Origin: an uncultured Acidimicrobiaceae bacterium
GTDB lineage: Bacteria > Actinomycetota > Acidimicrobiia > Spongiisociales > UBA5794
Length of the DNA stretch: 64,000 nucleotides
Reading direction: 5' to 3'
NCBI GenBank assembly: GCA_947259365.1
Contig: CAMYMC010000043.1
Span: 1 to 64,000, forward strand
The notes under the pieces are model-generated. The model saw only the letters and a list, made by a program, of their open reading frames with translations. It made no database searches and was not told the origin of the DNA. Numbering within the stretch: position 1 is the first letter of the stretch; every line of letters starts with the position of its first letter. The position numbers and the translations under genes are program-made. Below are positions 1 to 64,000 of the stretch, piece after piece.

Positions 1-51
1 CGACCTCTTCCTTGTAAGGGAAGCGCTCTGACCAGGCTGAGCTAAACGCCC
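1..51 (-). tRNA. tRNA-Val (anticodon TAC), 3' end cut by window edge
   Basis: Read on the minus strand, the 5' acceptor strand GGGCGTT is followed by TA, a D-stem GCTC...GAGC and an anticodon arm with 5-bp stem CTTCC/GGAAG around the loop CTTACAA. The anticodon is TAC (valine). Only the 5' 51 bases are in the window; the T-arm and 3' acceptor strand lie beyond position 1. Confidence 0.9.
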
Positions 52-121
52 GAAGCGGCCGCAATGGTAGGAGCCGCCGGTGGACTTGCCCAGGCCCGGC
101 GGGGTGCCTTGACTGCCGACC

Positions 122-1585
122 ATGTCCCCGCTGCTCGCCAGGGCGCTCGTCTTCTTCACGTCCGCGGCGGTGCTCGTCCTCGAGATCCTCGCCGGGCGGC
201 TCCTCGCTCCGTTTCTCGGGGTGACCCTCGAGACCTTCACCGGCATCATCGGCACCGTCCTCGCCGGGATCTCACTCGGGGCGTGGGCGGGAGGACGCGC
301 CGCCGACCGGTTCCGCCCCTTCAGCCTCGTCGGACCGACGCTCGTCGCCGGCGGGGCACTCGCCATCGCCGCTCCCCCACTCGTGTCCCGGGTCGGGCCT
401 CTCGTCCGCGGTGGCGGCCCGGTCGAGATCGTCGCCATCACCGCGGCGGCGTTCTTCGCGCCCGCCTTCGTCCTGTCGATGATCCCGCCGATCATCGTCA
501 AGATCCGCCTCTCCGATCTCGCCGAGACCGGCTCGGTGGTGGGCCGCTTCTCGGCGATCGGGACCGCAGGCGCCATCTTCGGCACCTTCGTCACCGGCTT
601 CCTCCTCATCGCCGCCTTCCCCACCAAGCCCATCGTCTTCGGGCTCGGTGCCGCCCTCGTCACCGCGGGGGTCTGGCTGTGGGCGCGGGCGCGCTTCGTC
701 GCCGGCATCGCCGCCGGGCTCCTCGTCGCCGCCGTCGCCACCGCCGCCCTCGTCGTCGTCGACTCTCCCTGCCAGCGGGAGACGGCGTACTTCTGCACGA
801 AGGTGACCGCCGACGCGGCGCGCGAGAGCGGGCGGGTCCTGTGGCTCGACACCCTCCGCCACAGCTACGTCGACCTCGAGGACCCCACCTACCTGGGGTT
901 TCGCTACGCCAGGCTCATGAGCGACGTCATCGAGACGACGCTGCCGCCCGGTCCCATCGATGCCCTCTTCGTCGGCGGCGGCGGCCTCACCCTCCCCCGC
1001 TACATCGCCGCGATGCGCCCGGGGTCCGAGAGCCTCGTGCTCGAGCTCGACCCGACGATCGTCGAGATCGCCCGGGAGCGGCTCGGCTTCGACGCCGCAG
1101 ACGAGGCGTCGGTCGCCGTTGCCACCGGCGACGCCCGCCTCGGCATTCTCGACGCCCCCGACGGCGCCTTCGACCTCGTCGTCGGGGACGCGTTCGGCGG
1201 CCCCTCGGTGCCGTGGCATCTCACGACGCGGGAGTTCGTCGCAGAGATCCAGGCCCGGCTCCGCCCCGGCGGGGTCTACACCTTGAACCTCATCGACTAT
1301 CCACCGCTGGGGTTCGCCCGGGCGGAGACGGCGACCCTCGCCGACGTCTTCGCCCACGTCGCCGTCATCGCCCCCAACGACTACCTCCAGGGCCGCACCG
1401 GGGGGAACTTCGTGCTCGTTGGCTCCGATTCGCCGATCGACGTCGCCGCCGTCCGCGCCACCACCGGGCTGCGCGGCGGTACGGAGCCGGCGATCACCGG
1501 AGCCGACGTCGCCGCATTCGTCGGCGACGCCCGTGTCCTCACCGACGATTTCGCCCCCGTCGACCAGTTGATCACCCAGCCCTGA
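122..1585 (+). CDS. membrane-embedded spermidine-synthase-like protein
   Basis: The protein has 487 residues. The first ~220 form a series of hydrophobic helices, beginning with the motif FFTSAAVLVLEILAGRLLAP that is typical of fused membrane/spermidine-synthase proteins. The C-terminal half is a Rossmann methyltransferase-like domain with a glycine-rich loop (FVGGGGLTLPRYI, about residue 280), an acidic loop (LVLELDP) and a GDA motif (VATGDARLGI). In this family the catalytic part resembles aminopropyltransferases, but the true substrate is usually unknown. It probably sits in the cytoplasmic membrane with the catalytic domain inside. A second family member lies at 48193-50250. The family call is firm; a role in polyamine synthesis is not shown. 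Confidence 0.8.
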   Translation: MSPLLARALVFFTSAAVLVLEILAGRLLAPFLGVTLETFTGIIGTVLAGISLGAWAGGRAADRFRPFSLVGPTLVAGGALAIAAPPLVSRVGPLVRGGGPVEIVAITAAAFFAPAFVLSMIPPIIVKIRLSDLAETGSVVGRFSAIGTAGAIFGTFVTGFLLIAAFPTKPIVFGLGAALVTAGVWLWARARFVAGIAAGLLVAAVATAALVVVDSPCQRETAYFCTKVTADAARESGRVLWLDTLRHSYVDLEDPTYLGFRYARLMSDVIETTLPPGPIDALFVGGGGLTLPRYIAAMRPGSESLVLELDPTIVEIARERLGFDAADEASVAVATGDARLGILDAPDGAFDLVVGDAFGGPSVPWHLTTREFVAEIQARLRPGGVYTLNLIDYPPLGFARAETATLADVFAHVAVIAPNDYLQGRTGGNFVLVGSDSPIDVAAVRATTGLRGGTEPAITGADVAAFVGDARVLTDDFAPVDQLITQP

Positions 1586-1591
1586 CCGGGG

Positions 1592-1912
1592 TCACTCCGC
1601 AGAGGTCGGCAGCTCGTCGGGCATGAGCGGGTTCGGCCGGTTGCGGTGATACCGGTCGAGCGTCGCCGCGTCGCAGTCGGTGCAGAGGTCGACGGGACGG
1701 GTTCCGACGACCGAGAGCTGGGTGCCCCTTCCCTTCTCGAGAATGGCGAGCGGGACGGTCTGGAGATCGGAGCCGCCGCAGCGGGGACAGCGAGGCGCCG
1801 GATCGCGGAGCCAGCGGTGGCCGCATGCCTCGCAGGTGAGATCGATGCCGGCCTCGACCTTCGAACCGCGCAGCGCCTCGTCCTCAGCGCAGGACGGGCA
1901 GCTCACATCCAT
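1592..1912 (-). CDS. small zinc-ribbon protein
   Basis: This 106-residue protein has four Cys-x-x-Cys knuckles (CPSC near residue 5, CEAC near 29, CPRC near 41, CTDC near 73), enough for two zinc ribbons. The start is ATG at 1912, which overlaps the TGA of the upstream gene by one base (TGATG), so the two genes are probably translationally coupled. It converges on the spermidine-synthase-like gene with a 6-base gap. I do not recognise a named family. Nucleic-acid binding or a structural metal site are both possible. Confidence 0.6.
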   Translation of the reverse strand: MDVSCPSCAEDEALRGSKVEAGIDLTCEACGHRWLRDPAPRCPRCGGSDLQTVPLAILEKGRGTQLSVVGTRPVDLCTDCDAATLDRYHRNRPNPLMPDELPTSAE

Positions 1913-2580
1913 CAGGCGGCGGGCCCGTCCCCGTGGTGGAGAGCAGCCCACACGGCGCGGCCCACCGTGAACGCGAACCCGGCTCCGCCCATCGCAGAGC
2001 CGACCCGGCGGGTGCCGTCGGAGAGGTCGACGACGACGGTGACGAGGGACTCCCCGTCGACGTCCCTGGTGTCCACCGAGGCGACCGACGGCTCGGCCAC
2101 GTCGAGCACACCGGCGACGGCGGCGGCGACCGCCGGCGCCACGTCCCCGATCGCTGAAGTCGCCTCGGCGCTGCGACCGGCAGTGTCCTCGGCCCGGACC
2201 ACCACGCCGGCGGCGCTCTCGACGACGCTGACCGTGTCGAGCTGGATCGGGTCGGCTGCATCGCGCAACGGCGTGAGCGACTGGAGGTGCGCCCGCGGCG
2301 TCGCGTCGTCGGCTGAGGGGATCAGCGCGTCGAGGCCGCGCCCCAGTCCGCTCCGGCGCGGCGGCGAGCCCCGCCGCGCCGGGGCAACCGAGCTGCGCGC
2401 CCTCAGCCCCGCCCCCGCCAGCCGTTCCCGGATGTCGGCTGCGACGTCGCCGCGCTCCCGGGAGCCGTCGAGCCACACCCGCACCACCGGCTTGCCGTCG
2501 CGCGTCTCGACGGCGGCGTCGGAGATCCCGGCGACGGCGAGCACGTCGGAGCGAAGGTCGTGGGGAGACGCGGAACTCAC
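1912..2580 (-). CDS. hypothetical protein carrying a ParB-tail-like motif
   Basis: This 222-residue protein is not recognised. Residues ~10-60 look like a small alpha/beta domain (VLAVAGISDAAVETRDGKPVVRVWLDGS, here split in reading). A basic, Pro-rich linker follows and contains GLGRGLDALIP at residues 78-88, nearly identical to the N-terminal motif by which ParB proteins contact ParA. Residues ~105-222 form a second alpha/beta domain with alternating Val-rich strands. No membrane segment or signal peptide is seen. The start is ATG at 2580. It is coupled to the zinc-ribbon gene downstream. A link to chromosome segregation is only a motif-based guess. Confidence 0.5.
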   Translation of the reverse strand: MSSASPHDLRSDVLAVAGISDAAVETRDGKPVVRVWLDGSRERGDVAADIRERLAGAGLRARSSVAPARRGSPPRRSGLGRGLDALIPSADDATPRAHLQSLTPLRDAADPIQLDTVSVVESAAGVVVRAEDTAGRSAEATSAIGDVAPAVAAAVAGVLDVAEPSVASVDTRDVDGESLVTVVVDLSDGTRRVGSAMGGAGFAFTVGRAVWAALHHGDGPAA

Positions 2581-2693
2581 GGATCGGTGAAGCTACCAGG
2601 CCGGAGCACAGGCTCCACATCGGCGTATCCGTCACCGCGATTTGGGTTGGAACCTCACCGGGAATCGGTCAGCAACGGCTCACGGCAGTGGCG

Positions 2694-3095
2694 TCATCGC
2701 GGCGTCCGCAACCGGCTTCGCACCATGATGCAGCTGTTCGCCAGGTAGTTGAAGCCGTGCTCCTGGAGGTACGCCATCACCGCCGGGCTCTCCGCTCCCG
2801 GCTGGACCCACACGTTGTCGACACCGGCCCGGCGTGCCTCCGCGAGCACCGAGAGGGTGACATGGGGCGGCACGACGAAGTTGACGATCGTCGGGGTCAC
2901 CGGAAGTGCGGCGAGGCTCGGATACGCCGGGTCGTCGTCCACCGTTTCGCGGTTGGGGTTCACCGCGTACACCTCGAAGCCCTTTCGCTTGAGGTCGCGA
3001 TAGATGACCGACCCGTACTTCGTGGGGTCGTCGGTGGCCCCGACGACGGCCACCGACGTCCCGTCGTCGTGGAGCAGCGCGGCGATGTCCTTCAT
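2694..3095 (-). CDS. CoA-binding (YccU-type) protein
   Basis: This 133-residue protein has the single Rossmann CoA-binding domain found in YccU and in the N-terminus of succinyl-CoA synthetase alpha-like proteins. It shows the nucleotide loop VAVVGATDDPTKYGS near residue 15, YAVNP near 43 and the late motif VWVQPGAES near 94. The start is ATG at 3095. Upstream in-frame sequence is antisense to the next gene and lacks coding character. It is divergent from the flippase/transferase gene across 108 bases. Proteins of this size are usually stand-alone and of unknown role. Confidence 0.8.
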   Translation of the reverse strand: MKDIAALLHDDGTSVAVVGATDDPTKYGSVIYRDLKRKGFEVYAVNPNRETVDDDPAYPSLAALPVTPTIVNFVVPPHVTLSVLAEARRAGVDNVWVQPGAESPAVMAYLQEHGFNYLANSCIMVRSRLRTPR

Positions 3096-3203
3096 GTGGC
3101 GTCCAACGCTAGACGGCCCGGCTTTCATCCACGGACCCCTGTCGCCTCCGGGGCCCGAGCCGCAGGTAGGATCGGCCGTCGTCGCCCGAACCACACCCGT
3201 CCC

Positions 3204-5129
3204 GTGAGCAGCACCACCTCCGACACCCAGGCCGACGCCCCGCGCGGCCCCGCAGCCCGCTACGCCTACATGCGTCGTGACGGCACGATCGACATCGTCC
3301 TCGGGAGCCTCGCCGCCGGGATCGGGGCTTACGCCTTCCAGTTCCTCGCCGGCCACAATCTCGGCGCTGAGGGCTTTGCCTCGATCGGCGCCCTCCTCAC
3401 CGCCCACTTCCTCGCATTCGTCATCATCTTGTTGCCCATCGAACAGTTCGTGATCCGCAGGATCACCCTCGGGAGCACCGGCTGGGTGGTTCCGCTCCGG
3501 GCGGTCGCGCTGACCCTGGTGACGATCGCGATCAGCGCCGGCGTCGTCTGGACCACCGCCGACGACTACTTCGACGGCGACGTACGCTTCGTCGGCTTCG
3601 TCATCGGCACCGTCGCCCTCCACTTCTTCTTCGCCGTGGGCCGTGGCTACCTCGCCGGGCACCGCCGCTTCCGCAGCTACGGGGTGGCCAGCGCCGCCGG
3701 ATCGATGCTGCGGCTCGCGGTCGCGATCACCGTGGTCATCATCGAGCCGACCGTCGCCGGTTTCGCCTGGGCCCAGGTACTCGGCCCTCTCGTGATCCTC
3801 GCCTGGCGGCCCTTCCGGACACCGAAGCAGCGGCGGACGGGGAGCCGCGGCCGCCTGGACACCGAACACGTCGAGTCAGTGGACGACCGAGGCCTGCTGT
3901 CCGGACTCGTCCTGTCCGCGGCGGCGTCCCAGGCGCTGCTGCTGGCTGGACCCCTCGTCGCCGGCGCGCTCGGGGCCACCGACGTCCAGTTCTCGATCAC
4001 GTACGCGACTCTCCTCCTCGCCCGCGCTCCACTGACGTTCGGCTACAACCTCATCGCACGGGTCCTGCCGCCCTTCACCGAGATGGCGGCACGCGGCGAG
4101 CGCCGGGAGCTGCGGGCCTGGGCGCGGGGCATGGGGCTCGCCGGCGTCGTGCTTGCAGTGCTCGGCGGCTTCATCGGTGCCTTCGTCGGCCCCACCCTCA
4201 TCAGCGTGGCGTTCGGTTCCGACTTCGCCCCCGATTCGACCGTCGCCGGGCTCGCCGCGGCCGGCGTCGTGCTCGCCTCGTCGGCTCTCTTCGTCGGACA
4301 GATCCTCGTCGCCCGGGGCCAGCCGGCTCGTCTCGCGGTGGCCTGGACGGTCGCGGTGCTCGCCGCCGCAGCGACGCTGACCATCCCGATCGACGATCCG
4401 ATCCTGCGGGTCGTCGTCGGCTTCGTCCTCGGCGAATCGGTAGCGCTCACCGTGCTCGTCGTGGGCGCCCTGCTGCGCGATCGGCAGGAAGCCGAGATCT
4501 CCCACGGCTATCTCGTCGTCAAGCGATCCATCGACATCGGCGTCGCTCTGGTCCTCCTCGTGCTGTTCTCCCCAGTCCTGGCGCTCGTCGCGATGGCAAT
4601 TCGGGCCGACTCCAAGGGGCCGGCGTTCTTCCGCCAGCTGCGGGTGGGCCGCGAGGGGATCGAGTTCTGGATGGTGAAGCTGCGGACGATGGTCATCGAC
4701 CACGACGAAGAGCTGTTCCGCGCCCATCTCGAGCGCATGCGAGAAGCCGCCAACGGTGACGACGTCTACACGATCCGCATCGACGACGACCAGCGCGTCA
4801 CCCGTGTCGGACGGCAGCTGCGGCGCTGGTCGCTCGACGAGCTGCCCAACCTGTGGAACGTGCTGAAGGGATCGATGTCCCTCGTCGGCCCCCGCCCTCT
4901 CGTCCCCGCCGAAGCCGAGCTCGTCGGCATCGACAGCCCCAGGTTCAGCGTCAAGCCCGGAGTGACCGGGCTTGCCCAGGTGAGCGGTAGGGACACCATC
5001 TCCATGGACGAGCGCACCGCCCTCGACGTCGAATACGTCGAGGGCCGCTCGACACGTCTCGACGCCAGGATCCTCGTCGACACCATCGTCACCGTCTTCC
5101 GCGACCGCGGCCAGGAAACAAAGGGCTGA
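3204..5129 (+). CDS. fused polysaccharide flippase and initiating sugar-phosphate transferase
   Basis: The protein has 641 residues and two parts. Residues ~20-430 are a polytopic membrane domain of about 12 hydrophobic segments resembling MATE/Wzx-type lipid-linked sugar flippases. Residues ~437-641 are a bacterial sugar transferase (WbaP/PglC type): KRSIDIG membrane entry, KLRTM, the acidic/basic core RRWSLDELPNLWNVLKGSMS, VGPRP and the late KPGVTGLAQVSGR. That domain moves a sugar-1-phosphate onto undecaprenyl phosphate, the first step of exopolysaccharide or glycan assembly. The start is taken as GTG 3204; ATG 3270 is the alternative. The next gene is an LCP ligase, which fits polymer export and attachment. 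The fusion order (flippase first) is unusual. Confidence 0.75.
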   Translation: MSSTTSDTQADAPRGPAARYAYMRRDGTIDIVLGSLAAGIGAYAFQFLAGHNLGAEGFASIGALLTAHFLAFVIILLPIEQFVIRRITLGSTGWVVPLRAVALTLVTIAISAGVVWTTADDYFDGDVRFVGFVIGTVALHFFFAVGRGYLAGHRRFRSYGVASAAGSMLRLAVAITVVIIEPTVAGFAWAQVLGPLVILAWRPFRTPKQRRTGSRGRLDTEHVESVDDRGLLSGLVLSAAASQALLLAGPLVAGALGATDVQFSITYATLLLARAPLTFGYNLIARVLPPFTEMAARGERRELRAWARGMGLAGVVLAVLGGFIGAFVGPTLISVAFGSDFAPDSTVAGLAAAGVVLASSALFVGQILVARGQPARLAVAWTVAVLAAAATLTIPIDDPILRVVVGFVLGESVALTVLVVGALLRDRQEAEISHGYLVVKRSIDIGVALVLLVLFSPVLALVAMAIRADSKGPAFFRQLRVGREGIEFWMVKLRTMVIDHDEELFRAHLERMREAANGDDVYTIRIDDDQRVTRVGRQLRRWSLDELPNLWNVLKGSMSLVGPRPLVPAEAELVGIDSPRFSVKPGVTGLAQVSGRDTISMDERTALDVEYVEGRSTRLDARILVDTIVTVFRDRGQETKG

Positions 5130-5193
5130 GGCGCGGCGCCGGGAGCGCCCGGCCGATCCGGGGCCGACCCGACCTCCTACACTCCGCGACCTC

Positions 5194-6621
5194 ATGGCCG
5201 GTCCCGTCGCACCCGTCGATCGCAGACCGTGGGCCGCGGCCCTGCTCTCCGGCGTCTTCCCCGGCGCCGGCCAGTTCTACGCGGGCGCGACCAGCCGGGG
5301 CGCCTGGCTCGCCGCCGTCGACATCATCGTGCTCGGGCTCGCCTACATCGGGCTCCAGAACGAGCTCGAGCTCGCCAAGGCGTGGGTTCGGCCCGGTGGG
5401 CTCGCCGTCTTCATGCTCCTCAACGTGCTCCTCCTCGCCTACCGGGGCTGGGCGGCCTACGACGCCGCCGAGATCGCGAGAAGCGGCCGCCCGTTGCAGA
5501 CGACTGGCATCGGGCTCGTCATCGCCGGCGGCATCGCTGCCCTCGTCCTCGTCCCTCACGCCGTGTTCGGCTACTACGACCTCGTCCAGTTCAACCTCAT
5601 CACCACGACGTTTCAGAGCGACGATGTCGCCGCCCCGACCACGACCGAGGCGCCGCCCGACGACGACACCGCACCGGCGGCTCCCGGCGCCACGACGACG
5701 ATCCCACCCGCCGCGGAGCCGGCGCTGTGGGACGGGCTCGACCGGCTCAACATCCTCCTCCTCGGTGGCGACTCGGGACCGGACCGGCGCGCCATCCGCA
5801 CCGACACGATGATCGTCGCCAGCATCGACCCGACCGAGGGCTACACCGCGGTGTTCTCCGTCCCCCGCAACTGGGCGCAGGTGCCCTTGCCGGAGGGCGC
5901 CGGCGTCTGGGAGTGCCAGTGCTTCCCCAGGATCCTCAACGACCTCTACTACGCCGGGGAGGTCGAACACCCGAACGCCTTTCCCGGGCCCGGGTCTCCG
6001 GGAGAGAACGCGATCAAGGGGGGCATCTCCGAGCTGCTCGGGATCCCCATCCACTACTACGCGCTCGTCGACCTCGCCGGGTTCGTCGGCATCATCGACG
6101 CCCTCGGTGGTGTCGAGATCGAGGTGCCGTTCCGCATCGTCGACGAGATCTACCCCCACGAGAACGGCGTCGACATCGAGTCCATCGACATCCCCGCCGG
6201 TGTCCAAGAGCTGGACGGGCACCTCGCCCTCGCCTACGCCCGGATCCGGCGCCACGCCGACGACTACGCCCGCATGAGCCGGCAGCGCTGCGTCCTCGAG
6301 GCCTTGCTCGACCAGTCCAGCGCCGCCGAGCTCGTCCTCGCCTACCCCCGCATCGCCGACGTGCTCAAGGACAGCCTCCAGACCGACATTCCGATCAGCC
6401 GCCTCGACGACTTCATCGACCTCATCCCCATCCTCGACGCCGACAACATCGTCACCGTCCGCCTCATCCCCCCGAAGTACCTCGCCGGTTTCACCGAGTC
6501 GGGTAACAACCTGCCGGACGTCGAGCGGATCCGCAGCGACGTCGGCATCGTCATGGAGTCGACGCCCGCCGAGGCGATGGCGGCCCTCGGCATCCAGACC
6601 CTCGACGACGCCTGCGCCTGA
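5194..6621 (+). CDS. LytR-CpsA-Psr (LCP) family protein
   Basis: This 475-residue protein has several N-terminal hydrophobic segments (residues ~10-135), the first containing the TM2-like motif FPGAGQFYAG. A Thr/Pro/Ala linker (~150-175) follows, then the extracellular LCP domain. Family hallmarks are RTDTMIVASID near residue 205, SVPRNW near 224, GIPIHYYALVDLAGF near 284, the DALGGVEIEV segment and ALAYARIRRHADDYARMSRQ near 347, which holds the arginines that bind the polyprenyl phosphate. LCP enzymes transfer glycopolymers from lipid carrier to the cell wall. Its place behind a sugar-transferase/flippase fusion supports that role. Confidence 0.85.
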   Translation: MAGPVAPVDRRPWAAALLSGVFPGAGQFYAGATSRGAWLAAVDIIVLGLAYIGLQNELELAKAWVRPGGLAVFMLLNVLLLAYRGWAAYDAAEIARSGRPLQTTGIGLVIAGGIAALVLVPHAVFGYYDLVQFNLITTTFQSDDVAAPTTTEAPPDDDTAPAAPGATTTIPPAAEPALWDGLDRLNILLLGGDSGPDRRAIRTDTMIVASIDPTEGYTAVFSVPRNWAQVPLPEGAGVWECQCFPRILNDLYYAGEVEHPNAFPGPGSPGENAIKGGISELLGIPIHYYALVDLAGFVGIIDALGGVEIEVPFRIVDEIYPHENGVDIESIDIPAGVQELDGHLALAYARIRRHADDYARMSRQRCVLEALLDQSSAAELVLAYPRIADVLKDSLQTDIPISRLDDFIDLIPILDADNIVTVRLIPPKYLAGFTESGNNLPDVERIRSDVGIVMESTPAEAMAALGIQTLDDACA

Positions 6622-6762
6622 GGCGCTCCGCCGGGTCGCCCGCCCCGCACCGTCGCTTCTCCGACACGGAGAGAACGTCCCGGCGCCGACATTGTCGCCG
6701 CCATGACCCTCCCCGGCCCGGTTGCCCTGAGGTACGCATCACCCGTCCTGCAAGGAGGGACT

Positions 6763-7701
6763 ATGACTACAAGGTTCGATGCGCTGACACGCCCGACGGC
6801 GACGACCGACCACCGGGTCGCCTCAAAGCACCGAACGGTCGGATTCGGCGTCGCCTTCGTCGGGCTCATGCTGGCGACGGTGACGCTGATCGCCAACGTC
6901 GCTGCGGCGAACACGGACTCGGCGCAGACGGCCGGCGAGACGCTCGCCTGGTCGTTCGGGCTCACGACGCTGGGCTTTGGGACGATCAAGCTGGCGATCT
7001 CGATCATCCTCATCGGGATACTCGTCCGCCTGTGGCTGAGAGTCACCGCGGTGCGCGAATCGCTCCCCGGCCTCAAGGCACAGGCGGCGACACCGACGCC
7101 CCGCGGCGACGTCGACACGGCCTGGGGCGCGGCCACCGAGACGGACGACATCCCGGCGCCGCTGCCGGTCCACCGAATGGCGCGCACGATGTGGTTCCCG
7201 ATGATCGCGATGGGCTACATGCTCGTGATCCTCGGCACCATCTTCTCGCTCGTGTGGGCCTCGAAGGTCGGCGACGGAACCCAGCAGGCCATCTCCGCGT
7301 GGACTCAGGGGACCCAGTTCCTCGGTGAGGGCATGCTCCTCGCCGGGATCTCGTTCCTCCTCGGGTCGATCCTCGCCTCCCTGCGCGAGGGCGGCGGCGA
7401 GGTTCAGAGAGAGCTCGGGCTGCCGGTGCGGACGCTGAAGATGCCGGTCACGGCGAAGCTCTTCGTCGGGTTCATGATGCTCGGCCTCATGCTCGCGGTG
7501 GTGCAGTTCGTCCTGTACATCGCGGCGGCCGGGGTCGGCAACCCGCTGTCGTTCGCATCGTGGTCGGCGTGGCTGGGACCGACCCGTGAGCTCAGCCTCG
7601 GGCTGCTGCTCGCCGGGATCGTCCTCGCTCTCGTCACCATCGGCAACGTTCTCGAGTTCCAGTTCGACCGGATCACCGGGATCATCAGGACCGGGCAGTA
7701 G
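6763..7701 (+). CDS. integral membrane protein, paralogue of the next gene
   Basis: This 312-residue protein has about six hydrophobic helices. The start is ATG 6763, chosen because the strong site AAGGAGGGA lies just upstream. The second half shares a pattern with the following gene: a hydrophobic helix, a charged loop with GGGEVQ, the motif KTLKMPVTAK and a Met-rich helix. No known catalytic motif is seen. The two genes are 19 bases apart and surely form one operon. I do not recognise the family. Confidence 0.6.
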   Translation: MTTRFDALTRPTATTDHRVASKHRTVGFGVAFVGLMLATVTLIANVAAANTDSAQTAGETLAWSFGLTTLGFGTIKLAISIILIGILVRLWLRVTAVRESLPGLKAQAATPTPRGDVDTAWGAATETDDIPAPLPVHRMARTMWFPMIAMGYMLVILGTIFSLVWASKVGDGTQQAISAWTQGTQFLGEGMLLAGISFLLGSILASLREGGGEVQRELGLPVRTLKMPVTAKLFVGFMMLGLMLAVVQFVLYIAAAGVGNPLSFASWSAWLGPTRELSLGLLLAGIVLALVTIGNVLEFQFDRITGIIRTGQ

Positions 7702-7720
7702 CCCGAAAGGAGGTGCAGTG

Positions 7721-8338
7721 ATGGCAACGACACACTTCGACGTCGACGTCACGACCCGCGGGCTTGGCTACAACAAGCCGCAGAAGATGGGGAACGCGTT
7801 GTGGCTGCCCATGTTCGCGATGGCCGTCATGGCGTTCCCGATCGCTTGGGTACTCGCCGTGGTGCGCGCCGACACGGTCGCCACCGCCGCGTCCGAAGGC
7901 GACTTCGCCGACGCGGCGCAACTCGGCCACCTCGTGGCGGCGTTCGGCTTCATCGGGTTCCTCGCGATCTTCGCTGCGATCTCGTTCACGATCGCCCGCA
8001 TTCTCGGCCGTTTTCGCAGGGGAGGCGGTGAGGTGCAGGAAGCGACCGGGAGCCGGGTGAAGACCCTGAAGATGCCGGTGACGGCCAAGATCTTCATGGC
8101 CTTCATGATCATGGGGATGATGCTCATCGGTTTGATGGTCGTCCTTCACTTCGTCGCGGCATCGAACGCGTCGACGTGGGCGCTCGAGGACACGGAGCGC
8201 TGGGCCCGCGTGCTCGAGGGATTCCGGCGGATGGGCGTCGCCCTCTATCTGTTCGGGATCACGTTCGGGCTGGGCACGATCATCCACGTGCTCCAGTTCC
8301 AGACGATCCGGATCAGGGAGCTTCCCGACACAACGTAG
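7721..8338 (+). CDS. integral membrane protein, paralogue of the previous gene
   Basis: This 205-residue protein has four hydrophobic helices. It carries the same GGGEVQ ... KTLKMPVTAK block as its neighbour, followed by a helix unusually rich in methionine (FMAFMIMGMMLIGLMVV). The start at ATG 7721 is set by AAAGGAGGTG nine bases upstream, one of the best ribosome-binding sites in the window, so high expression is likely. A strong hairpin follows the gene. The family is not recognised; the pair may form a heteromeric membrane complex. Confidence 0.6.
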   Translation: MATTHFDVDVTTRGLGYNKPQKMGNALWLPMFAMAVMAFPIAWVLAVVRADTVATAASEGDFADAAQLGHLVAAFGFIGFLAIFAAISFTIARILGRFRRGGGEVQEATGSRVKTLKMPVTAKIFMAFMIMGMMLIGLMVVLHFVAASNASTWALEDTERWARVLEGFRRMGVALYLFGITFGLGTIIHVLQFQTIRIRELPDTT

Positions 8339-8357
8339 ACCCACACCCGCCATCCGG

Positions 8358-8388
8358 GAGAGGGGCCGCTCGACGGGCGGTCCCTCTC
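8358..8388 (+). terminator. hairpin after the paralogous membrane-protein pair
   Basis: GAGAGGGGCCGC and GCGGTCCCTCTC form a 12-bp stem with one G-U pair and a 7-base loop, 20 bases after the stop codon. No run of T follows, as is usual in high-GC actinobacteria. It also lies 23 bases beyond the stop of the convergent gene and may serve both. Confidence 0.65.
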
Positions 8389-8410
8389 TCGCGATCGACC
8401 CTGGGACGTG

Positions 8411-8902
8411 TCAGTCCCCGAGTACCGGCCAGCCGGCGCTGTGGCGGACGTAGTACGTCGCCGAGCCGAGCGACTCGTCGACCGGCGGCAGCTTCGTGAG
8501 ATCGACGACGACCTTGCGCTCGAGGCGTCCCTCGACGGTGAGGTCGATGACGACGTCGGGCCGCGTGTCGTCCGTGACGGCCGGTCCCGTGCCGGACGAA
8601 GGGCGGGCGTCGTACTTCGAGGTCACCGTGCGGTCGGCCAGCGGCCGGATCTCAGCCGCGTCCGAATCCTCTGCACCCGGCAGCCCTAGTCCGTCGAACG
8701 AGGCATTCGCCGTCGCGGTCTCGTCAAAGCCGACCTGGACGAACGGCGTGCTGGAGCGGCGGCGCTCTTCGGCCGCGGCGGCATCCCTCGCCTCCTCCGG
8801 CGTCACCGGGTAGCGGCCCTTGCGGAACACGCGCCGACCGCGCATCGTCCCATCCGACGACTGCTGCTCCCGCGGCTTGAACCGCTTCGGGGGTCGCGCC
8901 AT
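8411..8902 (-). CDS. hypothetical protein
   Basis: This 163-residue protein is not recognised. It begins with a basic stretch (MARPPKRFKPREQQ), followed by an Ala/Glu-rich helix and a C-terminal part with beta-like segments (VVIDLTVEGRLERKVVVDLTKLP). There is no signal peptide or membrane segment. The start is taken as ATG 8902; longer in-frame sequence upstream lacks a ribosome-binding site. It converges on the membrane-protein pair. Confidence 0.45.
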   Translation of the reverse strand: MARPPKRFKPREQQSSDGTMRGRRVFRKGRYPVTPEEARDAAAAEERRRSSTPFVQVGFDETATANASFDGLGLPGAEDSDAAEIRPLADRTVTSKYDARPSSGTGPAVTDDTRPDVVIDLTVEGRLERKVVVDLTKLPPVDESLGSATYYVRHSAGWPVLGD

Positions 8903-9020
8903 GGCCTTCCTGCCCTCGCCGTGGACAGCGTACCGCGACCCGGTCCTCAGGCGCAGCAGCGCCGCGACGCCGGGTTGACCCGGTTCAGTCCATGGCACCC
9001 CGCCACGGGACCACGTTGGG

Positions 9021-9269
9021 TCAGCCCGCGAGGTCCTCGTCCGACCAGATGACGTCACCCCCGTCCCCGGAAGTCGCGGGGGGCTCCCGGTCGCCGCGAG
9101 TAACCGTCGATGACAGCACGACGAACCCGCCGAGGATGAGCAGCGCCGGCCACAGCCACGCCCCGAGCTCTGGGTCGAAGCCCTCCTCGATCGCGATCAC
9201 CGAGACCCCGATCCCGGCGAAGAGCAAGCCGAAGAGGAACGAGATGAGGTCGAAGTCGTGTCGTTGCAT
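9021..9269 (-). CDS. small two-helix membrane protein next to the PspC/LiaF gene
   Basis: This 82-residue protein has two hydrophobic helices (residues ~8-25 and ~37-52) and an acidic C-terminal tail ending in DEDLAG. The start is ATG 9269, with AAGGAG six bases upstream overlapping the end of the preceding gene, so the two are coupled. Small proteins like this often accompany PspC/LiaF-type envelope-stress genes. No function can be read from the sequence. Confidence 0.6.
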   Translation of the reverse strand: MQRHDFDLISFLFGLLFAGIGVSVIAIEEGFDPELGAWLWPALLILGGFVVLSSTVTRGDREPPATSGDGGDVIWSDEDLAG

Positions 9270-9280
9270 CTGCGACTCCT

Positions 9281-10447
9281 TCAATTCCACGCCTCGAAGA
9301 CGGTGAGATCTCCGGCGCCCAGGTTGATGTCGAGGTCGATGAACCCCTCCCCGGCGACGGCCCTGCTGTGGTCGATGAACAGACCACTCTTCACGGCACC
9401 AAAGAGGTCCACGGACCCTGCGCCGACCTCGGCCCGCGCCTCCACCGCAGTCTCGGCGGGCACGATGATCGTGACGTCACCGACCCCGACACGTACGTCG
9501 ACGAACAGGGGTTCCGTGCCCAGTTCGAGGTCGCTCAGATCGATCCGGTACTGGCCCACTGCGAGGCGGTACTCGTCCGGCACCTCTGAGACGGCGGCGG
9601 GCCGCTCGAAAGCGTCCCCCCACTCTGCTCCGAAGGGGATCTCGACGAGGCTGAAGAACGCGACGAACGGCAGGGCGACGATCCCGACCGCGATGAGGCC
9701 GCGGGCCCGCCCGTACCAGGCACCGACGAGGAGGCCGGCGCCGACGATGCCGATGACGGCCCCGGCGTAGTGAGCCGAGTTGGGGTTCGTCGCACCGGCG
9801 TTGTCGAGGAGGGCCATGACGCCGACGACGATGAGCGCCGCCGCGACCGTGAAGCGCCCGAGGTTCGATGCCGACCTGACCGGCACCGGGGCCGCGACCG
9901 CAGGCGCGGCGACGGGAGGAGGCGGTGGGGGTGGCTCGGGTGCGCCGGGCGCCGGGGCCTCGACGACGCCCGCGGCACCGGATTCGGGCTCGGCGGCCGT
10001 CGCGTCGGGAGGTGTGGCGCGCCTCACCGTCCCGTTGAGGTCGCCGCGGTAGAGCAGGATCCCGACGAGGAGCAGCGCACCGGCCCAGAACAGCTCGCCG
10101 CGAACGAGCCCGGTGCCGCCGAGGAGGATGAGGGCGGCGAGGCCGATCAGGGCCACCCCGACCCAGCTCGACGCCCGGTCGAGACGCCCGAGATAGCGCG
10201 ACGCCACCGACTCGGCATGGCCCTCCTCGGGTATGACGAGCCAGCCGAGGATGTAGGCGAGGACGCCGACGCCGCCGAAGAAGGCGGCGACGACGAAGCC
10301 GAGCCGGACCCAGCCGACGCCGACGTCGTAGCGGCGGGCGAGCCCGCTCGCCACGCCGGCGACGACCCGGCCCGCCGTCGGGCGCACGAGGGGTGCCGTC
10401 GCCCCGGGGGGAGGCGGCGCCTGAGGAGTGTTCATCTCAGTCGTCAT
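9281..10447 (-). CDS. PspC-domain protein with LiaF-like C-terminus
   Basis: The protein has 388 residues. Residues ~20-80 form a PspC domain (GRVVAGVASGLARRYDVGVGWVRLGFVV...). Further transmembrane helices and a Pro/Ala-rich linker (~165-195) follow, then a C-terminal beta-rich domain (DVRVGVGDVTIIVPAE) like LiaF/YvqF. LiaF-type proteins restrain a sensor kinase until envelope stress occurs. It is divergent from a PspC-fused histidine kinase and shares its promoter region, which supports a LiaFSR-like module. ATG 10447 is used; ATG 10435 is possible. Confidence 0.8.
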   Translation of the reverse strand: MTTEMNTPQAPPPPGATAPLVRPTAGRVVAGVASGLARRYDVGVGWVRLGFVVAAFFGGVGVLAYILGWLVIPEEGHAESVASRYLGRLDRASSWVGVALIGLAALILLGGTGLVRGELFWAGALLLVGILLYRGDLNGTVRRATPPDATAAEPESGAAGVVEAPAPGAPEPPPPPPPVAAPAVAAPVPVRSASNLGRFTVAAALIVVGVMALLDNAGATNPNSAHYAGAVIGIVGAGLLVGAWYGRARGLIAVGIVALPFVAFFSLVEIPFGAEWGDAFERPAAVSEVPDEYRLAVGQYRIDLSDLELGTEPLFVDVRVGVGDVTIIVPAETAVEARAEVGAGSVDLFGAVKSGLFIDHSRAVAGEGFIDLDINLGAGDLTVFEAWN

Positions 10448-10483
10448 GGCGCGATCGTCACACCGAAGAGGCGGATCCGCCAT

Positions 10484-10540
10484 TGGGAATGTCCCTGAGA
10501 AACCCCCGAGGAGCCGGGTGGGCTCTCAGGGACAGTCCCG
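10484..10540. promoter_or_regulatory. inverted repeat in the divergent PspC/LiaF-kinase promoter region
   Basis: TGTCCCTGAGA (10490-10500) is repeated exactly in inverted form as TCTCAGGGACA (10524-10534). Including flanks, 15 of 16 positions match (GGGAATGTCCCTGAGA against the complement of TCTCAGGGACAGTCCC). The two arms face the two divergent genes. They are the obvious candidate sites for the response regulator encoded at 11822-12460. Confidence 0.55.
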
Positions 10541-10577
10541 GTTGTCGGCGGGAGGGGCCTGTGACAACATCGCGGTG

Positions 10578-11825
10578 ATGATCACCGACCATCCGGGGCC
10601 GGCGCCTCCACCGCCTCCTCCACCGCCTCCGTCGGACCGGGTGGAGCCGGCGCCGGCGTGGTGGCACCGGCTCCGCTCGTCCCTCCACCGCTCAGGCTCG
10701 GATCGGGTGGTGAGCGGGGTCGCCGGAGGGCTCGCCCGACGGGTGGGGTTGCCGTCGTCGTACGTGCGGGCCGCCTTCATCACGCTCGTGTTCGCCGGCG
10801 GGATCGGTGCGGCCGTGTATCTCGCCCTGTGGGCGCTCACGATCAACGCCGTGTCCGACGACGTCGAGACCGAGCCGCTCCCCGATCACAGACGCCTCGC
10901 CGTCGGCATCATGTTCCTCGGAGTACTGCTCGCCCTCCGCGGCTTCGAGCTGTGGTTCGGTGACGGCCTCGTCTGGCCGGTGGCCCTCGTCGCCTTCGGC
11001 ACCGCAGCCGTGTGGGATCGGCGGGAGGCGAAGAACGGCACGACGGCGCGCGACATCATCGCCTCGCCGAGTCGCACCCGCCTCCTCATCGGTGGCGCCG
11101 TCCTCATCGCCGGCCTGTCACGCCTCTTCGCCTCGGTGGATGTCCTTGCCGGGCTGGGCCCGGTGGTCGGAGCCGTCATCGTCACCGCGGTGGGCTTCAT
11201 GCTGGTCTTCGGTCACTGGGTGTGGAACATGGCGTCCGACCTCGCCACGGAGCGTCGCGATCGGATCCGCAGCGAGGAACGGGCCGACATGGCGGCCCAC
11301 CTCCATGATTCGGTGCTGCAGACGCTCGCGCTCATTCAGCGGACCGACGATGCCAGGCGCATGGTCACCCTGGCGAGGGCCCAGGAGCGAGAGCTGCGCT
11401 CGTGGTTGTACGGCTCGGGCGAAGGCCCGGCCGCGGACAGCTTCACCACGGCCCTGACGGCCGCGGCGGCGAAGATCGAAGGCGACCACGACATCCCCGT
11501 CGAGGTCGTGACCGTGGGTGACGCCGCCGTCGACGACGACCTCAACGCGCTCATCGCCGCCGCCGGCGAAGCGATCACGAACGCCGCCAAGCACTCGGGC
11601 GCGGGCCGGATCTCGGTGTACGCGGAGCTGACCGACGACGCCGTCGACGTGTGGATCTCGGACCAGGGCAGCGGCTTCGATCCGGCGGCGGTGCCGACAG
11701 ACCGTCGCGGCATCGCCGACTCGATCCGGGGCCGGGTGGGTCGCCACCGCGGGTCGGTGGAGATCGTCAGCTCGCCCGCCGAGGGCACCGAGGTGCACCT
11801 CACGATGCCGAGGGTCGCGCCGTGA
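10578..11825 (+). CDS. PspC-fused sensor histidine kinase (NarL-system type)
   Basis: The protein has 415 residues. A Pro-rich N-terminus is followed by a PspC domain (VVSGVAGGLARRVGLPSSYVRAAF, residues ~43-66) and several membrane helices. The dimerisation/phosphoacceptor helix has the motif MAAHLHDSVLQTLALIQ (His near residue 242), typical of LiaS/DesK-type kinases. The ATPase domain has the N-box EAITNAAKHS (~335) and a G-box DQGSGFD. It overlaps the response-regulator gene by 4 bases (GTGA). The start is ATG 10578; GTG 10575 directly precedes it. It likely senses envelope or membrane stress together with the divergent LiaF-like protein. Confidence 0.85.
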   Translation: MITDHPGPAPPPPPPPPPSDRVEPAPAWWHRLRSSLHRSGSDRVVSGVAGGLARRVGLPSSYVRAAFITLVFAGGIGAAVYLALWALTINAVSDDVETEPLPDHRRLAVGIMFLGVLLALRGFELWFGDGLVWPVALVAFGTAAVWDRREAKNGTTARDIIASPSRTRLLIGGAVLIAGLSRLFASVDVLAGLGPVVGAVIVTAVGFMLVFGHWVWNMASDLATERRDRIRSEERADMAAHLHDSVLQTLALIQRTDDARRMVTLARAQERELRSWLYGSGEGPAADSFTTALTAAAAKIEGDHDIPVEVVTVGDAAVDDDLNALIAAAGEAITNAAKHSGAGRISVYAELTDDAVDVWISDQGSGFDPAAVPTDRRGIADSIRGRVGRHRGSVEIVSSPAEGTEVHLTMPRVAP

Positions 11826-12460
11826 GCGACGTCCGCCTGTTCCTCGTCGACGACCACGAGCTGTTCCTCAGCGGCGTCAAGGCCGAGCTCGCCGAGCAGT
11901 TCGAGATCGTCGGCTCGGCCGGAGACGTTGACGAAGCGATCGCGCAGATCCGGGCGACCAGACCCCATGTCGTCCTTGTCGACGTCCACATGCCGGGAGG
12001 AGGAGGCCTCGCCGTCATTGGCAACGTCGCCGAGACGAACCCGGACGTACGCTTCCTCGCCCTCTCGGTCTCGGACGCTCCCGAGGACGTCATCGCGATG
12101 ATTCGCGCCGGGGCGCGCGGCTACGTGACGAAGTCGATCTCGCCCACCGAACTCGTCGATGCCGTCACCCGCATCGCCGACGGAGATGCCGTGTTCTCCC
12201 CCCGTCTCGCCGGGTTCGTGCTCGATGCATTCGCCGACGTCTTCCCCCAGCCCGCAGATCCCGAGCTCGACAGGCTCACCCCGCGCGAGAAGGAGGTGCT
12301 CCGCCAGATCGCCAGGGGGTACACCTACAAACAGGTCGCCCGCCGGCTCTCGATCTCGGTCAAGACCGTCGAAACCCACGTGTCGGCCGTGCTCCGCAAG
12401 CTGCAGCTGTCGTCTCGCCATGAGCTGGCCCGATGGGCAACGGACCGCCGCATCGTGTGA
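11822..12460 (+). CDS. NarL/LuxR-type response regulator
   Basis: This 212-residue protein has a receiver domain at residues 1-120 (acidic pair DD in LVDDHELF, phosphoacceptor Asp in VVLVDVHMPGGGG, conserved Lys in GYVTKSIS). A LuxR-type DNA-binding domain at ~150-212 has LTPREKEVLRQIARGYTYKQ and SVKTVETHVSAVLRKL. The start GTG overlaps the kinase stop. It is the cognate partner of the preceding kinase and is likely to act at the inverted repeat in the divergent promoter region. Confidence 0.9.
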   Translation: MSDVRLFLVDDHELFLSGVKAELAEQFEIVGSAGDVDEAIAQIRATRPHVVLVDVHMPGGGGLAVIGNVAETNPDVRFLALSVSDAPEDVIAMIRAGARGYVTKSISPTELVDAVTRIADGDAVFSPRLAGFVLDAFADVFPQPADPELDRLTPREKEVLRQIARGYTYKQVARRLSISVKTVETHVSAVLRKLQLSSRHELARWATDRRIV

Positions 12461-12513
12461 CGGCGGGCTCCGCCCGGAGGTAGCCTCCCCACACCCGACC
12501 ACCGGAGCCAACG

Positions 12514-13569
12514 ATGGCCTTCGACCTCGACGCAGCCCGCGCATTCGCCCTCAGCGTGTGGAAGTACAAGGAAGGCGAGCTCGTCTCGCTCATGATCCAC
12601 ATCGGCGACCGGCTCGGCCTCTACGAACCCCTCGCCGACGGAGCGCCCACGACCCCGGGCGACCTGGCGACGCGCACCGGCCTCGACGAGCGGTGGGTGG
12701 CCGAGTGGCTGCTCGGCCAGGCCGCGGCCGGGCTCCTCGAGCGCAGCCCGGAGGGGACGTACTCGATGACCCCCGAGGCGGCGGTCGTGCTCGTCGACGA
12801 GGACAGCCTGCTGTTCGCGACGGGCGGTTTCAGCGGCGGGACCGCGCCCGAGATCGTGGATCGGATCGCAGATGCGTTCCGCACCGGAGTCGGGTTCACG
12901 TACGGCGACATGGACGACGCGACCGCGCTCCAGGTCGACCGGATGAACTCGGCGTGGCTGCGCAACTTCCTCGTCCCCGTCGTCATCCCCCGTCTCGATG
13001 GCGTTGCCGCCAAGCTCGAGTCGGGAGCGCGGGTGCTCGACGTCGGCTGCGGCGGCGCGGTGGCGCTCACCGCACTCGCCGCCGCCTGGCCCGAAGGCAC
13101 GTACGAGGGAGTGGACAGCTCGCCGCACGCAGTCGCCCTCGCCGCCGAGCGCACCGCCGGGCTCGACCACGTCACCGTCTCCCTGGCTCTTGGCGAGGAT
13201 CTCGAGGCGGGCGGCCCGTACGACCTCGTCATGACCCTGGAATGCCTCCATGACGCTCCCCACCCCGATCGGATCGCCACCGCGGTCCGCAGCTCGATCG
13301 ACCCCGACGGCACCTGGCTCATCAAGGACATGAGGTGCGGCCCCACGTACGAGTCGAATGCGCGCAACCCAGTGCTGGCGATGATGTACGGGTTCTCGCT
13401 CACGTCGTGCCTCGCCTCGGGGACCGCGGTGGCCGACGGCGCCGGCCTCGGCACACTCGGACTGCCGCCCGAGCGCGTCGAGGAGCTCGCTCGCGGCGCC
13501 GGGTTCTCGTCGTTCCTGGTCCACGACCTCGAGGATCCGGTCCACCTCTACTACGAGGTTCGTCCCTGA
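12514..13569 (+). CDS. SAM-dependent methyltransferase with winged-helix N-terminus
   Basis: This 351-residue protein has an N-terminal winged-helix/dimerisation domain (residues ~15-85, LATRTGLDERWVAEWLLGQ), as in Rv2258c-like and small-molecule O-methyltransferases. The SAM domain starts near residue 165, with motif I VLDVGCGGAVAL, acidic loop YEGVDSS and post-motif VMTLECLHDAPHP. The substrate is not predictable. It lies alone between the two-component genes and the kinase/surface-protein module. Confidence 0.8.
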   Translation: MAFDLDAARAFALSVWKYKEGELVSLMIHIGDRLGLYEPLADGAPTTPGDLATRTGLDERWVAEWLLGQAAAGLLERSPEGTYSMTPEAAVVLVDEDSLLFATGGFSGGTAPEIVDRIADAFRTGVGFTYGDMDDATALQVDRMNSAWLRNFLVPVVIPRLDGVAAKLESGARVLDVGCGGAVALTALAAAWPEGTYEGVDSSPHAVALAAERTAGLDHVTVSLALGEDLEAGGPYDLVMTLECLHDAPHPDRIATAVRSSIDPDGTWLIKDMRCGPTYESNARNPVLAMMYGFSLTSCLASGTAVADGAGLGTLGLPPERVEELARGAGFSSFLVHDLEDPVHLYYEVRP

Positions 13570-13570
13570 C

Positions 13571-13586
13571 GGGTGACTAGTCACCC
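13571..13586. promoter_or_regulatory. 16-bp perfect palindrome before the histidine kinase
   Basis: GGGTGACTAGTCACCC reads the same on both strands. It lies between the stop of the methyltransferase and the ATG of the kinase at 13591, only 4 bases from that ATG. It is a candidate operator. A related sequence TGACTAGCCA lies upstream of the second kinase module (50244-50253), but it overlaps a stop codon there and may be chance. Confidence 0.4.
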
Positions 13587-13590
13587 CGAC

Positions 13591-15144
13591 ATGACCGAGA
13601 ACCGTTCTCCGCCAAGCGTCAGAGCTGCCGATGAACGACTCATGGTGTCGGAGAACCCCTCCGTGCGCGGAGGCCGGGGGAAGTCCCGGCGGTTTGTCGC
13701 GCTCGTCGTCGGCCTGTCGCTCATCGCAGCCGCCGGCTCGCTCGCCCTCGCATTGACGAACGCCGGAGCCGCCCGTGCCGTCGCGTCCAGCGCCACAAGC
13801 CTGCAGTGGTCGAACGCCGCCTCCGGCGCCGCCGCGGTCGCCCGCCTCGCCATCCACCAGGCGCTCGTCTTCGAGGTCGACGTCCAGCTCGGAGTCGCCA
13901 CCGACGCCGCAGCTGCCGTCGCCGCCGCCGAGGCACGCGACGCCCTCTCCGATCTCGCCTTCTGGATCGCCCGGTCTCCGGCCGAACCCGCTGCCGAGGA
14001 CCTGAGGGAAGTGCTCACGCTCGGCTCCGACGCCCTCGACCGCATCCAGGCAGGCGACCCGGCGGCAGCGAACGAGCTCATCCGCGACAGCTTCGATCCC
14101 GCGTACACGACCGCCATCGCAGCCCTCGCCGATGCACAGGCACGCCACGCGGGCGAGATCGGTGCTGCCCAGGCTGACGCCGGACGGACCGAGAGGATCA
14201 CGCAGTTGCTCGTGACCCTGCTCATCCCGGCCACGGCGATCATCATCCACCAGCTCATCGTCCGCCACCAGGTCCGCAACCGGCAGATGCACCTCGAAGC
14301 GAGCCTGGAGGCCGAGCGGGAACTCAACCGGTCGAAGGACGCGTTCATCGCCAGCCTCTCCCACGAGCTGCGCACCCCTCTCACCAGCATCTTCGGGTTC
14401 GCCGAATACCTCATCGACCAGTCGCTCACCGACCCCGACGAGGCGATCGAGCTCATCACGATGATCAAGGCAGACTCGTCCGAACTCTCCCGCATGGTCG
14501 AGGACTTGCTCGTCGCCGCAAGACTCGAGGCGGGAACTCTCAGCTTCGAGGACACAGCCGTCGACCTCGTCGCGCTCGCCGCCGAGGAGGCGCAGCGCCT
14601 CGAGCGCGACGGCCGCTCGGTGCAGATCCACAGCCGGCCCGCGCACGCCTGGGGGACCCGCAAGCACATCCAGCACATCGTCCGCAACCTCATCTCGAAC
14701 GCGGTCCGCTACGGGGGAGGCAAGGTGGACATCGTCGTCGACCAGGGCCCCGAGCTGACGTCGATCACCGTGTCGGACAGCGGACCCGGCGTGCCCGAGG
14801 ACGTCCGGGAGCGCATGTTCGAGCGGTTCGTCAACGAAGGCGAGGAGACGATGCTCAACGGCTCCATCGGGCTCGGGCTCAGCGTCGCCCAGACCCTGGC
14901 GAGGGCGATGGGAGGAGCCGTCCACTACGAGCGGAGGCTCGGTTGGACGAACTTCATCGTCACCCTTCCCCCGGCACCCGCCGAGCTCGTCCCGTCCCCA
15001 GCGCCGTCGGCCGAGGCCGAACCGGTGCCGCTCGTCGGCGTTGCCGCCTCCAGCCGCGAGGACGTCGTGGACCTCGACTGGTCGGGGTTCTTCTCCGTCG
15101 CAGACACCAACGGCGGGCTCGTGAGCTTCGACGGCCATGGCTGA
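13591..15144 (+). CDS. sensor histidine kinase, module copy 1
   Basis: This 517-residue membrane kinase has a first helix near residues 30-55 and an extracellular Ala-rich helical sensor (~56-205). A second helix (QLLVTLLIPATAIIIHQL) is followed by a short coiled segment (LEAERELNRSKDAF). The HisKA motif SLSHELRTPLTSIFGFAEY places His near residue 258, and a HATPase domain has NLISNAVRYGGG, DSGPGVP and GLGLSVA. The C-terminal ~60 residues are Pro/Ala-rich. The start is ATG 13591 or GTG 13573, which would lie inside the palindrome. It overlaps the surface-protein gene by 8 bases and has no neighbouring response regulator. It is a close relative of the kinase at 50288-51781. Confidence 0.85.
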   Translation: MTENRSPPSVRAADERLMVSENPSVRGGRGKSRRFVALVVGLSLIAAAGSLALALTNAGAARAVASSATSLQWSNAASGAAAVARLAIHQALVFEVDVQLGVATDAAAAVAAAEARDALSDLAFWIARSPAEPAAEDLREVLTLGSDALDRIQAGDPAAANELIRDSFDPAYTTAIAALADAQARHAGEIGAAQADAGRTERITQLLVTLLIPATAIIIHQLIVRHQVRNRQMHLEASLEAERELNRSKDAFIASLSHELRTPLTSIFGFAEYLIDQSLTDPDEAIELITMIKADSSELSRMVEDLLVAARLEAGTLSFEDTAVDLVALAAEEAQRLERDGRSVQIHSRPAHAWGTRKHIQHIVRNLISNAVRYGGGKVDIVVDQGPELTSITVSDSGPGVPEDVRERMFERFVNEGEETMLNGSIGLGLSVAQTLARAMGGAVHYERRLGWTNFIVTLPPAPAELVPSPAPSAEAEPVPLVGVAASSREDVVDLDWSGFFSVADTNGGLVSFDGHG

Positions 15145-16234
15145 TCGCGGGCAAGTCGCCATCCTCGCCGCCTGTGCTGCGATCGCAACCATCCTCGCCA
15201 CGGCGCCGGCGACGGCAACCCAGGGAACAACGCTCGACGTCCGGGACGAGTTCAACGACGTGTCGTTCTCCGGCAGCGACGGCCCAGACGAATGGGTCGG
15301 CCCCTGGACCGAGAAAGGTGAGAAGAACGGGGCGGCGGCGGGCGCCGTGCGTGTCACCGCGGCCACACCATGTTGGAACGCGTACTGCCTCCGGGTTGGT
15401 GGCGACGATGTTCGCTTCGCCGGTCGCGGCGTCGAACGGGCGGTGGACCTCACCGACGCCGCAACGGCCACGCTCTCGTTCACGTACCTGCGAACGCTGC
15501 TCGACGACGATGGCGGTGACAAGGGCAACTCATCGATGAAGGTGAAGGTCGTCACGCCCGACGGCGTCTCCAAGCTCGCCGTGTACCCGCTCGACGGCGA
15601 AGACGCCGCGCCGGTGGCCGAGCGCCTGGATCTCACGCCGTACGTAGGCGCCGTCGTCACGATCACGATCAAGGGTGTCGGAGACGCGTCTGCCTACTTC
15701 TCCTTCGACGATGTCGTCGTGACGGCCGAGCTGAGCGTGCCCGGTTCGACGACCACCACGACCACCTCCCCACCGGCCACGACGACGACAACGACGACGC
15801 CCCCTGCGACCACCACCACGACCACGCCCCCCGCGACCACCACCACGACCACGACACAGCCCCCTCCGACCGGCACCACACCGCCACCGACGACGACGCT
15901 ACCGGGCTCCACGACGACAACGGTGCCTCCTGCGCCGCCCGCCGAGCCTCCACCCTCCGAGCCGCCCCCGCCCCCTGCGGACGTGCGGGAGATCCCCAGC
16001 TACTCGGAGAAAGACGACCTCGCCGCGACGAGCGTCGGTCCCGACGTGGTCATGATCGAGGAAGCCCCGACCGTGCCCCAACTGGACCCGGCGACTCGCC
16101 TCGGAGTCGTCGCGACGACAACGGTGGCGACGCTCGGCGTCAACCTCATCCCCGCCCTGGCGCTCGGCCTTCTCGTCGCCTGGCTCGCCCTGCGCGGCCT
16201 CGGCTCCCGGACGGAGGATCCCCGCCGGCACTGA
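15137..16234 (+). CDS. Thr-rich membrane-anchored surface protein, module copy 1
   Basis: The protein has 365 residues. A signal peptide (~1-27, ending TAPATA) is followed by an extracellular beta-sandwich-like domain (~33-195). The domain opens with DEFNDVSFSGSDGPDEW and has one Cys pair (CWNAYC). A long Thr/Pro linker (~198-290, runs of TTTTT) follows. The C-terminal helix (LIPALALGLLVAWLALRGL) anchors it in the membrane and is trailed by a short charged tail. The ATG lies inside the kinase gene (ATGGCTGA overlap), so translation is coupled. The homologue at 51774-53021 has the same plan. Its role may be ligand capture or cell-surface structure linked to the kinase. Confidence 0.75.
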   Translation: MADRGQVAILAACAAIATILATAPATATQGTTLDVRDEFNDVSFSGSDGPDEWVGPWTEKGEKNGAAAGAVRVTAATPCWNAYCLRVGGDDVRFAGRGVERAVDLTDAATATLSFTYLRTLLDDDGGDKGNSSMKVKVVTPDGVSKLAVYPLDGEDAAPVAERLDLTPYVGAVVTITIKGVGDASAYFSFDDVVVTAELSVPGSTTTTTTSPPATTTTTTTPPATTTTTTPPATTTTTTTQPPPTGTTPPPTTTLPGSTTTTVPPAPPAEPPPSEPPPPPADVREIPSYSEKDDLAATSVGPDVVMIEEAPTVPQLDPATRLGVVATTTVATLGVNLIPALALGLLVAWLALRGLGSRTEDPRRH

Positions 16235-16279
16235 GCCTGTGCGGCCGCGACGCCCAATAGACTCGACGGCGGAGGTGGC

Positions 16280-17476
16280 ATGGACGCTCGATTCCTTGAA
16301 CGCCTGAGCTCAGAGACGGCCGCGCTGCGGGATGCAGGGTTGTTCAAGGAAGAGCGAACCATCGCCTCACCCCAGCAAGCTGTCATCACCCTCGAGGATG
16401 GTCGCGAGGTCGTGAACCTGTGTGCCAACAACTACCTGGGGCTCGCCAACCATCCCGCGCTCGTCCTAGCGGCGGCCGAGGCCGTCGCCACCTACGGCTA
16501 CGGAATGTCGTCGGTGCGGTTCATCTGCGGCACCCAGACGGTGCATCGGCGCCTCGAAGACGAGCTCAGCGGCTACCTCGGCACCGAAGACACCATCTTG
16601 TACTCGTCGTGCTTCGACGCCAACACCGGCCTCTTCGAGACGATTCTCGGTGAGGAGGACGCCGTCATCTCGGACTCGCTCAACCACGCGTCGATCATCG
16701 ACGGCATCCGGCTCTGCAAAGCGCGACGGTTCCGCTACGCCAACAACGACATGGACGACCTCGCCACCCAGCTCGAGGCGGCCTCGGGGGCCCGCGTCAC
16801 GCTCATCGCCACCGACGGGGTCTTCTCCATGGACGGCATCGTCGCCAACCTCCCGGGGATCTGCGACCTCGCCGAAGCTCACGGTGCCCTCGTCATGGTC
16901 GACGACTCTCACGCCGTCGGCTTCGTCGGACCGCGGGGCCGGGGAACGCCCGACTACTGGGGTGTCGCCGACAGGGTCGACATCCTCACCGGCACCCTCG
17001 GCAAGGCGCTGGGCGGCGCCTCGGGCGGGTACACGTCGGGACGGGCGGAGATCATCGCCTGGCTTCGGCAGCGATCCCGCCCCTATCTCTTCTCGAACAG
17101 CCTCGCCCCCGTGATCGCAGCGACCTCGGTGCGGGCGTTGCGGCTGCTCGACGAGAGCGACGAGCTCCGCCGCCGGCTCGAGCGCAACTCCCGGGCGTTC
17201 CGCGCCGGCATGGAAGCGGCAGGGTTCACCCTCGCCGGGTCGGGGCATCCGATCATCCCCGTCATGCTCGGTGACGCCCGTGTCGCCACCGAGATGGCCG
17301 ACCGGCTCCTCGAGCGGGGCATCTACGTCATCGGGTTCTCGTTCCCCGTGGTGCCTCGCGGCGAAGCCCGGATCCGCGCTCAGATGTCTGCCGCCCACGA
17401 GCCCGAGCACATCGAGCGGGCGATCGCCGAGTTCACCTCCGTCGGCCGCGAGCTCGACGTGGTCGGTGGGCCGTGA
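16280..17476 (+). CDS. kbl: glycine C-acetyltransferase (2-amino-3-ketobutyrate CoA ligase)
   Basis: This 398-residue fold-type I PLP enzyme cleaves 2-amino-3-ketobutyrate with CoA to glycine and acetyl-CoA in threonine breakdown. Family marks are [14 protein letters not shown] near residue 46, [19 protein letters not shown], the aspartate motif [16 protein letters not shown], and the PLP lysine in [15 protein letters not shown] (~244). Length matches E. coli Kbl (398). The start ATG has GGAGG five bases upstream. The stop overlaps the GTG of tdh, the expected pathway partner. Confidence 0.95.
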
Positions 17477-18501
17477 GGGCGCTCGTCAAGTCCCGCGCCG
17501 AGCCGGGGATTTGGATGGAGGACGTCGAGCCGCCCAAGGTCGGGCCGAACGACGTCCTCGTCGCCGTGGCGAAGTCGGCGATCTGCGGCACCGATCTCCA
17601 CATCGTCCGCTGGGACGAGTGGGCGCGGCGGACGATCCCGGTGCCGATGGCCGTCGGGCACGAGTTCATGGGCACGGTCGTCGAAGTCGGCTCCGAAGTA
17701 GAGCGGATCGGCGTCGGGCAGCGGGTGTCCGGCGAGGGCCACATCACCTGCGGCGTCTGCCGCAACTGCCGCGCCGGGAGGCGGCACTTCTGCCGCAACA
17801 CGATTGGCATCGGCATCGACCGTCCTGGCGCGTTCGCGGAGCTCGTCGCCATCCCTGCCTTCAACGCCTACCCGGTGCCCGACGAGATCCCGGACGAGAT
17901 CGCCACGATCCTCGACCCGCTGGGCAACGCCACCCACACCGCGCTCGCCTTCGACCTCGTCGGTGAGGACGTGCTCGTGACGGGGGCCGGACCGATCGGG
18001 ATGATGGCCGTCGCCATCGCCCGCCACGTCGGAGCCAGGTTCATCGTGGTCACCGACATCGTCGCTGCCCGTCTCGAGATCGTCGCCGGAATGGGCGCCG
18101 ACCGGGCGGTCGACGCCCGCACCGCCGACCTGCGGGCCCTCATGGTCGAGCTCGGCATGATGGAGGGCTTCGACGTCGGGCTCGAGATGTCGGGGGCGGC
18201 CGCCGCGCTCCACCAGATGCTCGAGGCCATGAACAACGGGGGCAACGTGGCGCTGCTCGGCATCCCCCCCACCGAGAGCGCCCCGATCGATTGGAACGAC
18301 ATCATCTTCAAGGGCCTCACGCTCAAGGGCATCTACGGGAGGCGGCTCTTCGAGACCTGGTACAAGATGATCGCCATGCTCGAGACGGGCCTCGACGTCA
18401 CCCCCGTCATCACCCACGCGTTCCCCGCCGCCGCGTTCCGGGAGGCGTTCGAAGTGGCGGCGTCGGGAGCCGCCGGGAAGGTGCTGCTGGAATGGGCGTG
18501 A
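17473..18501 (+). CDS. tdh: L-threonine 3-dehydrogenase
   Basis: This 342-residue zinc-dependent medium-chain dehydrogenase oxidises threonine to 2-amino-3-ketobutyrate with NAD. The catalytic zinc motif is ICGTDLHI followed by GHEFMG, and the structural zinc cysteines sit in [16 protein letters not shown]. The nucleotide loop is [13 protein letters not shown] near residue 160. The GTG start overlaps the kbl stop by 4 bases, so the two-step route from threonine to glycine and acetyl-CoA is encoded as one unit. Confidence 0.95.
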
Positions 18502-18507
18502 GCCGGC

Positions 18508-19137
18508 TCAGGCCGGGTTGCCGACGCCTCCGGTGCACGAAGCCCCCGGCTCGGGCGCGAAGGGCCCGTCGGTGAACTCCTTCATGAAGCGGCGGAGCGC
18601 GACGTCGTCGTAGACGTCGAGTTCGAGCTGAATGCCCCACGCTGTCGCCATGAGTGGCGCGGGCTGGTCGGGGACCTCGCTGACCAGAACCTTGGTCCTG
18701 TTTCGTATGAGCCCACGCAGGTCATCGATCCTGTCCCCGCCCAGATCCTGCCGGTAGGTGATCCAGATGACGCCGTGCTCGAGGGCATGGAGCACGTTCT
18801 CGGTACGGACGGCTCCCTCGTAGAAGCCGCAGTTCTGCCACACGGCGTTGTGAGCACCGCCAACCGGGACCGCCACGTCGTACGCGATCGGCCCGTCGAT
18901 GTGGACCGGGTCACCGGGATCGATGAACTGCACACCGTCGGGGGGACCGTCCGGGAGGTCCTCGTCGCCGCCGCCGAGGAAGATCGCCGCCATGATGACG
19001 GCGACGACAGCGGCGCCCCCGAGATAGGCGAACCTCGTCGGCCACGGCGAACCCGCCTGCTGCGGGGTCGCCGTCCGGGCTCGCGTCGGCGCGGTGCGAG
19101 TTCCTGCTTTCGACTTCCTCTTCGGTGTGTTGCTCAT
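18508..19137 (-). CDS. DUF3105 membrane-anchored protein
   Basis: The protein has 209 residues. A basic N-terminus is followed by one membrane helix (~35-55), then an extracytoplasmic domain with the DUF3105 signature: VGGAHNAVWQNCGFYEG and LHALEHGVIWITYR. The conserved His and Cys residues suggest a metal or redox site, but the family function is unknown. The start is ATG 19137. It converges on tdh with a 6-base gap. Confidence 0.8.
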   Translation of the reverse strand: MSNTPKRKSKAGTRTAPTRARTATPQQAGSPWPTRFAYLGGAAVVAVIMAAIFLGGGDEDLPDGPPDGVQFIDPGDPVHIDGPIAYDVAVPVGGAHNAVWQNCGFYEGAVRTENVLHALEHGVIWITYRQDLGGDRIDDLRGLIRNRTKVLVSEVPDQPAPLMATAWGIQLELDVYDDVALRRFMKEFTDGPFAPEPGASCTGGVGNPA

Positions 19138-19203
19138 CCCGGATCTCTCGAATTGGCGGGCGTCGGCGACACGGTAACGGCTCCGCAGGGTTGTGGCGGA
19201 CGC

Positions 19204-20184
19204 TCAGTCGCGGATCCGCAGCACGACCTTGCCGGTGGCCCGCCGCTCCAGCATCGCCCGAAACGCATCACGGTGTTCGTCGAGAGCGAACACGTCGGTG
19301 ACCCGGGGGGCGATCCGGCCCTCCGCATACATGGCGGTGAGCTCTTCCATGTTCCGGCGCGCCGACGCCGGGTCCCGCTGCAGCCACGTACCCCAGAACA
19401 CGCCGACCACCGAGTACCCCTTCAGCAGCGGCAGGTTGAGCGGGATACTCGGGATCTCGCCGGCGGCGAATCCGATGACGAGATACCGACCGCCCCACGC
19501 CGTCGAGCGAAGCGCCGGCTCGGTGACGCTACCGCCGACCGGGTCGTAGACGACGTCGACGCCGCGCCCACTGGTGAGGTCCTTGAGCGCCGAGCGGAGG
19601 TCCGCCGTCGTGTAGTTGACGGTTTCGTCTGCGCCGAGGGAGCGGGCAAACTCGAGCTTCTCGTCGGTCGATGCGCAGGCGATGACCGTCGCCCCCATCG
19701 CCTTGCCCAGCTGGACCGCCGCCGACCCGACGCCGCCCGCCGCCCCGAGCACCGCGAGCGTCTCTCCCGGCTCGAGCTCCGCCCGCTGCTTGAGAGCGTG
19801 GTACGAGGTCCCGTAGGTGAAGGCGAGCGCGGCGGCCTGGTCGAACGGCATGCCCGCCGGCTTGGGGAACACGTGGGTGGCCGCAGCCACGGCCCGCTCG
19901 GCGAACGCGCCGGTCAGGCTCACGAAGATCACCTCGTCGCCCGTCGCGAAGCCTGAGACTCCGCCTCCCGCGCCGGCGACGACGCCGGCACCCTCCCCAC
20001 CGGGGACGAAGGGAAGCTCGGGTCGATGCTGGTAGAGCCCCTGGACGAGGAGCAGGTCCGGGAAGTTGAGCCCGGCCCCCTTCACATCGACGAGGACATC
20101 AGCGTCGCCCGGCACCGGGTCGGGCTGATCCCCGACGACGAGGTCGTCGATCGAACCCAACTCGCTGCAGACCACCGCCCTCAC
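19204..20184 (-). CDS. NADPH:quinone oxidoreductase-like (zinc-free MDR) protein
   Basis: This 326-residue medium-chain reductase lacks the catalytic zinc ligands. It has GLNFPDLLLVQGLYQ near residue 45, the cofactor loop VLGAAGGVGSAAVQLGKAMG near 145 and a C-terminal GKVVLRI. Such enzymes reduce quinones or enoyl groups with NADPH. The GTG start overlaps the stop of the MaoC-like gene (GTGA), so the two form an operon. Both would fit acyl-CoA or ketone metabolism. Confidence 0.85.
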   Translation of the reverse strand: MRAVVCSELGSIDDLVVGDQPDPVPGDADVLVDVKGAGLNFPDLLLVQGLYQHRPELPFVPGGEGAGVVAGAGGGVSGFATGDEVIFVSLTGAFAERAVAAATHVFPKPAGMPFDQAAALAFTYGTSYHALKQRAELEPGETLAVLGAAGGVGSAAVQLGKAMGATVIACASTDEKLEFARSLGADETVNYTTADLRSALKDLTSGRGVDVVYDPVGGSVTEPALRSTAWGGRYLVIGFAAGEIPSIPLNLPLLKGYSVVGVFWGTWLQRDPASARRNMEELTAMYAEGRIAPRVTDVFALDEHRDAFRAMLERRATGKVVLRIRD

Positions 20185-20642
20185 TGGACGACCGAGACGC
20201 CGAGCCACTCGGCGACGAGCGCCGGCTTGGCCTCGCCTTCGATCTCCACGACGACCTCGTACTTGACGAGCCACTGGCCCGGGGAGCGCTCGGTGACATC
20301 GCGCACCGTGGCCCGGGCCCGCACCCGGGAGCCGACCTTGACCGGCGTCAGGAAGCGCACCTTGTCCAGGCCGTAGTTGATCCCCATCACCGTGCCCTCG
20401 GGCATCAACATGAAAGCGGCGCACATCCGGGTGATCAGGGACAACGTGAGGAAGCCGTGGGCGATCGTCGTGCCGAAGGGGGTCTGGGCCGCCAGCTCCG
20501 GGTCGACGTGGATGAACTGATGGTCGAACGTGACCTCGGCGAACCGGTCGATGCGGCCCTGGTCGATCTCGAGCCAGTCGGAAGGACCGAGGTCCCGGCC
20601 CACCATGCCGGGAAGGTCGGCAATCGGAACGGCTGTGGTCAT
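20181..20642 (-). CDS. MaoC-like (R)-hydratase / NodN family protein
   Basis: This 153-residue hot-dog-fold protein has the hydratase 2 signature FAEVTFDHQFIHVDPELA (Asp/His catalytic pair) and TTIAHGFLTLSL. Family members hydrate trans-2-enoyl-CoA to (R)-3-hydroxyacyl-CoA or act on related thioesters. The start is ATG 20642, with GGAG six bases upstream; ATG 20654 is an alternative. It overlaps the downstream reductase gene by 4 bases. Confidence 0.85.
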   Translation of the reverse strand: MTTAVPIADLPGMVGRDLGPSDWLEIDQGRIDRFAEVTFDHQFIHVDPELAAQTPFGTTIAHGFLTLSLITRMCAAFMLMPEGTVMGINYGLDKVRFLTPVKVGSRVRARATVRDVTERSPGQWLVKYEVVVEIEGEAKPALVAEWLGVSVVQ

Positions 20643-20785
20643 CAGGGGCTCCAAAGTGGCGGATGGCAGCGACGCGGCGTGAGTCTAGGAGGCGGCACCC
20701 GGTGCGGCATGATGGAGCCGGCTGCCGGCGCGGCGCTGCAGTCCTACCGGTATCGTGGCCGCGCCCGCCACCCTTCGACCGCACC

Positions 20786-21619
20786 ATGAGCGCCCGCAGC
20801 TTCCTCTTCGTACCCGGCGACCAGCCAGAGAAGCTGGCAAAGGCGAGAGCCCGCGGCGCCGACGCCGTCATCGTGGACCTCGAGGACGCGGTCGTTCCGG
20901 AGCGCCGCGATGCCGCTCTCGCCATCACCACCGACTGGATGAGCACCGTCGACGGCCCGGGCTCGGACATCTGGGTGCGCGTGAGCAGCGCAGCCGATGG
21001 GGCCCGGCAGCTCGCCGCATTCGGCACGCCCTCTCTCGCCGGCGTCGTCGTGCCGAAGATCCGCAGCGCCGCGGAGCTCCACCCCCTCGGTGAGACGGGC
21101 GTAGCCCTCGCCGTATTCATCGAAACGGCGAGCGCAGTGCTCGAGTGCGCCTCCATCGCCGCCGCAGACGGGGTCGCCCGCCTCGTCATGGGTGAAGCCG
21201 ACCTCGGGGCCGACCTCGGGCTCGACCCGGGGGGACACAGCCCGGGGTGGCTGCCCATCCGCACCCACGTCGTCGTGGCGTCGGCAGCCGCCGGTCTCGA
21301 CCCGCCGCTGGGCCCGGTCGATCCCGACTATCGGGACCTGGAAGCGCTCCGGGCCGGCACGGGGTCGCTACGCGACCTGGGCTTCGGCGGACGCTGCTGC
21401 ATTCACCCCGCACAGGTCGATGTCGTCAACGACGTGTTCACCCCGAGCACAGAGGACATCGGTGTCGCGTCCCGCCTCGTCGCCGCCTATGACGCCGCCG
21501 TGACATCGGGTACGGGAGTCATCGTGGCCGAAGACGGGTCGATGGTCGACGAGGCCTATGTGCGCACCGCCCGCCGCACCCTCGACCTCGCCCGCCGGGC
21601 CGGGCTGCTCGACGCCTGA
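20786..21619 (+). CDS. CitE-like CoA ester lyase
   Basis: This 277-residue TIM-barrel protein is of the HpcH/HpaI and citrate-lyase-beta type. Motifs are SFLFVPGDQPEKLAKA at the N-terminus, VIVDLEDAV near residue 30, VVVPKI near 87, FIETASAVLE near 108 and GGRCCIHPAQVDVVN near 208. Such stand-alone proteins cleave malyl-, citramalyl- or hydroxymethylglutaryl-CoA-type esters. It is divergent from the MaoC/reductase pair, so a shared CoA-linked pathway is possible. Confidence 0.85.
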   Translation: MSARSFLFVPGDQPEKLAKARARGADAVIVDLEDAVVPERRDAALAITTDWMSTVDGPGSDIWVRVSSAADGARQLAAFGTPSLAGVVVPKIRSAAELHPLGETGVALAVFIETASAVLECASIAAADGVARLVMGEADLGADLGLDPGGHSPGWLPIRTHVVVASAAAGLDPPLGPVDPDYRDLEALRAGTGSLRDLGFGGRCCIHPAQVDVVNDVFTPSTEDIGVASRLVAAYDAAVTSGTGVIVAEDGSMVDEAYVRTARRTLDLARRAGLLDA

Positions 21620-21632
21620 GGCGGCCTCAGGC
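21614..21632. terminator. bidirectional hairpin terminator
   Basis: GCCTGAGG and CCTCAGGC form a perfect 8-bp stem with a 3-base loop. It spans the stop codons of the convergent CitE-like and DUF5996 genes, so it could end both transcripts. Confidence 0.5.
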
Positions 21633-22439
21633 GGTCAGCGTCGGGGCCGCGGCGTCGAACACCGCCTTCGCGTACTCGAGCACCTTGCGGGGACCCTCGG
21701 CGTCGTCGGCCACCGCGGAATAGGGCAGCATCGTCCCCTCCCAGCCCTCGGTGTGCCACACCGCGCCGTGGGGAAGCTCGACGCCAACCAACGCATCGGC
21801 GTCGAACGGCCACGGGTTCGAGTAGAAGTACGCGTCGCCGGCCGGGTACCAGCCGAGGTTGAGCTGGGACGGAAGCTCCTCGTCGCCGTGCGTTTCGGTC
21901 CTCGTCCCGTACCACTCGAAGGCGAGGTCGAAGCCGTGGGGCCACACTTGGACGGGACCGACACGGCCCTCAAGACCGGAGCGGTGCTGCTCGAGCACGT
22001 AGCCGACGCCGACGAGGGCATCGAAGAAGACCTTCGCCGCCGTCGGGTCGTACTCGCGGGCCTCGTCGCTCTCGAACTTCTCCCGCACGTAGTCGCCGTC
22101 GAGACCGAGCTCGGCGACGGTGGCGATGAGCCGGTTCCCGAACTCGGTGCCGGTGAGACCCTCGGTCATCGGGATCGACTTCGTCGCCCCGGTGCTCGTG
22201 TCGATGGCCACCTCGTGACTCCGCAGGTCCATCCGGATCTGGAACGTGCCTCCCCGGGGCAGGGGCATCGTGTCGGTCACGAGCCCGTCCGGTCGCACTT
22301 CGAGGCTGATGTGCCACCACTTGGGGTGGGCGATGGCGTGAAGACGCGGGATCACCCCTACGGCGTTGGCGTAGACGTGGAGCGTCGCCCGGGTCGGCTC
22401 CCAGTTCTCGGGCAAGGTGGGGAATTGGAACTCGGGCAT
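21627..22439 (-). CDS. DUF5996 family protein
   Basis: This 270-residue soluble protein has the DUF5996 pattern: LPENWEPTRATLHVYANAVG near the start, HPKWWHISLEV, an Asp-Leu-Arg-Ser-His segment, WPHGFDLAFEW and LGWYPAGDAYFYSNPWPFD. Its biochemical role is unknown. The start is ATG 22439, with GGGAG a few bases upstream. It converges on the CitE-like gene. Confidence 0.75.
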   Translation of the reverse strand: MPEFQFPTLPENWEPTRATLHVYANAVGVIPRLHAIAHPKWWHISLEVRPDGLVTDTMPLPRGGTFQIRMDLRSHEVAIDTSTGATKSIPMTEGLTGTEFGNRLIATVAELGLDGDYVREKFESDEAREYDPTAAKVFFDALVGVGYVLEQHRSGLEGRVGPVQVWPHGFDLAFEWYGTRTETHGDEELPSQLNLGWYPAGDAYFYSNPWPFDADALVGVELPHGAVWHTEGWEGTMLPYSAVADDAEGPRKVLEYAKAVFDAAAPTLTA

Positions 22440-22563
22440 CGGTAGCTCCCTCGTCGCGTCGATCGATCCTCTCAGCACGTCGCGTATGTGAATCATTCCC
22501 GGCCCGACGGGGGTCAACTCGCCGGCGCAGGCTGCCGATGATGCAGCGACCGAGGGGAACGCC

Positions 22564-23586
22564 ATGAAAGCCGCCCTAGAGGCACCGCCGCAGTCGGCGA
22601 CGACGGCCCCGCCCGCGTCTGCCCCACCGGAGGGCGCGGTCACGAGGCTGCGCTGGGCCATCGCCGCCCTCGTCCGCTGGGGCCTCATGGCGCTGCTCGT
22701 GGTTGCGGCCCCCATTGCCCTCCTCGCCTGGTCGGTCCTGCCCCGCGTCACGAGCCCCGAAGCCCTCGCCTCCGAAGCCGTGGAGCTCGGCATCAGCGAA
22801 GCCGCCCGAGAGGCGCTGGTGGATCGGCTCGCAGTGAGGGTCGCCGAGGGAGACGGGGACCTGGCCGTGTCCGATGTGCGTGGAGTCCTCTCCCGAAGCA
22901 TCTCGCAGACCTGGTTCGATACCGAGCTCGCCTCGGTGGCTGCGACACTCGAGGGCTGGCTCGACGAGAGCGGGCTCGCCCCGCCGGATCTCGCTGTAGA
23001 TCTCGTGCCCGTGAAAGGGTCGCTGGCGTCGGACCCGGCGGCCGTGGCACTGACGGCCGGAGTAAGCGGTTGCTCCCGAGCCGAATGCCCGGATCCGACC
23101 GCCGACGAGGTGATCGTGTCCCTGCCGGACACGATCGACCTCCTCGACCGGGGTTCGGACGCAGACGGCGACCTGTTCGCCGCCCGTGACCGGATCCAGA
23201 CCCTCGGCAACGTCCTCTCCGCCGTCCCCTACGGGCTCGCAGTCGCCCTCGGCCTGCTGGCGCTGTCGGCGCGCCGCGGCAGCCGTCTCGTATGGCTCGG
23301 GAGCGCCCTCGTCGTCATTTCGGTTCCCCTCCTCGTCGTGGTCGCCTCCGCCCCCGGCGTCGCCGCGACGCTGATCGCCGGTGCCGTCCCCGCCGAGTTC
23401 GCCCTCGAGACCGACGGCCTGTCGGCCCTCTTCTCGTGGGCGACGCGCCCCGCCTGGGTCACCGGTCTGGTCCTGGCATCGACCGGCGCCGCGGCACTCG
23501 GCGTCTCGGCGGTTCGCGGCGTCACCCGCCATCGCAACGGATCTACTCATATGGATCGGGGCCGAGCAGCGCTCTACTCCGGCTGA
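22564..23586 (+). CDS. hypothetical membrane protein
   Basis: The protein has 340 residues. An N-terminal Pro/Ala region and one membrane helix (~38-58) are followed by an extracytoplasmic domain of ~150 residues with two cysteines (SGCSRAECPDP), then three or four helices. The layout (helix, extracellular alpha domain ending in an Asp-rich stretch, helices) resembles actinobacterial membrane proteins of unknown role. Its last 13 bases overlap the convergent glycosylase gene. Confidence 0.5.
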   Translation: MKAALEAPPQSATTAPPASAPPEGAVTRLRWAIAALVRWGLMALLVVAAPIALLAWSVLPRVTSPEALASEAVELGISEAAREALVDRLAVRVAEGDGDLAVSDVRGVLSRSISQTWFDTELASVAATLEGWLDESGLAPPDLAVDLVPVKGSLASDPAAVALTAGVSGCSRAECPDPTADEVIVSLPDTIDLLDRGSDADGDLFAARDRIQTLGNVLSAVPYGLAVALGLLALSARRGSRLVWLGSALVVISVPLLVVVASAPGVAATLIAGAVPAEFALETDGLSALFSWATRPAWVTGLVLASTGAAALGVSAVRGVTRHRNGSTHMDRGRAALYSG

Positions 23587-24371
23587 CAGCCGGGGCACCA
23601 CCACGCCGACCGCGCCCCGATATCGCCACGGCGCACGATCGAGCCGCAGCGGTGACAGGGAAGCCCGTCGCGGTGGTATACGTAGCGCCGCTCGTCTTCG
23701 TCGAGGTCGCCGCGCCGGCGGGCACCGACGTCTCCCAGCCGGACGGTGACGATCCGCCCCAGGCGGAGCCCGAGCCGGAGCTGCGCCCCGGCCGTCCGCC
23801 ACAGGCAGTCGCCCCGGTCGTCGGACAGGTTTCTCGCCGGCGTCGTCGGGTGGATGCCGCAGAGAAAGAGGATCTCGGACCGGTACACGTTCCCGATGCC
23901 GGCGATGACCGCCTGGTCGAGGAGCACTGCGGCGATCGGCGCCCGCCGCCGGCCCAGCGCGGCCGCGAACTCGCGACGGCCGCCCCGGCTTCGCAGCGGG
24001 TCCGGCCCCAATGCTGCCGTGACCGCCGCCGCTTCGTCCGTCGTGATCACCCTGCAGGTCATCGGCCCGGAGAGATGGGCGGCGGCGGATCCGTTCGAGA
24101 TGACGAGACGGGTGGCGGGCGTTGGCTCCGGGACGTCACGGATGTAGCTGGGGAAGCGCCCGATGAGCCCGAGATGAACGTGGAGGACGTCGTCGCCGAA
24201 CCGGTAGAAGAGGTGCTTCCCGTACGCATCGGCGCCCTCGAGCACCCGCCCGTCGATGGCGGCGGCACCGGCGGCGAACCGTCCTTGGGGAGAGCTCGCC
24301 GCCACCGGGGCCCCGGCGAAGAGAGCGTGGTGGCGTCGGGCGAGGCGATGGATCGTGTGGCCTTCGGGCAT
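23574..24371 (-). CDS. Fpg/Nei-family DNA glycosylase
   Basis: This 265-residue protein begins MPEGHTIHRLARR, with the catalytic Pro2/Glu3 after removal of Met. The helix-two-turn-helix segment LLDQAVIAGIGNVYRSEILF is present, as is a C-terminal zinc finger with CHRCG and CPGCQ. The PEGHT start is typical of the Nei2 group rather than Fpg (PELPE). Such enzymes remove oxidised bases and nick the abasic site. ATG 24371 is used because the active site must be at the extreme N-terminus. Confidence 0.9.
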   Translation of the reverse strand: MPEGHTIHRLARRHHALFAGAPVAASSPQGRFAAGAAAIDGRVLEGADAYGKHLFYRFGDDVLHVHLGLIGRFPSYIRDVPEPTPATRLVISNGSAAAHLSGPMTCRVITTDEAAAVTAALGPDPLRSRGGRREFAAALGRRRAPIAAVLLDQAVIAGIGNVYRSEILFLCGIHPTTPARNLSDDRGDCLWRTAGAQLRLGLRLGRIVTVRLGDVGARRRGDLDEDERRYVYHRDGLPCHRCGSIVRRGDIGARSAWWCPGCQPE

Positions 24372-24447
24372 CGGGGGCACGCTAGTTGGAGCCGAGCCGG
24401 CGGATCACAGCGGCGGGGCATGCCGATCGTTCGTTAGCCTGCCGGCG

Positions 24448-25047
24448 ATGGACGACGCGATGCGCCTCGCCGCCGCGCAGCTCGGCCGGATGCGCGGCAT
24501 GACCCGCTTCTACCACGAGCGCTTCTTCTCTGACATCCGTTTCGCCACGATCGCGACCCTGGCGCTCTTCGCCCTCGCCTTCTGGGAAGCACCCGACGCG
24601 GTGGTGCTCGTGCCCGTGGTCGCCCTCATCGGCGCGGTGACGACGGCGTTCGACGCCTCGTACCTCGTCTTCGCCAGGCAGTACGCGGCCCGGCTCGAGG
24701 ACGAGCTCAACCGCGCCGTGGGCCGCACCGTCCTCGTCGGCGCCGAGCTCGAGGCCGCCTACCTGTTCCCGCTCGACGAGCGCAAGATCGTCACCGCCCG
24801 CTTCGGTAGGGACTTCACGTGGTTCGGTTTCGCCACGCTCTTCTACACCGGGGTGGGCGCAACGGCGTTCGTGTTCGGCCTCGTGCTCGCGATGCATCGC
24901 CTCGCCGATCATGGTGGCGGCTGGCTCGCCGCGTACCTCGCCGTTCTTGCCGCCGCGACCGTCGCCGCACTCGCAGTGGGGTTGTGGTGGTTCACCGGCG
25001 GCGAGGGTGAGCGACGACTCCGCGCCGTGCTCGACGCCGCGTTCTGA
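24448..25047 (+). CDS. hypothetical membrane protein
   Basis: This 199-residue protein has four hydrophobic helices in two pairs (~30-72 and ~128-180), separated by an Arg/Glu-rich amphipathic stretch. No motif of known function was seen. The start is ATG 24448. It is divergent from the glycosylase gene across 76 bases. Confidence 0.5.
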   Translation: MDDAMRLAAAQLGRMRGMTRFYHERFFSDIRFATIATLALFALAFWEAPDAVVLVPVVALIGAVTTAFDASYLVFARQYAARLEDELNRAVGRTVLVGAELEAAYLFPLDERKIVTARFGRDFTWFGFATLFYTGVGATAFVFGLVLAMHRLADHGGGWLAAYLAVLAAATVAALAVGLWWFTGGEGERRLRAVLDAAF

Positions 25048-25099
25048 GCAGCAGCGAAACAACCGTGTGATCAGGGTGCGTGTCTGGACCGGTACTCCG

Positions 25100-25383
25100 C
25101 CAGAGCAGGTGGCTCTCCAGACCGTCGGCGGCGGTGGTCGGCAGCGGCGCCCCGTCGCGCACCGCGGCGACGAACGCTTCGATGAGCCCCCGATCCCCTC
25201 CCCCATGACCCCCCGACGCAGTGCCCACCACCACCGCGTCGACCTCACCGGTGGCGTGGTCGACGACCCCGATCTCGGAGGGGGTCCCGCACCGGGCCCG
25301 CAGCGTGCCTCGGTCCCGTCGGAGCGCATCGTGCGGCTCTCCTCGTGGGAGTGACCGACCATTGCCAGCACGTTGGGGTCGAC
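25100..25383 (-). pseudogene. 3' remnant of a Gfo/Idh/MocA-type sugar oxidoreductase
   Basis: Two minus-strand frames, joined by a one-base shift near 25313, give the end of a Gfo/Idh/MocA enzyme. They read VDPNVLAMVGHSHEESRTM, then GTLRARCGTPSEIGVVDHATG, GGHGGGDRGLIEAFVAAV and LPTTAADGLESHLL. The nucleotide-binding half is absent and the frame is broken, so this is a dead fragment. Its upstream edge meets the remnant of another gene at about 25384. Confidence 0.6.
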
Positions 25384-25384
25384 G

Positions 25385-25561
25385 ATCTGGGACCGGCTCG
25401 AGCGGCTGGCGCCTTCGGTGCGGGGGGAACTCGAACTCACCGAGGCGATCGCGGCGCTCATCGAAGACGGGTGTCGCGTCGTCGCCGCCGACGTGCTGGG
25501 ACCGTGGTTCGACATCGGGACGCCGGAGAGCCTCGCCGCCGCGAACAGCGTCTACGGATGA
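25385..25561 (+). pseudogene. 3' remnant of a sugar nucleotidyltransferase
   Basis: About 58 codons match the C-terminal end of RmlA/GlmU-type nucleotidyltransferases: IWDRLERLAPSVRGELELTE, IAALIEDGCRVVAADV and GPWFDIGTPESLAAAN. The catalytic N-terminal two thirds are missing, and no upstream continuation exists in any frame. It begins where the oxidoreductase remnant on the other strand begins, so the 5' parts of two divergent genes appear to have been lost in one deletion. Confidence 0.6.
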
Positions 25562-25610
25562 GCACCGTCGCCGTCGGGTACGGTGACACCGGGCGAGTTG
25601 GAGGAGCGAC

Positions 25611-26003
25611 ATGAACCCCGAATTCGACGCAGTCGGGATCGTCGTCGAGGAGATGGCGCGGTCGCTCTCGTTCTACAGGGCCCTCGGTCTCGAGATCCCT
25701 TCCGAGGCCGACCGGGAACCGCACGTCGAGGTGGCGTTGCCGACAGGGCTACGCCTCATGTTCGACACGGTCGAGCTGATGCGTGGCTTCGACGCCGGGT
25801 ACGTCTCGTCTGCGGGGAGGGGAGGCATTTCGCTCGCCTTCCGCTGCGACTCGGTCACCGACGTCGACCGCCTCCACAACGAACTCGTCGCGGCCGGCTA
25901 TCGCTCGCACCTCGCCCCGTTCGACGCGTTCTGGGGTCAGCGGTATGCAACGATCGACGACCCGGACGGCAACCCGGTCGACCTCTTCGCCCCGCTCAGT
26001 TAG
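25611..26003 (+). CDS. VOC-family (glyoxalase-like) protein
   Basis: This 130-residue protein is made of two beta-alpha-beta-beta-beta units. The start is ATG 25611, with GGAGGAG six bases upstream. It has FDAVGIVVEEMARSLSFYRA at the N-terminus and the late motif RYATIDDPDGNPVDLFAP. The family includes glyoxalases, dioxygenases and resistance proteins. The usual metal-binding Glu near the end is not obvious, so the activity is open. Confidence 0.8.
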   Translation: MNPEFDAVGIVVEEMARSLSFYRALGLEIPSEADREPHVEVALPTGLRLMFDTVELMRGFDAGYVSSAGRGGISLAFRCDSVTDVDRLHNELVAAGYRSHLAPFDAFWGQRYATIDDPDGNPVDLFAPLS

Positions 26004-26153
26004 CCCGCTCGGGTCGCGCTCGACTGGCGCTGGCCGCCGATCCGCCTAGCATCTCGGCCGGCACCCGGCTCGGGTGCTGCTACCGCCCCGACACGATCCT
26101 GCTCCTGCGCGCCCGGGGTCCCGGTGCGCAGACCCCAGAGGATTCCCACCACC

Positions 26154-26720
26154 ATGCCAACCATCTCGATTCGGCTCGTCGCTGCCGTCATCGTCGCCGT
26201 CGTCGGTCTCCCCTCTGCCCCGATACCGCAGGCCCTCCATGAGGCGGCCGACAGCCTCGTTGCGCCGCCTTCCGAAGCCGGACCCGGCGAGGCGCCGCTC
26301 GGCGACCTCGTCGCGGCCGTGCCGGGCGATGGTGGAGCCGGCGACCTGCGGGGAGCCGCACTCGGCGAATCGCCCCCGCTTGCCCCGGGCCGAGCCGGGA
26401 CTCCATCCAGAGAGTTCGCTGCCGACGTAGAGCGCTGGCGGTCCCTCGTCGCCTTGCACTTCCCCGACGGGTGGACCGATTGGGCGCTGCGGATCATCGC
26501 GTGCGAATCCGGCGGGAACCCCGCGGCGAAGAACCGCCGCTCGTCCGCCACCGGCCTCTTCCAGTTCCTCCGCTCGACGTGGAACTGGGTCTCGGAGGAG
26601 ACGGGAGCCCCGCGATTCCGCGACGGCGGCCCGCAGCGGCCGTGGTGGAACGTCCGCAACGCGGCGTGGCTCCTCGACAACGGCGGGCCGGGCCACTGGG
26701 AGTGCCGCGCCCGGCGGTGA
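26154..26720 (+). CDS. secreted lytic-transglycosylase-like protein
   Basis: The protein has 188 residues. A signal peptide (~1-26) is followed by a low-complexity Ala/Gly/Pro region, then a lysozyme-like domain (~95-188). The catalytic Glu sits in ALRIIACESGGNPAAKN, and SSATGLFQFLRSTWNWVSE follows, as in SLT/Rpf-like muralytic enzymes. It would act on peptidoglycan outside the cell. ATG 26154 fits the signal peptide better than the GTG at 26124. Confidence 0.75.
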   Translation: MPTISIRLVAAVIVAVVGLPSAPIPQALHEAADSLVAPPSEAGPGEAPLGDLVAAVPGDGGAGDLRGAALGESPPLAPGRAGTPSREFAADVERWRSLVALHFPDGWTDWALRIIACESGGNPAAKNRRSSATGLFQFLRSTWNWVSEETGAPRFRDGGPQRPWWNVRNAAWLLDNGGPGHWECRARR

Positions 26721-26722
26721 CG

Positions 26723-27505
26723 TCAGCCGCCGCCGCGGAGCCTTTCGAGATACGCCTTCGCCGACGCTCGACCCTCAGGGTCGCCGAGCGCCGCCACGAG
26801 CCCGTCGGCGTCAGACCAGCTTCGCATCGTTCCGACCATCTGGGCGGTGACCGCGTTGACGTGCCGCTTCGTCGCCACGAGCGCCGCCCTCGGTTTCGTG
26901 AGCAACTCGGCCACCATGGACTCGACGGCCTCGTCGAGGTCCTCCGGTGCCACCACGCGGTTGAGGAACCCGGCCTCGAGCGCTTCGGCCGCGCCGAACG
27001 GCCGGCATGTCAGGACGAGCTCTTTGGTGCGGGCCGGGCCGATTTCGCGCACCAGACGCGGGATACCCCCCCAGGCGAGGGGGATCCCGAGAGCCACCTC
27101 GGGTATCGAGAAGCGGATGTCGGCTGCCGCGACCCGGAGGTCGCATGCTGCCGCGACCACGACCCCACCCCCGACGCAGTGCCCCTGGAGGCGGGCGATG
27201 GTGACCGCCGGGATGTCCTCGATCGCCTCGGCCATCCGCCGCCCGGCGTCGGCGGCGGCATGGTCGAGCCCCGGCGCGCCCTCGGCGAATGCGGCGACGT
27301 CGGCGCCGGCGCTGAAAGCGCGACCCTCGCCGCGCACCACGACCACCTTGAGGTCGGACACGGTGCAGAGCCATCGCGCCGCATCTGCGAGCTCACCCAA
27401 GGTCGTGAAACCCAGAGGGTTCAGTTTCGCCGGCCGGGCAAGCACGAGCTCACCGCGGGAACCGGCGGCGGTGACGGTGATCGTTTCATAGTCCGGCGCC
27501 GTCAC
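26723..27505 (-). CDS. enoyl-CoA hydratase/isomerase family protein
   Basis: This 260-residue crotonase-fold protein has the CoA/oxyanion segment GEGRAFSAGADVAAF near residue 60 and LQGHCVGGGVVVAAACDLRVAA near 105. SIPEVALGIPLAWGGIPRLV near 130 has Glu at one of the catalytic positions. The start is GTG 27505, preceded by AGGAGAAGG. It is likely involved in acyl-CoA hydration or isomerisation; the exact substrate is unknown. It lies alone, convergent with the transglycosylase-like gene. Confidence 0.85.
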   Translation of the reverse strand: MTAPDYETITVTAAGSRGELVLARPAKLNPLGFTTLGELADAARWLCTVSDLKVVVVRGEGRAFSAGADVAAFAEGAPGLDHAAADAGRRMAEAIEDIPAVTIARLQGHCVGGGVVVAAACDLRVAAADIRFSIPEVALGIPLAWGGIPRLVREIGPARTKELVLTCRPFGAAEALEAGFLNRVVAPEDLDEAVESMVAELLTKPRAALVATKRHVNAVTAQMVGTMRSWSDADGLVAALGDPEGRASAKAYLERLRGGG

Positions 27506-27653
27506 ACCCTTCTCCTGGTTGCTGATGGAGTCGAACCTACCGAAGTCAGAAAGGTCGGGTCGGCCCCGGGTCCGGGGACCCCGGGGGACCTTCTCCCCTG
27601 GCCCGACGGCCGGCGACGCGTACGCTTTGTGGTGACGACGTCGAGGAGGTCCG

Positions 27654-27896
27654 GTGGAAAAGGACATCAACCTGTCGATCCACGTCACCGAGGACGATAC
27701 GGACACGGTTGCGACGACGGTGCTCGACTTGCGCGGCGACCACTTCGAGGCCGAAGGGTCGGCGCGGCGGAACCCCGCCGACCCACCGACACCGGTCATC
27801 GGGGAAGAGCTCGCGATCGCACGAGCGCTCGCCAAGCTCCAGCATCAGATCATGGAGGCAGCTCGGGCGAAGATCGAGGAGTTCCTCGTCGTCTGA
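27654..27896 (+). CDS. DUF1876 (Rv1738/Rv2632c-like) small protein
   Basis: This 80-residue protein has the DUF1876 pattern: an N-terminal beta hairpin (INLSIHVTEDDTDTVATTVL), RRNPADPPTPVIGEELAIAR and a helix to the end. Mycobacterial members are induced in dormancy and hypoxia and have been compared with ribosome-hibernation factors. The start is GTG 27654, behind GAGGAGG. No neighbouring gene indicates its use here. Confidence 0.75.
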   Translation: MEKDINLSIHVTEDDTDTVATTVLDLRGDHFEAEGSARRNPADPPTPVIGEELAIARALAKLQHQIMEAARAKIEEFLVV

Positions 27897-27977
27897 GCCC
27901 GGTCTCAGGAATGGTGCCCACGACGGCGGCGATGCCGCGGCGTCCCGACCCGCACACCCGGCCCGGCGCTCGCCTCC

Positions 27978-29012
27978 TCACCAACCGGGCCGCGGCCCTG
28001 AGCCGGGCGGCGTCGTCGAGGCGCGAACGACGAGGGTTGGCGGCAGGCTGACGCTCTCCACCGGACCGGAGCCGTCCGTCGACGCGATCGCCATCCGGCC
28101 CGCCGCTTCCCCGACCTCGCGGCTCGGGTAGCTGACGCTCGTCAGTGGAGGCGCGGTCCGGGCGAGGATCTCGGTGTCGTTGTACCCGATGACGGAGACG
28201 TCCTCAGGACAGCGGAGCCCGGCCTCCTCGAGCGCGGCGAGGGCGCCGAGCGCCATGAGGTCGTTGTGCGGGAACACCGCCGTGGGCAACCCGTCGTCGG
28301 AAGCGAGGAGCCGGTGCATGAGGCGCCGTCCTTCCGCGCCGACAGGGCGATCGGCCGTTCCGGCCACCGGGACCTCGACGACGCCGGCGCGGGTACACCT
28401 GGCGCTGAACCCTTCGGCGCGCTGGGCGAAGTTCGCCACGTCGAGCGGGCCGCGGAGCTGGGCGACCCGGACGTGGCCCAGCTCGACGAGATGGGCGGCA
28501 GCGAGCTCGGCGCCGCTCAGGTCATCGTGGAGGGCCTGGGGCAGCGGCGAGCCGGGAAGCGCCCGCGCCGCGATGACGACCGGGGTGTGCCGGGCGGCGT
28601 CCTCGAGCATCTCCCGATCCGCCGTGCGGGCCGCCGTCGTGATGATCGCGTCCACCCGCCGGCTCAGCATGTGATCGAGAATCCGCTCGAAGCGAGCGTG
28701 ATCGTCCTGGGTCTCCGCAATGAACGGAAGCGAGCGAACGGCCTCGAGGGCCGCCGCGATACCGTGAAGGAGCGGCGTCACGAACGGGTTCCCCAGGTCG
28801 GCGGCGACGACACCCACCGTTGCGGTTCTCCCCCGCTTCAACCCCCGGGCCCCGAGGTGCGGCCGGTACCCGAGCCGGGCGGCTGCAGCGACGATGCGCC
28901 GGCGCGTCGCCTCGCTGACGAGGTCCTCCTTGGCGGGATCGAGGGCCCGCGACGCCGTGGACGGATGGACTCCGGCCGCCGCCGCCACGTCGTGGAGGGT
29001 CACGCCGGGCAC
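27978..29012 (-). CDS. LacI-family transcriptional regulator
   Basis: This 344-residue repressor has an N-terminal helix-turn-helix (VTLHDVAAAAGVHPSTASRAL) and the hinge LGYRPHLGARGLKRGRT. Residues ~60-335 form a periplasmic-binding-protein-like effector domain (VGVVAADLGNPFVTPLL, VSVIGYNDTEILARTAPPLTSV). The start is GTG 29012. It follows the M24/E1 alpha/E1 beta genes by 76 bases on the same strand and may be co-transcribed. LacI-type half-sites occur before that operon (32445) and before the ABC importer (58209). Confidence 0.85.
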   Translation of the reverse strand: MPGVTLHDVAAAAGVHPSTASRALDPAKEDLVSEATRRRIVAAAARLGYRPHLGARGLKRGRTATVGVVAADLGNPFVTPLLHGIAAALEAVRSLPFIAETQDDHARFERILDHMLSRRVDAIITTAARTADREMLEDAARHTPVVIAARALPGSPLPQALHDDLSGAELAAAHLVELGHVRVAQLRGPLDVANFAQRAEGFSARCTRAGVVEVPVAGTADRPVGAEGRRLMHRLLASDDGLPTAVFPHNDLMALGALAALEEAGLRCPEDVSVIGYNDTEILARTAPPLTSVSYPSREVGEAAGRMAIASTDGSGPVESVSLPPTLVVRASTTPPGSGPRPGW

Positions 29013-29088
29013 GGAAGCTCCTCACGGGCTCCGGGGGCGAGGGCGACGCCGCGATTCCGCCGCTCATTCCCAGCCACGTGCCCCGTCC

Positions 29089-30063
29089 TCACCCGAGCGA
29101 TCCGGCGACGGTCGCCGCGATCCGGTCGACCGATGGGATGGCGAGATCTTCGAGCGCCTCGGCCGCAGGGAGCGGGACGTGGGGCGTCGTGATCCGCACG
29201 ACCGGCCCATCGAGGTCCCAGAACGCCTCGTCGGCGACGATCGACGCCACCTCCGCACCCCATCCACACAGACGCGGGTTCTCTTCGACGGTGAACAGCC
29301 TCCCGGTCTTGGCGACCGAGCCGAGGATCGTCGATGTGTCGAGCGGGACGAGCGAGCGCACGTCGATGACCTCGGCGTCGATGCCGTCGGCGGCGAGGCG
29401 TTCGGCGGCCTCGAGCGCCCGGGGAACCATCAGCGCCAGCGCCGCGATCGTGCAGTCGGTGCCGGGGCGGCGCACCACCGCCGTCCCGAGCCGGTCGACG
29501 TGCTCGGCGTCTGGCACCTCGCCTTTGACGGCGAAGAGCGACTTGTGCTCGAAGAACACAACCGGATCCGGATCGCGGATCGCGGCGGCCATCAGCCCGA
29601 TCACATCCGCCGGCGTCGACGGGGCCACCACCTTGAGACCGGGGATCATCATCGTCCAGTTCTCGACACTCTGGGAGTGCTGGGCGCCGAAGCGAGAGCC
29701 TCCGCCGTTGGCCGTGCGAACCACGACCGGCACCGTCACCTGGCCGGCGGTCATGTAGCTCGCTTTCGCCATCTCGTTGGCAAGGAGGTCGAAGCACACG
29801 GCGAGGAAGTCGGAGAACATGATCTCGGCGATGACCGGGATGCCCGTCATCGCCGCGCCCATCGCGGCGCCGAGGATCGCCTGTTCGGAGATGGGCGTGT
29901 CGCGCACCCGGTCCGCTCCGAACTCGTCGAGAAGGCCCACCGTCGTCTTGAAGACACCGCCGGCACCGGCGATGTCCTCACCGAGCATCACCAGCCGGGG
30001 GTCGCGTCGCATCTCCTGGGCGATGCCGGCCGCGACGGCGTCGCGATAGCTCAGTTCCGCCAT
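29089..30063 (-). CDS. 2-oxo-acid dehydrogenase E1 beta subunit
   Basis: This 324-residue protein matches E1 beta of pyruvate, acetoin or branched-chain complexes. It has YRDAVAAGIAQEMRRDP at the start, VMLGEDIAGAGGVFKTT, ISEQAILGAAMGAAMTG, RTANGGGSRFGAQHSQS and the late DVRSLVPLDTSTI. It supplies half of the thiamine-diphosphate site with the E1 alpha encoded upstream; the genes overlap by 13 bases. No E2 or E3 gene is adjacent, so the complex partner is elsewhere. Confidence 0.9.
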   Translation of the reverse strand: MAELSYRDAVAAGIAQEMRRDPRLVMLGEDIAGAGGVFKTTVGLLDEFGADRVRDTPISEQAILGAAMGAAMTGIPVIAEIMFSDFLAVCFDLLANEMAKASYMTAGQVTVPVVVRTANGGGSRFGAQHSQSVENWTMMIPGLKVVAPSTPADVIGLMAAAIRDPDPVVFFEHKSLFAVKGEVPDAEHVDRLGTAVVRRPGTDCTIAALALMVPRALEAAERLAADGIDAEVIDVRSLVPLDTSTILGSVAKTGRLFTVEENPRLCGWGAEVASIVADEAFWDLDGPVVRITTPHVPLPAAEALEDLAIPSVDRIAATVAGSLG

Positions 30064-31133
30064 TCCCAGCCTCCGTCCGCCCAGACGTCGGCGTACACCG
30101 CATCCGGGTGAGGCGGCACTCCGGCCTTGGCCGCCTCGGTCGCCTCGTCCACAGCCTGCGCCACGTCGCGCGAGATCTCGACGAGCTCGCCCTCGTCGAC
30201 CCCGACCCGGAGCATGCGCCGGTGGTAGGCGGGGATCGGGTCGCGCTCGAGCCAGGCCTCGACCTCGTCGGCCGGTCGGTACTTGCCGGGGTCTGCCCTC
30301 GAGTGCCCGCCGTGGCGGTACGTCACCGCCTCAACGAGCGACGGGCCTCCACCGGAGCGGGCCCGCTGAATGACCCGGGACGCCGTCAGGTAGACCGCAT
30401 CGGCGTCGTTGCCGTCGATGAGGATCCTCTCGAGGCCGTACGCCGCAGCCCGATCGGCAGCGGGGTGGGGCACCGAGGTGGTGAGGTCGATCGGCGTGTA
30501 CTCCATGTAGAGGTTGTTCTCGCAGACGAAGACCACCGGCAGCTCCCAGACGGCGGCCATGTTGAGAGCCTCGTGGAAGGCTCCGATGTTGGTCGTCCCA
30601 TCCCCGAAGAAGCAGACCGCCACTTGATCGGTGCCCCGCATCTGCGCCGACCACGCCGCTCCATTGGCGATGCACAGATGGGCGCCGATGATCGCATACG
30701 AGCCCATCATCCCGTGCTCGACGCTCGTCAGGTGCATGGAGCCGCCCTTGCCGCCGAGGAGTCCGTTCTCCTTGCCCAGCAGCTCCGCCATGACGGCCTC
30801 CATCGCCGCACCGCGGGCGAGGGTGTGGGCGTGGCCCCGGTAGGTGGCGAACGTGTAGTCGTCGGGACGCATCGCGCCGGCGAAGCCGGCGGCAACCGCC
30901 TCCATCCCCAGCGAGAGGTGGCTCGTCCCCTTGACGAGGTTCTGCATGAAGAGGTCGTAGGCGCGTTTTTCGAACTGGCGGAGGACCTGCTGGGTGCGAT
31001 AGAGCCCCAGCCGGACCTCCCGCGGGATCTCGGCCTCGTCGAGGCGGTCGTCGATCGGGTCGGGGAGTCGGGGCGGCCGGGCCGCGTAGTCGAAGAGGCC
31101 CTCGTCTCGCCCGGGCGGAGCCTCAGTACTCAT
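30051..31133 (-). CDS. 2-oxo-acid dehydrogenase E1 alpha subunit
   Basis: The protein has 360 residues. The thiamine-diphosphate motif GDGTTNIGAFHEALNMAAVWE lies around residue 175 (shown only in part of the family block). Other marks are HLSLGMEAVAAGFAG near 73, FATYRGHAHTLARG, GKGGSMHL near 130 and VTYRHGGHSRADPGKYR near 270. It decarboxylates a 2-oxo acid and passes the acyl unit to a lipoyl E2. It overlaps both neighbours (11 and 13 bases), so M24, E1 alpha and E1 beta are one operon. Confidence 0.9.
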   Translation of the reverse strand: MSTEAPPGRDEGLFDYAARPPRLPDPIDDRLDEAEIPREVRLGLYRTQQVLRQFEKRAYDLFMQNLVKGTSHLSLGMEAVAAGFAGAMRPDDYTFATYRGHAHTLARGAAMEAVMAELLGKENGLLGGKGGSMHLTSVEHGMMGSYAIIGAHLCIANGAAWSAQMRGTDQVAVCFFGDGTTNIGAFHEALNMAAVWELPVVFVCENNLYMEYTPIDLTTSVPHPAADRAAAYGLERILIDGNDADAVYLTASRVIQRARSGGGPSLVEAVTYRHGGHSRADPGKYRPADEVEAWLERDPIPAYHRRMLRVGVDEGELVEISRDVAQAVDEATEAAKAGVPPHPDAVYADVWADGGWEWRN

Positions 31134-32376
31134 TGGCGACCATCAGCTCCTCACACGGGAAGAGCGTGATGATCTTCGGGCCCTCCGCCGTGCAGACCAC
31201 CTCTTCTTCGATCCGGGCCGCCGACCGACCATCGCCTGCCGGTGCGTACGTCTCGAGGGCGAAGACCATGCCCTCCTTCAGCTCGATCGGGTTGTCGAGG
31301 GAGTTGAGACGGCTGATGATCGGCCGCTCGTGGAGGCCGACACCGACCCCGTGGCCGAATTGCAGCCCGAACGCCTCCATCTCGGTCTCGAACCCGAATT
31401 CGTGCGCTTCCGGCCATACGCGGGCGATCATGTCCGTCGTGTTGCCCGGCTTCACGAGCTCGATGGCGGCGTCCATCCACTCTCGCGACTGCTTGAAGGC
31501 GTCGCGCTGGGCCTGGGTGGCACGACCGACCCCGAACGTGCGGTAGTAGCACGTCCGGTATCCGTTGTAGACGTGGATGATGTCGAAGTAGGCCTGATCT
31601 CCCGGTCGAATGAGACGGTCCGAGAAGACATGGGGGTGCGGCGAGCAGCGCTCGCCGGCGATGGAGTTGATCGCCTCGACGAACTCGGACCCCATCTCGA
31701 AGAGTCGGGCATGGGCGAGGGCGACGACGTCGCTCTCCCGGATCCCGGGCTTCAGCGCCTCGAAGATGTCTTGGTAGACACCGTCGACCATGGCGCACGC
31801 CTGGGTGAGGAGCATGATCTCGTCGGGGCTCTTGATCTCACGCGCCTTCATCATCGCCTGCTGGCCGTCGACGACGTCGAGCCCTTGCGCCTGGAGGGCG
31901 AGGAACACCGAGGTCTCCGCCATGTCGACGCCGATGCGCTGGTCCACGAGACCCTCGGCCGCGAGCACCTCGCGGATCTCGGCGGCGGCCGCGGTGTGGA
32001 GACCGGACTCGGGTCCGATCGCCCCCTGGAGCCCCGTGTTGCCGCCACGCGAGTTCTCCTCGTTGAAGAACCGGGGGAGCTGGAGCCGGTGCGCCTTCGC
32101 CGCGGAGCCGAAATCCCAGATGCGGGGCTCGCCGCCACGGGTGAGGAGGGCATAGCGCTCCCCCTTGTTGAACGCCCAGTAGCCGATGTGGGTGGAGGTC
32201 ACGTACCGGATATTCGACGTCTCGAAGAGCAGGATCGCCCCCAGGTCTTCCTGGTCGAGCTGCTCTCGGACCCGGGCCAGCCGGTGCTCGCGCAGCCGGT
32301 CGAAGTCGACCCTGGCCTCCCAATCGACGCCCATGACACCTGGGGCGGGGCTCGTCGCCACCGGAAACTCGCTCAC
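31123..32376 (-). CDS. M24-family metallopeptidase-like protein with an altered metal site
   Basis: This 417-residue pita-bread-fold protein resembles Xaa-Pro peptidase, creatinase and DddP. The metal site keeps the first Asp (YFDIIHVYNGY), the His (FGHGVGVGLHERP), Glu (FALETYAP) and Glu (RIEEEVV). The second Asp of the usual GYxxDxTRTF block is Cys (GYRTCYYRTF), so a two-metal peptidase centre is doubtful. The start is GTG 32376, preceded by GGAGGCGA; ATG 32424 is the alternative. Its position first in an operon with E1 alpha/beta suggests it feeds a 2-oxo acid. A non-peptidase lyase or hydrolase role is possible. Confidence 0.75.
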   Translation of the reverse strand: MSEFPVATSPAPGVMGVDWEARVDFDRLREHRLARVREQLDQEDLGAILLFETSNIRYVTSTHIGYWAFNKGERYALLTRGGEPRIWDFGSAAKAHRLQLPRFFNEENSRGGNTGLQGAIGPESGLHTAAAAEIREVLAAEGLVDQRIGVDMAETSVFLALQAQGLDVVDGQQAMMKAREIKSPDEIMLLTQACAMVDGVYQDIFEALKPGIRESDVVALAHARLFEMGSEFVEAINSIAGERCSPHPHVFSDRLIRPGDQAYFDIIHVYNGYRTCYYRTFGVGRATQAQRDAFKQSREWMDAAIELVKPGNTTDMIARVWPEAHEFGFETEMEAFGLQFGHGVGVGLHERPIISRLNSLDNPIELKEGMVFALETYAPAGDGRSAARIEEEVVCTAEGPKIITLFPCEELMVANEY

Positions 32377-32444
32377 GACATTCGCCTCCGTCGCGGATCT
32401 GGCCTCGGGGTGCCCGTCCTGCACGGCGTCGGGCGCCTCGGCAA

Positions 32445-32459
32445 TGCAAACGATTGAAA
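32445..32459. promoter_or_regulatory. LacI-type operator candidate before the M24/E1 operon
   Basis: TGCAAACGATTGAAA is an imperfect palindrome around a central CG, close to the LacI-family consensus. It lies 69 bases upstream of the GTG at 32376. The perfect palindrome GCAATCGATTGC before the ABC importer shares its core. Confidence 0.4.
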
Positions 32460-32610
32460 CAGTTGCCCACCGGCGATGTCAAGCGTGCCCGATCTGGTGC
32501 GAACGGCCGACGACTGTGTGTGGAGGCGAGCGTCCGATGCCACGGAGAACCGATCCGCGGCGCGGTACGTAGTCCCGTCAGCACCTCCAACGTCCTTGGA
32601 GCCTCTGACC

Positions 32611-33285
32611 ATGACCCCTCACCTGCGCCACGGCCGACGACGAGCCGTCTTCGTGGCCGTCACGCTCGCCGCCATCGCAACCGGATGCTCGCCGGCCGAC
32701 GACGGGGCCGGCACCGGATCCACCGCCGGCGACTCCGACACGACCGCCGTCGTCGCCACCGCCGGATCCGGCACGACTGCAGCGCCGACCACCACTGCTG
32801 CAGGACCAACGTCGACGACATCCCCGACATCGACCGGCGTTCCGACGACGACGCCTCCAACCTCCACCACGACCACGACCACAACGACCACGACCGCGGC
32901 GCCGACGACCACCACGACGAGGGCTCCGACGACGACCACCACCACGACCACCACCACCACGACCACCAGCACCACGACGACCACCACGACCACGACGTTG
33001 CCTCCGACAACGACGACCACGACGGGACCCGGTGGCACGACCCACACGGTGACGATGGGTCAGTTCTTCTTCTCCCCCACGCCGCTCACCATCGCCGCCG
33101 GCGACACCGTGCGGTGGACGAACCCGGATGCGATCCCGCACACGTCGACGGGGCCGGGGTGGGACACCGGCGTGCTCCTGACCGGCGACGCGAACTCGCA
33201 CACGTTCACGACCGCCGGCACCTTCGACTACCTCTGCACCATTCACCCCACCCAGATGCAGGCCCGGATCGTCGTCACCGGGTGA
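32611..33285 (+). CDS. cupredoxin lipoprotein with Thr-rich stalk
   Basis: The protein has 224 residues. A lipoprotein signal with lipobox IATGC (Cys near residue 26) is followed by a ~90-residue Thr-rich stalk, then a plastocyanin-like domain (~140-224). All four type-1 copper ligands are visible: His in DAIPHTST, and Cys, His and Met in DYLCTIHPTQMQ. It is probably an extracytoplasmic electron carrier or copper protein. The stalk DNA (about 32860-33010) is a low-complexity ACC/ACG tract. The start is ATG 32611. Confidence 0.85.
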   Translation: MTPHLRHGRRRAVFVAVTLAAIATGCSPADDGAGTGSTAGDSDTTAVVATAGSGTTAAPTTTAAGPTSTTSPTSTGVPTTTPPTSTTTTTTTTTTAAPTTTTTRAPTTTTTTTTTTTTTSTTTTTTTTTLPPTTTTTTGPGGTTHTVTMGQFFFSPTPLTIAAGDTVRWTNPDAIPHTSTGPGWDTGVLLTGDANSHTFTTAGTFDYLCTIHPTQMQARIVVTG

Positions 33286-33380
33286 TCGCGGGCGATCCCG
33301 ATGATCCCGTGAACCGATCCGCCGTCTCCTCCGTACCACACACGACCACCAACGAAACGGACTCCTGGAAGGGGAAGACC

Positions 33381-34910
33381 ATGCGAAGACTCGCGGTGCT
33401 CGCCGGCATCCTGGCTGCAGCACTCTGGGGCGTCGCCGGCGCGATGGCAGGCACGGGCGACACGACCGATGTCCTCATCGCCGATCTGTCCGGTGCGAAT
33501 CAGCCGACGCCGGTGGTGACCGATGCGAGCGGGTTCGCCTCGTTCACGGTCAGCAGCGACGAGACCAGCGTCGATTACCGGCTCTATGTCAACGACGCCG
33601 TCGCCGTCTCTCAGGCGCACATCCATCTCGGACCGGTTGGTGAGAACGGGCCGGTGGCGGCGTTCCTGTTCGGGTTCGTCTCCCCGGGGATGGACAGCGA
33701 CGGTCTCCTCGCCGAGGGCACCCTCATCGGGACCGATCTCATCGCCTCGACCGGGATGGACAGCGACGGTCTCCTCGCCGAGGGCACCCTCATCGGGACC
33801 GATCTCATCGCCTCGACCGGATTCGACGGCTCGATGGGACAGCTCCTCGACCGGCTCCGCGCCGGCACCGCCTACGTCAACGTCCACACCGACGCCAACC
33901 CACCCGGTGAGCTCCGCGACCAGATCCGGGCTGCGGCGTTCAACTTCGGAGCCCCGCTCTCCGGTGACGCCCTCGTCCCGCCGGTCGTGACCGACGGGGC
34001 CGGGTTCGCGGCGATGGCGGCGAACGGGTCGCAGACCGAGCTCGACTTCGTCGTGCTCACCTACGGCCTCGAGGACGTCACCCAGGCGCACATCCATCTC
34101 GGTGCGGCCGGGGAGAACGGCGGCGTCGCCGCCTTCCTGTTCGGGTTCGACGCCGCCGGCGTCACCCGGGACGGGGTTCTCGCCTCCGGCACCCTCACCG
34201 AGGCCGATCTCATCGCCTCGACCGAGTTCGACGGCTCGATGGGACAGCTCCTCGACCGGCTCCGCGCCGGCACCGCCTACGTCAACGTCCACACCGACGC
34301 CAACCCACCCGGTGAGCTCCGCGGCGGCCCCCTCGACCGGCCGCTGGCGGAACGGGGCCGGTTCACCGACGACGACGACAGCGTCCACCAGGGCAACATC
34401 GAGGCGATCGCCGCCGCCGGGATCACCCGCGGGTGCAACCCGCCGGCGAACGACAACTTCTGCCCGGACGACCTCCTGACGAGGGGACAGGGCGCGGCGT
34501 TCCTGTTCCGGGCGCTCAATCTGGCGCCCGGCGCGACGGACCTGTTCACCGATGACGACGGCTCGCTGTTCCAGACGGAGATCAACGCCATCGGTGCGGT
34601 GGGGATCACCCTCGGGTGCAACCCGCCGGCGAACGACAACTTCTGCCCGGACGGCAGCATGACGCGAGCCCAGTGGGCCTCGCTCATGGTGCGGGCGCTC
34701 GGGCTCACGGCCGGCGGCGGTGACGACCTGTTCACCGACGACGACGGCAGCGTTCACGAAGCCGACATCGACCGTCTGCGGACGGCGGGCATCACCCTCG
34801 GGTGCAACCCGCCGGCCAACGACAACTTCTGCCCAGACGGCACGCTCACGCGTGCCGAGGCCGCGTCGTTCCTGGCGCGGGCCATGGGTTGGAGCGGGAT
34901 CTCCCCATAG
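33381..34910 (+). CDS. secreted CHRD-domain protein with three S-layer-like repeats
   Basis: The protein has 509 residues. A signal peptide (~1-23) is followed by two CHRD-type domains (~25-190 and ~192-315), each with AHIHLG and YVNVHTDANPPGELR. Three S-layer-homology-like repeats follow (~325-509), each with FTDDD, an AxGIT.GCNPPANDNFCPD core and TRxxxAxFLxRA. Domain 1 carries an exact 22-residue tandem duplication (GMDSDGLLAEGTLIGTDLIA, plus ST). It is probably exported and attached to the cell surface. The start is ATG 33381, behind GGAAGGGG. Confidence 0.85.
   Translation: MRRLAVLAGILAAALWGVAGAMAGTGDTTDVLIADLSGANQPTPVVTDASGFASFTVSSDETSVDYRLYVNDAVAVSQAHIHLGPVGENGPVAAFLFGFVSPGMDSDGLLAEGTLIGTDLIASTGMDSDGLLAEGTLIGTDLIASTGFDGSMGQLLDRLRAGTAYVNVHTDANPPGELRDQIRAAAFNFGAPLSGDALVPPVVTDGAGFAAMAANGSQTELDFVVLTYGLEDVTQAHIHLGAAGENGGVAAFLFGFDAAGVTRDGVLASGTLTEADLIASTEFDGSMGQLLDRLRAGTAYVNVHTDANPPGELRGGPLDRPLAERGRFTDDDDSVHQGNIEAIAAAGITRGCNPPANDNFCPDDLLTRGQGAAFLFRALNLAPGATDLFTDDDGSLFQTEINAIGAVGITLGCNPPANDNFCPDGSMTRAQWASLMVRALGLTAGGGDDLFTDDDGSVHEADIDRLRTAGITLGCNPPANDNFCPDGTLTRAEAASFLARAMGWSGISP
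33687..33818 (+). repeat. exact 66-bp tandem duplication inside the CHRD gene
   Basis: Two identical 66-base units (33687-33752 and 33753-33818) follow each other in frame, adding 22 residues to CHRD domain 1. Domain 2 has a single equivalent, so the extra copy looks recent. Confidence 0.95.
33822..33918 (+). repeat. 97-bp repeat, copy 1 (copy 2 at 34227-34323)
   Basis: The stretch beginning TTCGACGGCTCGATGGGACA and ending GAGCTCCGCG is identical at 34227-34323. It encodes the second half of each CHRD domain. Identity at third codon positions suggests recent duplication or gene conversion. Confidence 0.9.
34227..34323 (+). repeat. 97-bp repeat, copy 2
   Basis: This is identical to 33822-33918 over 97 bases and lies in the second CHRD domain of the same gene. 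Confidence 0.9.
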
Positions 34911-34933
34911 ACACCATCCCGCACACGCACCGG

Positions 34934-34961
34934 CGAGGGGGCGGAGCGATCCGCCCCCTCG
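34934..34961 (+). terminator. strong hairpin after the CHRD/S-layer-like gene
   Basis: CGAGGGGGCGGA and TCCGCCCCCTCG form a perfect 12-bp stem closed by the tetraloop GCGA, 23 bases after the stop codon. It separates this gene from the benzoate operon. Confidence 0.75.
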
Positions 34962-35048
34962 TCGCGCCTGGCGACCGCCGATCACGACCCGGCGGGGGCC
35001 CGGCACCAGGTGCTCGCGACGTGTACGGTGCCGCCTGAGGAGGTGCGC

Positions 35049-36608
35049 ATGGTCGAGCCGCTCGAACTCCCGGACACGTACAACGCCGCAGTCCACTTCA
35101 TCGATGAGAACCCGGCACCCGACGACAGGGTCGCGTTCATCGACGACACCGGTGAGCACACATACGGCGAGCTCCGCTCCCGGGTGGACCTCGCCGGGCG
35201 GGCGTTGCTCGACCTCGGGGCGAGACAGGAGACCCGGATCGCGATGGCGATGTTCGACACCGTCGACTTCCCCGCCGTCTTCTGGGGCTCCATCAAGGCC
35301 GGCATCGTGCCCGTCTGCCTCAACACGCTCCTGACCGCGGACTCCTACGACTACATCCTGCGCGACTGCCGGGCGCGCATCCTCGTCGTCGCCGAGGCGC
35401 TACTCGACCAGTTCGCGCCGATCCTCGCCGACCAGCCCCACCTCGAGCAGGTCGTCGTCGTCGGAAGCGACGGTCACGGCTATCCGACGCTCGAATCGCT
35501 CTGTGCCGCAGCCGAGCCGAGCCTCGAGCCTGCCGCGACGAACCGGGACGAGGTCGCCTTCTGGATGTACTCGTCGGGCTCGACCGGCATTCCGAAGGGA
35601 GTCCGCCACGTCCACAGCTCGGCCATGCAGACCGTCAAGTTCTACAGCGAGGGTGTGCTGGGGATGAACTCCGACGACGTCGTCTACTCGGCGGCGAAGC
35701 TCTTCTTCGCCTACGGCCTCGGTAACGGCATGACATTCCCCCTCGGCGCCGGGGCGACGTCGGTGCTGCTCACCGGACGACCCACGCCCGAAGCGGTGAT
35801 GCACATCCTCGCCACGCACCAGCCGACGATCTTCTTCGGAGTTCCGACGCTCTACGCGGCAATCCTCGCCGACCCCGACAACAGCAGAGAGACGGGCTCG
35901 CAGCGGCTGCGGATCTGCGTCTCCGCCGGTGAGGCCCTCCCCGAATCGATCGGCCTCGAGTGGGAAAAGAGATTCGGCGTGCCGATTCTCGACGGGATCG
36001 GCTCCACCGAGCTGCTCCACATCTTCATCTCGAACCGGAGCGACGACGTCCGCTACGGGTGGTCCGGCAAGGCCGTGCCCGGGTCGGAGCTGTCGATCGT
36101 CGACGAGCACGGCGACGAGGTGCCGCCCGGCGAGATCGGCGAACTGCTCGTGCGCTGCGTCACGGCCGCCGAGGGCTACTGGAACCAGCGGGACAAGAGC
36201 CGCCACACGTTCATGGGTGAATGGACCCGCACCGGCGACAAGTACCTCAAGGACGAGGACGGCTACTACCTGTATTGCGGCCGCACCGACGACATGTTCA
36301 AGGTCGGCGGCAACTGGGTGTCTCCGTTCGAGGTCGAGTCGGCGATCGTGTCCCACGACGCCGTCCTCGAGGCAGCCGTCATCGCCCGGCCCGACGAGGC
36401 GGGCAACCTCAAGCCGAAGGCCTTCGTCGTCCCTGCATCGGGCGCCGAGGTGACCGAGGAGCTCGCCGCCTCGTTGCAGGGCTTCGTCAAAGACAGGCTC
36501 GAGCTGTGGAAGTACCCCCGCTGGATCGAGTTCGTCGACGAGCTGCCAAAGACGGCCACCGGCAAGATCCAGCGGTTCAAGCTGCGCGAACTCGACCAGT
36601 CGGGCTGA
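35049..36608 (+). CDS. bclA: benzoate-CoA ligase
   Basis: This 519-residue acyl-adenylate-forming enzyme activates benzoate to benzoyl-CoA. It has the P-loop-like YSSGSTGIPKGVRH near residue 176, GIGSTELLHIFISN near 317, YWNQRDKSRHTF, TRTGDKYLKDEDGYY near 397 and the C-terminal lysine motif PKTATGKIQRFKLRE. YSAAKLFFAYGLGNGMTFP is typical of benzoate-CoA ligases. The start is ATG 35049, behind GAGGAGG. It is the first gene of the benzoate operon; the TGA and the next ATG share a base. Confidence 0.88.
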   Translation: MVEPLELPDTYNAAVHFIDENPAPDDRVAFIDDTGEHTYGELRSRVDLAGRALLDLGARQETRIAMAMFDTVDFPAVFWGSIKAGIVPVCLNTLLTADSYDYILRDCRARILVVAEALLDQFAPILADQPHLEQVVVVGSDGHGYPTLESLCAAAEPSLEPAATNRDEVAFWMYSSGSTGIPKGVRHVHSSAMQTVKFYSEGVLGMNSDDVVYSAAKLFFAYGLGNGMTFPLGAGATSVLLTGRPTPEAVMHILATHQPTIFFGVPTLYAAILADPDNSRETGSQRLRICVSAGEALPESIGLEWEKRFGVPILDGIGSTELLHIFISNRSDDVRYGWSGKAVPGSELSIVDEHGDEVPPGEIGELLVRCVTAAEGYWNQRDKSRHTFMGEWTRTGDKYLKDEDGYYLYCGRTDDMFKVGGNWVSPFEVESAIVSHDAVLEAAVIARPDEAGNLKPKAFVVPASGAEVTEELAASLQGFVKDRLELWKYPRWIEFVDELPKTATGKIQRFKLRELDQSG

Positions 36609-37408
36609 TGGAGCGAGTCCAGGTCGACGGCGTCGGCATCGAGTACCGGCGCATCGCTCCCACCCGCTCCGGGCTCCCGACGCTCGTGTTCCTCCACGAG
36701 GGCCTGGGCTGCGCGGCGACGTGGCGTGACTACCCGGACCAGCTCGCCGCGGCAACCGGGTGCGGCGCGGTCGTCTACAGCCGCGCCGGGTACGGAGGTT
36801 CCGACCCCGTGGATCTGCCGCGGCCCCTGAGCTACATGCACGACGAGGGGCGCGAAGTGCTCCCCCGGCTTCTCGAGGCACTCGACATCTCGGACGCCGT
36901 GCTCGTCGGCCACAGCGACGGCGCCTCGATCGCGATCGTCTACGCCGGCGCAACATCGGGGGCACGGCTGCACGCCCTCGTCCTCGAAGCGGCGCACGTG
37001 TTCCTGGAACAGCACGGGCTCGCCACGATCGTCGCCGCTGTGTCGAGGTACGAAGCCGGGGATCTGCGCGAGAAGCTCGCCCGCTACCACGGAGCCAACG
37101 TCGACGTCGCCTTCTGGGGCTGGCACGACGCCTGGACCGACCCCGGATTCGAGACGTGGAACCTCGAGGAGTTCCTCCCCGCCATCGCAGTGCCGACGCT
37201 CGTCATCCAGTGCCGCGACGACCCGTACGGCACGATGGCCCAGGTCGACGCCATCGAGCGTGGTGCCGGCGGGCCGGTCGAGCGTCTCGAGCTCGACGGC
37301 TGCGGCCACTTCCCCCACCTCAGACAGCGCGCCGCTGTGTTGGAGGCCGTTGCCGAGTTCGTGGCGAGAACCTACGACCCGGAGGCGCCGTACACTCAGC
37401 GGCGATGA
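36608..37408 (+). CDS. alpha/beta hydrolase of the box benzoate cluster
   Basis: This 266-residue alpha/beta hydrolase has an oxyanion region FLHEGLGCAATWRDYP, nucleophile Ser in VGHSDGAS near residue 98, an acid residue in CRDDPYG and His in DGCGHFPH. Hydrolases of this kind commonly sit in box operons. Their substrate (a ring-cleavage lactone or a stalled CoA ester) is not settled. It starts on the last base of the ligase stop and overlaps boxC by 4 bases, so it is tightly coupled to the pathway. Confidence 0.8.
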   Translation: MERVQVDGVGIEYRRIAPTRSGLPTLVFLHEGLGCAATWRDYPDQLAAATGCGAVVYSRAGYGGSDPVDLPRPLSYMHDEGREVLPRLLEALDISDAVLVGHSDGASIAIVYAGATSGARLHALVLEAAHVFLEQHGLATIVAAVSRYEAGDLREKLARYHGANVDVAFWGWHDAWTDPGFETWNLEEFLPAIAVPTLVIQCRDDPYGTMAQVDAIERGAGGPVERLELDGCGHFPHLRQRAAVLEAVAEFVARTYDPEAPYTQRR

Positions 37409-39051
37409 TCGACTTCCGCACCCACCCAGATCGGTACCGACATTGGCGACTGAGTGTCGATGGGCGCGTCGGCCACCTCGCCCTCGACGTCGACGAGGAC
37501 GGCGGCCTCGGGCCGTACGAGCTCAAGCTGAACTCGTACGACCTCGGCGTCGACATCGAGCTCTACGACGCCGTCCAGCGGCTCCGATTCGAGCACCCCG
37601 AGGTGGGCGCTGTCCTGATCGAGTCTCTCAAGGACCGCGTCTTCTGCGCCGGCGCCAACATCAGCATGCTGGCGCAATCGACCCACGCGTTGAAGGTCAA
37701 CTTCTGCAAGTTCACCAACGAGACCCGCAACGGGATCGAGGACGCCTCGACGTTCTCCGGCCAGCGCTACGTGGCCGCGATCAACGGCACCGCGGCGGGC
37801 GGCGGCTACGAGCTCGCGCTGGCCTGTGACCACATCATCCTCATCGACGACGGCTCGGCGAGCGTGGCGCTGCCGGAGGTGCCGTTGCTCGCGGTGTTGC
37901 CGGGCACCGGGGGCCTGACCCGCCTCGTCGACAAGCGCGGCGTCCGACGTGACCTCGCCGACGTGCTCTGCACGACCGAGGAGGGGGTCAAGGGAACGAG
38001 GGCGATGGACTGGGGGCTCGTCGACGAGCTCGCACCCGGCTCGCGGTTCGACGACGTCGTGGCGGCGAGGCTCGAGCACATCGCTGCGGAGAGCGACAGG
38101 CCCGGCACCGGGCCCGGCGTCGTCCTCGAGGAGCTCGAGCGCACGATCACGGAGGACGCCGTCGTCTACCCCTGGCTCCGCGTCGAGCTCGACCGGGGAC
38201 AGCGGATCGCCCGGCTCGTCATCGAGGGTCCGGCCGACCCGCCACCGACCGACGGAGATGCGGCGGTCGAGCTGGGGACCGGGTTCTGGCCGCTGGCGAT
38301 GACGAGGGCCCTCGACGACGCGCTACTCCACCTCCGCGTCAACGAGCTCGAGCTGGGAACCCTCGTGTTCACCACCACCGGCGACCGCCAGCTCATGGCT
38401 GCCCACGATGCGTTCCTCACCGAGCACGCCCATCACTGGCTCGTTCGCGAGATCATCCTCTACATCAAGAGGACGCTCAAGCGCGTCGACGTCACCTCCC
38501 GATCGACGATCGCCCTCGTCGAGCCCGGGAGTTGTTTCACCGGCTTCCTCGCCGACCTCGCCCTGGCGACCGACCGGGCATACATGGTCGAAGGCACCTT
38601 CTCCGAATCAGATCACCCGGCACCGACGTTGACGCTCACCGAGATGAACCTTGGAGCTCTTCCGATGGGCAACGGCCTCAGCAGGCTGAGCACGAGGTTC
38701 TGGGGGAACCAGGAGGACCTCGAAGCTGCGGTCGCCCTCGCCGGCGTCCCTCTCGACGCAGCCGCCGCCGAAGAGGCCGGCCTCGTGACGTTCGCCCTCG
38801 ACGAGATCGACTGGGAAGACGAGATTCGCATCGTCCTCGAGGAGCGGGCGAGCTTCTCGCCCGACTCGCTCACCGGGATGGAGGCCAACCTGCGATTCGC
38901 CGGGCCCGAGACGATGGAGACGAAGATCTTCGGCAGGTTGAGCGCCTGGCAGAACTGGGTGTTCCACAGGTCGAATGCCTCCGGCGAGGACGGCGCCCTG
39001 CGCCGCTACGGTACCGGCATGCGGCCGGACTTCGATCGGGAAAGGGTGTGA
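37405..39051 (+). CDS. boxC: 2,3-epoxybenzoyl-CoA dihydrolase BoxC
   Basis: This 548-residue double crotonase-fold protein hydrolyses the epoxide of benzoyl-CoA to ring-opened 3,4-dehydroadipyl-CoA semialdehyde and formate. The first crotonase half has FCAGANISMLAQSTHALKVN near residue 90 and NGTAAGGGYELALACDHIIL near 130. The second half has EPGSCFTGFLADLALATDR near 375. Length and domain order match characterised BoxC proteins (~555 residues). It overlaps the hydrolase gene by 4 bases and precedes boxB by 1 base. Confidence 0.92.
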   Translation: MIDFRTHPDRYRHWRLSVDGRVGHLALDVDEDGGLGPYELKLNSYDLGVDIELYDAVQRLRFEHPEVGAVLIESLKDRVFCAGANISMLAQSTHALKVNFCKFTNETRNGIEDASTFSGQRYVAAINGTAAGGGYELALACDHIILIDDGSASVALPEVPLLAVLPGTGGLTRLVDKRGVRRDLADVLCTTEEGVKGTRAMDWGLVDELAPGSRFDDVVAARLEHIAAESDRPGTGPGVVLEELERTITEDAVVYPWLRVELDRGQRIARLVIEGPADPPPTDGDAAVELGTGFWPLAMTRALDDALLHLRVNELELGTLVFTTTGDRQLMAAHDAFLTEHAHHWLVREIILYIKRTLKRVDVTSRSTIALVEPGSCFTGFLADLALATDRAYMVEGTFSESDHPAPTLTLTEMNLGALPMGNGLSRLSTRFWGNQEDLEAAVALAGVPLDAAAAEEAGLVTFALDEIDWEDEIRIVLEERASFSPDSLTGMEANLRFAGPETMETKIFGRLSAWQNWVFHRSNASGEDGALRRYGTGMRPDFDRERV

Positions 39052-39052
39052 C

Positions 39053-40495
39053 ATGGCCGACGCCGTCGACTACGACCAGCTCATCCCCAACAACGTCGGG
39101 CTCGCCGACGATCCCAAGCTGCGGAGAGCACTCGAGGCCTGGCACCCCGGCTACATCGACTGGTGGATGGACATGGGCCCGGACGGGTTCCAGGAGGCGG
39201 AGGTCTGGCTCCGCACCGCGGTGAGCGTCGAGAAGTCCGGCTGGGCGAAGTTCGCGTTCGTCCGCATGCCCGAGTACCGCTGGGGGATCCTGCTCGCCCC
39301 CCGTCACGAGGAGAGAACGATCCCGTGCGGGGAGCACCTCGGCGAGCCGGCGTGGCAGGAGGTCCCCGGCGAGTACCGGGCGCTGCTGCGCCGCCTCATC
39401 GTCATCCAGGGCGACACCGAGCCGGCATCGGTCGAGCAGCAGCGCTTCTTGGGGAGGACGGCCCCGTCGCTGTACGACATGCGGAACCTCTTCCAGGTCA
39501 ACGTCGAGGAGGGTCGCCACCTCTGGGCGATGGTGTATCTGCTGCAGAAGTACTTCGGCCGGGACGGCCGGGAGGAGGCGAAAGGGTTGCTCGAGCGGCG
39601 CTCTGGTAGCGACGACCGGCCCCGCATGCTCGGCGCCTTCAACGAGGAGACACCCGACTGGCTCTCATTCTTCCTCTTCACGTTCTTCACCGATCGCGAC
39701 GGCAAGATGCAGCTCGAGGCCCTCGCCCAGTCCGGCTTCGACCCTCTGTCGCGCACGTGCCGGTTCATGCTCGCCGAGGAAGCGCATCACATGTTTGTCG
39801 GCGACACCGGCGTCGGCCGAATCGTCCGGAGGACGGCCGAGGCGATGAAGGAGGCGGGAATCGAGGATCCGTACGACGCCGATGCAGTGCGCGCTCTCGG
39901 CGTGATCGACTTCCCCACGATCCAGCGCAAGATGAACCTCCATTTCTCCCTCACTCTCGACCTATTCGGCTCGGAGCAGTCGACGAACGCGGCGACCGCG
40001 TTCAACGCCGGTGTGAAGGGGCGCTTCCGCGAAGCCGACATCGACGACGATCATCAGCTCCACGACAACACCTACCCCCTCCTCGAACAGGTCGGCGACG
40101 GCTTCGAGAAGGTAGAGATCCCGGCGCTGAAGGCCCTCAACGCCCGGCTGCGCGACGACTTCGTCGACGACTGCGCCGGCGGCTTGCGCCGCTGGAACCG
40201 CGACATCGCCGCGGCGGGGATCGCATTCGAGTTGAAGCTCCCCCACATCGCCTTCAACCGCCAGATCGGCGAGTTCGCCGACGCCGGCGTGACCCCGAAA
40301 GGAGCCATCGTCGATGGGGCGACGTGGGAGTCGTCGAGCGCCGACTGGCTGCCGACGCCCGACGATCGTGCGTTCATCGAGGACCTCATGCAGCCGTTGC
40401 ACGAGCCGGGCAAGTTCGCCTCGTGGATCGCGCCCCCGCGCAAGGGCATCGCCCAGAAACCGATCGACTACGAGTACGTCCGACTGCCGTACTGA
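39053..40495 (+). CDS. boxB: benzoyl-CoA 2,3-epoxidase BoxB
   Basis: This 480-residue diiron oxygenase epoxidises benzoyl-CoA with O2. The Glu-x-x-His iron motif lies at E153-x-x-H156 (QVNVEEGRHLW), close to the E150/H153 I recall for Azoarcus BoxB. A second motif is LAEEAHHMFVGDTGVGRIV. Also typical are DWWMDMGPDGFQ near the start and AFNEETPDWLSFFLFTFFTD in the middle. BoxB needs electrons from the flavin reductase BoxA, which is not encoded in this operon. The gene ends the operon and converges on NAD-GDH. Confidence 0.92.
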   Translation: MADAVDYDQLIPNNVGLADDPKLRRALEAWHPGYIDWWMDMGPDGFQEAEVWLRTAVSVEKSGWAKFAFVRMPEYRWGILLAPRHEERTIPCGEHLGEPAWQEVPGEYRALLRRLIVIQGDTEPASVEQQRFLGRTAPSLYDMRNLFQVNVEEGRHLWAMVYLLQKYFGRDGREEAKGLLERRSGSDDRPRMLGAFNEETPDWLSFFLFTFFTDRDGKMQLEALAQSGFDPLSRTCRFMLAEEAHHMFVGDTGVGRIVRRTAEAMKEAGIEDPYDADAVRALGVIDFPTIQRKMNLHFSLTLDLFGSEQSTNAATAFNAGVKGRFREADIDDDHQLHDNTYPLLEQVGDGFEKVEIPALKALNARLRDDFVDDCAGGLRRWNRDIAAAGIAFELKLPHIAFNRQIGEFADAGVTPKGAIVDGATWESSSADWLPTPDDRAFIEDLMQPLHEPGKFASWIAPPRKGIAQKPIDYEYVRLPY

Positions 40496-40514
40496 GGTCC
40501 CGGGGCTGCCTCAG
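40492..40514. terminator. possible bidirectional terminator between boxB and NAD-GDH
   Basis: CTGAGG and CCTCAG form a 6-bp stem with an 11-base loop that covers both stop codons of the convergent genes. It is modest in strength. Confidence 0.35.
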
Positions 40515-43500
40515 CGGGCCAGGCTCCTGATGCGCCGGATCGCCACGATGACGGACGCCACGTCGTCGACGCCCTCGCTGGCGAGACTCTGCATGAAGCG
40601 CGACAACCGACCCAGCGCCGCGGTGCGAAAGACGAGGTACGCGTCGAGCGCCGCCTCTGAGGTGGCGTCTCCCGCCCCCGCGAGGATGAGCTCGGCGAGT
40701 TCGCGACGGAGGAGCACGAGGTCGTCGCGAACCGCCTGGATGGCCTGACGTTGCCAACGTGACGTCGCCGGGATGTCCTGGACGCGGCTTTCGAGCCAAT
40801 CGAGCTCGAAGGCCGGTCCCACCAGGAAGAAGATGCGAGCCACATCGCGCACCGACCGCCCGGTGAGCCGGGCCACCTCGATGATGTCCGAAGCGTGGAC
40901 GAGATCGCCGACGTAGGCGTGGGCTTGCGCCACCCGCTCCGGCACACCGCGCTCGGCCAGTTGCGCCGCCGCTCTCTCCCTGTCCTCCTTCCACGCCGGA
41001 GGGCCGATGTCGCCGATGGCGTCCGCCAGCTCGGAGAAGTGGGGCCGGGCGCCCTCGATCACGGCCGCCATGGGCTCGGTGCTCGGATGGGTGAGGTGCC
41101 ATCGTGCCACCGCCTCGACGAGGGCATCGATCCCGTTGAGGAGCTTCCGCTCGACTTCGGGTGCGATGTGACCGACCAGTTGCTCGACCGCCCCCCAACG
41201 CACCTCGGCGTCGGTGACCGCTCGCGCCACGTGGTAGGCCCGCACCACCTGCTCCGGGCCGGCCCCCGTCTCCGACATGAGCCGCGAGACGAACGTGATG
41301 CCCTCCGAGTTGACGACCTCGTTCGCAACGAGTGTCGCGATCAGCTCCCGCCGCAGTGGATGAAGCTCGAGCACGCCGCCGAAGCGCTCTACCACGGCCG
41401 AGGGGAAGTAGTCACGCAGCTCACCGTCGAACGCCTCACCGTCGGGGAGATCGGAGGCGACGAGCCAGTCGCGGAGGCTGCGTTTGGCGTAGGCGAGGAG
41501 CACGGCCAGCTCCGGCGCGGTGAGACCGCGCCGATTGCGGGCCCGCTCGGCCATCTCATCGGGCCCGGGAAGCCGCTCGAGGGCTCGGTCGAGCACGCCC
41601 TCGGCTTCGAGGACGGCCATGAGGTCCTCGTACGCCTCGAGTCGCGTCGAGGAGACCTCCACTTCCTGGGAGAGGATCTGGGCCTGGAGGAAGTTGTCGT
41701 ACAGGATCCGGTCGACGATGTCGCCGGCCACCTGCGGGATGAGCTCGTCCCGCTCCGAACGGGTGAGTTCCGCACGTTCGGCGGCGACACCGAGGAGGAC
41801 CTTCAGGTTGACTTCCCGGTCCGAGCAGTTGACGCCGGCCGAGTTGTCGATGAAGTCGGTGAAGATCCGACCCCCCTCCGTGGCGAACTCGATCCGGCCG
41901 AGCTGGGTCAGGCCCAGGTTGCCGCCCTCGACGACGGCGCGACATCGGAGCTCGACGGCATCGATCCGCACCTGGTCGTTGCCACGGTCACCGACGTCGC
42001 CATCGGACTCGGAGCTCGCCTTCACGTAGCTCCCAATGCCTCCGTTCCACAGGAGGTCGACCGGCGCCCGCAGGATCGCCTGAATGAGCTCGTTCGGGGT
42101 GAGGGCGGAGGCGTCGATCCCGAGCGCCCGTTGCGCCTCGGGCGCCAGCGGGACGCGCTTGGCCGAGCGGGGCCAGACACCGCCTCCTCCCGATATCAGG
42201 GACCGGTCGTAGTCGCCCCACGTGGAACCGGGCAGCGCGAACAGCCGCCGCCGCTCCTCGCGAGAGGCGGTCGGATCGGGGTCGGGGTCGATATACACGT
42301 GCCGGTGGTCGAAGGCGGCGACGAGCTTGAGCTCGTACGGAGCCAGCATCGCGTTGCCGAACACGTCTCCCGACATGTCGCCGATCCCCACCATCGTGAC
42401 GGGCTCGTGCTCCACGTCGACACCGAGCTCGCGCAGGTGCCACTTCGCCGACTCCCAGGCACCGCGAGCCGTGATCCCAAGCGCTTTGTGGTCGTAGCCC
42501 GCTGACCCTCCCGAAGCGAACGCGTCGCCGAGCCAGTACCCGTAGCTCGCCGCGATCTCGTTGGCCGTGTCGGAGAACTTCGCCGTGCCCCGGTCCGCGG
42601 CCACGACGAGGTAGGGGTCGTCGCCGTCGTGGATCCGGACACGCTCGGGGTTCACGATCTCGCTCCCGACGAGGTTGTCGGTGAGATCGAGCAGCCCGCG
42701 CACGAACGTCGTGTATGCGGCCCGGACCGCGTCTGCGGAGGCCGCCTCCGACCCGGTGCGGCGGAGCACGAAAGCCCCTTTCGACCCGGTGGGAACGATG
42801 ACGGCGTTCTTCGTCATCTGGGCTTTCATCAGGCCGAGCACCTCGGTGCGGTAGTCCTCGCGCCGGACCGACCAGCGGACGCCGCCGCGGGCCACCCTGC
42901 CGCCGCGGAGGTGGATGCCCTCGACATCGGCGGCGTACACGTAGATCTCCCGGTACGGCGCCGGAGCGGGCATGCCGGGGACCGACGCCGAGTCGAACTT
43001 GAAGGCGAGAGACGTGCGCTCGGGCCGGTACGCGTTCGTGCGCACCGTGGCGAGGATGAGGCCGAGGAAGCCGCGCAGGATCCGGTCCTCGTCGAGCGAC
43101 TCGATCCGATCGAGGCGATCGATGATCTCGTCGACGAGCTCGGCCTCGGCCTGCCAGTCGGCCGCGTCCGGATCGAATCTCGTCTCGAAGAGACGAACGA
43201 GCGCGGCCGTCGTCTTCGGGTGTGTGGCGAACGCGTCGTTGATGTACGACTCGGTGAACCCGGAGCCGACCCGCTGCCAGTAGGTGCGGTAGGCGCGCAA
43301 GATGCCGACCTGGTCGTGGTCGAGGCCGGCGTCGACGATGAGACGGCTCAGAGAATCGGTCTCGGCCTCGTCACGGAGGACCGCCACGACGGCGGCTGCG
43401 ACCCTATCCCCGCACACGGCGAGGTCGAGTGGACCGCCGTCAGCCCCGAGGATGCCGATGTCGTGGATCACCGTCGGGCCGTCGCCCTCGAGGAGGCGGG

Positions 43501-45301
43501 TCGGCACCTCCTCGACGACCCGCAGGCCGAAATGCTCCAGTGTCGGCATGATCCGGGACAGCTCGAGCCTTCCGTCCGCCTTGTAGACGGACAGCCTCGT
43601 CAGCGACTCACCGTCGCGCCGCTCGTTCTGGAGCCCCACGACCGGGCGCCCGTCGCCCGATGAGAGCTCATCGAGCATTGCGATGTCCCCGAGGGCGATT
43701 GAGGGATCCGTCGACGAGCGGTAGTAGTCCGGGAACTGGCTCGTCCATCGTTTCGCCAGCTCCGCGCCGCGGTGGGGGCCAAACCGAGCCGAGAGCTGCT
43801 CCTCCATGATCTCGGACCACGTCCTGGTGAGGGCGATGACCTCTTCCTCGAGCTCCTCGAACGAGACGTCCGGCAGGCGCTCGTCGGTGATCCAGATGGT
43901 GAAGTGGATGCGGGCCGTGTCGGTCTCGCCGAGCGACAGCCGGTAGTCGATGGTGGCGCCCCCGAACCGCTCCCGGAACATGTCCTGAAGCTTCACCCGG
44001 AGCTCGGAGTTGAACCGGTCGCGCGGCACGACGACGAGCAGGGCGACGTTGCGCCGCAGCATGTCGCGCCGCATGAAGAGCCGCACCTGCTGGCGCTCCT
44101 GAAGCTCGACGAGGCCGACGATGCTGTTCCTGATGTCCTCGGTGGGGCTGGCGAAGAGCTCGTCCTTGAGGAAGCTGTTGAAGAGCTGGACGACCTGCTT
44201 GTAGTGGTGCGACCCGGCGATGGTGTCCTCTGCCTCGAGGATCTGGAGCAGCTTGCGGCGAAGGACCGGGATCGTGTCGGCCGGGGCCATGTACGCCTTC
44301 GAGGTGAAGAGGCCCAGCAGCCGCGCCTCCCCGACGACCTCACCGTCGCGACCGATGTGGCGAACCCCGATGTAGTCCATCTTCGCCCGGCGGTGCACCC
44401 GGGATACGTTGTTCGTCTTCGTCACCACGAGGAGCCGACCCGTCGCGTAGCGAGCGCGCAGATCCGGTGGCAGGTCCGCGATCGGGTACGGTTCTGCGAA
44501 CCGCGAGTCGGCGTCGCTCGAGAGGATGCCGAGGCCGGTTCCGGGTACGACGGAGATCATCTCGCCCTCAGCCGTGTCCTCGATCCGGTATTCCCGGTAG
44601 CCCAGGAACACGAAGTTCAGGTCGAGCAGCCACTCCAAGAACGCAGCGTCCTCCTCGATCTCGTCCGCCTCGTAGCGGGGGCCGCCGTCCCGTGCGATGT
44701 CGATCATGCGGTGCACGGCGCGCTGCATCGGCTCGAAATCCGCCACGGCCCTGTTCACATCGGACAGAACACGGCGGACCCGGGTCTCGACGGCCTCGAT
44801 CTCCTCGTCTCTCAGCGGACGGTCGATCTCGTAGTGCTGGACCGACTCGCGGATTGCGGCGGCGCGGGCGCGCAGGATCTCGACGAGTTCACCGCTCTCG
44901 TCGCGACGGATGCCGATGACCGGATGGAACAGGTTCTCGACGGAGAAGCCCTGCGCCTGCAATTCGTTGGTGACGGAGTCGACGAGGAACGACATATCCG
45001 TCGCAGCGACCTCGATGACGGCACCGGGCCGGCTGTATCCGTGCCCGGCAGGGTCCGGGTTGAACGCCCGCACCGTGATCTCGTCGTTCTCGCGGAGCCG
45101 AACGAACTCGAAGACGCTGCGGACCTGGGCACAGATCGCTTCGGGGGGCTGGGCCCGCAGGTAGTCATGCGGTACGCGCTGGAGGTAGGCCCGGCCGAAA
45201 TCGACGAGGAGCGGTGCGGACCCGTCCGAGGGTTCGGCGAGGTGGCGGAGGAGGTCCTCGATGGAGGTTTCGGTGTCCTGTGGCGTCACCGTCGTTCCCA
45301 C
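40511..45301 (-). CDS. gdhB: NAD-specific glutamate dehydrogenase, large (180 kDa) type
   Basis: This 1596-residue enzyme deaminates glutamate to 2-oxoglutarate with NAD. The ~650-residue N-terminal part carries ACT-like regulatory segments. The central catalytic part has the substrate/lysine block GLMKAQMTKNAVIVPTGSKG near residue 825, VVAADRGTAKFSDTANEIA near 900 and VGIGDMSGDVFGNAML near 965, and a long C-terminal helical domain follows. Length and motifs match the GDH180/L_180 class of actinobacteria and pseudomonads. The start is taken as GTG 45301. It is a lone transcription unit. Confidence 0.92.
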   Translation of the reverse strand: MGTTVTPQDTETSIEDLLRHLAEPSDGSAPLLVDFGRAYLQRVPHDYLRAQPPEAICAQVRSVFEFVRLRENDEITVRAFNPDPAGHGYSRPGAVIEVAATDMSFLVDSVTNELQAQGFSVENLFHPVIGIRRDESGELVEILRARAAAIRESVQHYEIDRPLRDEEIEAVETRVRRVLSDVNRAVADFEPMQRAVHRMIDIARDGGPRYEADEIEEDAAFLEWLLDLNFVFLGYREYRIEDTAEGEMISVVPGTGLGILSSDADSRFAEPYPIADLPPDLRARYATGRLLVVTKTNNVSRVHRRAKMDYIGVRHIGRDGEVVGEARLLGLFTSKAYMAPADTIPVLRRKLLQILEAEDTIAGSHHYKQVVQLFNSFLKDELFASPTEDIRNSIVGLVELQERQQVRLFMRRDMLRRNVALLVVVPRDRFNSELRVKLQDMFRERFGGATIDYRLSLGETDTARIHFTIWITDERLPDVSFEELEEEVIALTRTWSEIMEEQLSARFGPHRGAELAKRWTSQFPDYYRSSTDPSIALGDIAMLDELSSGDGRPVVGLQNERRDGESLTRLSVYKADGRLELSRIMPTLEHFGLRVVEEVPTRLLEGDGPTVIHDIGILGADGGPLDLAVCGDRVAAAVVAVLRDEAETDSLSRLIVDAGLDHDQVGILRAYRTYWQRVGSGFTESYINDAFATHPKTTAALVRLFETRFDPDAADWQAEAELVDEIIDRLDRIESLDEDRILRGFLGLILATVRTNAYRPERTSLAFKFDSASVPGMPAPAPYREIYVYAADVEGIHLRGGRVARGGVRWSVRREDYRTEVLGLMKAQMTKNAVIVPTGSKGAFVLRRTGSEAASADAVRAAYTTFVRGLLDLTDNLVGSEIVNPERVRIHDGDDPYLVVAADRGTAKFSDTANEIAASYGYWLGDAFASGGSAGYDHKALGITARGAWESAKWHLRELGVDVEHEPVTMVGIGDMSGDVFGNAMLAPYELKLVAAFDHRHVYIDPDPDPTASREERRRLFALPGSTWGDYDRSLISGGGGVWPRSAKRVPLAPEAQRALGIDASALTPNELIQAILRAPVDLLWNGGIGSYVKASSESDGDVGDRGNDQVRIDAVELRCRAVVEGGNLGLTQLGRIEFATEGGRIFTDFIDNSAGVNCSDREVNLKVLLGVAAERAELTRSERDELIPQVAGDIVDRILYDNFLQAQILSQEVEVSSTRLEAYEDLMAVLEAEGVLDRALERLPGPDEMAERARNRRGLTAPELAVLLAYAKRSLRDWLVASDLPDGEAFDGELRDYFPSAVVERFGGVLELHPLRRELIATLVANEVVNSEGITFVSRLMSETGAGPEQVVRAYHVARAVTDAEVRWGAVEQLVGHIAPEVERKLLNGIDALVEAVARWHLTHPSTEPMAAVIEGARPHFSELADAIGDIGPPAWKEDRERAAAQLAERGVPERVAQAHAYVGDLVHASDIIEVARLTGRSVRDVARIFFLVGPAFELDWLESRVQDIPATSRWQRQAIQAVRDDLVLLRRELAELILAGAGDATSEAALDAYLVFRTAALGRLSRFMQSLASEGVDDVASVIVAIRRIRSLAR

Positions 45302-45365
45302 CCGCAGAACGTTACAGGCTCTCGGATGTCTCGGCGGGTGTTTGCCGCGCTTGGTCGGGAACAGC

Positions 45366-45386
45366 GCGGCCCGGCCGTCGGGCCGC
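45366..45386 (-). terminator. hairpin between the methyltransferase gene and NAD-GDH
   Basis: GCGGCCCG and CGGGCCGC form a perfect 8-bp stem with a 5-base loop. It lies 22 bases after the stop of the minus-strand methyltransferase gene and before the NAD-GDH start, so it likely separates the two transcripts. Confidence 0.5.
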
Positions 45387-45407
45387 CTGTGGGGGGCGGC
45401 GACGCCC

Positions 45408-46196
45408 TCACCCTGGTTCGTACACGTACAGGTGCGCCTGCCACTTCGAGAGCGGGCTCGACCCCGTCGCCCGGTGATGCTCGAGGGCCGCTGCAGCCGT
45501 CATCTCGAGCTCCTGTTCTGGGTGGCGGAAGACGTAGGGCTGACCACCCCGGGTCTCCTCTGCCGCGTACTGGACGAGTTGGCGCGCCAGATCGGAGCGG
45601 CCGAGATCGAACGGGACCCAACCGGTCGTGGCGGCGATCCCGCAGTAGCGGTACCCGGGCACGTCGTCGACGAGACCCTCGATTCGCGCCATCCCGTACT
45701 GGTATGAGATCTGGACGAGCGCCGGCCCACCCTCGACGAGGAACCGGCGCGCCCCTGCCAGGACCTTCCGTCTCCAGCCGAGGCCGTCGCCGTCGGGGGA
45801 TGCCGGCGGGTTCGCAGTGAGGAAGCCGGTCGCCTCTTTCAGCTCCTCGAGGACGGCGGCACCCGACTCGTCGCCCGGGGCGAATACGTCGGCCTGGATG
45901 AAGCTGGCCACGGCGGACACCCGGTTGCGGCGCGCGTTGGCCGTCGCGGCGGCCACGTCCGCCGGCAAGACGTCGATCCCGACGATGCTTTCGACCGCGG
46001 GTATTCGGGCGGCAGCGATGGCGATGCACCCCGATCCCGTTCCCCAGTCGATCCCGGAGCCGGCCAGCATCGCGACACTGGAACCCACTGCCCGCACCAT
46101 GAGGGCGCTCGCCGGTGTCACGCTCAGCTTGCCTCCGGTCGGCACGATGTCGATGCGGCCGAGGGGTCCGGCGTTCATGTGGATCGGTTGGCTCAT
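45408..46196 (-). CDS. class I SAM-dependent methyltransferase (HemK/small-MT type)
   Basis: The protein has 262 residues. Motif I is DWGTGSGCIAIAAAR near residue 50, with acidic loop VGIDVLPADVAAATANARRN. The motif TANPPASPDG near 128 corresponds to the Asn-Pro-Pro-Tyr/Ala motif of N-methyltransferases acting on amide or base nitrogen. A modified second half with several Tyr and His residues follows. The substrate is unclear. The start is ATG 46196, with GGAGAG upstream. Confidence 0.75.
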   Translation of the reverse strand: MSQPIHMNAGPLGRIDIVPTGGKLSVTPASALMVRAVGSSVAMLAGSGIDWGTGSGCIAIAAARIPAVESIVGIDVLPADVAAATANARRNRVSAVASFIQADVFAPGDESGAAVLEELKEATGFLTANPPASPDGDGLGWRRKVLAGARRFLVEGGPALVQISYQYGMARIEGLVDDVPGYRYCGIAATTGWVPFDLGRSDLARQLVQYAAEETRGGQPYVFRHPEQELEMTAAAALEHHRATGSSPLSKWQAHLYVYEPG

Positions 46197-46267
46197 GGCT
46201 CTCCAGGTGGCGGCGCCGCACGCCGGGCGCACACCGGTGAGGGAGAGGCTATCGGCCGGCCGCTGCC

Positions 46268-47503
46268 TCAGACCGCGACCCACACGATCGCCGTCGTGAC
46301 CGCAAGGAACACGGCCGCCTTGATGATGACGCCCGTCCGCGCCCAGGAGGGCAACGGTCCGGGCGTCGCGCCGAGATGCACGACCAGACCGAAGGCGATG
46401 AGATCGTTCGGGTAGCGGAGGTACACGACGGCCCGATCCCAGCCGGGGAGCGACACGACGGCCAGCAGCGCTGCCGCAAAGGCCATCCGCTCCCACGACA
46501 TCCCCGCCCCCGGATCCCCGAGCGATCGGACGAGGGCGATGACGAGGACGACCATCACCGCCACCTGGAGGAGTTGGTAGACGTCGACGAGGCCGCCGTC
46601 GCCGACCCATGTCGCGAACTGGCGCCCGAGCGCAACGAACGGTGCGCTGATCGCTCCCGCCGACAGCGACGCCGCCTCGGTGGCCGCACGCCCCCAACGC
46701 GCCGCCATCACGGCTTGGACGCCCGCATAGGTCACCGCAGGGAGCACCGGGACGAGCCACGACACCGGTCGTTCCGCCGTCGGCACCCACCGGGGAAGGT
46801 CCCGGCTCATGCGGCGGCCGATGATCCCGGCGAGCCGTACCGCGGCGACGGCGACCGCGAGGAGGAGCGCCGTCTCTCGAGTGATGACCGCCACGGCGAG
46901 CGTCGTGGCCGCCAGCCCGTCCCGCCCCCGTCTCAGCAAGAGCAGCGTCGCCAGCAAGAAGGCACCCTCGAGCGGCTCGGCGAGGTCGTAGGCGAGACCG
47001 ACGATGAGACCGGGCCACGCCGCGAAGACGAGACCCAGCCACGGCGAGCGACCGGAGCTCTCGGCGAATCGCGCTCCCAGCGCCCCAATGACGCCTACGG
47101 CGACGATGTTGATCGCCGCGAGCGCCCAGGGGACGAGCGCGAACATCCCGCCCAGCGAGAGGACCCAGGCAGCCAGCGGGTACCCGATGCGTGCGTTCCG
47201 GTATGCCGGGCGGTCGAGGTCGATGCCGTCGACCCGATCCTCGAGCGAGAGCGGAGATCGAGCGATCCGGTAGTAGTACTGGCCGTCGTAGCCGTCGCTG
47301 CCCTCGAACACGTGAAGCCCCTCGGGCACGAGCTCCGCGTCGGCATGGCCCTCGCCGATCCTGATGAGCGCGGTGATGTCACCGTCGTACGTGGCGGTGC
47401 GCGCAGCGACGAAGGCCAGCGCGGCGAGTCCGGCAGCGACTCCCACGCGAAACGCACCCGCCCGGGTGCGGCGGGTCAGCTCGATCGTCGGCGTGCCACC
47501 CAT
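46268..47503 (-). CDS. polytopic membrane protein, possible glycosyltransferase-C-like
   Basis: This 411-residue protein has about nine or ten membrane helices. After the first helix a large loop carries HVFEGSDGYDGQYYYRIARS, similar in placement to the first extracellular loop of GT-C mannosyltransferase-like membrane proteins. VITRETALLLAVAV follows later. No clear metal or DxD motif is certain. The start is ATG 47503, behind GAGGAGCACG. The function is inferred only from topology and this loop. Confidence 0.5.
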   Translation of the reverse strand: MGGTPTIELTRRTRAGAFRVGVAAGLAALAFVAARTATYDGDITALIRIGEGHADAELVPEGLHVFEGSDGYDGQYYYRIARSPLSLEDRVDGIDLDRPAYRNARIGYPLAAWVLSLGGMFALVPWALAAINIVAVGVIGALGARFAESSGRSPWLGLVFAAWPGLIVGLAYDLAEPLEGAFLLATLLLLRRGRDGLAATTLAVAVITRETALLLAVAVAAVRLAGIIGRRMSRDLPRWVPTAERPVSWLVPVLPAVTYAGVQAVMAARWGRAATEAASLSAGAISAPFVALGRQFATWVGDGGLVDVYQLLQVAVMVVLVIALVRSLGDPGAGMSWERMAFAAALLAVVSLPGWDRAVVYLRYPNDLIAFGLVVHLGATPGPLPSWARTGVIIKAAVFLAVTTAIVWVAV

Positions 47504-47593
47504 CGTGCTCCTCTTCGGCGCATCGTGGACGAGCCTGAACCGGGCCTTCCCCGACACCGGATGACCGCCCGGCTGTGGACGCGCCTCGCAGTG

Positions 47594-47854
47594 TCAGTCC
47601 GGGTCGACGCGGTATACGTTGTCGTGGATGCGCACCCGTTCGCCGACCCTGATGCCGACCTCATCGCCGGGCCCTACGGACTCCACGTCGGCATGGTCGA
47701 TCTGCATCGAATCGATCCGCTGGGTGAAGTCGGTGGTGTGACCGACGACGTGGATCGTGTCCCCGACGTCGAGCCGGCCTTCGGCGATGGTCAGCGCGGC
47801 GACGCCGGGCTTCCCGAAGTAGTGGGACACGGCGCCCACGAACGACTCGCCCAT
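47594..47854 (-). CDS. EF-Tu domain-2-like small protein
   Basis: This 86-residue beta-barrel protein resembles domain 2 of translation GTPases without the GTPase part. It shows VGAVSHYFGKPGVAALTIAE, LDVGDTIHVVGHTTDFTQRI and DEVGIRVGERVR. Stand-alone proteins like this occur widely in bacteria with unknown role. The start is ATG 47854, behind GGAGGGGAG. A 13-bp inverted repeat lies 24 bases upstream of the start. Confidence 0.75.
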   Translation of the reverse strand: MGESFVGAVSHYFGKPGVAALTIAEGRLDVGDTIHVVGHTTDFTQRIDSMQIDHADVESVGPGDEVGIRVGERVRIHDNVYRVDPD

Positions 47855-48192
47855 GATGCTCCCCTCCATGGCTTTCGACCATTGTGCCGCACCCGGGACC
47901 CGAGATGGCGGCACAATGGTCCCAACGCGGTAGCGACCCCCCACCCTCCGGGGGGCCGCCACACTTGTCACACGACCGCCCGAGGGGGCGATGGACGGCC
48001 GGCTACCGGGGAAACGTAGGCGCGAACCGCGCCCGCCAATAGGGCCGAACGACCCTGCCCGGGGCCGGTCATCCTGGCGAAACGGCGGATCCCGACGGGT
48101 TCCGGCACCTCAAGTCGGGGTGCCATGCCGCCGACGGATACGATCGTGACGCCTGGCGGTGTCCGCCCGGCAACGAGCAGCGAGGGGACGAC
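47855..48192. other. 338-bp divergent intergenic region
   Basis: This lies between the EF-Tu-domain-like gene (minus) and the spermidine-synthase-like gene (plus). It holds the 13-bp inverted repeat at 47878-47920. No coding frame, tRNA or riboswitch was recognised in the rest. GC-rich runs (for example at 47940-47960) could fold, but no defined element was identified. Confidence 0.4.
47878..47920. promoter_or_regulatory. 13-bp perfect inverted repeat upstream of the EF-Tu-domain-like gene
   Basis: ACCATTGTGCCGC (47878-47890) and GCGGCACAATGGT (47908-47920) are exact inverse complements with a 17-base spacer. It could be a regulator site or a leader hairpin for the minus-strand gene beginning at 47854. 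Confidence 0.5.
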
Positions 48193-50250
48193 GTGACGGA
48201 CCGAGTGAGGCTCTTTCTGGCGAGCTTCCTCATGCTCTTCGTCGAGCTCGCGTTGATCCGTTGGACCGGAGAGAACGTCTTGTCGCTGTCGTTCTTCTCC
48301 AACTTCGTCCTCCTCGGGAGCTTCCTGGGGATCGGGATCGGCTTCCTCCGCGCCGACCGGCCGCGTTCGCTGTTCCCTCACACTCCGGCGCTGCTGTTCG
48401 GGCTCATCGCGTTCGTGCTCGCCGTCCCGATCAAGATCGGCCGTCTGTCCCGCTCCGAGGTCATCTTCTTCGGCATGGACACCTCCGGGCTCCCCATCTG
48501 GGTGAGTCTCCCCATCATCTTCGGGCTCGTCGCCCTGGTGCTGGCCGGGATCGCCGAAGCCGTGGCCCGGGTGTTTGCCAGGTTCGAGCCGCTCGAGGCC
48601 TACCGTCTGGACATCCTCGGCAGCGTCGCCGGGACCCTTGCATTCTCGGTGCTCGCCTTCCTGGGGACGCCGCCGATCGTGTGGGGACTCGTGGCGGGCA
48701 TCGTCATGGTCGCCCTGCTCGGTCCCCGCCTGCGGTACGTCGCCCCCCTCGTTGCCGTCGCCGCGGTGCTCCTCGTCGAGTCGATCGGCGGGGCCACGTT
48801 GTGGTCGGCGTACTACAAGATCGACGTCGTCGACCGCGAGTTCCGCGACGTGCCGGTGGTCCAGGTCCTCGTCAACGGCATCCCTCACCAGGAGATCGTT
48901 CCGCTCGAGGCCCGGGAAGCGCTGACGCCCGTGTACCTGAAGCCGTACGAGCGCCTCACCCCCGGGCACGCGCTCGACGATGTCCTCATCGTCGGTGCCG
49001 GCAACGGCGGCGACGTCGCCATCGCTCTCGACCGGGGCGCGGGACGGGTCGACGCCGTCGAGATCGACGCCCGGCTGCTCGACATCGGCATCGACCGCAA
49101 CCCCGACCGGCCTTACGACGACCCGAGGGTCGTCCGCCATGTCGACGATGGGCGTGCCTACCTCGAGCGCACCGACCGTCGCTACGACCTCGTGCTCTTC
49201 GCCCTGCCCGACTCGCTGACGCTGCTCTCCGGTCAGTCGAGCCTGCGGCTCGAGAGCTTCCTGTTCACCCAGGAAGCGGTGACGCGAGCCCGCGAAGTGC
49301 TCGAACCGGACGGGGTGTTCGCCATGTACAACTTCTACCGGGAGCAGTGGTTGATCGAGCGGCTCGCCGCCACGATGACCCGGGCGTTCGGCACGGAGCC
49401 GTGCATCGACCTCATCGGTGAGGGGTCGGGGCTCGCCATGCTTGCCATCTCCGCCGATCCCTCCGCGCTGAACTGCTCGGGCGGGGCTGCGATCGACCTC
49501 GCCGATGCCCCCGCTCCGGTGACCGACGATCGCCCCTTCCTCTACATCAGGGAGCCGGGGATTCCGGGGCTCTACCTCGTCACGATGGCGGTGATCCTCC
49601 TTGCCTCGCTCGTCGCGGTTCGTGCCGCCGCCGGTCCGATCCGCACGATGAGCCGGTACTCGGACCTGTTCTTCATGGGGGTCGCGTTCTTGCTGCTCGA
49701 GACGAAGAACATCGTCCAGTTCGCGCTCCTGTTCGGCACGACGTGGTTCGTCAACGCGCTCGTGTTCGCCGGGATCCTCCTCACCGTGCTCGCCGCGATC
49801 GAGGTCGCCAAACTCCCCCGGTTGCCGTCGCCGCGCGTCCTCTACGGTGCGCTCTTCGCCGCCCTCGCCGTCGCCTGGCTCGTGCCTCAGGAATGGCTCC
49901 TCAACCTCTCGGTGCCGGTGCGGTTCGTCACCGCCACCGCGCTCGCGTTCGCCCCGATCTTTCTCGCCAATGTCGTGTTCGCCCAGCGGTTCAAGAACAC
50001 CGCTTCGTCGACAACGGCATTCGGCGCCAACCTCCTCGGCGCCATGGTCGGCGGGGTCCTCGAGTACGCGTCGCTCGCCGTCGGGTACCGGGCGCTGCTG
50101 GTCGCCGCCGCTGCGCTCTACCTGCTCGCGTACGTGACCGGACGTGGGCATCTCCGCGGTGAGGACCGAGCCGCAGGTCGACCCGACGAGATACCAGCCG
50201 ACCCGGAGACCGTGATCCTCTTCGCCGGCCCTGCCGCCCACGCTGACTAG
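48193..50250 (+). CDS. large membrane spermidine-synthase-like protein
   Basis: The protein has 685 residues. An N-terminal group of ~7 helices (ASFLMLFVELALIRWTGENV) is followed by a methyltransferase-like domain (~260-440) with DVLIVGAGNGGDVAIALDR, VDAVEIDARLLDIG and RHVDDGRAYLE. It ends with a second group of ~7 helices. This helices/synthase/helices plan is known for long fused spermidine-synthase-like proteins. The start is GTG 48193, behind GAGGGGACGAC. It is a distant relative of the protein at 122-1585; the substrate is unknown. Confidence 0.78.
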   Translation: MTDRVRLFLASFLMLFVELALIRWTGENVLSLSFFSNFVLLGSFLGIGIGFLRADRPRSLFPHTPALLFGLIAFVLAVPIKIGRLSRSEVIFFGMDTSGLPIWVSLPIIFGLVALVLAGIAEAVARVFARFEPLEAYRLDILGSVAGTLAFSVLAFLGTPPIVWGLVAGIVMVALLGPRLRYVAPLVAVAAVLLVESIGGATLWSAYYKIDVVDREFRDVPVVQVLVNGIPHQEIVPLEAREALTPVYLKPYERLTPGHALDDVLIVGAGNGGDVAIALDRGAGRVDAVEIDARLLDIGIDRNPDRPYDDPRVVRHVDDGRAYLERTDRRYDLVLFALPDSLTLLSGQSSLRLESFLFTQEAVTRAREVLEPDGVFAMYNFYREQWLIERLAATMTRAFGTEPCIDLIGEGSGLAMLAISADPSALNCSGGAAIDLADAPAPVTDDRPFLYIREPGIPGLYLVTMAVILLASLVAVRAAAGPIRTMSRYSDLFFMGVAFLLLETKNIVQFALLFGTTWFVNALVFAGILLTVLAAIEVAKLPRLPSPRVLYGALFAALAVAWLVPQEWLLNLSVPVRFVTATALAFAPIFLANVVFAQRFKNTASSTTAFGANLLGAMVGGVLEYASLAVGYRALLVAAAALYLLAYVTGRGHLRGEDRAAGRPDEIPADPETVILFAGPAAHAD

Positions 50251-50287
50251 CCAGGCCGACGGCGCGGAAATAGCCATCGATCCTTAC

Positions 50288-51781
50288 GTGCACAGCGCCG
50301 ATACATGTTCCGTGGAAGGGCACACCCCCCGCAGCCGACGCTCGCGAGGAGTAGCCGTCATCGTCGGCTTCTCGCTCGTCGCCACGCTCGTCGCGTTCGG
50401 GCTGGCCTTCACGAACGCCGCGTCGGCCCGCCGCGTCGCCGAGACCTCGCAGCAGCTTCAGTGGGCGAATGCGACGTCGGGCAGCATGGCGCTCGGCAGG
50501 GCCGCTCTGTTCCAGGCGGTCGTGTTCTCCGTCGATGCTCGCCTCGGCGTCGCCACCCAGGAAGCGGAGGCCCTCGCCCTCGCCGAAGCCGCCAGCACCC
50601 TCGACGCTTTCGGCGGTTGGATCGAGGCTGCTCCGGCCATCGAAGAGGGACTGGCCGGGGCTCTCTGGTCGCTGCACGACCTCGGGGAAGACGTCGTCGA
50701 TCTCTTGAGCCGGGGTGACGTTGCCGAAGGAGACCGCGTCCTCACTCGCGACTTCGAGGCCGAATACTCCGCGACGACCGCGAAACTCGCAGACGTGCAG
50801 GAGTCCTTCGGCGCGACGATCTCGAAGGCAGAGACCGATGCGGGGAGGATCGAGCGGCTCACCCAGCTCCTGGTCACGTTGCTCATTCCCCTGGCAGCGA
50901 TTGCCCTCTACCGATTGATCGCCCGGCGTCAGTACAGAGAACACCGGGTGCAGATGGACGCCAAGCTGGAGGCGGAGCGAGAACTGAACCGGTCGAAGGA
51001 CCGCTTCATCGCCGGGTTGTCCCACGAGTTGCGCACACCGCTCACCAGCATCTACGGGTTCTCCGAATACCTTCTCGACGAGGGCCTCATCGATCCCGAC
51101 GAGGCGATCGAGCTCATCGGCATGATCAACCACGACTCCGCAGAGCTCACGAGGATGGTGGAGGACCTGCTCGCCGCGGCTCGCCTCGAGGCGGGAACGC
51201 TTCACCTCGATCCCGATGACGTCGACCTCGGCTCGGTGGCTACCGCGGCGGCGGAACGCCTGCGGGAGGAGGGCCTCCGGCTTCGGATCGACGGCGCGGC
51301 GCCCCGGGCATGGGCCGACCCTGACGGGGTGGCCCACATCGTCCGCAACCTCTGCTCCAACGCCATCAGGTACGGCGGCGAGCACAAGGAGATCATCGTG
51401 AGCGGCGACGGTCGATGGTCATCGATCGCCGTTGTCGACAACGGGCCCGGTGTGCCGGACGAGCTCGCGGGTCGCATGTTCGACCGGTTCCTCAACGAGG
51501 GAGAGCGGACGCTGCTCAACGGGTCGTTGGGACTCGGCCTGAGCGTGGCCCACGGCATTGCCCGCCACATGGGAGGGTCTCTCGACTACGAACACAGCAA
51601 CGGTCGCACGACCTTCCTCGTCCGGTTGCCGGGTGCAGCGCCAGAAGACGTCGAGAAGACACGAGACGCCTCCCCGGCGGCAATCGGCGAGATGATGGCT
51701 GTACTCGGGCCTCCGACTTCGCCGTCGACGTCGATCGACGAGCCGGCACCACACCCGGCCGACTCCGGCACGCATGCGTAG
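50288..51781 (+). CDS. sensor histidine kinase, module copy 2
   Basis: This 497-residue kinase has the same plan as the kinase at 13591: helix, Ala-rich extracellular helical sensor with LQWANATSGSMALGRAALFQ (copy 1 has LQWSNAASGAAAVARLAIHQ), helix, short coil and the HisKA motif GLSHELRTPLTSIYGFSEY (His near residue 246). The HATPase domain has NLCSNAIRYGGE, DNGPGVP and GLGLSVAHG, and a Pro-rich tail follows. The start is set at GTG 50288, which lacks a clear ribosome-binding site, so it is uncertain. It overlaps the surface-protein gene by 8 bases and has no adjacent response regulator. Confidence 0.85.
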   Translation: MHSADTCSVEGHTPRSRRSRGVAVIVGFSLVATLVAFGLAFTNAASARRVAETSQQLQWANATSGSMALGRAALFQAVVFSVDARLGVATQEAEALALAEAASTLDAFGGWIEAAPAIEEGLAGALWSLHDLGEDVVDLLSRGDVAEGDRVLTRDFEAEYSATTAKLADVQESFGATISKAETDAGRIERLTQLLVTLLIPLAAIALYRLIARRQYREHRVQMDAKLEAERELNRSKDRFIAGLSHELRTPLTSIYGFSEYLLDEGLIDPDEAIELIGMINHDSAELTRMVEDLLAAARLEAGTLHLDPDDVDLGSVATAAAERLREEGLRLRIDGAAPRAWADPDGVAHIVRNLCSNAIRYGGEHKEIIVSGDGRWSSIAVVDNGPGVPDELAGRMFDRFLNEGERTLLNGSLGLGLSVAHGIARHMGGSLDYEHSNGRTTFLVRLPGAAPEDVEKTRDASPAAIGEMMAVLGPPTSPSTSIDEPAPHPADSGTHA

Positions 51782-53021
51782 CCGCATCTCGGTCGCCGTC
51801 GTCGTGCTCCTGATGCTCCTCGTGCCGGCGTCACTGGTCGTGGAGCCGGCCCCGGCGGCGGCGGCCGACACGCTCCAGATGCTCGACGAGTTCAACAGCC
51901 AGTCGTATTCGGGAAGCGACGGCACCGATCCCTGGGCGTCGACATGGAAGGAGAAGGAAGGAGACGGCCCGGCAACGGGCGTCATCCAGGTGGTCAGCGA
52001 GGCGTCGTGCGCGTCCACGTACTGCCTCCGCTACGGAGGCGACGGAGTTCAGGTGAGCGGCAACGGTGTCTCCCGCACGGTCGACTTGACCAACGCGACG
52101 AGCGCCACACTGTCGTACGACTACCGAAGGGTCCTCATCAGCGTCCCGGAGGGCCGAATCAAGCTGAAGCTGGAAGACGAAGGCGGGAAGGACGCAACGC
52201 CGCGTTTCTACGATCTCGTGGCGACGGACCCAGCTCCCGTGCACGACGTGGTAGACCTGTCCGCATACCTCGGCACGATGCTGACGATCAACTTCCTCGG
52301 CATCGGCAGTGCCTCGTCCTACTTCTACCTCGACAACGTGGAGGTCGTCGCCACCGTCGCCGGAGGATCCACGACGACGACCACCGCCCCACCCACGACC
52401 ACCACCACACTCCCACCCACGACCACCACCACACTCCCACCCACGACCACCACCACACTCCCACCCACGACCACCACCACACTCCCACCCACGACCACCA
52501 CCACCACGGTCCCGCCCGGCGGCACCACGACGACGACCACCACGACGACGACCACCACGACGACGACCACCGGACCCGGCACCACCAGCACGGTCCCGCC
52601 CGGCGGGACCACAACGACGAGCACGACCACCACCACGACGCCCCCGGTCACCACCTCCCCCGACCCGACGACCACGACGGTCACTCCGCCCCCGCCCGGC
52701 GACGAGCCCACCGCCCCGACGGTGGATGAGCCGCTGCCGGACCCGGGCGACGGTCCGCCGACCGATCTCGGCGACGATCCCCGCTACGTCACCAAGACGC
52801 AGCTCACGGCGACGGGCATCGGGGCGGCATTCGAGGACCACACGGATCAGCCGGACGGTCATCCCTCCCGAGCGCCGGCTACGGGCCTCGTCGCGGTCGT
52901 GGTGACGAGCGGTGCGACCCTCGGCACGCACATCATCCCCGCGCTTCTCCTCGGATTGGCCGTGGCCTGGCTGGGCGTCCGAGGGCTCGGCGGCAAGGAC
53001 GAGCACGACGAAGAGGTCTGA
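51774..53021 (+). CDS. Thr-rich membrane-anchored surface protein, module copy 2
   Basis: The protein has 415 residues. A signal peptide (~1-30) is followed by an extracellular domain (~36-196) opening with DEFNSQSYSGSDGTDPW and holding the Cys pair CASTYC. A Thr/Pro stalk (~200-315) includes four TTTTTLPP repeats. A linker is followed by the anchoring helix IIPALLLGLAVAWLGVRGLG and a charged tail. The anchor and domain match copy 1 (15137-16234). The ATG lies inside the kinase gene (ATGCGTAG), the same 8-base overlap as in copy 1. Confidence 0.75.
   Translation: MRSRISVAVVVLLMLLVPASLVVEPAPAAAADTLQMLDEFNSQSYSGSDGTDPWASTWKEKEGDGPATGVIQVVSEASCASTYCLRYGGDGVQVSGNGVSRTVDLTNATSATLSYDYRRVLISVPEGRIKLKLEDEGGKDATPRFYDLVATDPAPVHDVVDLSAYLGTMLTINFLGIGSASSYFYLDNVEVVATVAGGSTTTTTAPPTTTTTLPPTTTTTLPPTTTTTLPPTTTTTLPPTTTTTTVPPGGTTTTTTTTTTTTTTTTGPGTTSTVPPGGTTTTSTTTTTTPPVTTSPDPTTTTVTPPPPGDEPTAPTVDEPLPDPGDGPPTDLGDDPRYVTKTQLTATGIGAAFEDHTDQPDGHPSRAPATGLVAVVVTSGATLGTHIIPALLLGLAVAWLGVRGLGGKDEHDEEV
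52391..52510 (+). repeat. 24-bp tandem repeats encoding TTTTTLPP
   Basis: Four exact copies of a 24-base unit beginning ACCCACGACC, plus a partial fifth, lie in the stalk of the surface protein. Each unit codes for eight residues, so changes in copy number would keep the frame. Confidence 0.9.
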
Positions 53022-53109
53022 CGAGATCGCACGAGCACCCTTCGGCGGTTCCGATTGCCGGCGAACGCGGCGCCTATCCTCGTTGTCCCAACGCCGTCAG
53101 GAGGATGAC

Positions 53110-53541
53110 ATGGAGAGTCGAGCTCGTTCGACGTGGAAAGGCGACCTGTTCTCGGGCTCGGGCACGACGACGCTCGGTACCGGGGCGGCCGGTCCACTTC
53201 CGGTCAGCTGGCCGAGCCGGACCGAATCCGCGGCGGGCAAGACGAGCCCCGAGGAGCTCATCGCCGCCGCCCATGCCGCGTGTTTCAACATGGCGCTCTC
53301 CAACGGCCTCGCCCAGGGCGGCACCCCGGCCGAGCGGCTCGACACCGAGGCCGTTGCGACCTTCGCCAAGACGGATGCCGGGTGGCGCCTTACCCGCATG
53401 GAGCTCGCCGTGACGGGAGCCGTCCCGGGTCTGGATGCCGAGGGCTTTGCAGCCGCGACCGCCGCAGCAAAGGACGGGTGCCCGGTGTCGAATGCGCTCA
53501 AAGGCAACGTGGAAGTCTCCGTCGCCGCGAACCTCGCCTGA
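53110..53541 (+). CDS. OsmC-family peroxiredoxin
   Basis: This 143-residue protein has the OsmC/Ohr pattern: SPEELIAAAHAACFNMALSN, with the peroxidatic Cys near residue 59, and AAKDGCPVSNAL with the resolving Cys near 122. It reduces organic peroxides using thiol donors in the cytoplasm. The start is ATG 53110, behind GGAGGATGAC. It converges on the photolyase gene with a 16-base gap. Confidence 0.88.
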   Translation: MESRARSTWKGDLFSGSGTTTLGTGAAGPLPVSWPSRTESAAGKTSPEELIAAAHAACFNMALSNGLAQGGTPAERLDTEAVATFAKTDAGWRLTRMELAVTGAVPGLDAEGFAAATAAAKDGCPVSNALKGNVEVSVAANLA

Positions 53542-53557
53542 GCGGGCGACCGGGGTG

Positions 53558-54910
53558 CTACGCCGAGCCGCGGGCCCCGCGAGCGGTGTTGTACGCGGCG
53601 AGGGCTCGCTGCCGGGCCTCCCCATGATCGACGATCGGGGCCGGGTAGTCGATGCCGATCGTCACCCCGTGCGTGGCGGCATCGGCGGGCCGCTCCCAGG
53701 GCGCGTGAATCAGCGGTGAGGGCAGATTCCGCAGCTCGGGGACCCAGCGCCGCACGTACTCGCCTTCAGGATCGAGCTTGCGGCTTTGCAGGACCGGGTT
53801 GAACACCCGGAAGTAGGGAGCGGCGTCGGCGCCGGTGCCGGCCACCCACTGCCAGTTGCCGACGTTCTGGGCGACGTCGCCGTCGACGAGGAGCGCCCGG
53901 AAGTGCCGCTCCCCCTCCCGCCAGTCGATGAGGAGGTCCTTGACGAGGAACGACGCGGTGATCATGCGGACCCGGTTGTGCATCCACCCTTCGGCCAGCA
54001 GTTGGCGCATGCCGGCGTCGACAATCGGGTAGCCGGTCCGACCCTCCGTCCAGGTGGCAAGCCCCTCCGGGTCGTCCCGCCATCGGATGCCGGTGAACTC
54101 GTTACGGATCGCTTGCGTCGTCGACCTGGGCTGGACGACGAGCGAGTGTGCGTAGAAGTCGCGCCACGCCAGCTGGCGAACGAATGCCTCGCGGCCCGCG
54201 GTGTCGCCGCCGACCTCGTCGATGAGCAGACGCGGCGAGATCGTGCCGTATTTGAGGTCGATCGAGAGCCGTGAGGTGCGGTCACGGTCGGGACGGTCCC
54301 GGTCCGTGTCGTATTCGTCGACGTGGCCGAGGAAACTCTCCAGACGTCCCACCGCCCCGTCCTCGCCGGAGGCGTACAGCGGCGGGCCTCCGCCGTCGGG
54401 CACCCCGTCGCCCGGATCGGCGGTGACCGTCGGGCTCGCCGTCTCCGTGACCGGGTCGGTGAGCGGGGACCCAACCCATCGACGGTAGAAGGGCGTGAAC
54501 ACCCGGTACGGCTCCCCGGCCCGGGTCACGATCGAGCCGGGAGGATGGACGAGGCAGCCCCAGTACCGGTGCACCGGGACCTCGAGCGCCGCAGCGACCC
54601 GCCGGTCCCGCGCTGTGGAATATGGACTCCAGCCTTGGTTCCAGTACACGGCGTCAGCGTCGACGGCGAGCGCCGGGATGGCGCGCGACGCCGGCCCGGG
54701 AACGACCGTGAGACATCCGCCCCGCGCCCGCAACGACGTGTCGAGCGCCACGAGGTGCCCGGCGAGCTGACGGGTGCGATGCTCTCCCGGCTTCCACAGG
54801 GACGCCTCGACGACGAAGACCGGCCGGACCTCACCGTGGCCGGCCGCCGCCGTCCAGGCCGGGTTGTCGGTGAGCCGGAGGTCCCGGCGGAACCAGACGA
54901 TCGCGGTCAC
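53558..54910 (-). CDS. phrB: deoxyribodipyrimidine photolyase (class I CPD type)
   Basis: This 450-residue flavoprotein uses blue light to split pyrimidine dimers. It has [16 protein letters not shown] at the N-terminus and the FAD-binding C-terminal domain with [59 protein letters not shown] and [20 protein letters not shown]. The start GTG 54910 fits the family N-terminus. It follows the MerB-like/AAA gene on the same strand by 77 bases. Confidence 0.92.
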
Positions 54911-54987
54911 GCTCGCCGCTCCCTCGGGCAGGCGCCGGCTCTCACCGCGCGTCTCCCGTGCCCGGCCGACACCGACGAGCCATCGTC

Positions 54988-56547
54988 TCAGGGCTCGACG
55001 GTGACGAAGCTGTTGACGAGGTCTCGTGCCACGGATGACACGTCGAGCCAGAAGCTCTTGTTGTCTGGATCCCCGGGCGCGAAGAGTTGGTCGTACTTGA
55101 CCCGATCGTCCCCTCGGGGCACCCGGCCGACGGCGCGTGCTGCGAATTCCTGGAGCTGCCTGGCGTTCGCGAGCTTCGAGTTGACCGCCGCGTAGTAGAG
55201 GCCGAGCTTCTCGATGGCGCGGATCTCGTAGCCGAGCTCGGCGCCTGCTTTCAGCATCTGGGCGATCACGACGAGCACCCTGTCGCCGAAGCTCATCGGT
55301 GGGATGACGAACTGATTCCCCGACGGCACCCTGCTCAAGACATCGCTGCCCTTGGGTCGCAACGACATCCGCTGCTTCAGCCCGTCCAGGCTGAAGCCGG
55401 AGCTTCCGGCCAGCACGAAGACGACATGCGCCCGGCCCTCGACGGTGACGTCGAGGTGCGGCATCAGTACCTCGTACGGCCAGGTGGCATCGGCGTGCGC
55501 ATCGACCTCGTCGATGAGACACAGCACCGGTCCCTCGAGGGTCACGAGCCGCTCGAGCGACGCCCGCAGCGACTCGGCGCCTTGTTTGGCGAGATTGACC
55601 TCGACGTACTCGCACATGTCGCCCTGGTTCCGGGCGATCTCCTGCACGAGGAAGGTCTTGCCGGATCCGGGCGCCGCCCACACGAGGTGGTTCTCCCGGT
55701 GGGGCGTGTCGGTGTCGAGCCCGGCCACGACCCGGTTCCTGGCGTCCTTGAGCTCGTTGAGCACGGCGTCCTCGTACCGCGAGTAGTCACCGACGACCCG
55801 GTACCGGCTGACCGACAGCGTGTTCATCGCCTCGACCAGGGGGTATTGCCAGTACGGGCTGGCCTTGCCGAGTTCGTGCAGATCGTCGTGATATCGCGCC
55901 AGGTATTCCTCCGCGTGTTCGAGGTAGTCGGGCTCCAGCCGACTCCGGAACAGCGGACCCGAGAAGACCATGGCCCAGTCGGCTACGGGCAGCACGTAGT
56001 CCTCTGCCGCCCTCACGTAGAGGGGCCACCGCTTCATGTGCTCTTCCGACCGGAAGAGATTCATGCGGCTTCAGTTGAAGGCGCCGGAGCCCTCCCTCCA
56101 TTCGACGAAGGGCGAAAGCATGTACCCGACCGCCGTCGTCGGATCCACATCGAGGAGCTCGTCATCCCGGAGCCGGACAGCGATGGGCTCACCGCAGTCG
56201 AGGCATGTCGTGTTGATCTCGATGTCGCTACCAGGGAAGAGCCAGCGCACGGCCAGCGACTCCATCGCTCACTGGCCGAACCAGCGCTCCACCCCGTCGA
56301 CCGAGATCCGGAAGTGGGTCGGAATGTTGGAGAACGGTGCCCACGACTCCACCAGATCGGTGTCGCGGGCCAGCCAGCAGCCGGCTACCGGGCCGGCGTC
56401 GGCTGTCTCGTGCAGCACCGATCGCGCCTCCTCGAGGTCGATGTCGAGCGCGGTCGCGAGCTCCGAGTAGTGGGGAGCCCTGCCGTGGTCGACGAAGAAC
56501 CTGAGCACCGTTGCATACGACGACTTCGCCAGCTCCGATACGGCCAC
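54988..56547 (-). CDS. MerB-like / AAA ATPase fusion, probable selenoprotein with two UGA codons
   Basis: Read through two in-frame TGA codons, this is one 519-residue protein. Residues ~10-55 form a winged-helix start as in alkylmercury lyase. Next come FGQ-U93[13 protein letters not shown], CLDCGEP (C115, C118) and GAFN-U159[15 protein letters not shown]. MerB has catalytic Cys96 and Cys159, structural Cys117 and Asp99; here U93 is followed at +3 by Glu. Residues ~275-519 form an AAA ATPase with Walker A APGSGKT (~292-298) and Walker B LCLIDE (~342-347). The GTG start has GGAGGTGA upstream; the inner ATGs at 56265 and 56064 have none. Sec insertion is inferred. The alternative is a gene broken by two nonsense changes. 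Confidence 0.75.
56041..56058 (-). other. SECIS-like hairpin after the second UGA
   Basis: On the minus strand CTCTTCCGGTCGGAAGAG folds into a perfect 7-bp stem with a GGUC loop. The loop begins 20 nt after the UGA at 56073-56071. Bacterial SECIS elements have a short stem, a G at the start of the loop and a distance of about 16-37 nt; E. coli fdhF also has a GGUC loop. An outer CCGC/GCGG pairing is possible. Confidence 0.7.
56071..56073 (-). other. in-frame UGA, proposed selenocysteine 159
   Basis: The frame reads AAC TGA AGC CGC ATG AAT CTC across this codon. The flanking protein, GAFN before and [11 protein letters not shown] after, continues the MerB-like domain, where MerB has catalytic Cys159. 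Confidence 0.72.
56269..56271 (-). other. in-frame UGA, proposed selenocysteine 93
   Basis: The frame reads GGC CAG TGA GCG ATG GAG across this codon, at the position of MerB catalytic Cys96. A weaker stem can be drawn downstream (GAGT...GGCTC around CGC-UGGCCGU-GCG). Its loop begins about 14 nt after the UGA, nearer than usual. Confidence 0.65.
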
Positions 56548-56639
56548 ATCTCACCTCCCGTCGGGTAGGAAGCCGTCAGCCTCGGCCGCGAGCCATCCGG
56601 CGTATCGACGCTAGCGCGCTGCTGGCGCCGGTGTGCAGT

Positions 56640-57296
56640 TCACACCCCGCCGCCGAAGAGCTCGAGCCAGGTGGCGAAGGCGTTGTAGCCGCCGTGGACG
56701 ACGGCCGCGGCGATGACCCAGGGCATCGCGACGGTGAACTCCGGCCGCGCGGCGCCGGAGTGGAGCCGCAGCCACATCCGGGCCGCGCCGATCCCGGCCA
56801 GGAGCGAGCCGGTGCCGTGGACGAGCGGCCCGAAGATCCACCTCCACCGGACGACCTCCGGCGTCGGGTCGTCGATGTAGACCCACAGGTACATGGCGTT
56901 CTCGATGGCGGCGAAGACGAGGCCCGAGCACACGGTGACGATGACGAGCGCGGCGGCCGAGTGGACGAGCCAGGGGCGCACCTCGGCGAGATAGAGGGCA
57001 CCGGCCGCCTTGAGCATCTCCTCGACGAGCGGGGCGACGAGGACGACGAGGACCACGGCGGACAATGCTGCGCCGGGCCCGGTGAGTGCGCCGAGCACGG
57101 CGAATGGCCCGGAGGCGACGGCGGCGACGGCGGCGGCGGCAACCATTCTCGACCGGGGCGTCGCCGAACGGCGGGCTCGGTAGATCGACCCGAAGGTGGG
57201 GAGGTCCGAGTCGGCGAGGTGCCCCAGCGCCGGCTCGTCGCCGAGCGCGTGAGCGGGCAGGTCGAGGTAGTCGTCGTTGTCGGGGCCCAGCGCCAT
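56640..57296 (-). CDS. PrsW-family intramembrane protease
   Basis: This 218-residue membrane protein has the CAAX/PrsW motifs: VAPLVEEMLKAAGALYL (double Glu), FAAIENAMYLWVYI, GPLVHGTGSLLAGIG and AAAVVHGGYNAFATWLE with the conserved histidines. PrsW enzymes cleave membrane proteins such as anti-sigma factors. The start ATG 57296 overlaps the stop of the upstream UPF0145 gene by one base (TGATG). Co-expression with two UPF0145 proteins is notable. Confidence 0.8.
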   Translation of the reverse strand: MALGPDNDDYLDLPAHALGDEPALGHLADSDLPTFGSIYRARRSATPRSRMVAAAAVAAVASGPFAVLGALTGPGAALSAVVLVVLVAPLVEEMLKAAGALYLAEVRPWLVHSAAALVIVTVCSGLVFAAIENAMYLWVYIDDPTPEVVRWRWIFGPLVHGTGSLLAGIGAARMWLRLHSGAARPEFTVAMPWVIAAAVVHGGYNAFATWLELFGGGV

Positions 57297-57745
57297 CAGC
57301 TCCGCGGCGAGACGATGGCCGTGCCGTAGCAGAAGATCTCGGCGCTCGGCATCCGAGGCCCCACGTCGGACCACTCGAAACGGACGTTGACGACGAGGTC
57401 GGCGCCCACCGCCTGGGCCTGGTCGGCCATCCGCAGCTTCGCCTCGCGACGAGCCCGGTTCAGCATCGACTGGTACGTCTTCACTTCGCCTCCGAGGATG
57501 TTGCGAAACATCGCGGCGAAGCTCTTGAAGTAGTCGGCGGCGATGACCACCTCACCCATCACGAGTGTTCCCGCGGCGGCGTCGACCCCGGGCGGAGGCG
57601 ACTTCACGTCGACGACGACGACCGGTGATGCCGCCTCGCGGCGATCCAACTCGGCGAGATGGCGACGCTCCCGGGCGCGCCCCACCCCGAAGCCTACGAC
57701 GACGAGACCTACCGTGACCAGGAGCGAAACGAGGAGCTCGACCAC
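57296..57745 (-). CDS. membrane-anchored UPF0145 (YbjQ-like) protein
   Basis: This 149-residue protein has an N-terminal membrane helix (~3-22) and a charged coil. A YbjQ-like domain follows with VMGEVVIAADYFKSFAAMFR, GEVKTYQSMLNRARREAKLR and GADLVVNVRFEWSD. UPF0145 proteins form pentameric rings and their role is unknown. It is separated from the next UPF0145 gene by one base and overlaps the PrsW gene. Confidence 0.75.
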   Translation of the reverse strand: MVELLVSLLVTVGLVVVGFGVGRARERRHLAELDRREAASPVVVVDVKSPPPGVDAAAGTLVMGEVVIAADYFKSFAAMFRNILGGEVKTYQSMLNRARREAKLRMADQAQAVGADLVVNVRFEWSDVGPRMPSAEIFCYGTAIVSPRS

Positions 57746-57746
57746 G

Positions 57747-58061
57747 TCAGTCCACCGTCACCGCAGTGCCGTAGGAGTAGAGCTCGGCGGCACCACCGGC
57801 CACCGATGAGGTGGTGAATCGCACGTTGACGATGGCGTTGGCGCCGAGGGCTTCGGCCTGGGCGATCATCCGATCGATCGCCTCGCGGCGCGCCTCGGTG
57901 AGCAGCTCGGTGTAGGCCGTCAGCTCGCCACCGACGAGGTTCTTCAACGCAGCACCGATGTCACGGCCGACGTGCTTGGCCCGGATCGTGTTTCCCTGCA
58001 CGAGACCATGGAACGCTGTGATCTCACGCCCGGGGACGGTCTCGGTGTTGACGATGATCAC
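57747..58061 (-). CDS. UPF0145 (YbjQ) protein
   Basis: This 104-residue soluble protein has the full UPF0145 pattern: VNTETVPGREITAFHGLVQG, GAALKNLVGGELTAYTELLT, EARREAIDRMIAQAEALGAN and AIVNVRFTTSSV. The start is GTG 58061, behind GGGAG. It is the first gene of a three-gene run with a membrane-bound relative and PrsW. The function is unknown; the older heavy-metal-binding label is not supported by visible metal ligands. Confidence 0.85.
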   Translation of the reverse strand: MIIVNTETVPGREITAFHGLVQGNTIRAKHVGRDIGAALKNLVGGELTAYTELLTEARREAIDRMIAQAEALGANAIVNVRFTTSSVAGGAAELYSYGTAVTVD

Positions 58062-58165
58062 CGTTGTCTCCCTTCGACGGACGGCAAGTATACGGACGGC
58101 CCCGCCGGGCAACCTGCCGGGTCCCGACGTCCGGCGCCGTGACACCGGCCCGGACGGCCACGCGG

Positions 58166-58193
58166 TTGACAGTTCGCAGCGCCGATGTATATC
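58166..58193 (+). promoter_or_regulatory. sigma-70-like promoter of the ABC importer operon
   Basis: TTGACA (58166-58171) and TATATC (58188-58193) are separated by 16 bases, 80 bases before the substrate-binding-protein start. It is one of the few AT-rich consensus-like promoters in the window. Confidence 0.6.
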
Positions 58194-58208
58194 TTCCCCC
58201 TCACTCCC

Positions 58209-58220
58209 GCAATCGATTGC
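58209..58220. promoter_or_regulatory. LacI-type operator before the ABC importer
   Basis: GCAATCGATTGC is a perfect 12-bp palindrome 15 bases downstream of the -10 box, at or just after the expected transcription start, a typical repressor position. Its core resembles the site at 32445-32459. Confidence 0.5.
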
Positions 58221-58272
58221 AGCGTGATCGGGCGGAGAGCCGACGGGAACTGAGCACGGGAGGCAAACGGCC

Positions 58273-59991
58273 ATGAGAACCCGATTCGGACGAATGTACG
58301 CATTGGCGATCGTCATGGTCGCGCTGACCCTCGTCGCCGCGGCCTGCGACTCCGGAGACGACGACGCCACCGAGACCACAGCGGCCCCCGGGACGACGGC
58401 GGCACCGGCAACGACGGCGGCCCCGGGCGTCAACAACCCCGGGCTCTACGTCCACGCCGCCGACGACGAGCCGCTGAGCATCGACCCTGCCGGCGTCGCC
58501 GCCGGCGAGGCCGGTGAGACGGTGATCCTCCAGGTCTACGACCGCCTCGTCGAGATCGGCCCCGGTGGGCCCGATCTCGTGCCCGGCCTCTCCTCCGAGG
58601 TGCCGACGCCGGACAACGGCCTCATCTCTGCCGACGGGCTCACGTACACATTCCCGATTCGCGAGGGTGTCGTCTTCCACGACGGCAGCACACTGACCGC
58701 CGACGTGGTCAAGTTCTCGTGGGATCGGGTGCTGACGATGGATCTGCCTGAGGGCAATTCCAGCGTGATCGCCGACCTCGTCGCGAGCACGAGCGTCGAC
58801 GGCAACAACTTCGTCGTGACGCTCAACGAGCGCAACGCTGCCTTCCTCAACTCGGTCGTCACCGCGGCGGTGGCCTCGATCGTCAGCCAGGAAGGCATCG
58901 AAGCGAACGGCGGCATCGTCGCCGGTCAGCCAAACGAGTTCTTCACGGGCAACGCCATCGGCAGCGGCCCCTACCGCCTGACGGCATGGAACCGCGGCGA
59001 GACCGTTGAGCTCGAGGTCTTCGATGACTACTGGGGAGACAACGCCAAGCTCGACGTGCGCATCCAGCAGGTCCCGGACTCGGACGTGCGCGTGCTCGGC
59101 CTCCGCGCCGGTGACTTCGACTCGATCGAGACCGATCCGACGTTCATCAGCGACCTCGAGGGCGCCGATGGCGTGGAGATCTTCACCGGCGGCTGGCTCC
59201 TCGAGCCGGTCCACGTCGGGCTGAACCTGGACATTCAGGAAGACCTCCTGCCACCGGACGACACCGTCCCGGCGGACTTCTTCCACGATCCGAGGGTGCG
59301 TCAGGCGTTCAACTACGCCTTCGACTACGACGCATTCGTCCAGGGCGGCCTCGACGGCCTCGGAGGGCCGGTGCCGCACTACCTGCCCCAGCCCATGCTC
59401 GGATACGACGACTCGCTGCCACGGTTCGAGAAGGACCATGCCAAGGCAGAGGAGCTGTTCCGGGCAACCGGCTGGTGGGACGACGGCTTCACCATGACGG
59501 TGCTCGCCGAGGAGGGCGGCATCTTCACGACCGCCGCGCTGGTGATGCGGGACTCGATGGCCGAGCTCAACCCGAACTTCAACATCATCGTGCGGGACGT
59601 GGTCGAAGCACAGTTCGATGACGCCCACGCCACGGTGCCGTTCGAGTTCGCCGCGTGGGTGAAGAACGCCGACCCGTTCGCCGACCCGGCTGCGCTGTTC
59701 GCGGCGTATGTCCATCCGGACGGCGAGTGGGGTGACGTGCACAAGTTCCGCAACGGCTACCAGGATGCCGACCGTATCGCCAGCCTGGTGGACGAGGCGG
59801 CGTCCTCCACGGATGTCGACCAGCGGGTCGCCAACTACCAGGAGCTCGCCCGGATCCTCTTCGAGGACCCGATGTGGGTGATCCCCGGGAACGAGCGTGC
59901 GCTGATGGCGCATCGCACCTGGGTGGAGAACTTCCAGATGAACCCGCTGTGGCCCCGGCCCAGCCTGAAGTTCTCCTTGTTCGACAAGTAG
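58273..59991 (+). CDS. peptide-type ABC transporter substrate-binding lipoprotein
   Basis: This 572-residue family-5 solute-binding protein has a lipoprotein signal (LVAAAC, Cys near residue 25) and an Ala/Thr-rich linker. The binding fold follows, with YTFPIREGVVFHDGSTLTAD, GNAIGSGPYRLTAWNRGE near 225 and VRQAFNYAFDYDAFVQGGL near 345. It delivers peptides, sugars or nickel-like ligands to the permeases encoded downstream. It is preceded by a consensus promoter and a LacI-type palindrome, and followed by a strong intercistronic hairpin. Confidence 0.9.
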   Translation: MRTRFGRMYALAIVMVALTLVAAACDSGDDDATETTAAPGTTAAPATTAAPGVNNPGLYVHAADDEPLSIDPAGVAAGEAGETVILQVYDRLVEIGPGGPDLVPGLSSEVPTPDNGLISADGLTYTFPIREGVVFHDGSTLTADVVKFSWDRVLTMDLPEGNSSVIADLVASTSVDGNNFVVTLNERNAAFLNSVVTAAVASIVSQEGIEANGGIVAGQPNEFFTGNAIGSGPYRLTAWNRGETVELEVFDDYWGDNAKLDVRIQQVPDSDVRVLGLRAGDFDSIETDPTFISDLEGADGVEIFTGGWLLEPVHVGLNLDIQEDLLPPDDTVPADFFHDPRVRQAFNYAFDYDAFVQGGLDGLGGPVPHYLPQPMLGYDDSLPRFEKDHAKAEELFRATGWWDDGFTMTVLAEEGGIFTTAALVMRDSMAELNPNFNIIVRDVVEAQFDDAHATVPFEFAAWVKNADPFADPAALFAAYVHPDGEWGDVHKFRNGYQDADRIASLVDEAASSTDVDQRVANYQELARILFEDPMWVIPGNERALMAHRTWVENFQMNPLWPRPSLKFSLFDK

Positions 59992-60004
59992 GCAACGACG
60001 CGTA

Positions 60005-60037
60005 GAGTGCGCCCGACCGGCAAGGTCGGGCGCACTC
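60005..60037 (+). terminator. intercistronic hairpin after the substrate-binding-protein gene
   Basis: GAGTGCGCCCGACC and GGTCGGGCGCACTC form a perfect 14-bp stem with a 5-base loop between the binding-protein and permease genes. Such elements let the binding protein be made in excess by partial termination or by protecting the upstream mRNA. Confidence 0.7.
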
Positions 60038-60081
60038 GGCTTTCCCGACGGAATCGGACGCACGAAGCGGCCAACTGACCC

Positions 60082-61095
60082 ATGCAGATTCGCGAGTACG
60101 TGATCAGGCGTTTGCTGATACTCCCGCTCATCCTGATCGGGACCTCTCTCATCGTCTTCACGCTCGGTCGGGTCGGCGGTAACCCGATCGCGATCTACCT
60201 CGAGCACGAGATGACACCCGAAGAGGTGGCTCAGCTGGAGGATCGGTACGGCCTGAACGACTCGCTGCCGGAGCAGTACGTCGCGTGGCTCGGAGGCGTT
60301 TTGCGGGGAGACCTCGGCTTCTCCGGCGTCTCCGCGGCCCCGGTGATGGATGTGCTCCCCCGCCGCCTGGCGGCCACTCTCGAGTTATCGATCGCGGCGG
60401 CCATCGTCGCCATCTCGATGGGCATCGGCCTCGGCACCTTCGCCGGAGCGAGACGCGACAGGCTGCCCGACCACCTCACGAGAGTGTTCGCGATCAGCGG
60501 TGCGGCCACTCCGATCTTCTGGTTCGCCATCGTGATGCTGATCATCTTCTGGGTGTACCTCGGCTGGTTCCCCGTCGGCAGATCCGACGCGACGATCTTC
60601 GCGTCGATCCCCCATCCGACCGGCGTGTACACGATCGACGCAGTGCTCGCGGGGAGTTGGACGGCGTTCCGCGACGCCATTTGGCATCTGGTCCTTCCCG
60701 CGGTCACGCTGGGGTACGGCGCGACCGCCATCATCACCAGGATGATGCGCTCCTCACTGGCCGAGGAGCTGAACGAGGACTACGTCGATGCGGCACGGGC
60801 GAAAGGGCTGCCGGAGCGCCTCGTGTTGCGCCGCCACGCCCGGCGCAACGCGCTCATCCCGACCGTCACCGTCATCGGTCTCGGCTTCGGATTCCTGCTG
60901 CAGGGATCGGTGGTCGTCGAGATCATCTTCATCTGGCCGGGGCTGGGGCGCTGGATGGCGGACGCCGTGCTGCGGGGCGACCAGGCCACGATCATGGCCT
61001 ACGTGCTGTTCACGAGCATCCTGTTCCTCATCGTGAACCTCATCGTGGACATCCTCTACGCCTATCTCGACCGTCGCGTCGTGTTGGGGGGCTAG
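60082..61095 (+). CDS. ABC transporter permease, DppB/OppB type
   Basis: This 337-residue inner-membrane protein has six predicted helices. Its N-terminus MQIREYVIRRLLILPLILIG and GLNDSLPEQYVAWLGGVLRGDLG are typical of DppB/OppB. The EAA-like loop, YVDAARAKGLPERLVLRRHA, contacts the ATPase subunits. It pairs with the next permease, starting 3 bases after its stop. Confidence 0.92.
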   Translation: MQIREYVIRRLLILPLILIGTSLIVFTLGRVGGNPIAIYLEHEMTPEEVAQLEDRYGLNDSLPEQYVAWLGGVLRGDLGFSGVSAAPVMDVLPRRLAATLELSIAAAIVAISMGIGLGTFAGARRDRLPDHLTRVFAISGAATPIFWFAIVMLIIFWVYLGWFPVGRSDATIFASIPHPTGVYTIDAVLAGSWTAFRDAIWHLVLPAVTLGYGATAIITRMMRSSLAEELNEDYVDAARAKGLPERLVLRRHARRNALIPTVTVIGLGFGFLLQGSVVVEIIFIWPGLGRWMADAVLRGDQATIMAYVLFTSILFLIVNLIVDILYAYLDRRVVLGG

Positions 61096-61097
61096 TC

Positions 61098-62024
61098 GTG
61101 GTCGACACCGCTGCGCCTCGCGAGCCGCTCACCCGAACCGAGTCGGGGCCGCTGGCCGTCCGCCTGAGGCGGGCCGGTGAGCTCACCCGCGAGGTCTTGC
61201 GCAACCCGACGACGCTGATGGGCCTCATCGTCATCGTGACGCTGATCAGCTTGGCGTTCCTGGCACCCCTGCTCACCGAGCCCAACCGGCCTGATGCATA
61301 CCAGATGCCGCGCGACTGGGGCGCCACCAATGCGCCGCCGGGCACCCCCGGCCATCTTCTCGGGACGACATCGACCGGTGGTGACGTGCTCTACGGGGTG
61401 CTGTGGGGAGCGCGGACCTCGCTGCGCATGTCACTGATCGTCGTCGGGGTCACGATGACCGTCGGAACCATCATGGGGAGCATCGCCGGGTTCATCGGCG
61501 GCAAGGTCGACGAGTTCATCATGCGGATCGTCGACGTGCTCCTGGCGATCCCGGAGTTGATCTTCGCGCTCGCCATCGCCGCCGTGCTCGGACCGTCGTT
61601 CGCCAACATCATCTTCGCCCTCTCCGTGGTCTTCTGGGTCAAGTACGCCCGGATCATCCGGGGACAGATCATCCACGTGAAGCACAACGAGTACGTCGAC
61701 TCGGCACGCGTGATCGGCGACTCGAAGCTCAACATCTACCGCAAGGACGTCCTCCCCAACTCGGTCACGCCCGTGGTCGTCCAGGCGACGCTCGACATGG
61801 GCAACATCGTCCTCGTCGGAGCGACGCTCAGCTTCATCGGACTCGCCGAGGCCGGACTCGCCGAGTGGGGCGTGCTCGTGAGCGAAGGGCAAGCCGGCAT
61901 CTCGTCGGGGCGGTGGTGGGCCTCGACCTTCCCCGGCGCCATGGTGTTCCTGTGGGCGCTGGCCTTCAATCTCCTCGGAGACGGGCTGCGTGACGTCCTC
62001 GACCCGCGCACGGGTGGTCGATGA
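61098..62024 (+). CDS. ABC transporter permease, DppC/OppC type
   Basis: This 308-residue permease has an N-terminal tail, then NPTTLMGLIVIVTLISLAFL and HLLGTTSTGGDVLYGVLWGA, the usual DppC/OppC segment. The EAA loop is EYVDSARVIGDSKLNIYRKD. The start is GTG 61098, right after the previous stop, and it overlaps the ATPase gene by 4 bases. Confidence 0.92.
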   Translation: MVDTAAPREPLTRTESGPLAVRLRRAGELTREVLRNPTTLMGLIVIVTLISLAFLAPLLTEPNRPDAYQMPRDWGATNAPPGTPGHLLGTTSTGGDVLYGVLWGARTSLRMSLIVVGVTMTVGTIMGSIAGFIGGKVDEFIMRIVDVLLAIPELIFALAIAAVLGPSFANIIFALSVVFWVKYARIIRGQIIHVKHNEYVDSARVIGDSKLNIYRKDVLPNSVTPVVVQATLDMGNIVLVGATLSFIGLAEAGLAEWGVLVSEGQAGISSGRWWASTFPGAMVFLWALAFNLLGDGLRDVLDPRTGGR

Positions 62025-63238
62025 CCGCGGCGGCGCCGGCGACGGCGGGAGAGAAGACCGCGGCCCTCGTCGCCTCAGTCGAGGACCTGCGGGTCCATTT
62101 CGAGTTGAAAGCCGGCGTTCTCCACGCCGTCGACGGCGTGTCCTTCGACATCGCCGACGGCGAGACCCTCGGCCTCGTCGGCGAGACCGGCTGCGGCAAG
62201 AGCGTGACGGCCCGCTCCTTCCTCCGGCTCATCCCCACCCCGCCCGGCAGGTACGCAGGCGGTCGCATCCGGTTCTGGCCCAAGGAGGCGCGCCAAAGCG
62301 GGGGCGAGCCGGTCGATCTCCTCCAAGTGCCCACCTCCGACATGCTGGATATCAGGGGCAACCGGATCGCGATGATCTTCCAGGACCCGGGCAAGGCCCT
62401 CAACCCTGCGCTCCCCATCCGCGAGCAGGTGGCGGAGGTCTTCTACCAGCATCGCACCGAGGACCTCCTCGAGGCATGGAACGGACGGGCACCTCGTCCG
62501 ATCCGCCGGGCCGCCTCCCAGCGGGCCGGCAAGCTCGAGCGGCTGGCGTTCAAGTTCCCTCCGTTGCGCTCCCAGAGCAAGCGGCTGAAGAGGAGGGTCG
62601 ACGAGCTCGTCGGTGACGCGCTGGCCGAGACCCAGATCCACAATCCCCGCAAGATCATGGCCAGCTACCCCCACGAACTCTCCGGTGGGATGAAACAGCG
62701 CGTGATGATCGCCCAGGCGCTCGCCTGCAACCCGGATCTCCTCATCGCCGACGAACCCACGACGGCCCTCGACGTGACCATCCAGGCCCGCATCCTCGAG
62801 CTGATCCGGGAGCTCCAGCACGCCCACCAGACGTCGGTGCTCTACATCAGCCACGACCTCTCGCTCGTGCGCCGGATCTGCGACCGGATCGCAGTGATGT
62901 ACGCCGGACGCATCGCCGAGATCGGGACCACACAGCAGGTCTTCCACGACCCTCGGCACCCCTACACCCAGGGACTCCTCGCAGCCGTGCCTTCGTTCGC
63001 CCACAGGCGGGGCGAGCTGGCGGCCATCGAGGGCACCGTTCCCGAGCTGATCGACCCCGATCCGAGCTGCCGATTCCACACCCGGTGCGCGTTCGCCACG
63101 GACATCTGCGGCCGGGTCGACCCGGTCCTCGACGGTCGCGTCGCCGGACGGCCCGTCGCCTGCCACGGGTACGCCTCCCCGGAGGAGCTGGGAGTCGCCG
63201 CGGCCGAGCTCCCCCACCTCGATCGGAGCCCGGCGTGA
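62021..63238 (+). CDS. ABC transporter ATPase, DppD/OppD type
   Basis: This 405-residue ATPase has Walker [12 protein letters not shown] near residue 60, signature [17 protein letters not shown] near 218, Walker [15 protein letters not shown], and the C-terminal oligopeptide-type extension with [15 protein letters not shown] longer than usual insert (~90-195) lies between Walker A and the signature. It starts with an ATGA overlap and overlaps the next gene by GTGA. Confidence 0.92.
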
Positions 63239-64000
63239 CGACCCTGCGCGACGACACCGTGGCGACACCGGCGAAGGTCGGCAACGAGCCGGTCATCACA
63301 CTGCGCGGCGTCGAGAAGTACTTCCCGGTCCGGGAAGGCGTCTTCCAGCAGGTGGTGGGTCACGTCCGCGCCGTCGACAACGTCAGCTTCGAGATCCCGA
63401 GAGGGCAGACGGTCGGCCTCGTCGGAGAGAGCGGATGCGGCAAGACGACGCTGGGTCGGTGCATCGCCGGGCTCACCGACGCCACCGGTGGCGGCATCTA
63501 CTTCCGGCTCTCCGTTGCCGACCGTCAGTTCCTGGACCAGGTCGACGCGATCCCCCAAGAGCAGCGCACCCAGGAGCAGCGAGACCGGGTGGAGCGCCTC
63601 GAGCGGGCGCACCGCATCGACCGGCTCAAGGGCGACGCCTGGCGCACCTACCGCCGCAACTGCCAGTTCGTCTTCCAGGACGCATTCAGCTCGCTGAACC
63701 CTCGCCAGCTGGTGAAAGACATCGTCGGCAGGCCGCTGAAGGTCTACAAGGAGGCTTCGGGGCCAGGGCTCACCGAGCGCGTCGTCGGCCTCCTCGAGAG
63801 CGTCGGGCTGGGCCGCCAGCACCTCTACCGCTATCCCCACGAGTTCTCCGGCGGTCAGCGGCAGCGGATCTCGATCGCCCGCGCCCTCGCCCTCGACCCT
63901 GAGTTCATCGTCCTCGACGAGCCGACGAGTGCCCTCGACGTGTCGGTGCAGTCCCAGATCCTCAACCTGCTCCACGAGCTGCAGCAGGAGCGCGGACTGA
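63235..64000 (+). CDS. ABC transporter ATPase, DppF/OppF type (cut by window edge)
   Basis: The first 255 codons are visible: Walker A GLVGESGCGKTTLGRCIAG near residue 64, Q-loop FVFQDAFSSLNPRQ near 146, signature HEFSGGQRQRISIARALALD near 203 and Walker B FIVLDEPTSALDVS. An insert between Walker A and the Q-loop matches the one in the preceding ATPase. The 3' end lies beyond the window. Confidence 0.9.
   Translation, partial: MTTLRDDTVATPAKVGNEPVITLRGVEKYFPVREGVFQQVVGHVRAVDNVSFEIPRGQTVGLVGESGCGKTTLGRCIAGLTDATGGGIYFRLSVADRQFLDQVDAIPQEQRTQEQRDRVERLERAHRIDRLKGDAWRTYRRNCQFVFQDAFSSLNPRQLVKDIVGRPLKVYKEASGPGLTERVVGLLESVGLGRQHLYRYPHEFSGGQRQRISIARALALDPEFIVLDEPTSALDVSVQSQILNLLHELQQERGL

Follow-up and report, generated by a model that had tools for sequence, protein, structure and literature searches.

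A MerB-like protein fused to an AAA ATPase with UGA codons at both catalytic cysteine positions, a probable double selenoprotein

In MerB the mercury is held by Cys96, Cys159 and Asp99, from which thiols or MerA remove it (PMC4525700, PMC8261052). The MerB signature consists of Cys96, Asp99, Cys117 and Cys159, and Asp99 is called strictly conserved in the available part of PMC8261052. The position numbering used here is that of these two reports. A MerB-like protein with a single selenocysteine (Sec) is already known. This is SaoL, which belongs to the Sec-assisted organometallic (SAO) operon and is listed with one Sec in the available part of PMC13188914. An alkylmercury lyase MerB-like selenoprotein also figures in an earlier review (PMC9312934, in the part available). 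A literature search found neither a double-Sec MerB nor fusions of the kind described below in titles and abstract openings; the primary SAO papers were outside its coverage, and the double-Sec form could be described there.

The window, i.e., the whole stretch of DNA analysed, comprises 64,000 nucleotides from an uncultured Acidimicrobiaceae bacterium. A single minus-strand frame runs from a GTG at 56547 to a TGA at 54990-54988, and its only internal stops are TGA codons 93 (56271-56269) and 159 (56073-56071). Full reading confirms the original prediction that three neighbouring minus-strand frames, split only by TGA, are one frame; the terminal stop is likewise TGA. A Shine-Dalgarno-like GGGAGGTGA is found upstream of the GTG start and, by eye, neither internal ATG is preceded by one. 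This agrees with the claim that only the outermost start has a ribosome-binding site. In a Pfam search the MerB family (PF03243) covers residues 72-190 of the protein with 68.8 bits (cut-off 27), as expected if the joined frames form an alkylmercury-lyase-like domain, and AAA covers residues 288-387 with 27.0 bits (cut-off 21.2). Sequence comparison strongly supports a predicted protein of 519 residues with Sec at 93 and 159, each Sec codon having its own SECIS hairpin and being decoded by SelA, SelB, SelD and tRNA-Sec. The features are as follows.

54988..56547, minus strand: predicted double selenoprotein gene (MerB-like plus AAA ATPase), 519 residues, UGA codons 93 and 159 (frame reading, Pfam)
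56551..56559, minus strand: Shine-Dalgarno-like GGGAGGTGA ahead of the GTG (partly by eye)
56338..56547, minus strand: MerB-fold N-terminal helical region, residues 1-70 (predicted structure)
55978..56334, minus strand: MerB domain PF03243, residues 72-190 (Pfam)
56269..56271, minus strand: UGA codon 93 (site 1), predicted Sec at the MerB Cys96 position (alignment)
56260..56262, minus strand: Glu96 at the MerB Asp99 position (alignment)
56241..56257, minus strand: site-1 SECIS hairpin GCUGGC-CGUGC-GCUGGC (folding, comparison)
56194..56205, minus strand: CxxC (Cys115, Cys118), structural Cys117 region (alignment)
56071..56073, minus strand: UGA codon 159 (site 2), predicted Sec at the MerB Cys159 position (alignment)
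56041..56058, minus strand: site-2 SECIS hairpin CUCUUCC-GGUC-GGAAGAG, encoding LFRSEE (folding, comparison)
55387..55686, minus strand: AAA ATPase core, residues 288-387; the module reaches the C-terminus (Pfam, alignment)

Resemblance to MerB extends to the three-dimensional fold. Searched against the PDB, a profile built from nine family members hits five distinct sequences, each of them MerB or MerB2 (best 5c17, 3.2e-10). In two of the profile-PDB alignments, residue 93 is on the Cys96 position and residue 159 on Cys159, and thus the TGAs are where the original prediction placed them, at the catalytic Cys residues. A model of residues 1-258 has a pLDDT of 77.6, with residues 146-158, directly before site 2, below 50. 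It matches 11 PDB chains below 1e-3, again all MerB or MerB2, with moderate TM-scores of 0.41-0.52 over the query. Alignment and fold place the two predicted Sec at the Cys96 and Cys159 positions and Glu at the Asp99 position in a MerB fold. The protein therefore departs from the MerB signature and reads Sec, Glu, Cys in the 117 region, and Sec. Of the catalytic set Cys96/Asp99/Cys159 invoked beforehand, both Cys positions are indeed UGA, and the acid is to be refined to Glu. The CxxC at 115-118 is present as described, in the region of the structural Cys117. In common with MerB (PDB 3F2F, 3F0O; MerB2 5C17) are the fold, PF03243, both metal-ligand positions and the Cys of the Cys117 region; different are Sec for both Cys, Glu for Asp99, the fused AAA and a genome without MerA above cut-off.

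SaoL (NF040728) is, like the window protein, MerB-like and Sec-containing, but it has one listed Sec in place of two UGAs, and the window protein scores 39 bits with NF040728 against a cut-off of 140. The Sec-assisted organometal system with a MerB-like member that the original prediction invoked is in print (PMC13188914, in the part available), but its listed member is a single-Sec protein from which the window protein is distinct. The 159-position NF040728 model ends where site 2 falls in loci L146 and L147, and the SaoL Sec may correspond to site 2. Eight neighbours of the window gene were scanned with the Sao models, and none was found among the matches listed (best 25 in one table).

Relatives were surveyed in two ways. 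In the window's order, 53 of 138 genomes searched with PF03243 gave matches, and 68 MerB matches were aligned (G133:C160, G019:C196, G106 and G030:C135 were left out). Site 1 has 56 Cys, 10 UGA and two gaps; site 2 has 24 Cys, 43 UGA and one gap. Two further TGAs occur within the matched stretches. G074 has one in a Cys/Cys protein, and G035 has the other in a fragment that scores under the family cut-off. Named bacterial genomes, scanned separately, contributed 76 loci, which with the window make 77 rows. Four rows (L177, L178, L180, L182) proved misaligned or partial and were excluded; the raw count's stray C, H and K came from two of them. Among 71 usable rows, site 1 is UGA in 51 and Cys in 20. 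Site 2 is UGA in all 71, a figure biased towards UGA by the search pattern [RNQ]MNLFRSE, which is encoded by the site-2 SECIS. Both sites are UGA in 49 rows; L164 and L176 have UGA at site 1 and are unaligned at site 2. UGA at site 1 combined with Cys at site 2 was never observed in the order alignment or the named scan. Relatives carry only Cys, TGA or a gap at these positions, and alignment of homologues at 93 and 159, proposed as a check, gave Cys or UGA at both. This supports the argument that the two TGAs did not fall on catalytic Cys codons by chance.

The Asp99 position is occupied by Glu in 66, Asp in three and Ala in two of the 71 usable rows, and 67 of 72 rows, the misaligned L178 among those counted, conserve the CxxC. 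Only one usable named-scan row, L174, has an additional in-domain TGA. This third in-frame UGA, at residue 104 between the two sites, is absent from relatives and is perhaps a base error or the sign of a damaged copy. According to record titles, which can mislead (e.g., L116 and L130, titled Acidobacteria), double-UGA rows come from Actinomycetota, Chloroflexota, Deltaproteobacteria, Nitrospirae, Gammaproteobacteria, Lambdaproteobacteria, Rokubacteria and Acidobacteriota, among others. No relative was found on viral contigs, and a plasmid search gave a single weak match (24%). A first scan of genome contigs with a single protein and six narrow exact patterns, one of them with Cys at the UGA, found no relative.

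The window's genome has a second MerB-like selenoprotein gene (G000:C1:100998-101357; L034, L080), with Cys at site 1 and UGA plus a GGUC loop at site 2. A distant double-UGA group is found in three genomes (L071, L072, L073; G036:C376, G026:C96, G010:C395). It reads AAU-AADAIA ... DDFU-ENVFLWSEEH and has Asp at the 99 position. Its site-1 hairpin is placed differently: the stem is CCCUU/AAGGG and lies nine bases further on, with an identical CGUGC loop.

At the RNA level, both UGA codons are followed by hairpins. The site-2 SECIS has a 7-bp stem and a GGUC loop at +22 to +25 after the UGA. All 97 distinct UGA segments have this loop and none of the 25 Cys segments does, one of the 25 coming from the misaligned row L177. 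Pairing in the stem is 96%, compared with 42-59% when slid, and double changes occur at five of the seven pairs. This hairpin is written by codons such as TTC CGG TCG GAA, and the conserved FRSE motif is thus an RNA constraint. The site-1 SECIS, GCUGGC-NGUNN-GCUGGC, has a stem that is 100% paired (rounded) in 52 sequences, compared with 12-51% when slid. The loop GU is found in 52 of 52 UGA sequences and in 16 of 71 Cys segments. Covariation at site 1 is small, with a double change in one of six pairs.

The bSECIS model calls for a loop of 3-9 nt with G within its first two positions, a stem of 4-16 bp, a spacing of 16-37 nt and a minimum free energy of -7.5 or lower (PMC13188914, in the part available). 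Both window hairpins fit it. Site 1 has loop CGUGC, 6 bp, 17 nt and -7.5 kcal/mol, exactly the energy limit; site 2 has loop GGUC, 7 bp, 19 nt and -9.6 kcal/mol. Against synonymous-codon shuffles, p<0.05 was obtained for 54 of 71 site-2 UGA segments, 28 of 51 site-1 UGA segments and one of 21 site-1 Cys segments. For the window itself, p is 0.045 at site 2 and 0.14, i.e., non-significant, at site 1. L177 or L178 is counted among the Cys controls both in the SECIS comparison and in the shuffle test. Three members with Cys at site 1 (L114, L161, L166) retain the hairpin, as expected of recent Sec-to-Cys changes.

All three coding segments, before, between and after the UGAs, evolve under purifying selection. 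In eight gene pairs, dN/dS is 0.08-0.51 where computable, and, for stretches with saturated synonymous sites, pN/pS is 0.33-0.55. A quick tree, with long branches flagged, covers 127 domains and leaves out L177, L178, L180, L182, L164, L176, L156, L179, near-duplicates and rows lacking a site. The window groups with L107 (support 96), and both lie within a clade of 72 rows, 51 UGA/UGA and 21 Cys/UGA (support 99). Seven state changes are needed on the tree at site 1 and three at site 2. The second double-UGA group falls outside the 72-row clade on a long branch that was flagged, and is likely independent of it. Perhaps two separate lineages reached the double-Sec active site independently.

The genome of the window (3.34 Mb, 94% complete) has the machinery for Sec insertion. 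The search proposed for selA, selB, selD and tRNA-Sec found all of them: selA (420 bits), selB (321) and selD (391) are above cut-off, selA adjoins selB, and tRNA-Sec, at 72.9 bits, exceeds the gathering score of 47, its anticodon being UCA by eye. The two tRNA-Sec matches are one gene, inside a 99-base overlap of contig ends (G000:C37:1-99 and the end of C41). The SelD of this genome (L016, G000:C37:25583-26506) itself has a UGA, in the GUACK motif. A GGUC stretch lies downstream of that UGA, and the minimum-energy fold is without a clean GGUC-loop hairpin.

In the window's order, selA is present in 114 of 138 genomes and in all eight with a double-UGA MerB; it is counted as absent from G132, G133, G135 and G137, which do not appear among the matches listed. 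It is found in 31 of 36 genomes with any UGA-type MerB, the five without it being at most 82% complete, and in 12 of 16 with Cys-only MerB. These similar frequencies (Fisher p 0.43) mean that selA presence does not discriminate UGA from Cys-only MerB in the order. In the 49 genomes behind 49 named loci (45 double-UGA, four Cys/UGA; L150, L173, L181 and L128 left out), selA is present in 44, and the five without it are all double-UGA. Sec machinery, homologues with only Cys or UGA at the two sites, and a SECIS behind each UGA together support the original proposal that both UGAs encode Sec.

Most relatives have no additional domain. Beyond site 2 the frame continues for 64-88 residues in 58 of 71 rows, which are stand-alone forms, for 234-236 residues in five and for 359-361 in eight. 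One stand-alone relative, L119 from Desulforhabdus sp. TSK, probably comes from an isolate, its record carrying no MAG label. By domain search, L115 has a class III cyclase, and both L107 and the window protein have AAA; by BLAST, the remaining four cyclase-length rows cluster with L115 and the remaining six AAA-length rows with L107. The ATPase fusion noted earlier is a minority architecture within a larger Sec-containing family. Four of the order's 138 genomes have the AAA module, namely the window's, G056, G088 and G082. In G088 and G082, where selA was not found, it stands behind a YheO-type PAS domain, PAS_6 (shown for L185, by eye for L186), in the place of the MerB of the window protein, and the C-terminal AAA modules of L185 and L186 are 53% and 50% identical to that of the window. 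In L187, likewise from one of these two genomes, the module follows a TPR region that is below the Pfam cut-off. On this basis AAA is taken to be the output domain and the seleno-MerB the input domain. Fusion of AAA elsewhere to PAS_6 or TPR, together with the cyclase that replaces AAA in sister proteins, is the pattern expected of a signalling output. With NF058673, for LipJ-type lipase-adenylate cyclase fusions, the cyclase part of L115 scores 193.9 bits against a cut-off of 800; both join an enzyme fold to a signalling output, the input being a lipase in LipJ and a seleno-MerB in L115. A full-length structure model made without an alignment has a pLDDT of 36.9, and coupling between the MerB and AAA domains is therefore proposed from these architectures.

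MerA usually accompanies MerB, though it is not a strict requirement. No MerA above cut-off was found in the window genome (best 312.7 bits, cut-off 454.45); a search of 47 genomes, without G175 and G184-G186, found one in 11. In G056, a mercuric reductase gene (L074, 2941-4776), with an N-terminal heavy-metal-binding-like stretch by eye, is ~3.2 kb from the double-Sec MerB-AAA gene. MerA matches at other context loci have 34% identity in L095 and L096, perhaps related reductases, and cover 107 residues in L166; a Cys/Cys MerB locus, L100, has a 66% MerA match nearby. To test for a conserved operon, the genes around the 76 loci and the window were clustered; 45 clusters were outlined and nine examined closely, and such an operon was rejected. 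The largest clusters are pieces or antisense reads of the MerB gene, others are scattered broad families (regulators, SDR, luciferase-like), and no conserved neighbour among them links the family to mercury. Upstream of the window gene on the minus strand are tandem genes for YbjQ, a putative heavy-metal-binding protein (57299-57745, 57750-58199), and likewise a PrsW-like protease gene. BLAST found none of these three genes in the fetched neighbourhoods of relatives.

The explanation considered probable is that of a double-Sec MerB-fold protein which captures an organometal and signals to the AAA domain. The two selenolates would capture an organomercurial or a similar soft organometal, and Glu96 may take the part of Asp99 in proton transfer and hydrocarbon release. 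In the window protein, capture would be the input signal to the C-terminal AAA ATPase; the commoner stand-alone relatives may be lyases or scavengers. In its favour, work with model compounds found Hg-C cleavage to be faster with selones than with sulfur analogues (PMC11639659, in the part available). Weighing against this explanation are Glu in place of Asp99, the lack of MerA above cut-off in the window genome and of conserved neighbours linking the family to mercury, the non-significant site-1 hairpin of the window, the five double-UGA genomes in which selA was not found, and very tight Se-Hg binding, by which turnover could be hindered. Capture and sensing would appear to fit at least as well as detoxification, given that the window genome has no MerA above cut-off and that MerA is present in 11 of 47 genomes.

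The double selenoprotein might instead be a selenol redox or electrophile sensor, perhaps a diselenide switch, devoid of organometal chemistry and with the MerB fold as a scaffold. The AAA and cyclase fusions would suit such a sensor, as would Glu in place of Asp99 in 66 of 71 usable rows and the lack of conserved mer neighbours and of a Sao model beside the gene among the matches listed. It is rather unlikely: Sec is exactly at both mercury ligands, 69 of 71 rows have retained an acid at position 99 (66 Glu, three Asp), and the nearest named family, SaoL, is part of a proposed organometal system (PMC13188914, in the part available). A different question is whether UGA-159 alone is efficiently decoded as Sec, with UGA-93 a regulatory or leaky stop and the product mostly truncated. 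The weaker site-1 hairpin (-7.5 kcal/mol), the double change in only one of six pairs and a Sec/Cys state that changes about seven times on the tree point that way. Nevertheless, the GU loop is invariant (52/52), the stem is kept, selection continues downstream, and the distant group keeps a CGUGC loop in a different stem, all of which makes a leaky site 1 very improbable. Still less can be said for a decayed MerB-AAA pseudogene or a sequencing error with two nonsense mutations. A plain reading does yield three short open reading frames, but dozens of genomes share the identical two UGAs, purifying selection acts throughout and the SECIS are conserved; this reading was rejected as having next to no likelihood. 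Reassignment of UGA to an ordinary amino acid, e.g., Trp, in the lineage would explain the open frame and nothing further. The window gene has 11 TGG codons and ends in TGA, Sec machinery and SECIS are present, and homologues have Cys at the sites. The chance of reassignment is negligible, and it was likewise rejected on the shared sites, selection and SECIS.

If expressed, the double-Sec protein would have a MerB-like site with selenium as both metal ligands and would provide a natural test of selenium versus sulfur in organometal chemistry. With natural Sec/Cys pairs at site 1 (L114, L161, L166), what the first Sec contributes can be tested directly. Ordinary gene-finding would cut these proteins short, and surveys that demand Cys96 and Cys159 (e.g., PMC8261052, as described in the part available) would miss the family; bacteria that handle organomercury or other organometals are thus perhaps undercounted. 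More tentatively, and as a possibility short of probable, a diselenol MerB-fold family that crosses phyla may detect or destroy trace organometals, and in Actinomycetota and Chloroflexota may have become a sensor with AAA or cyclase outputs.
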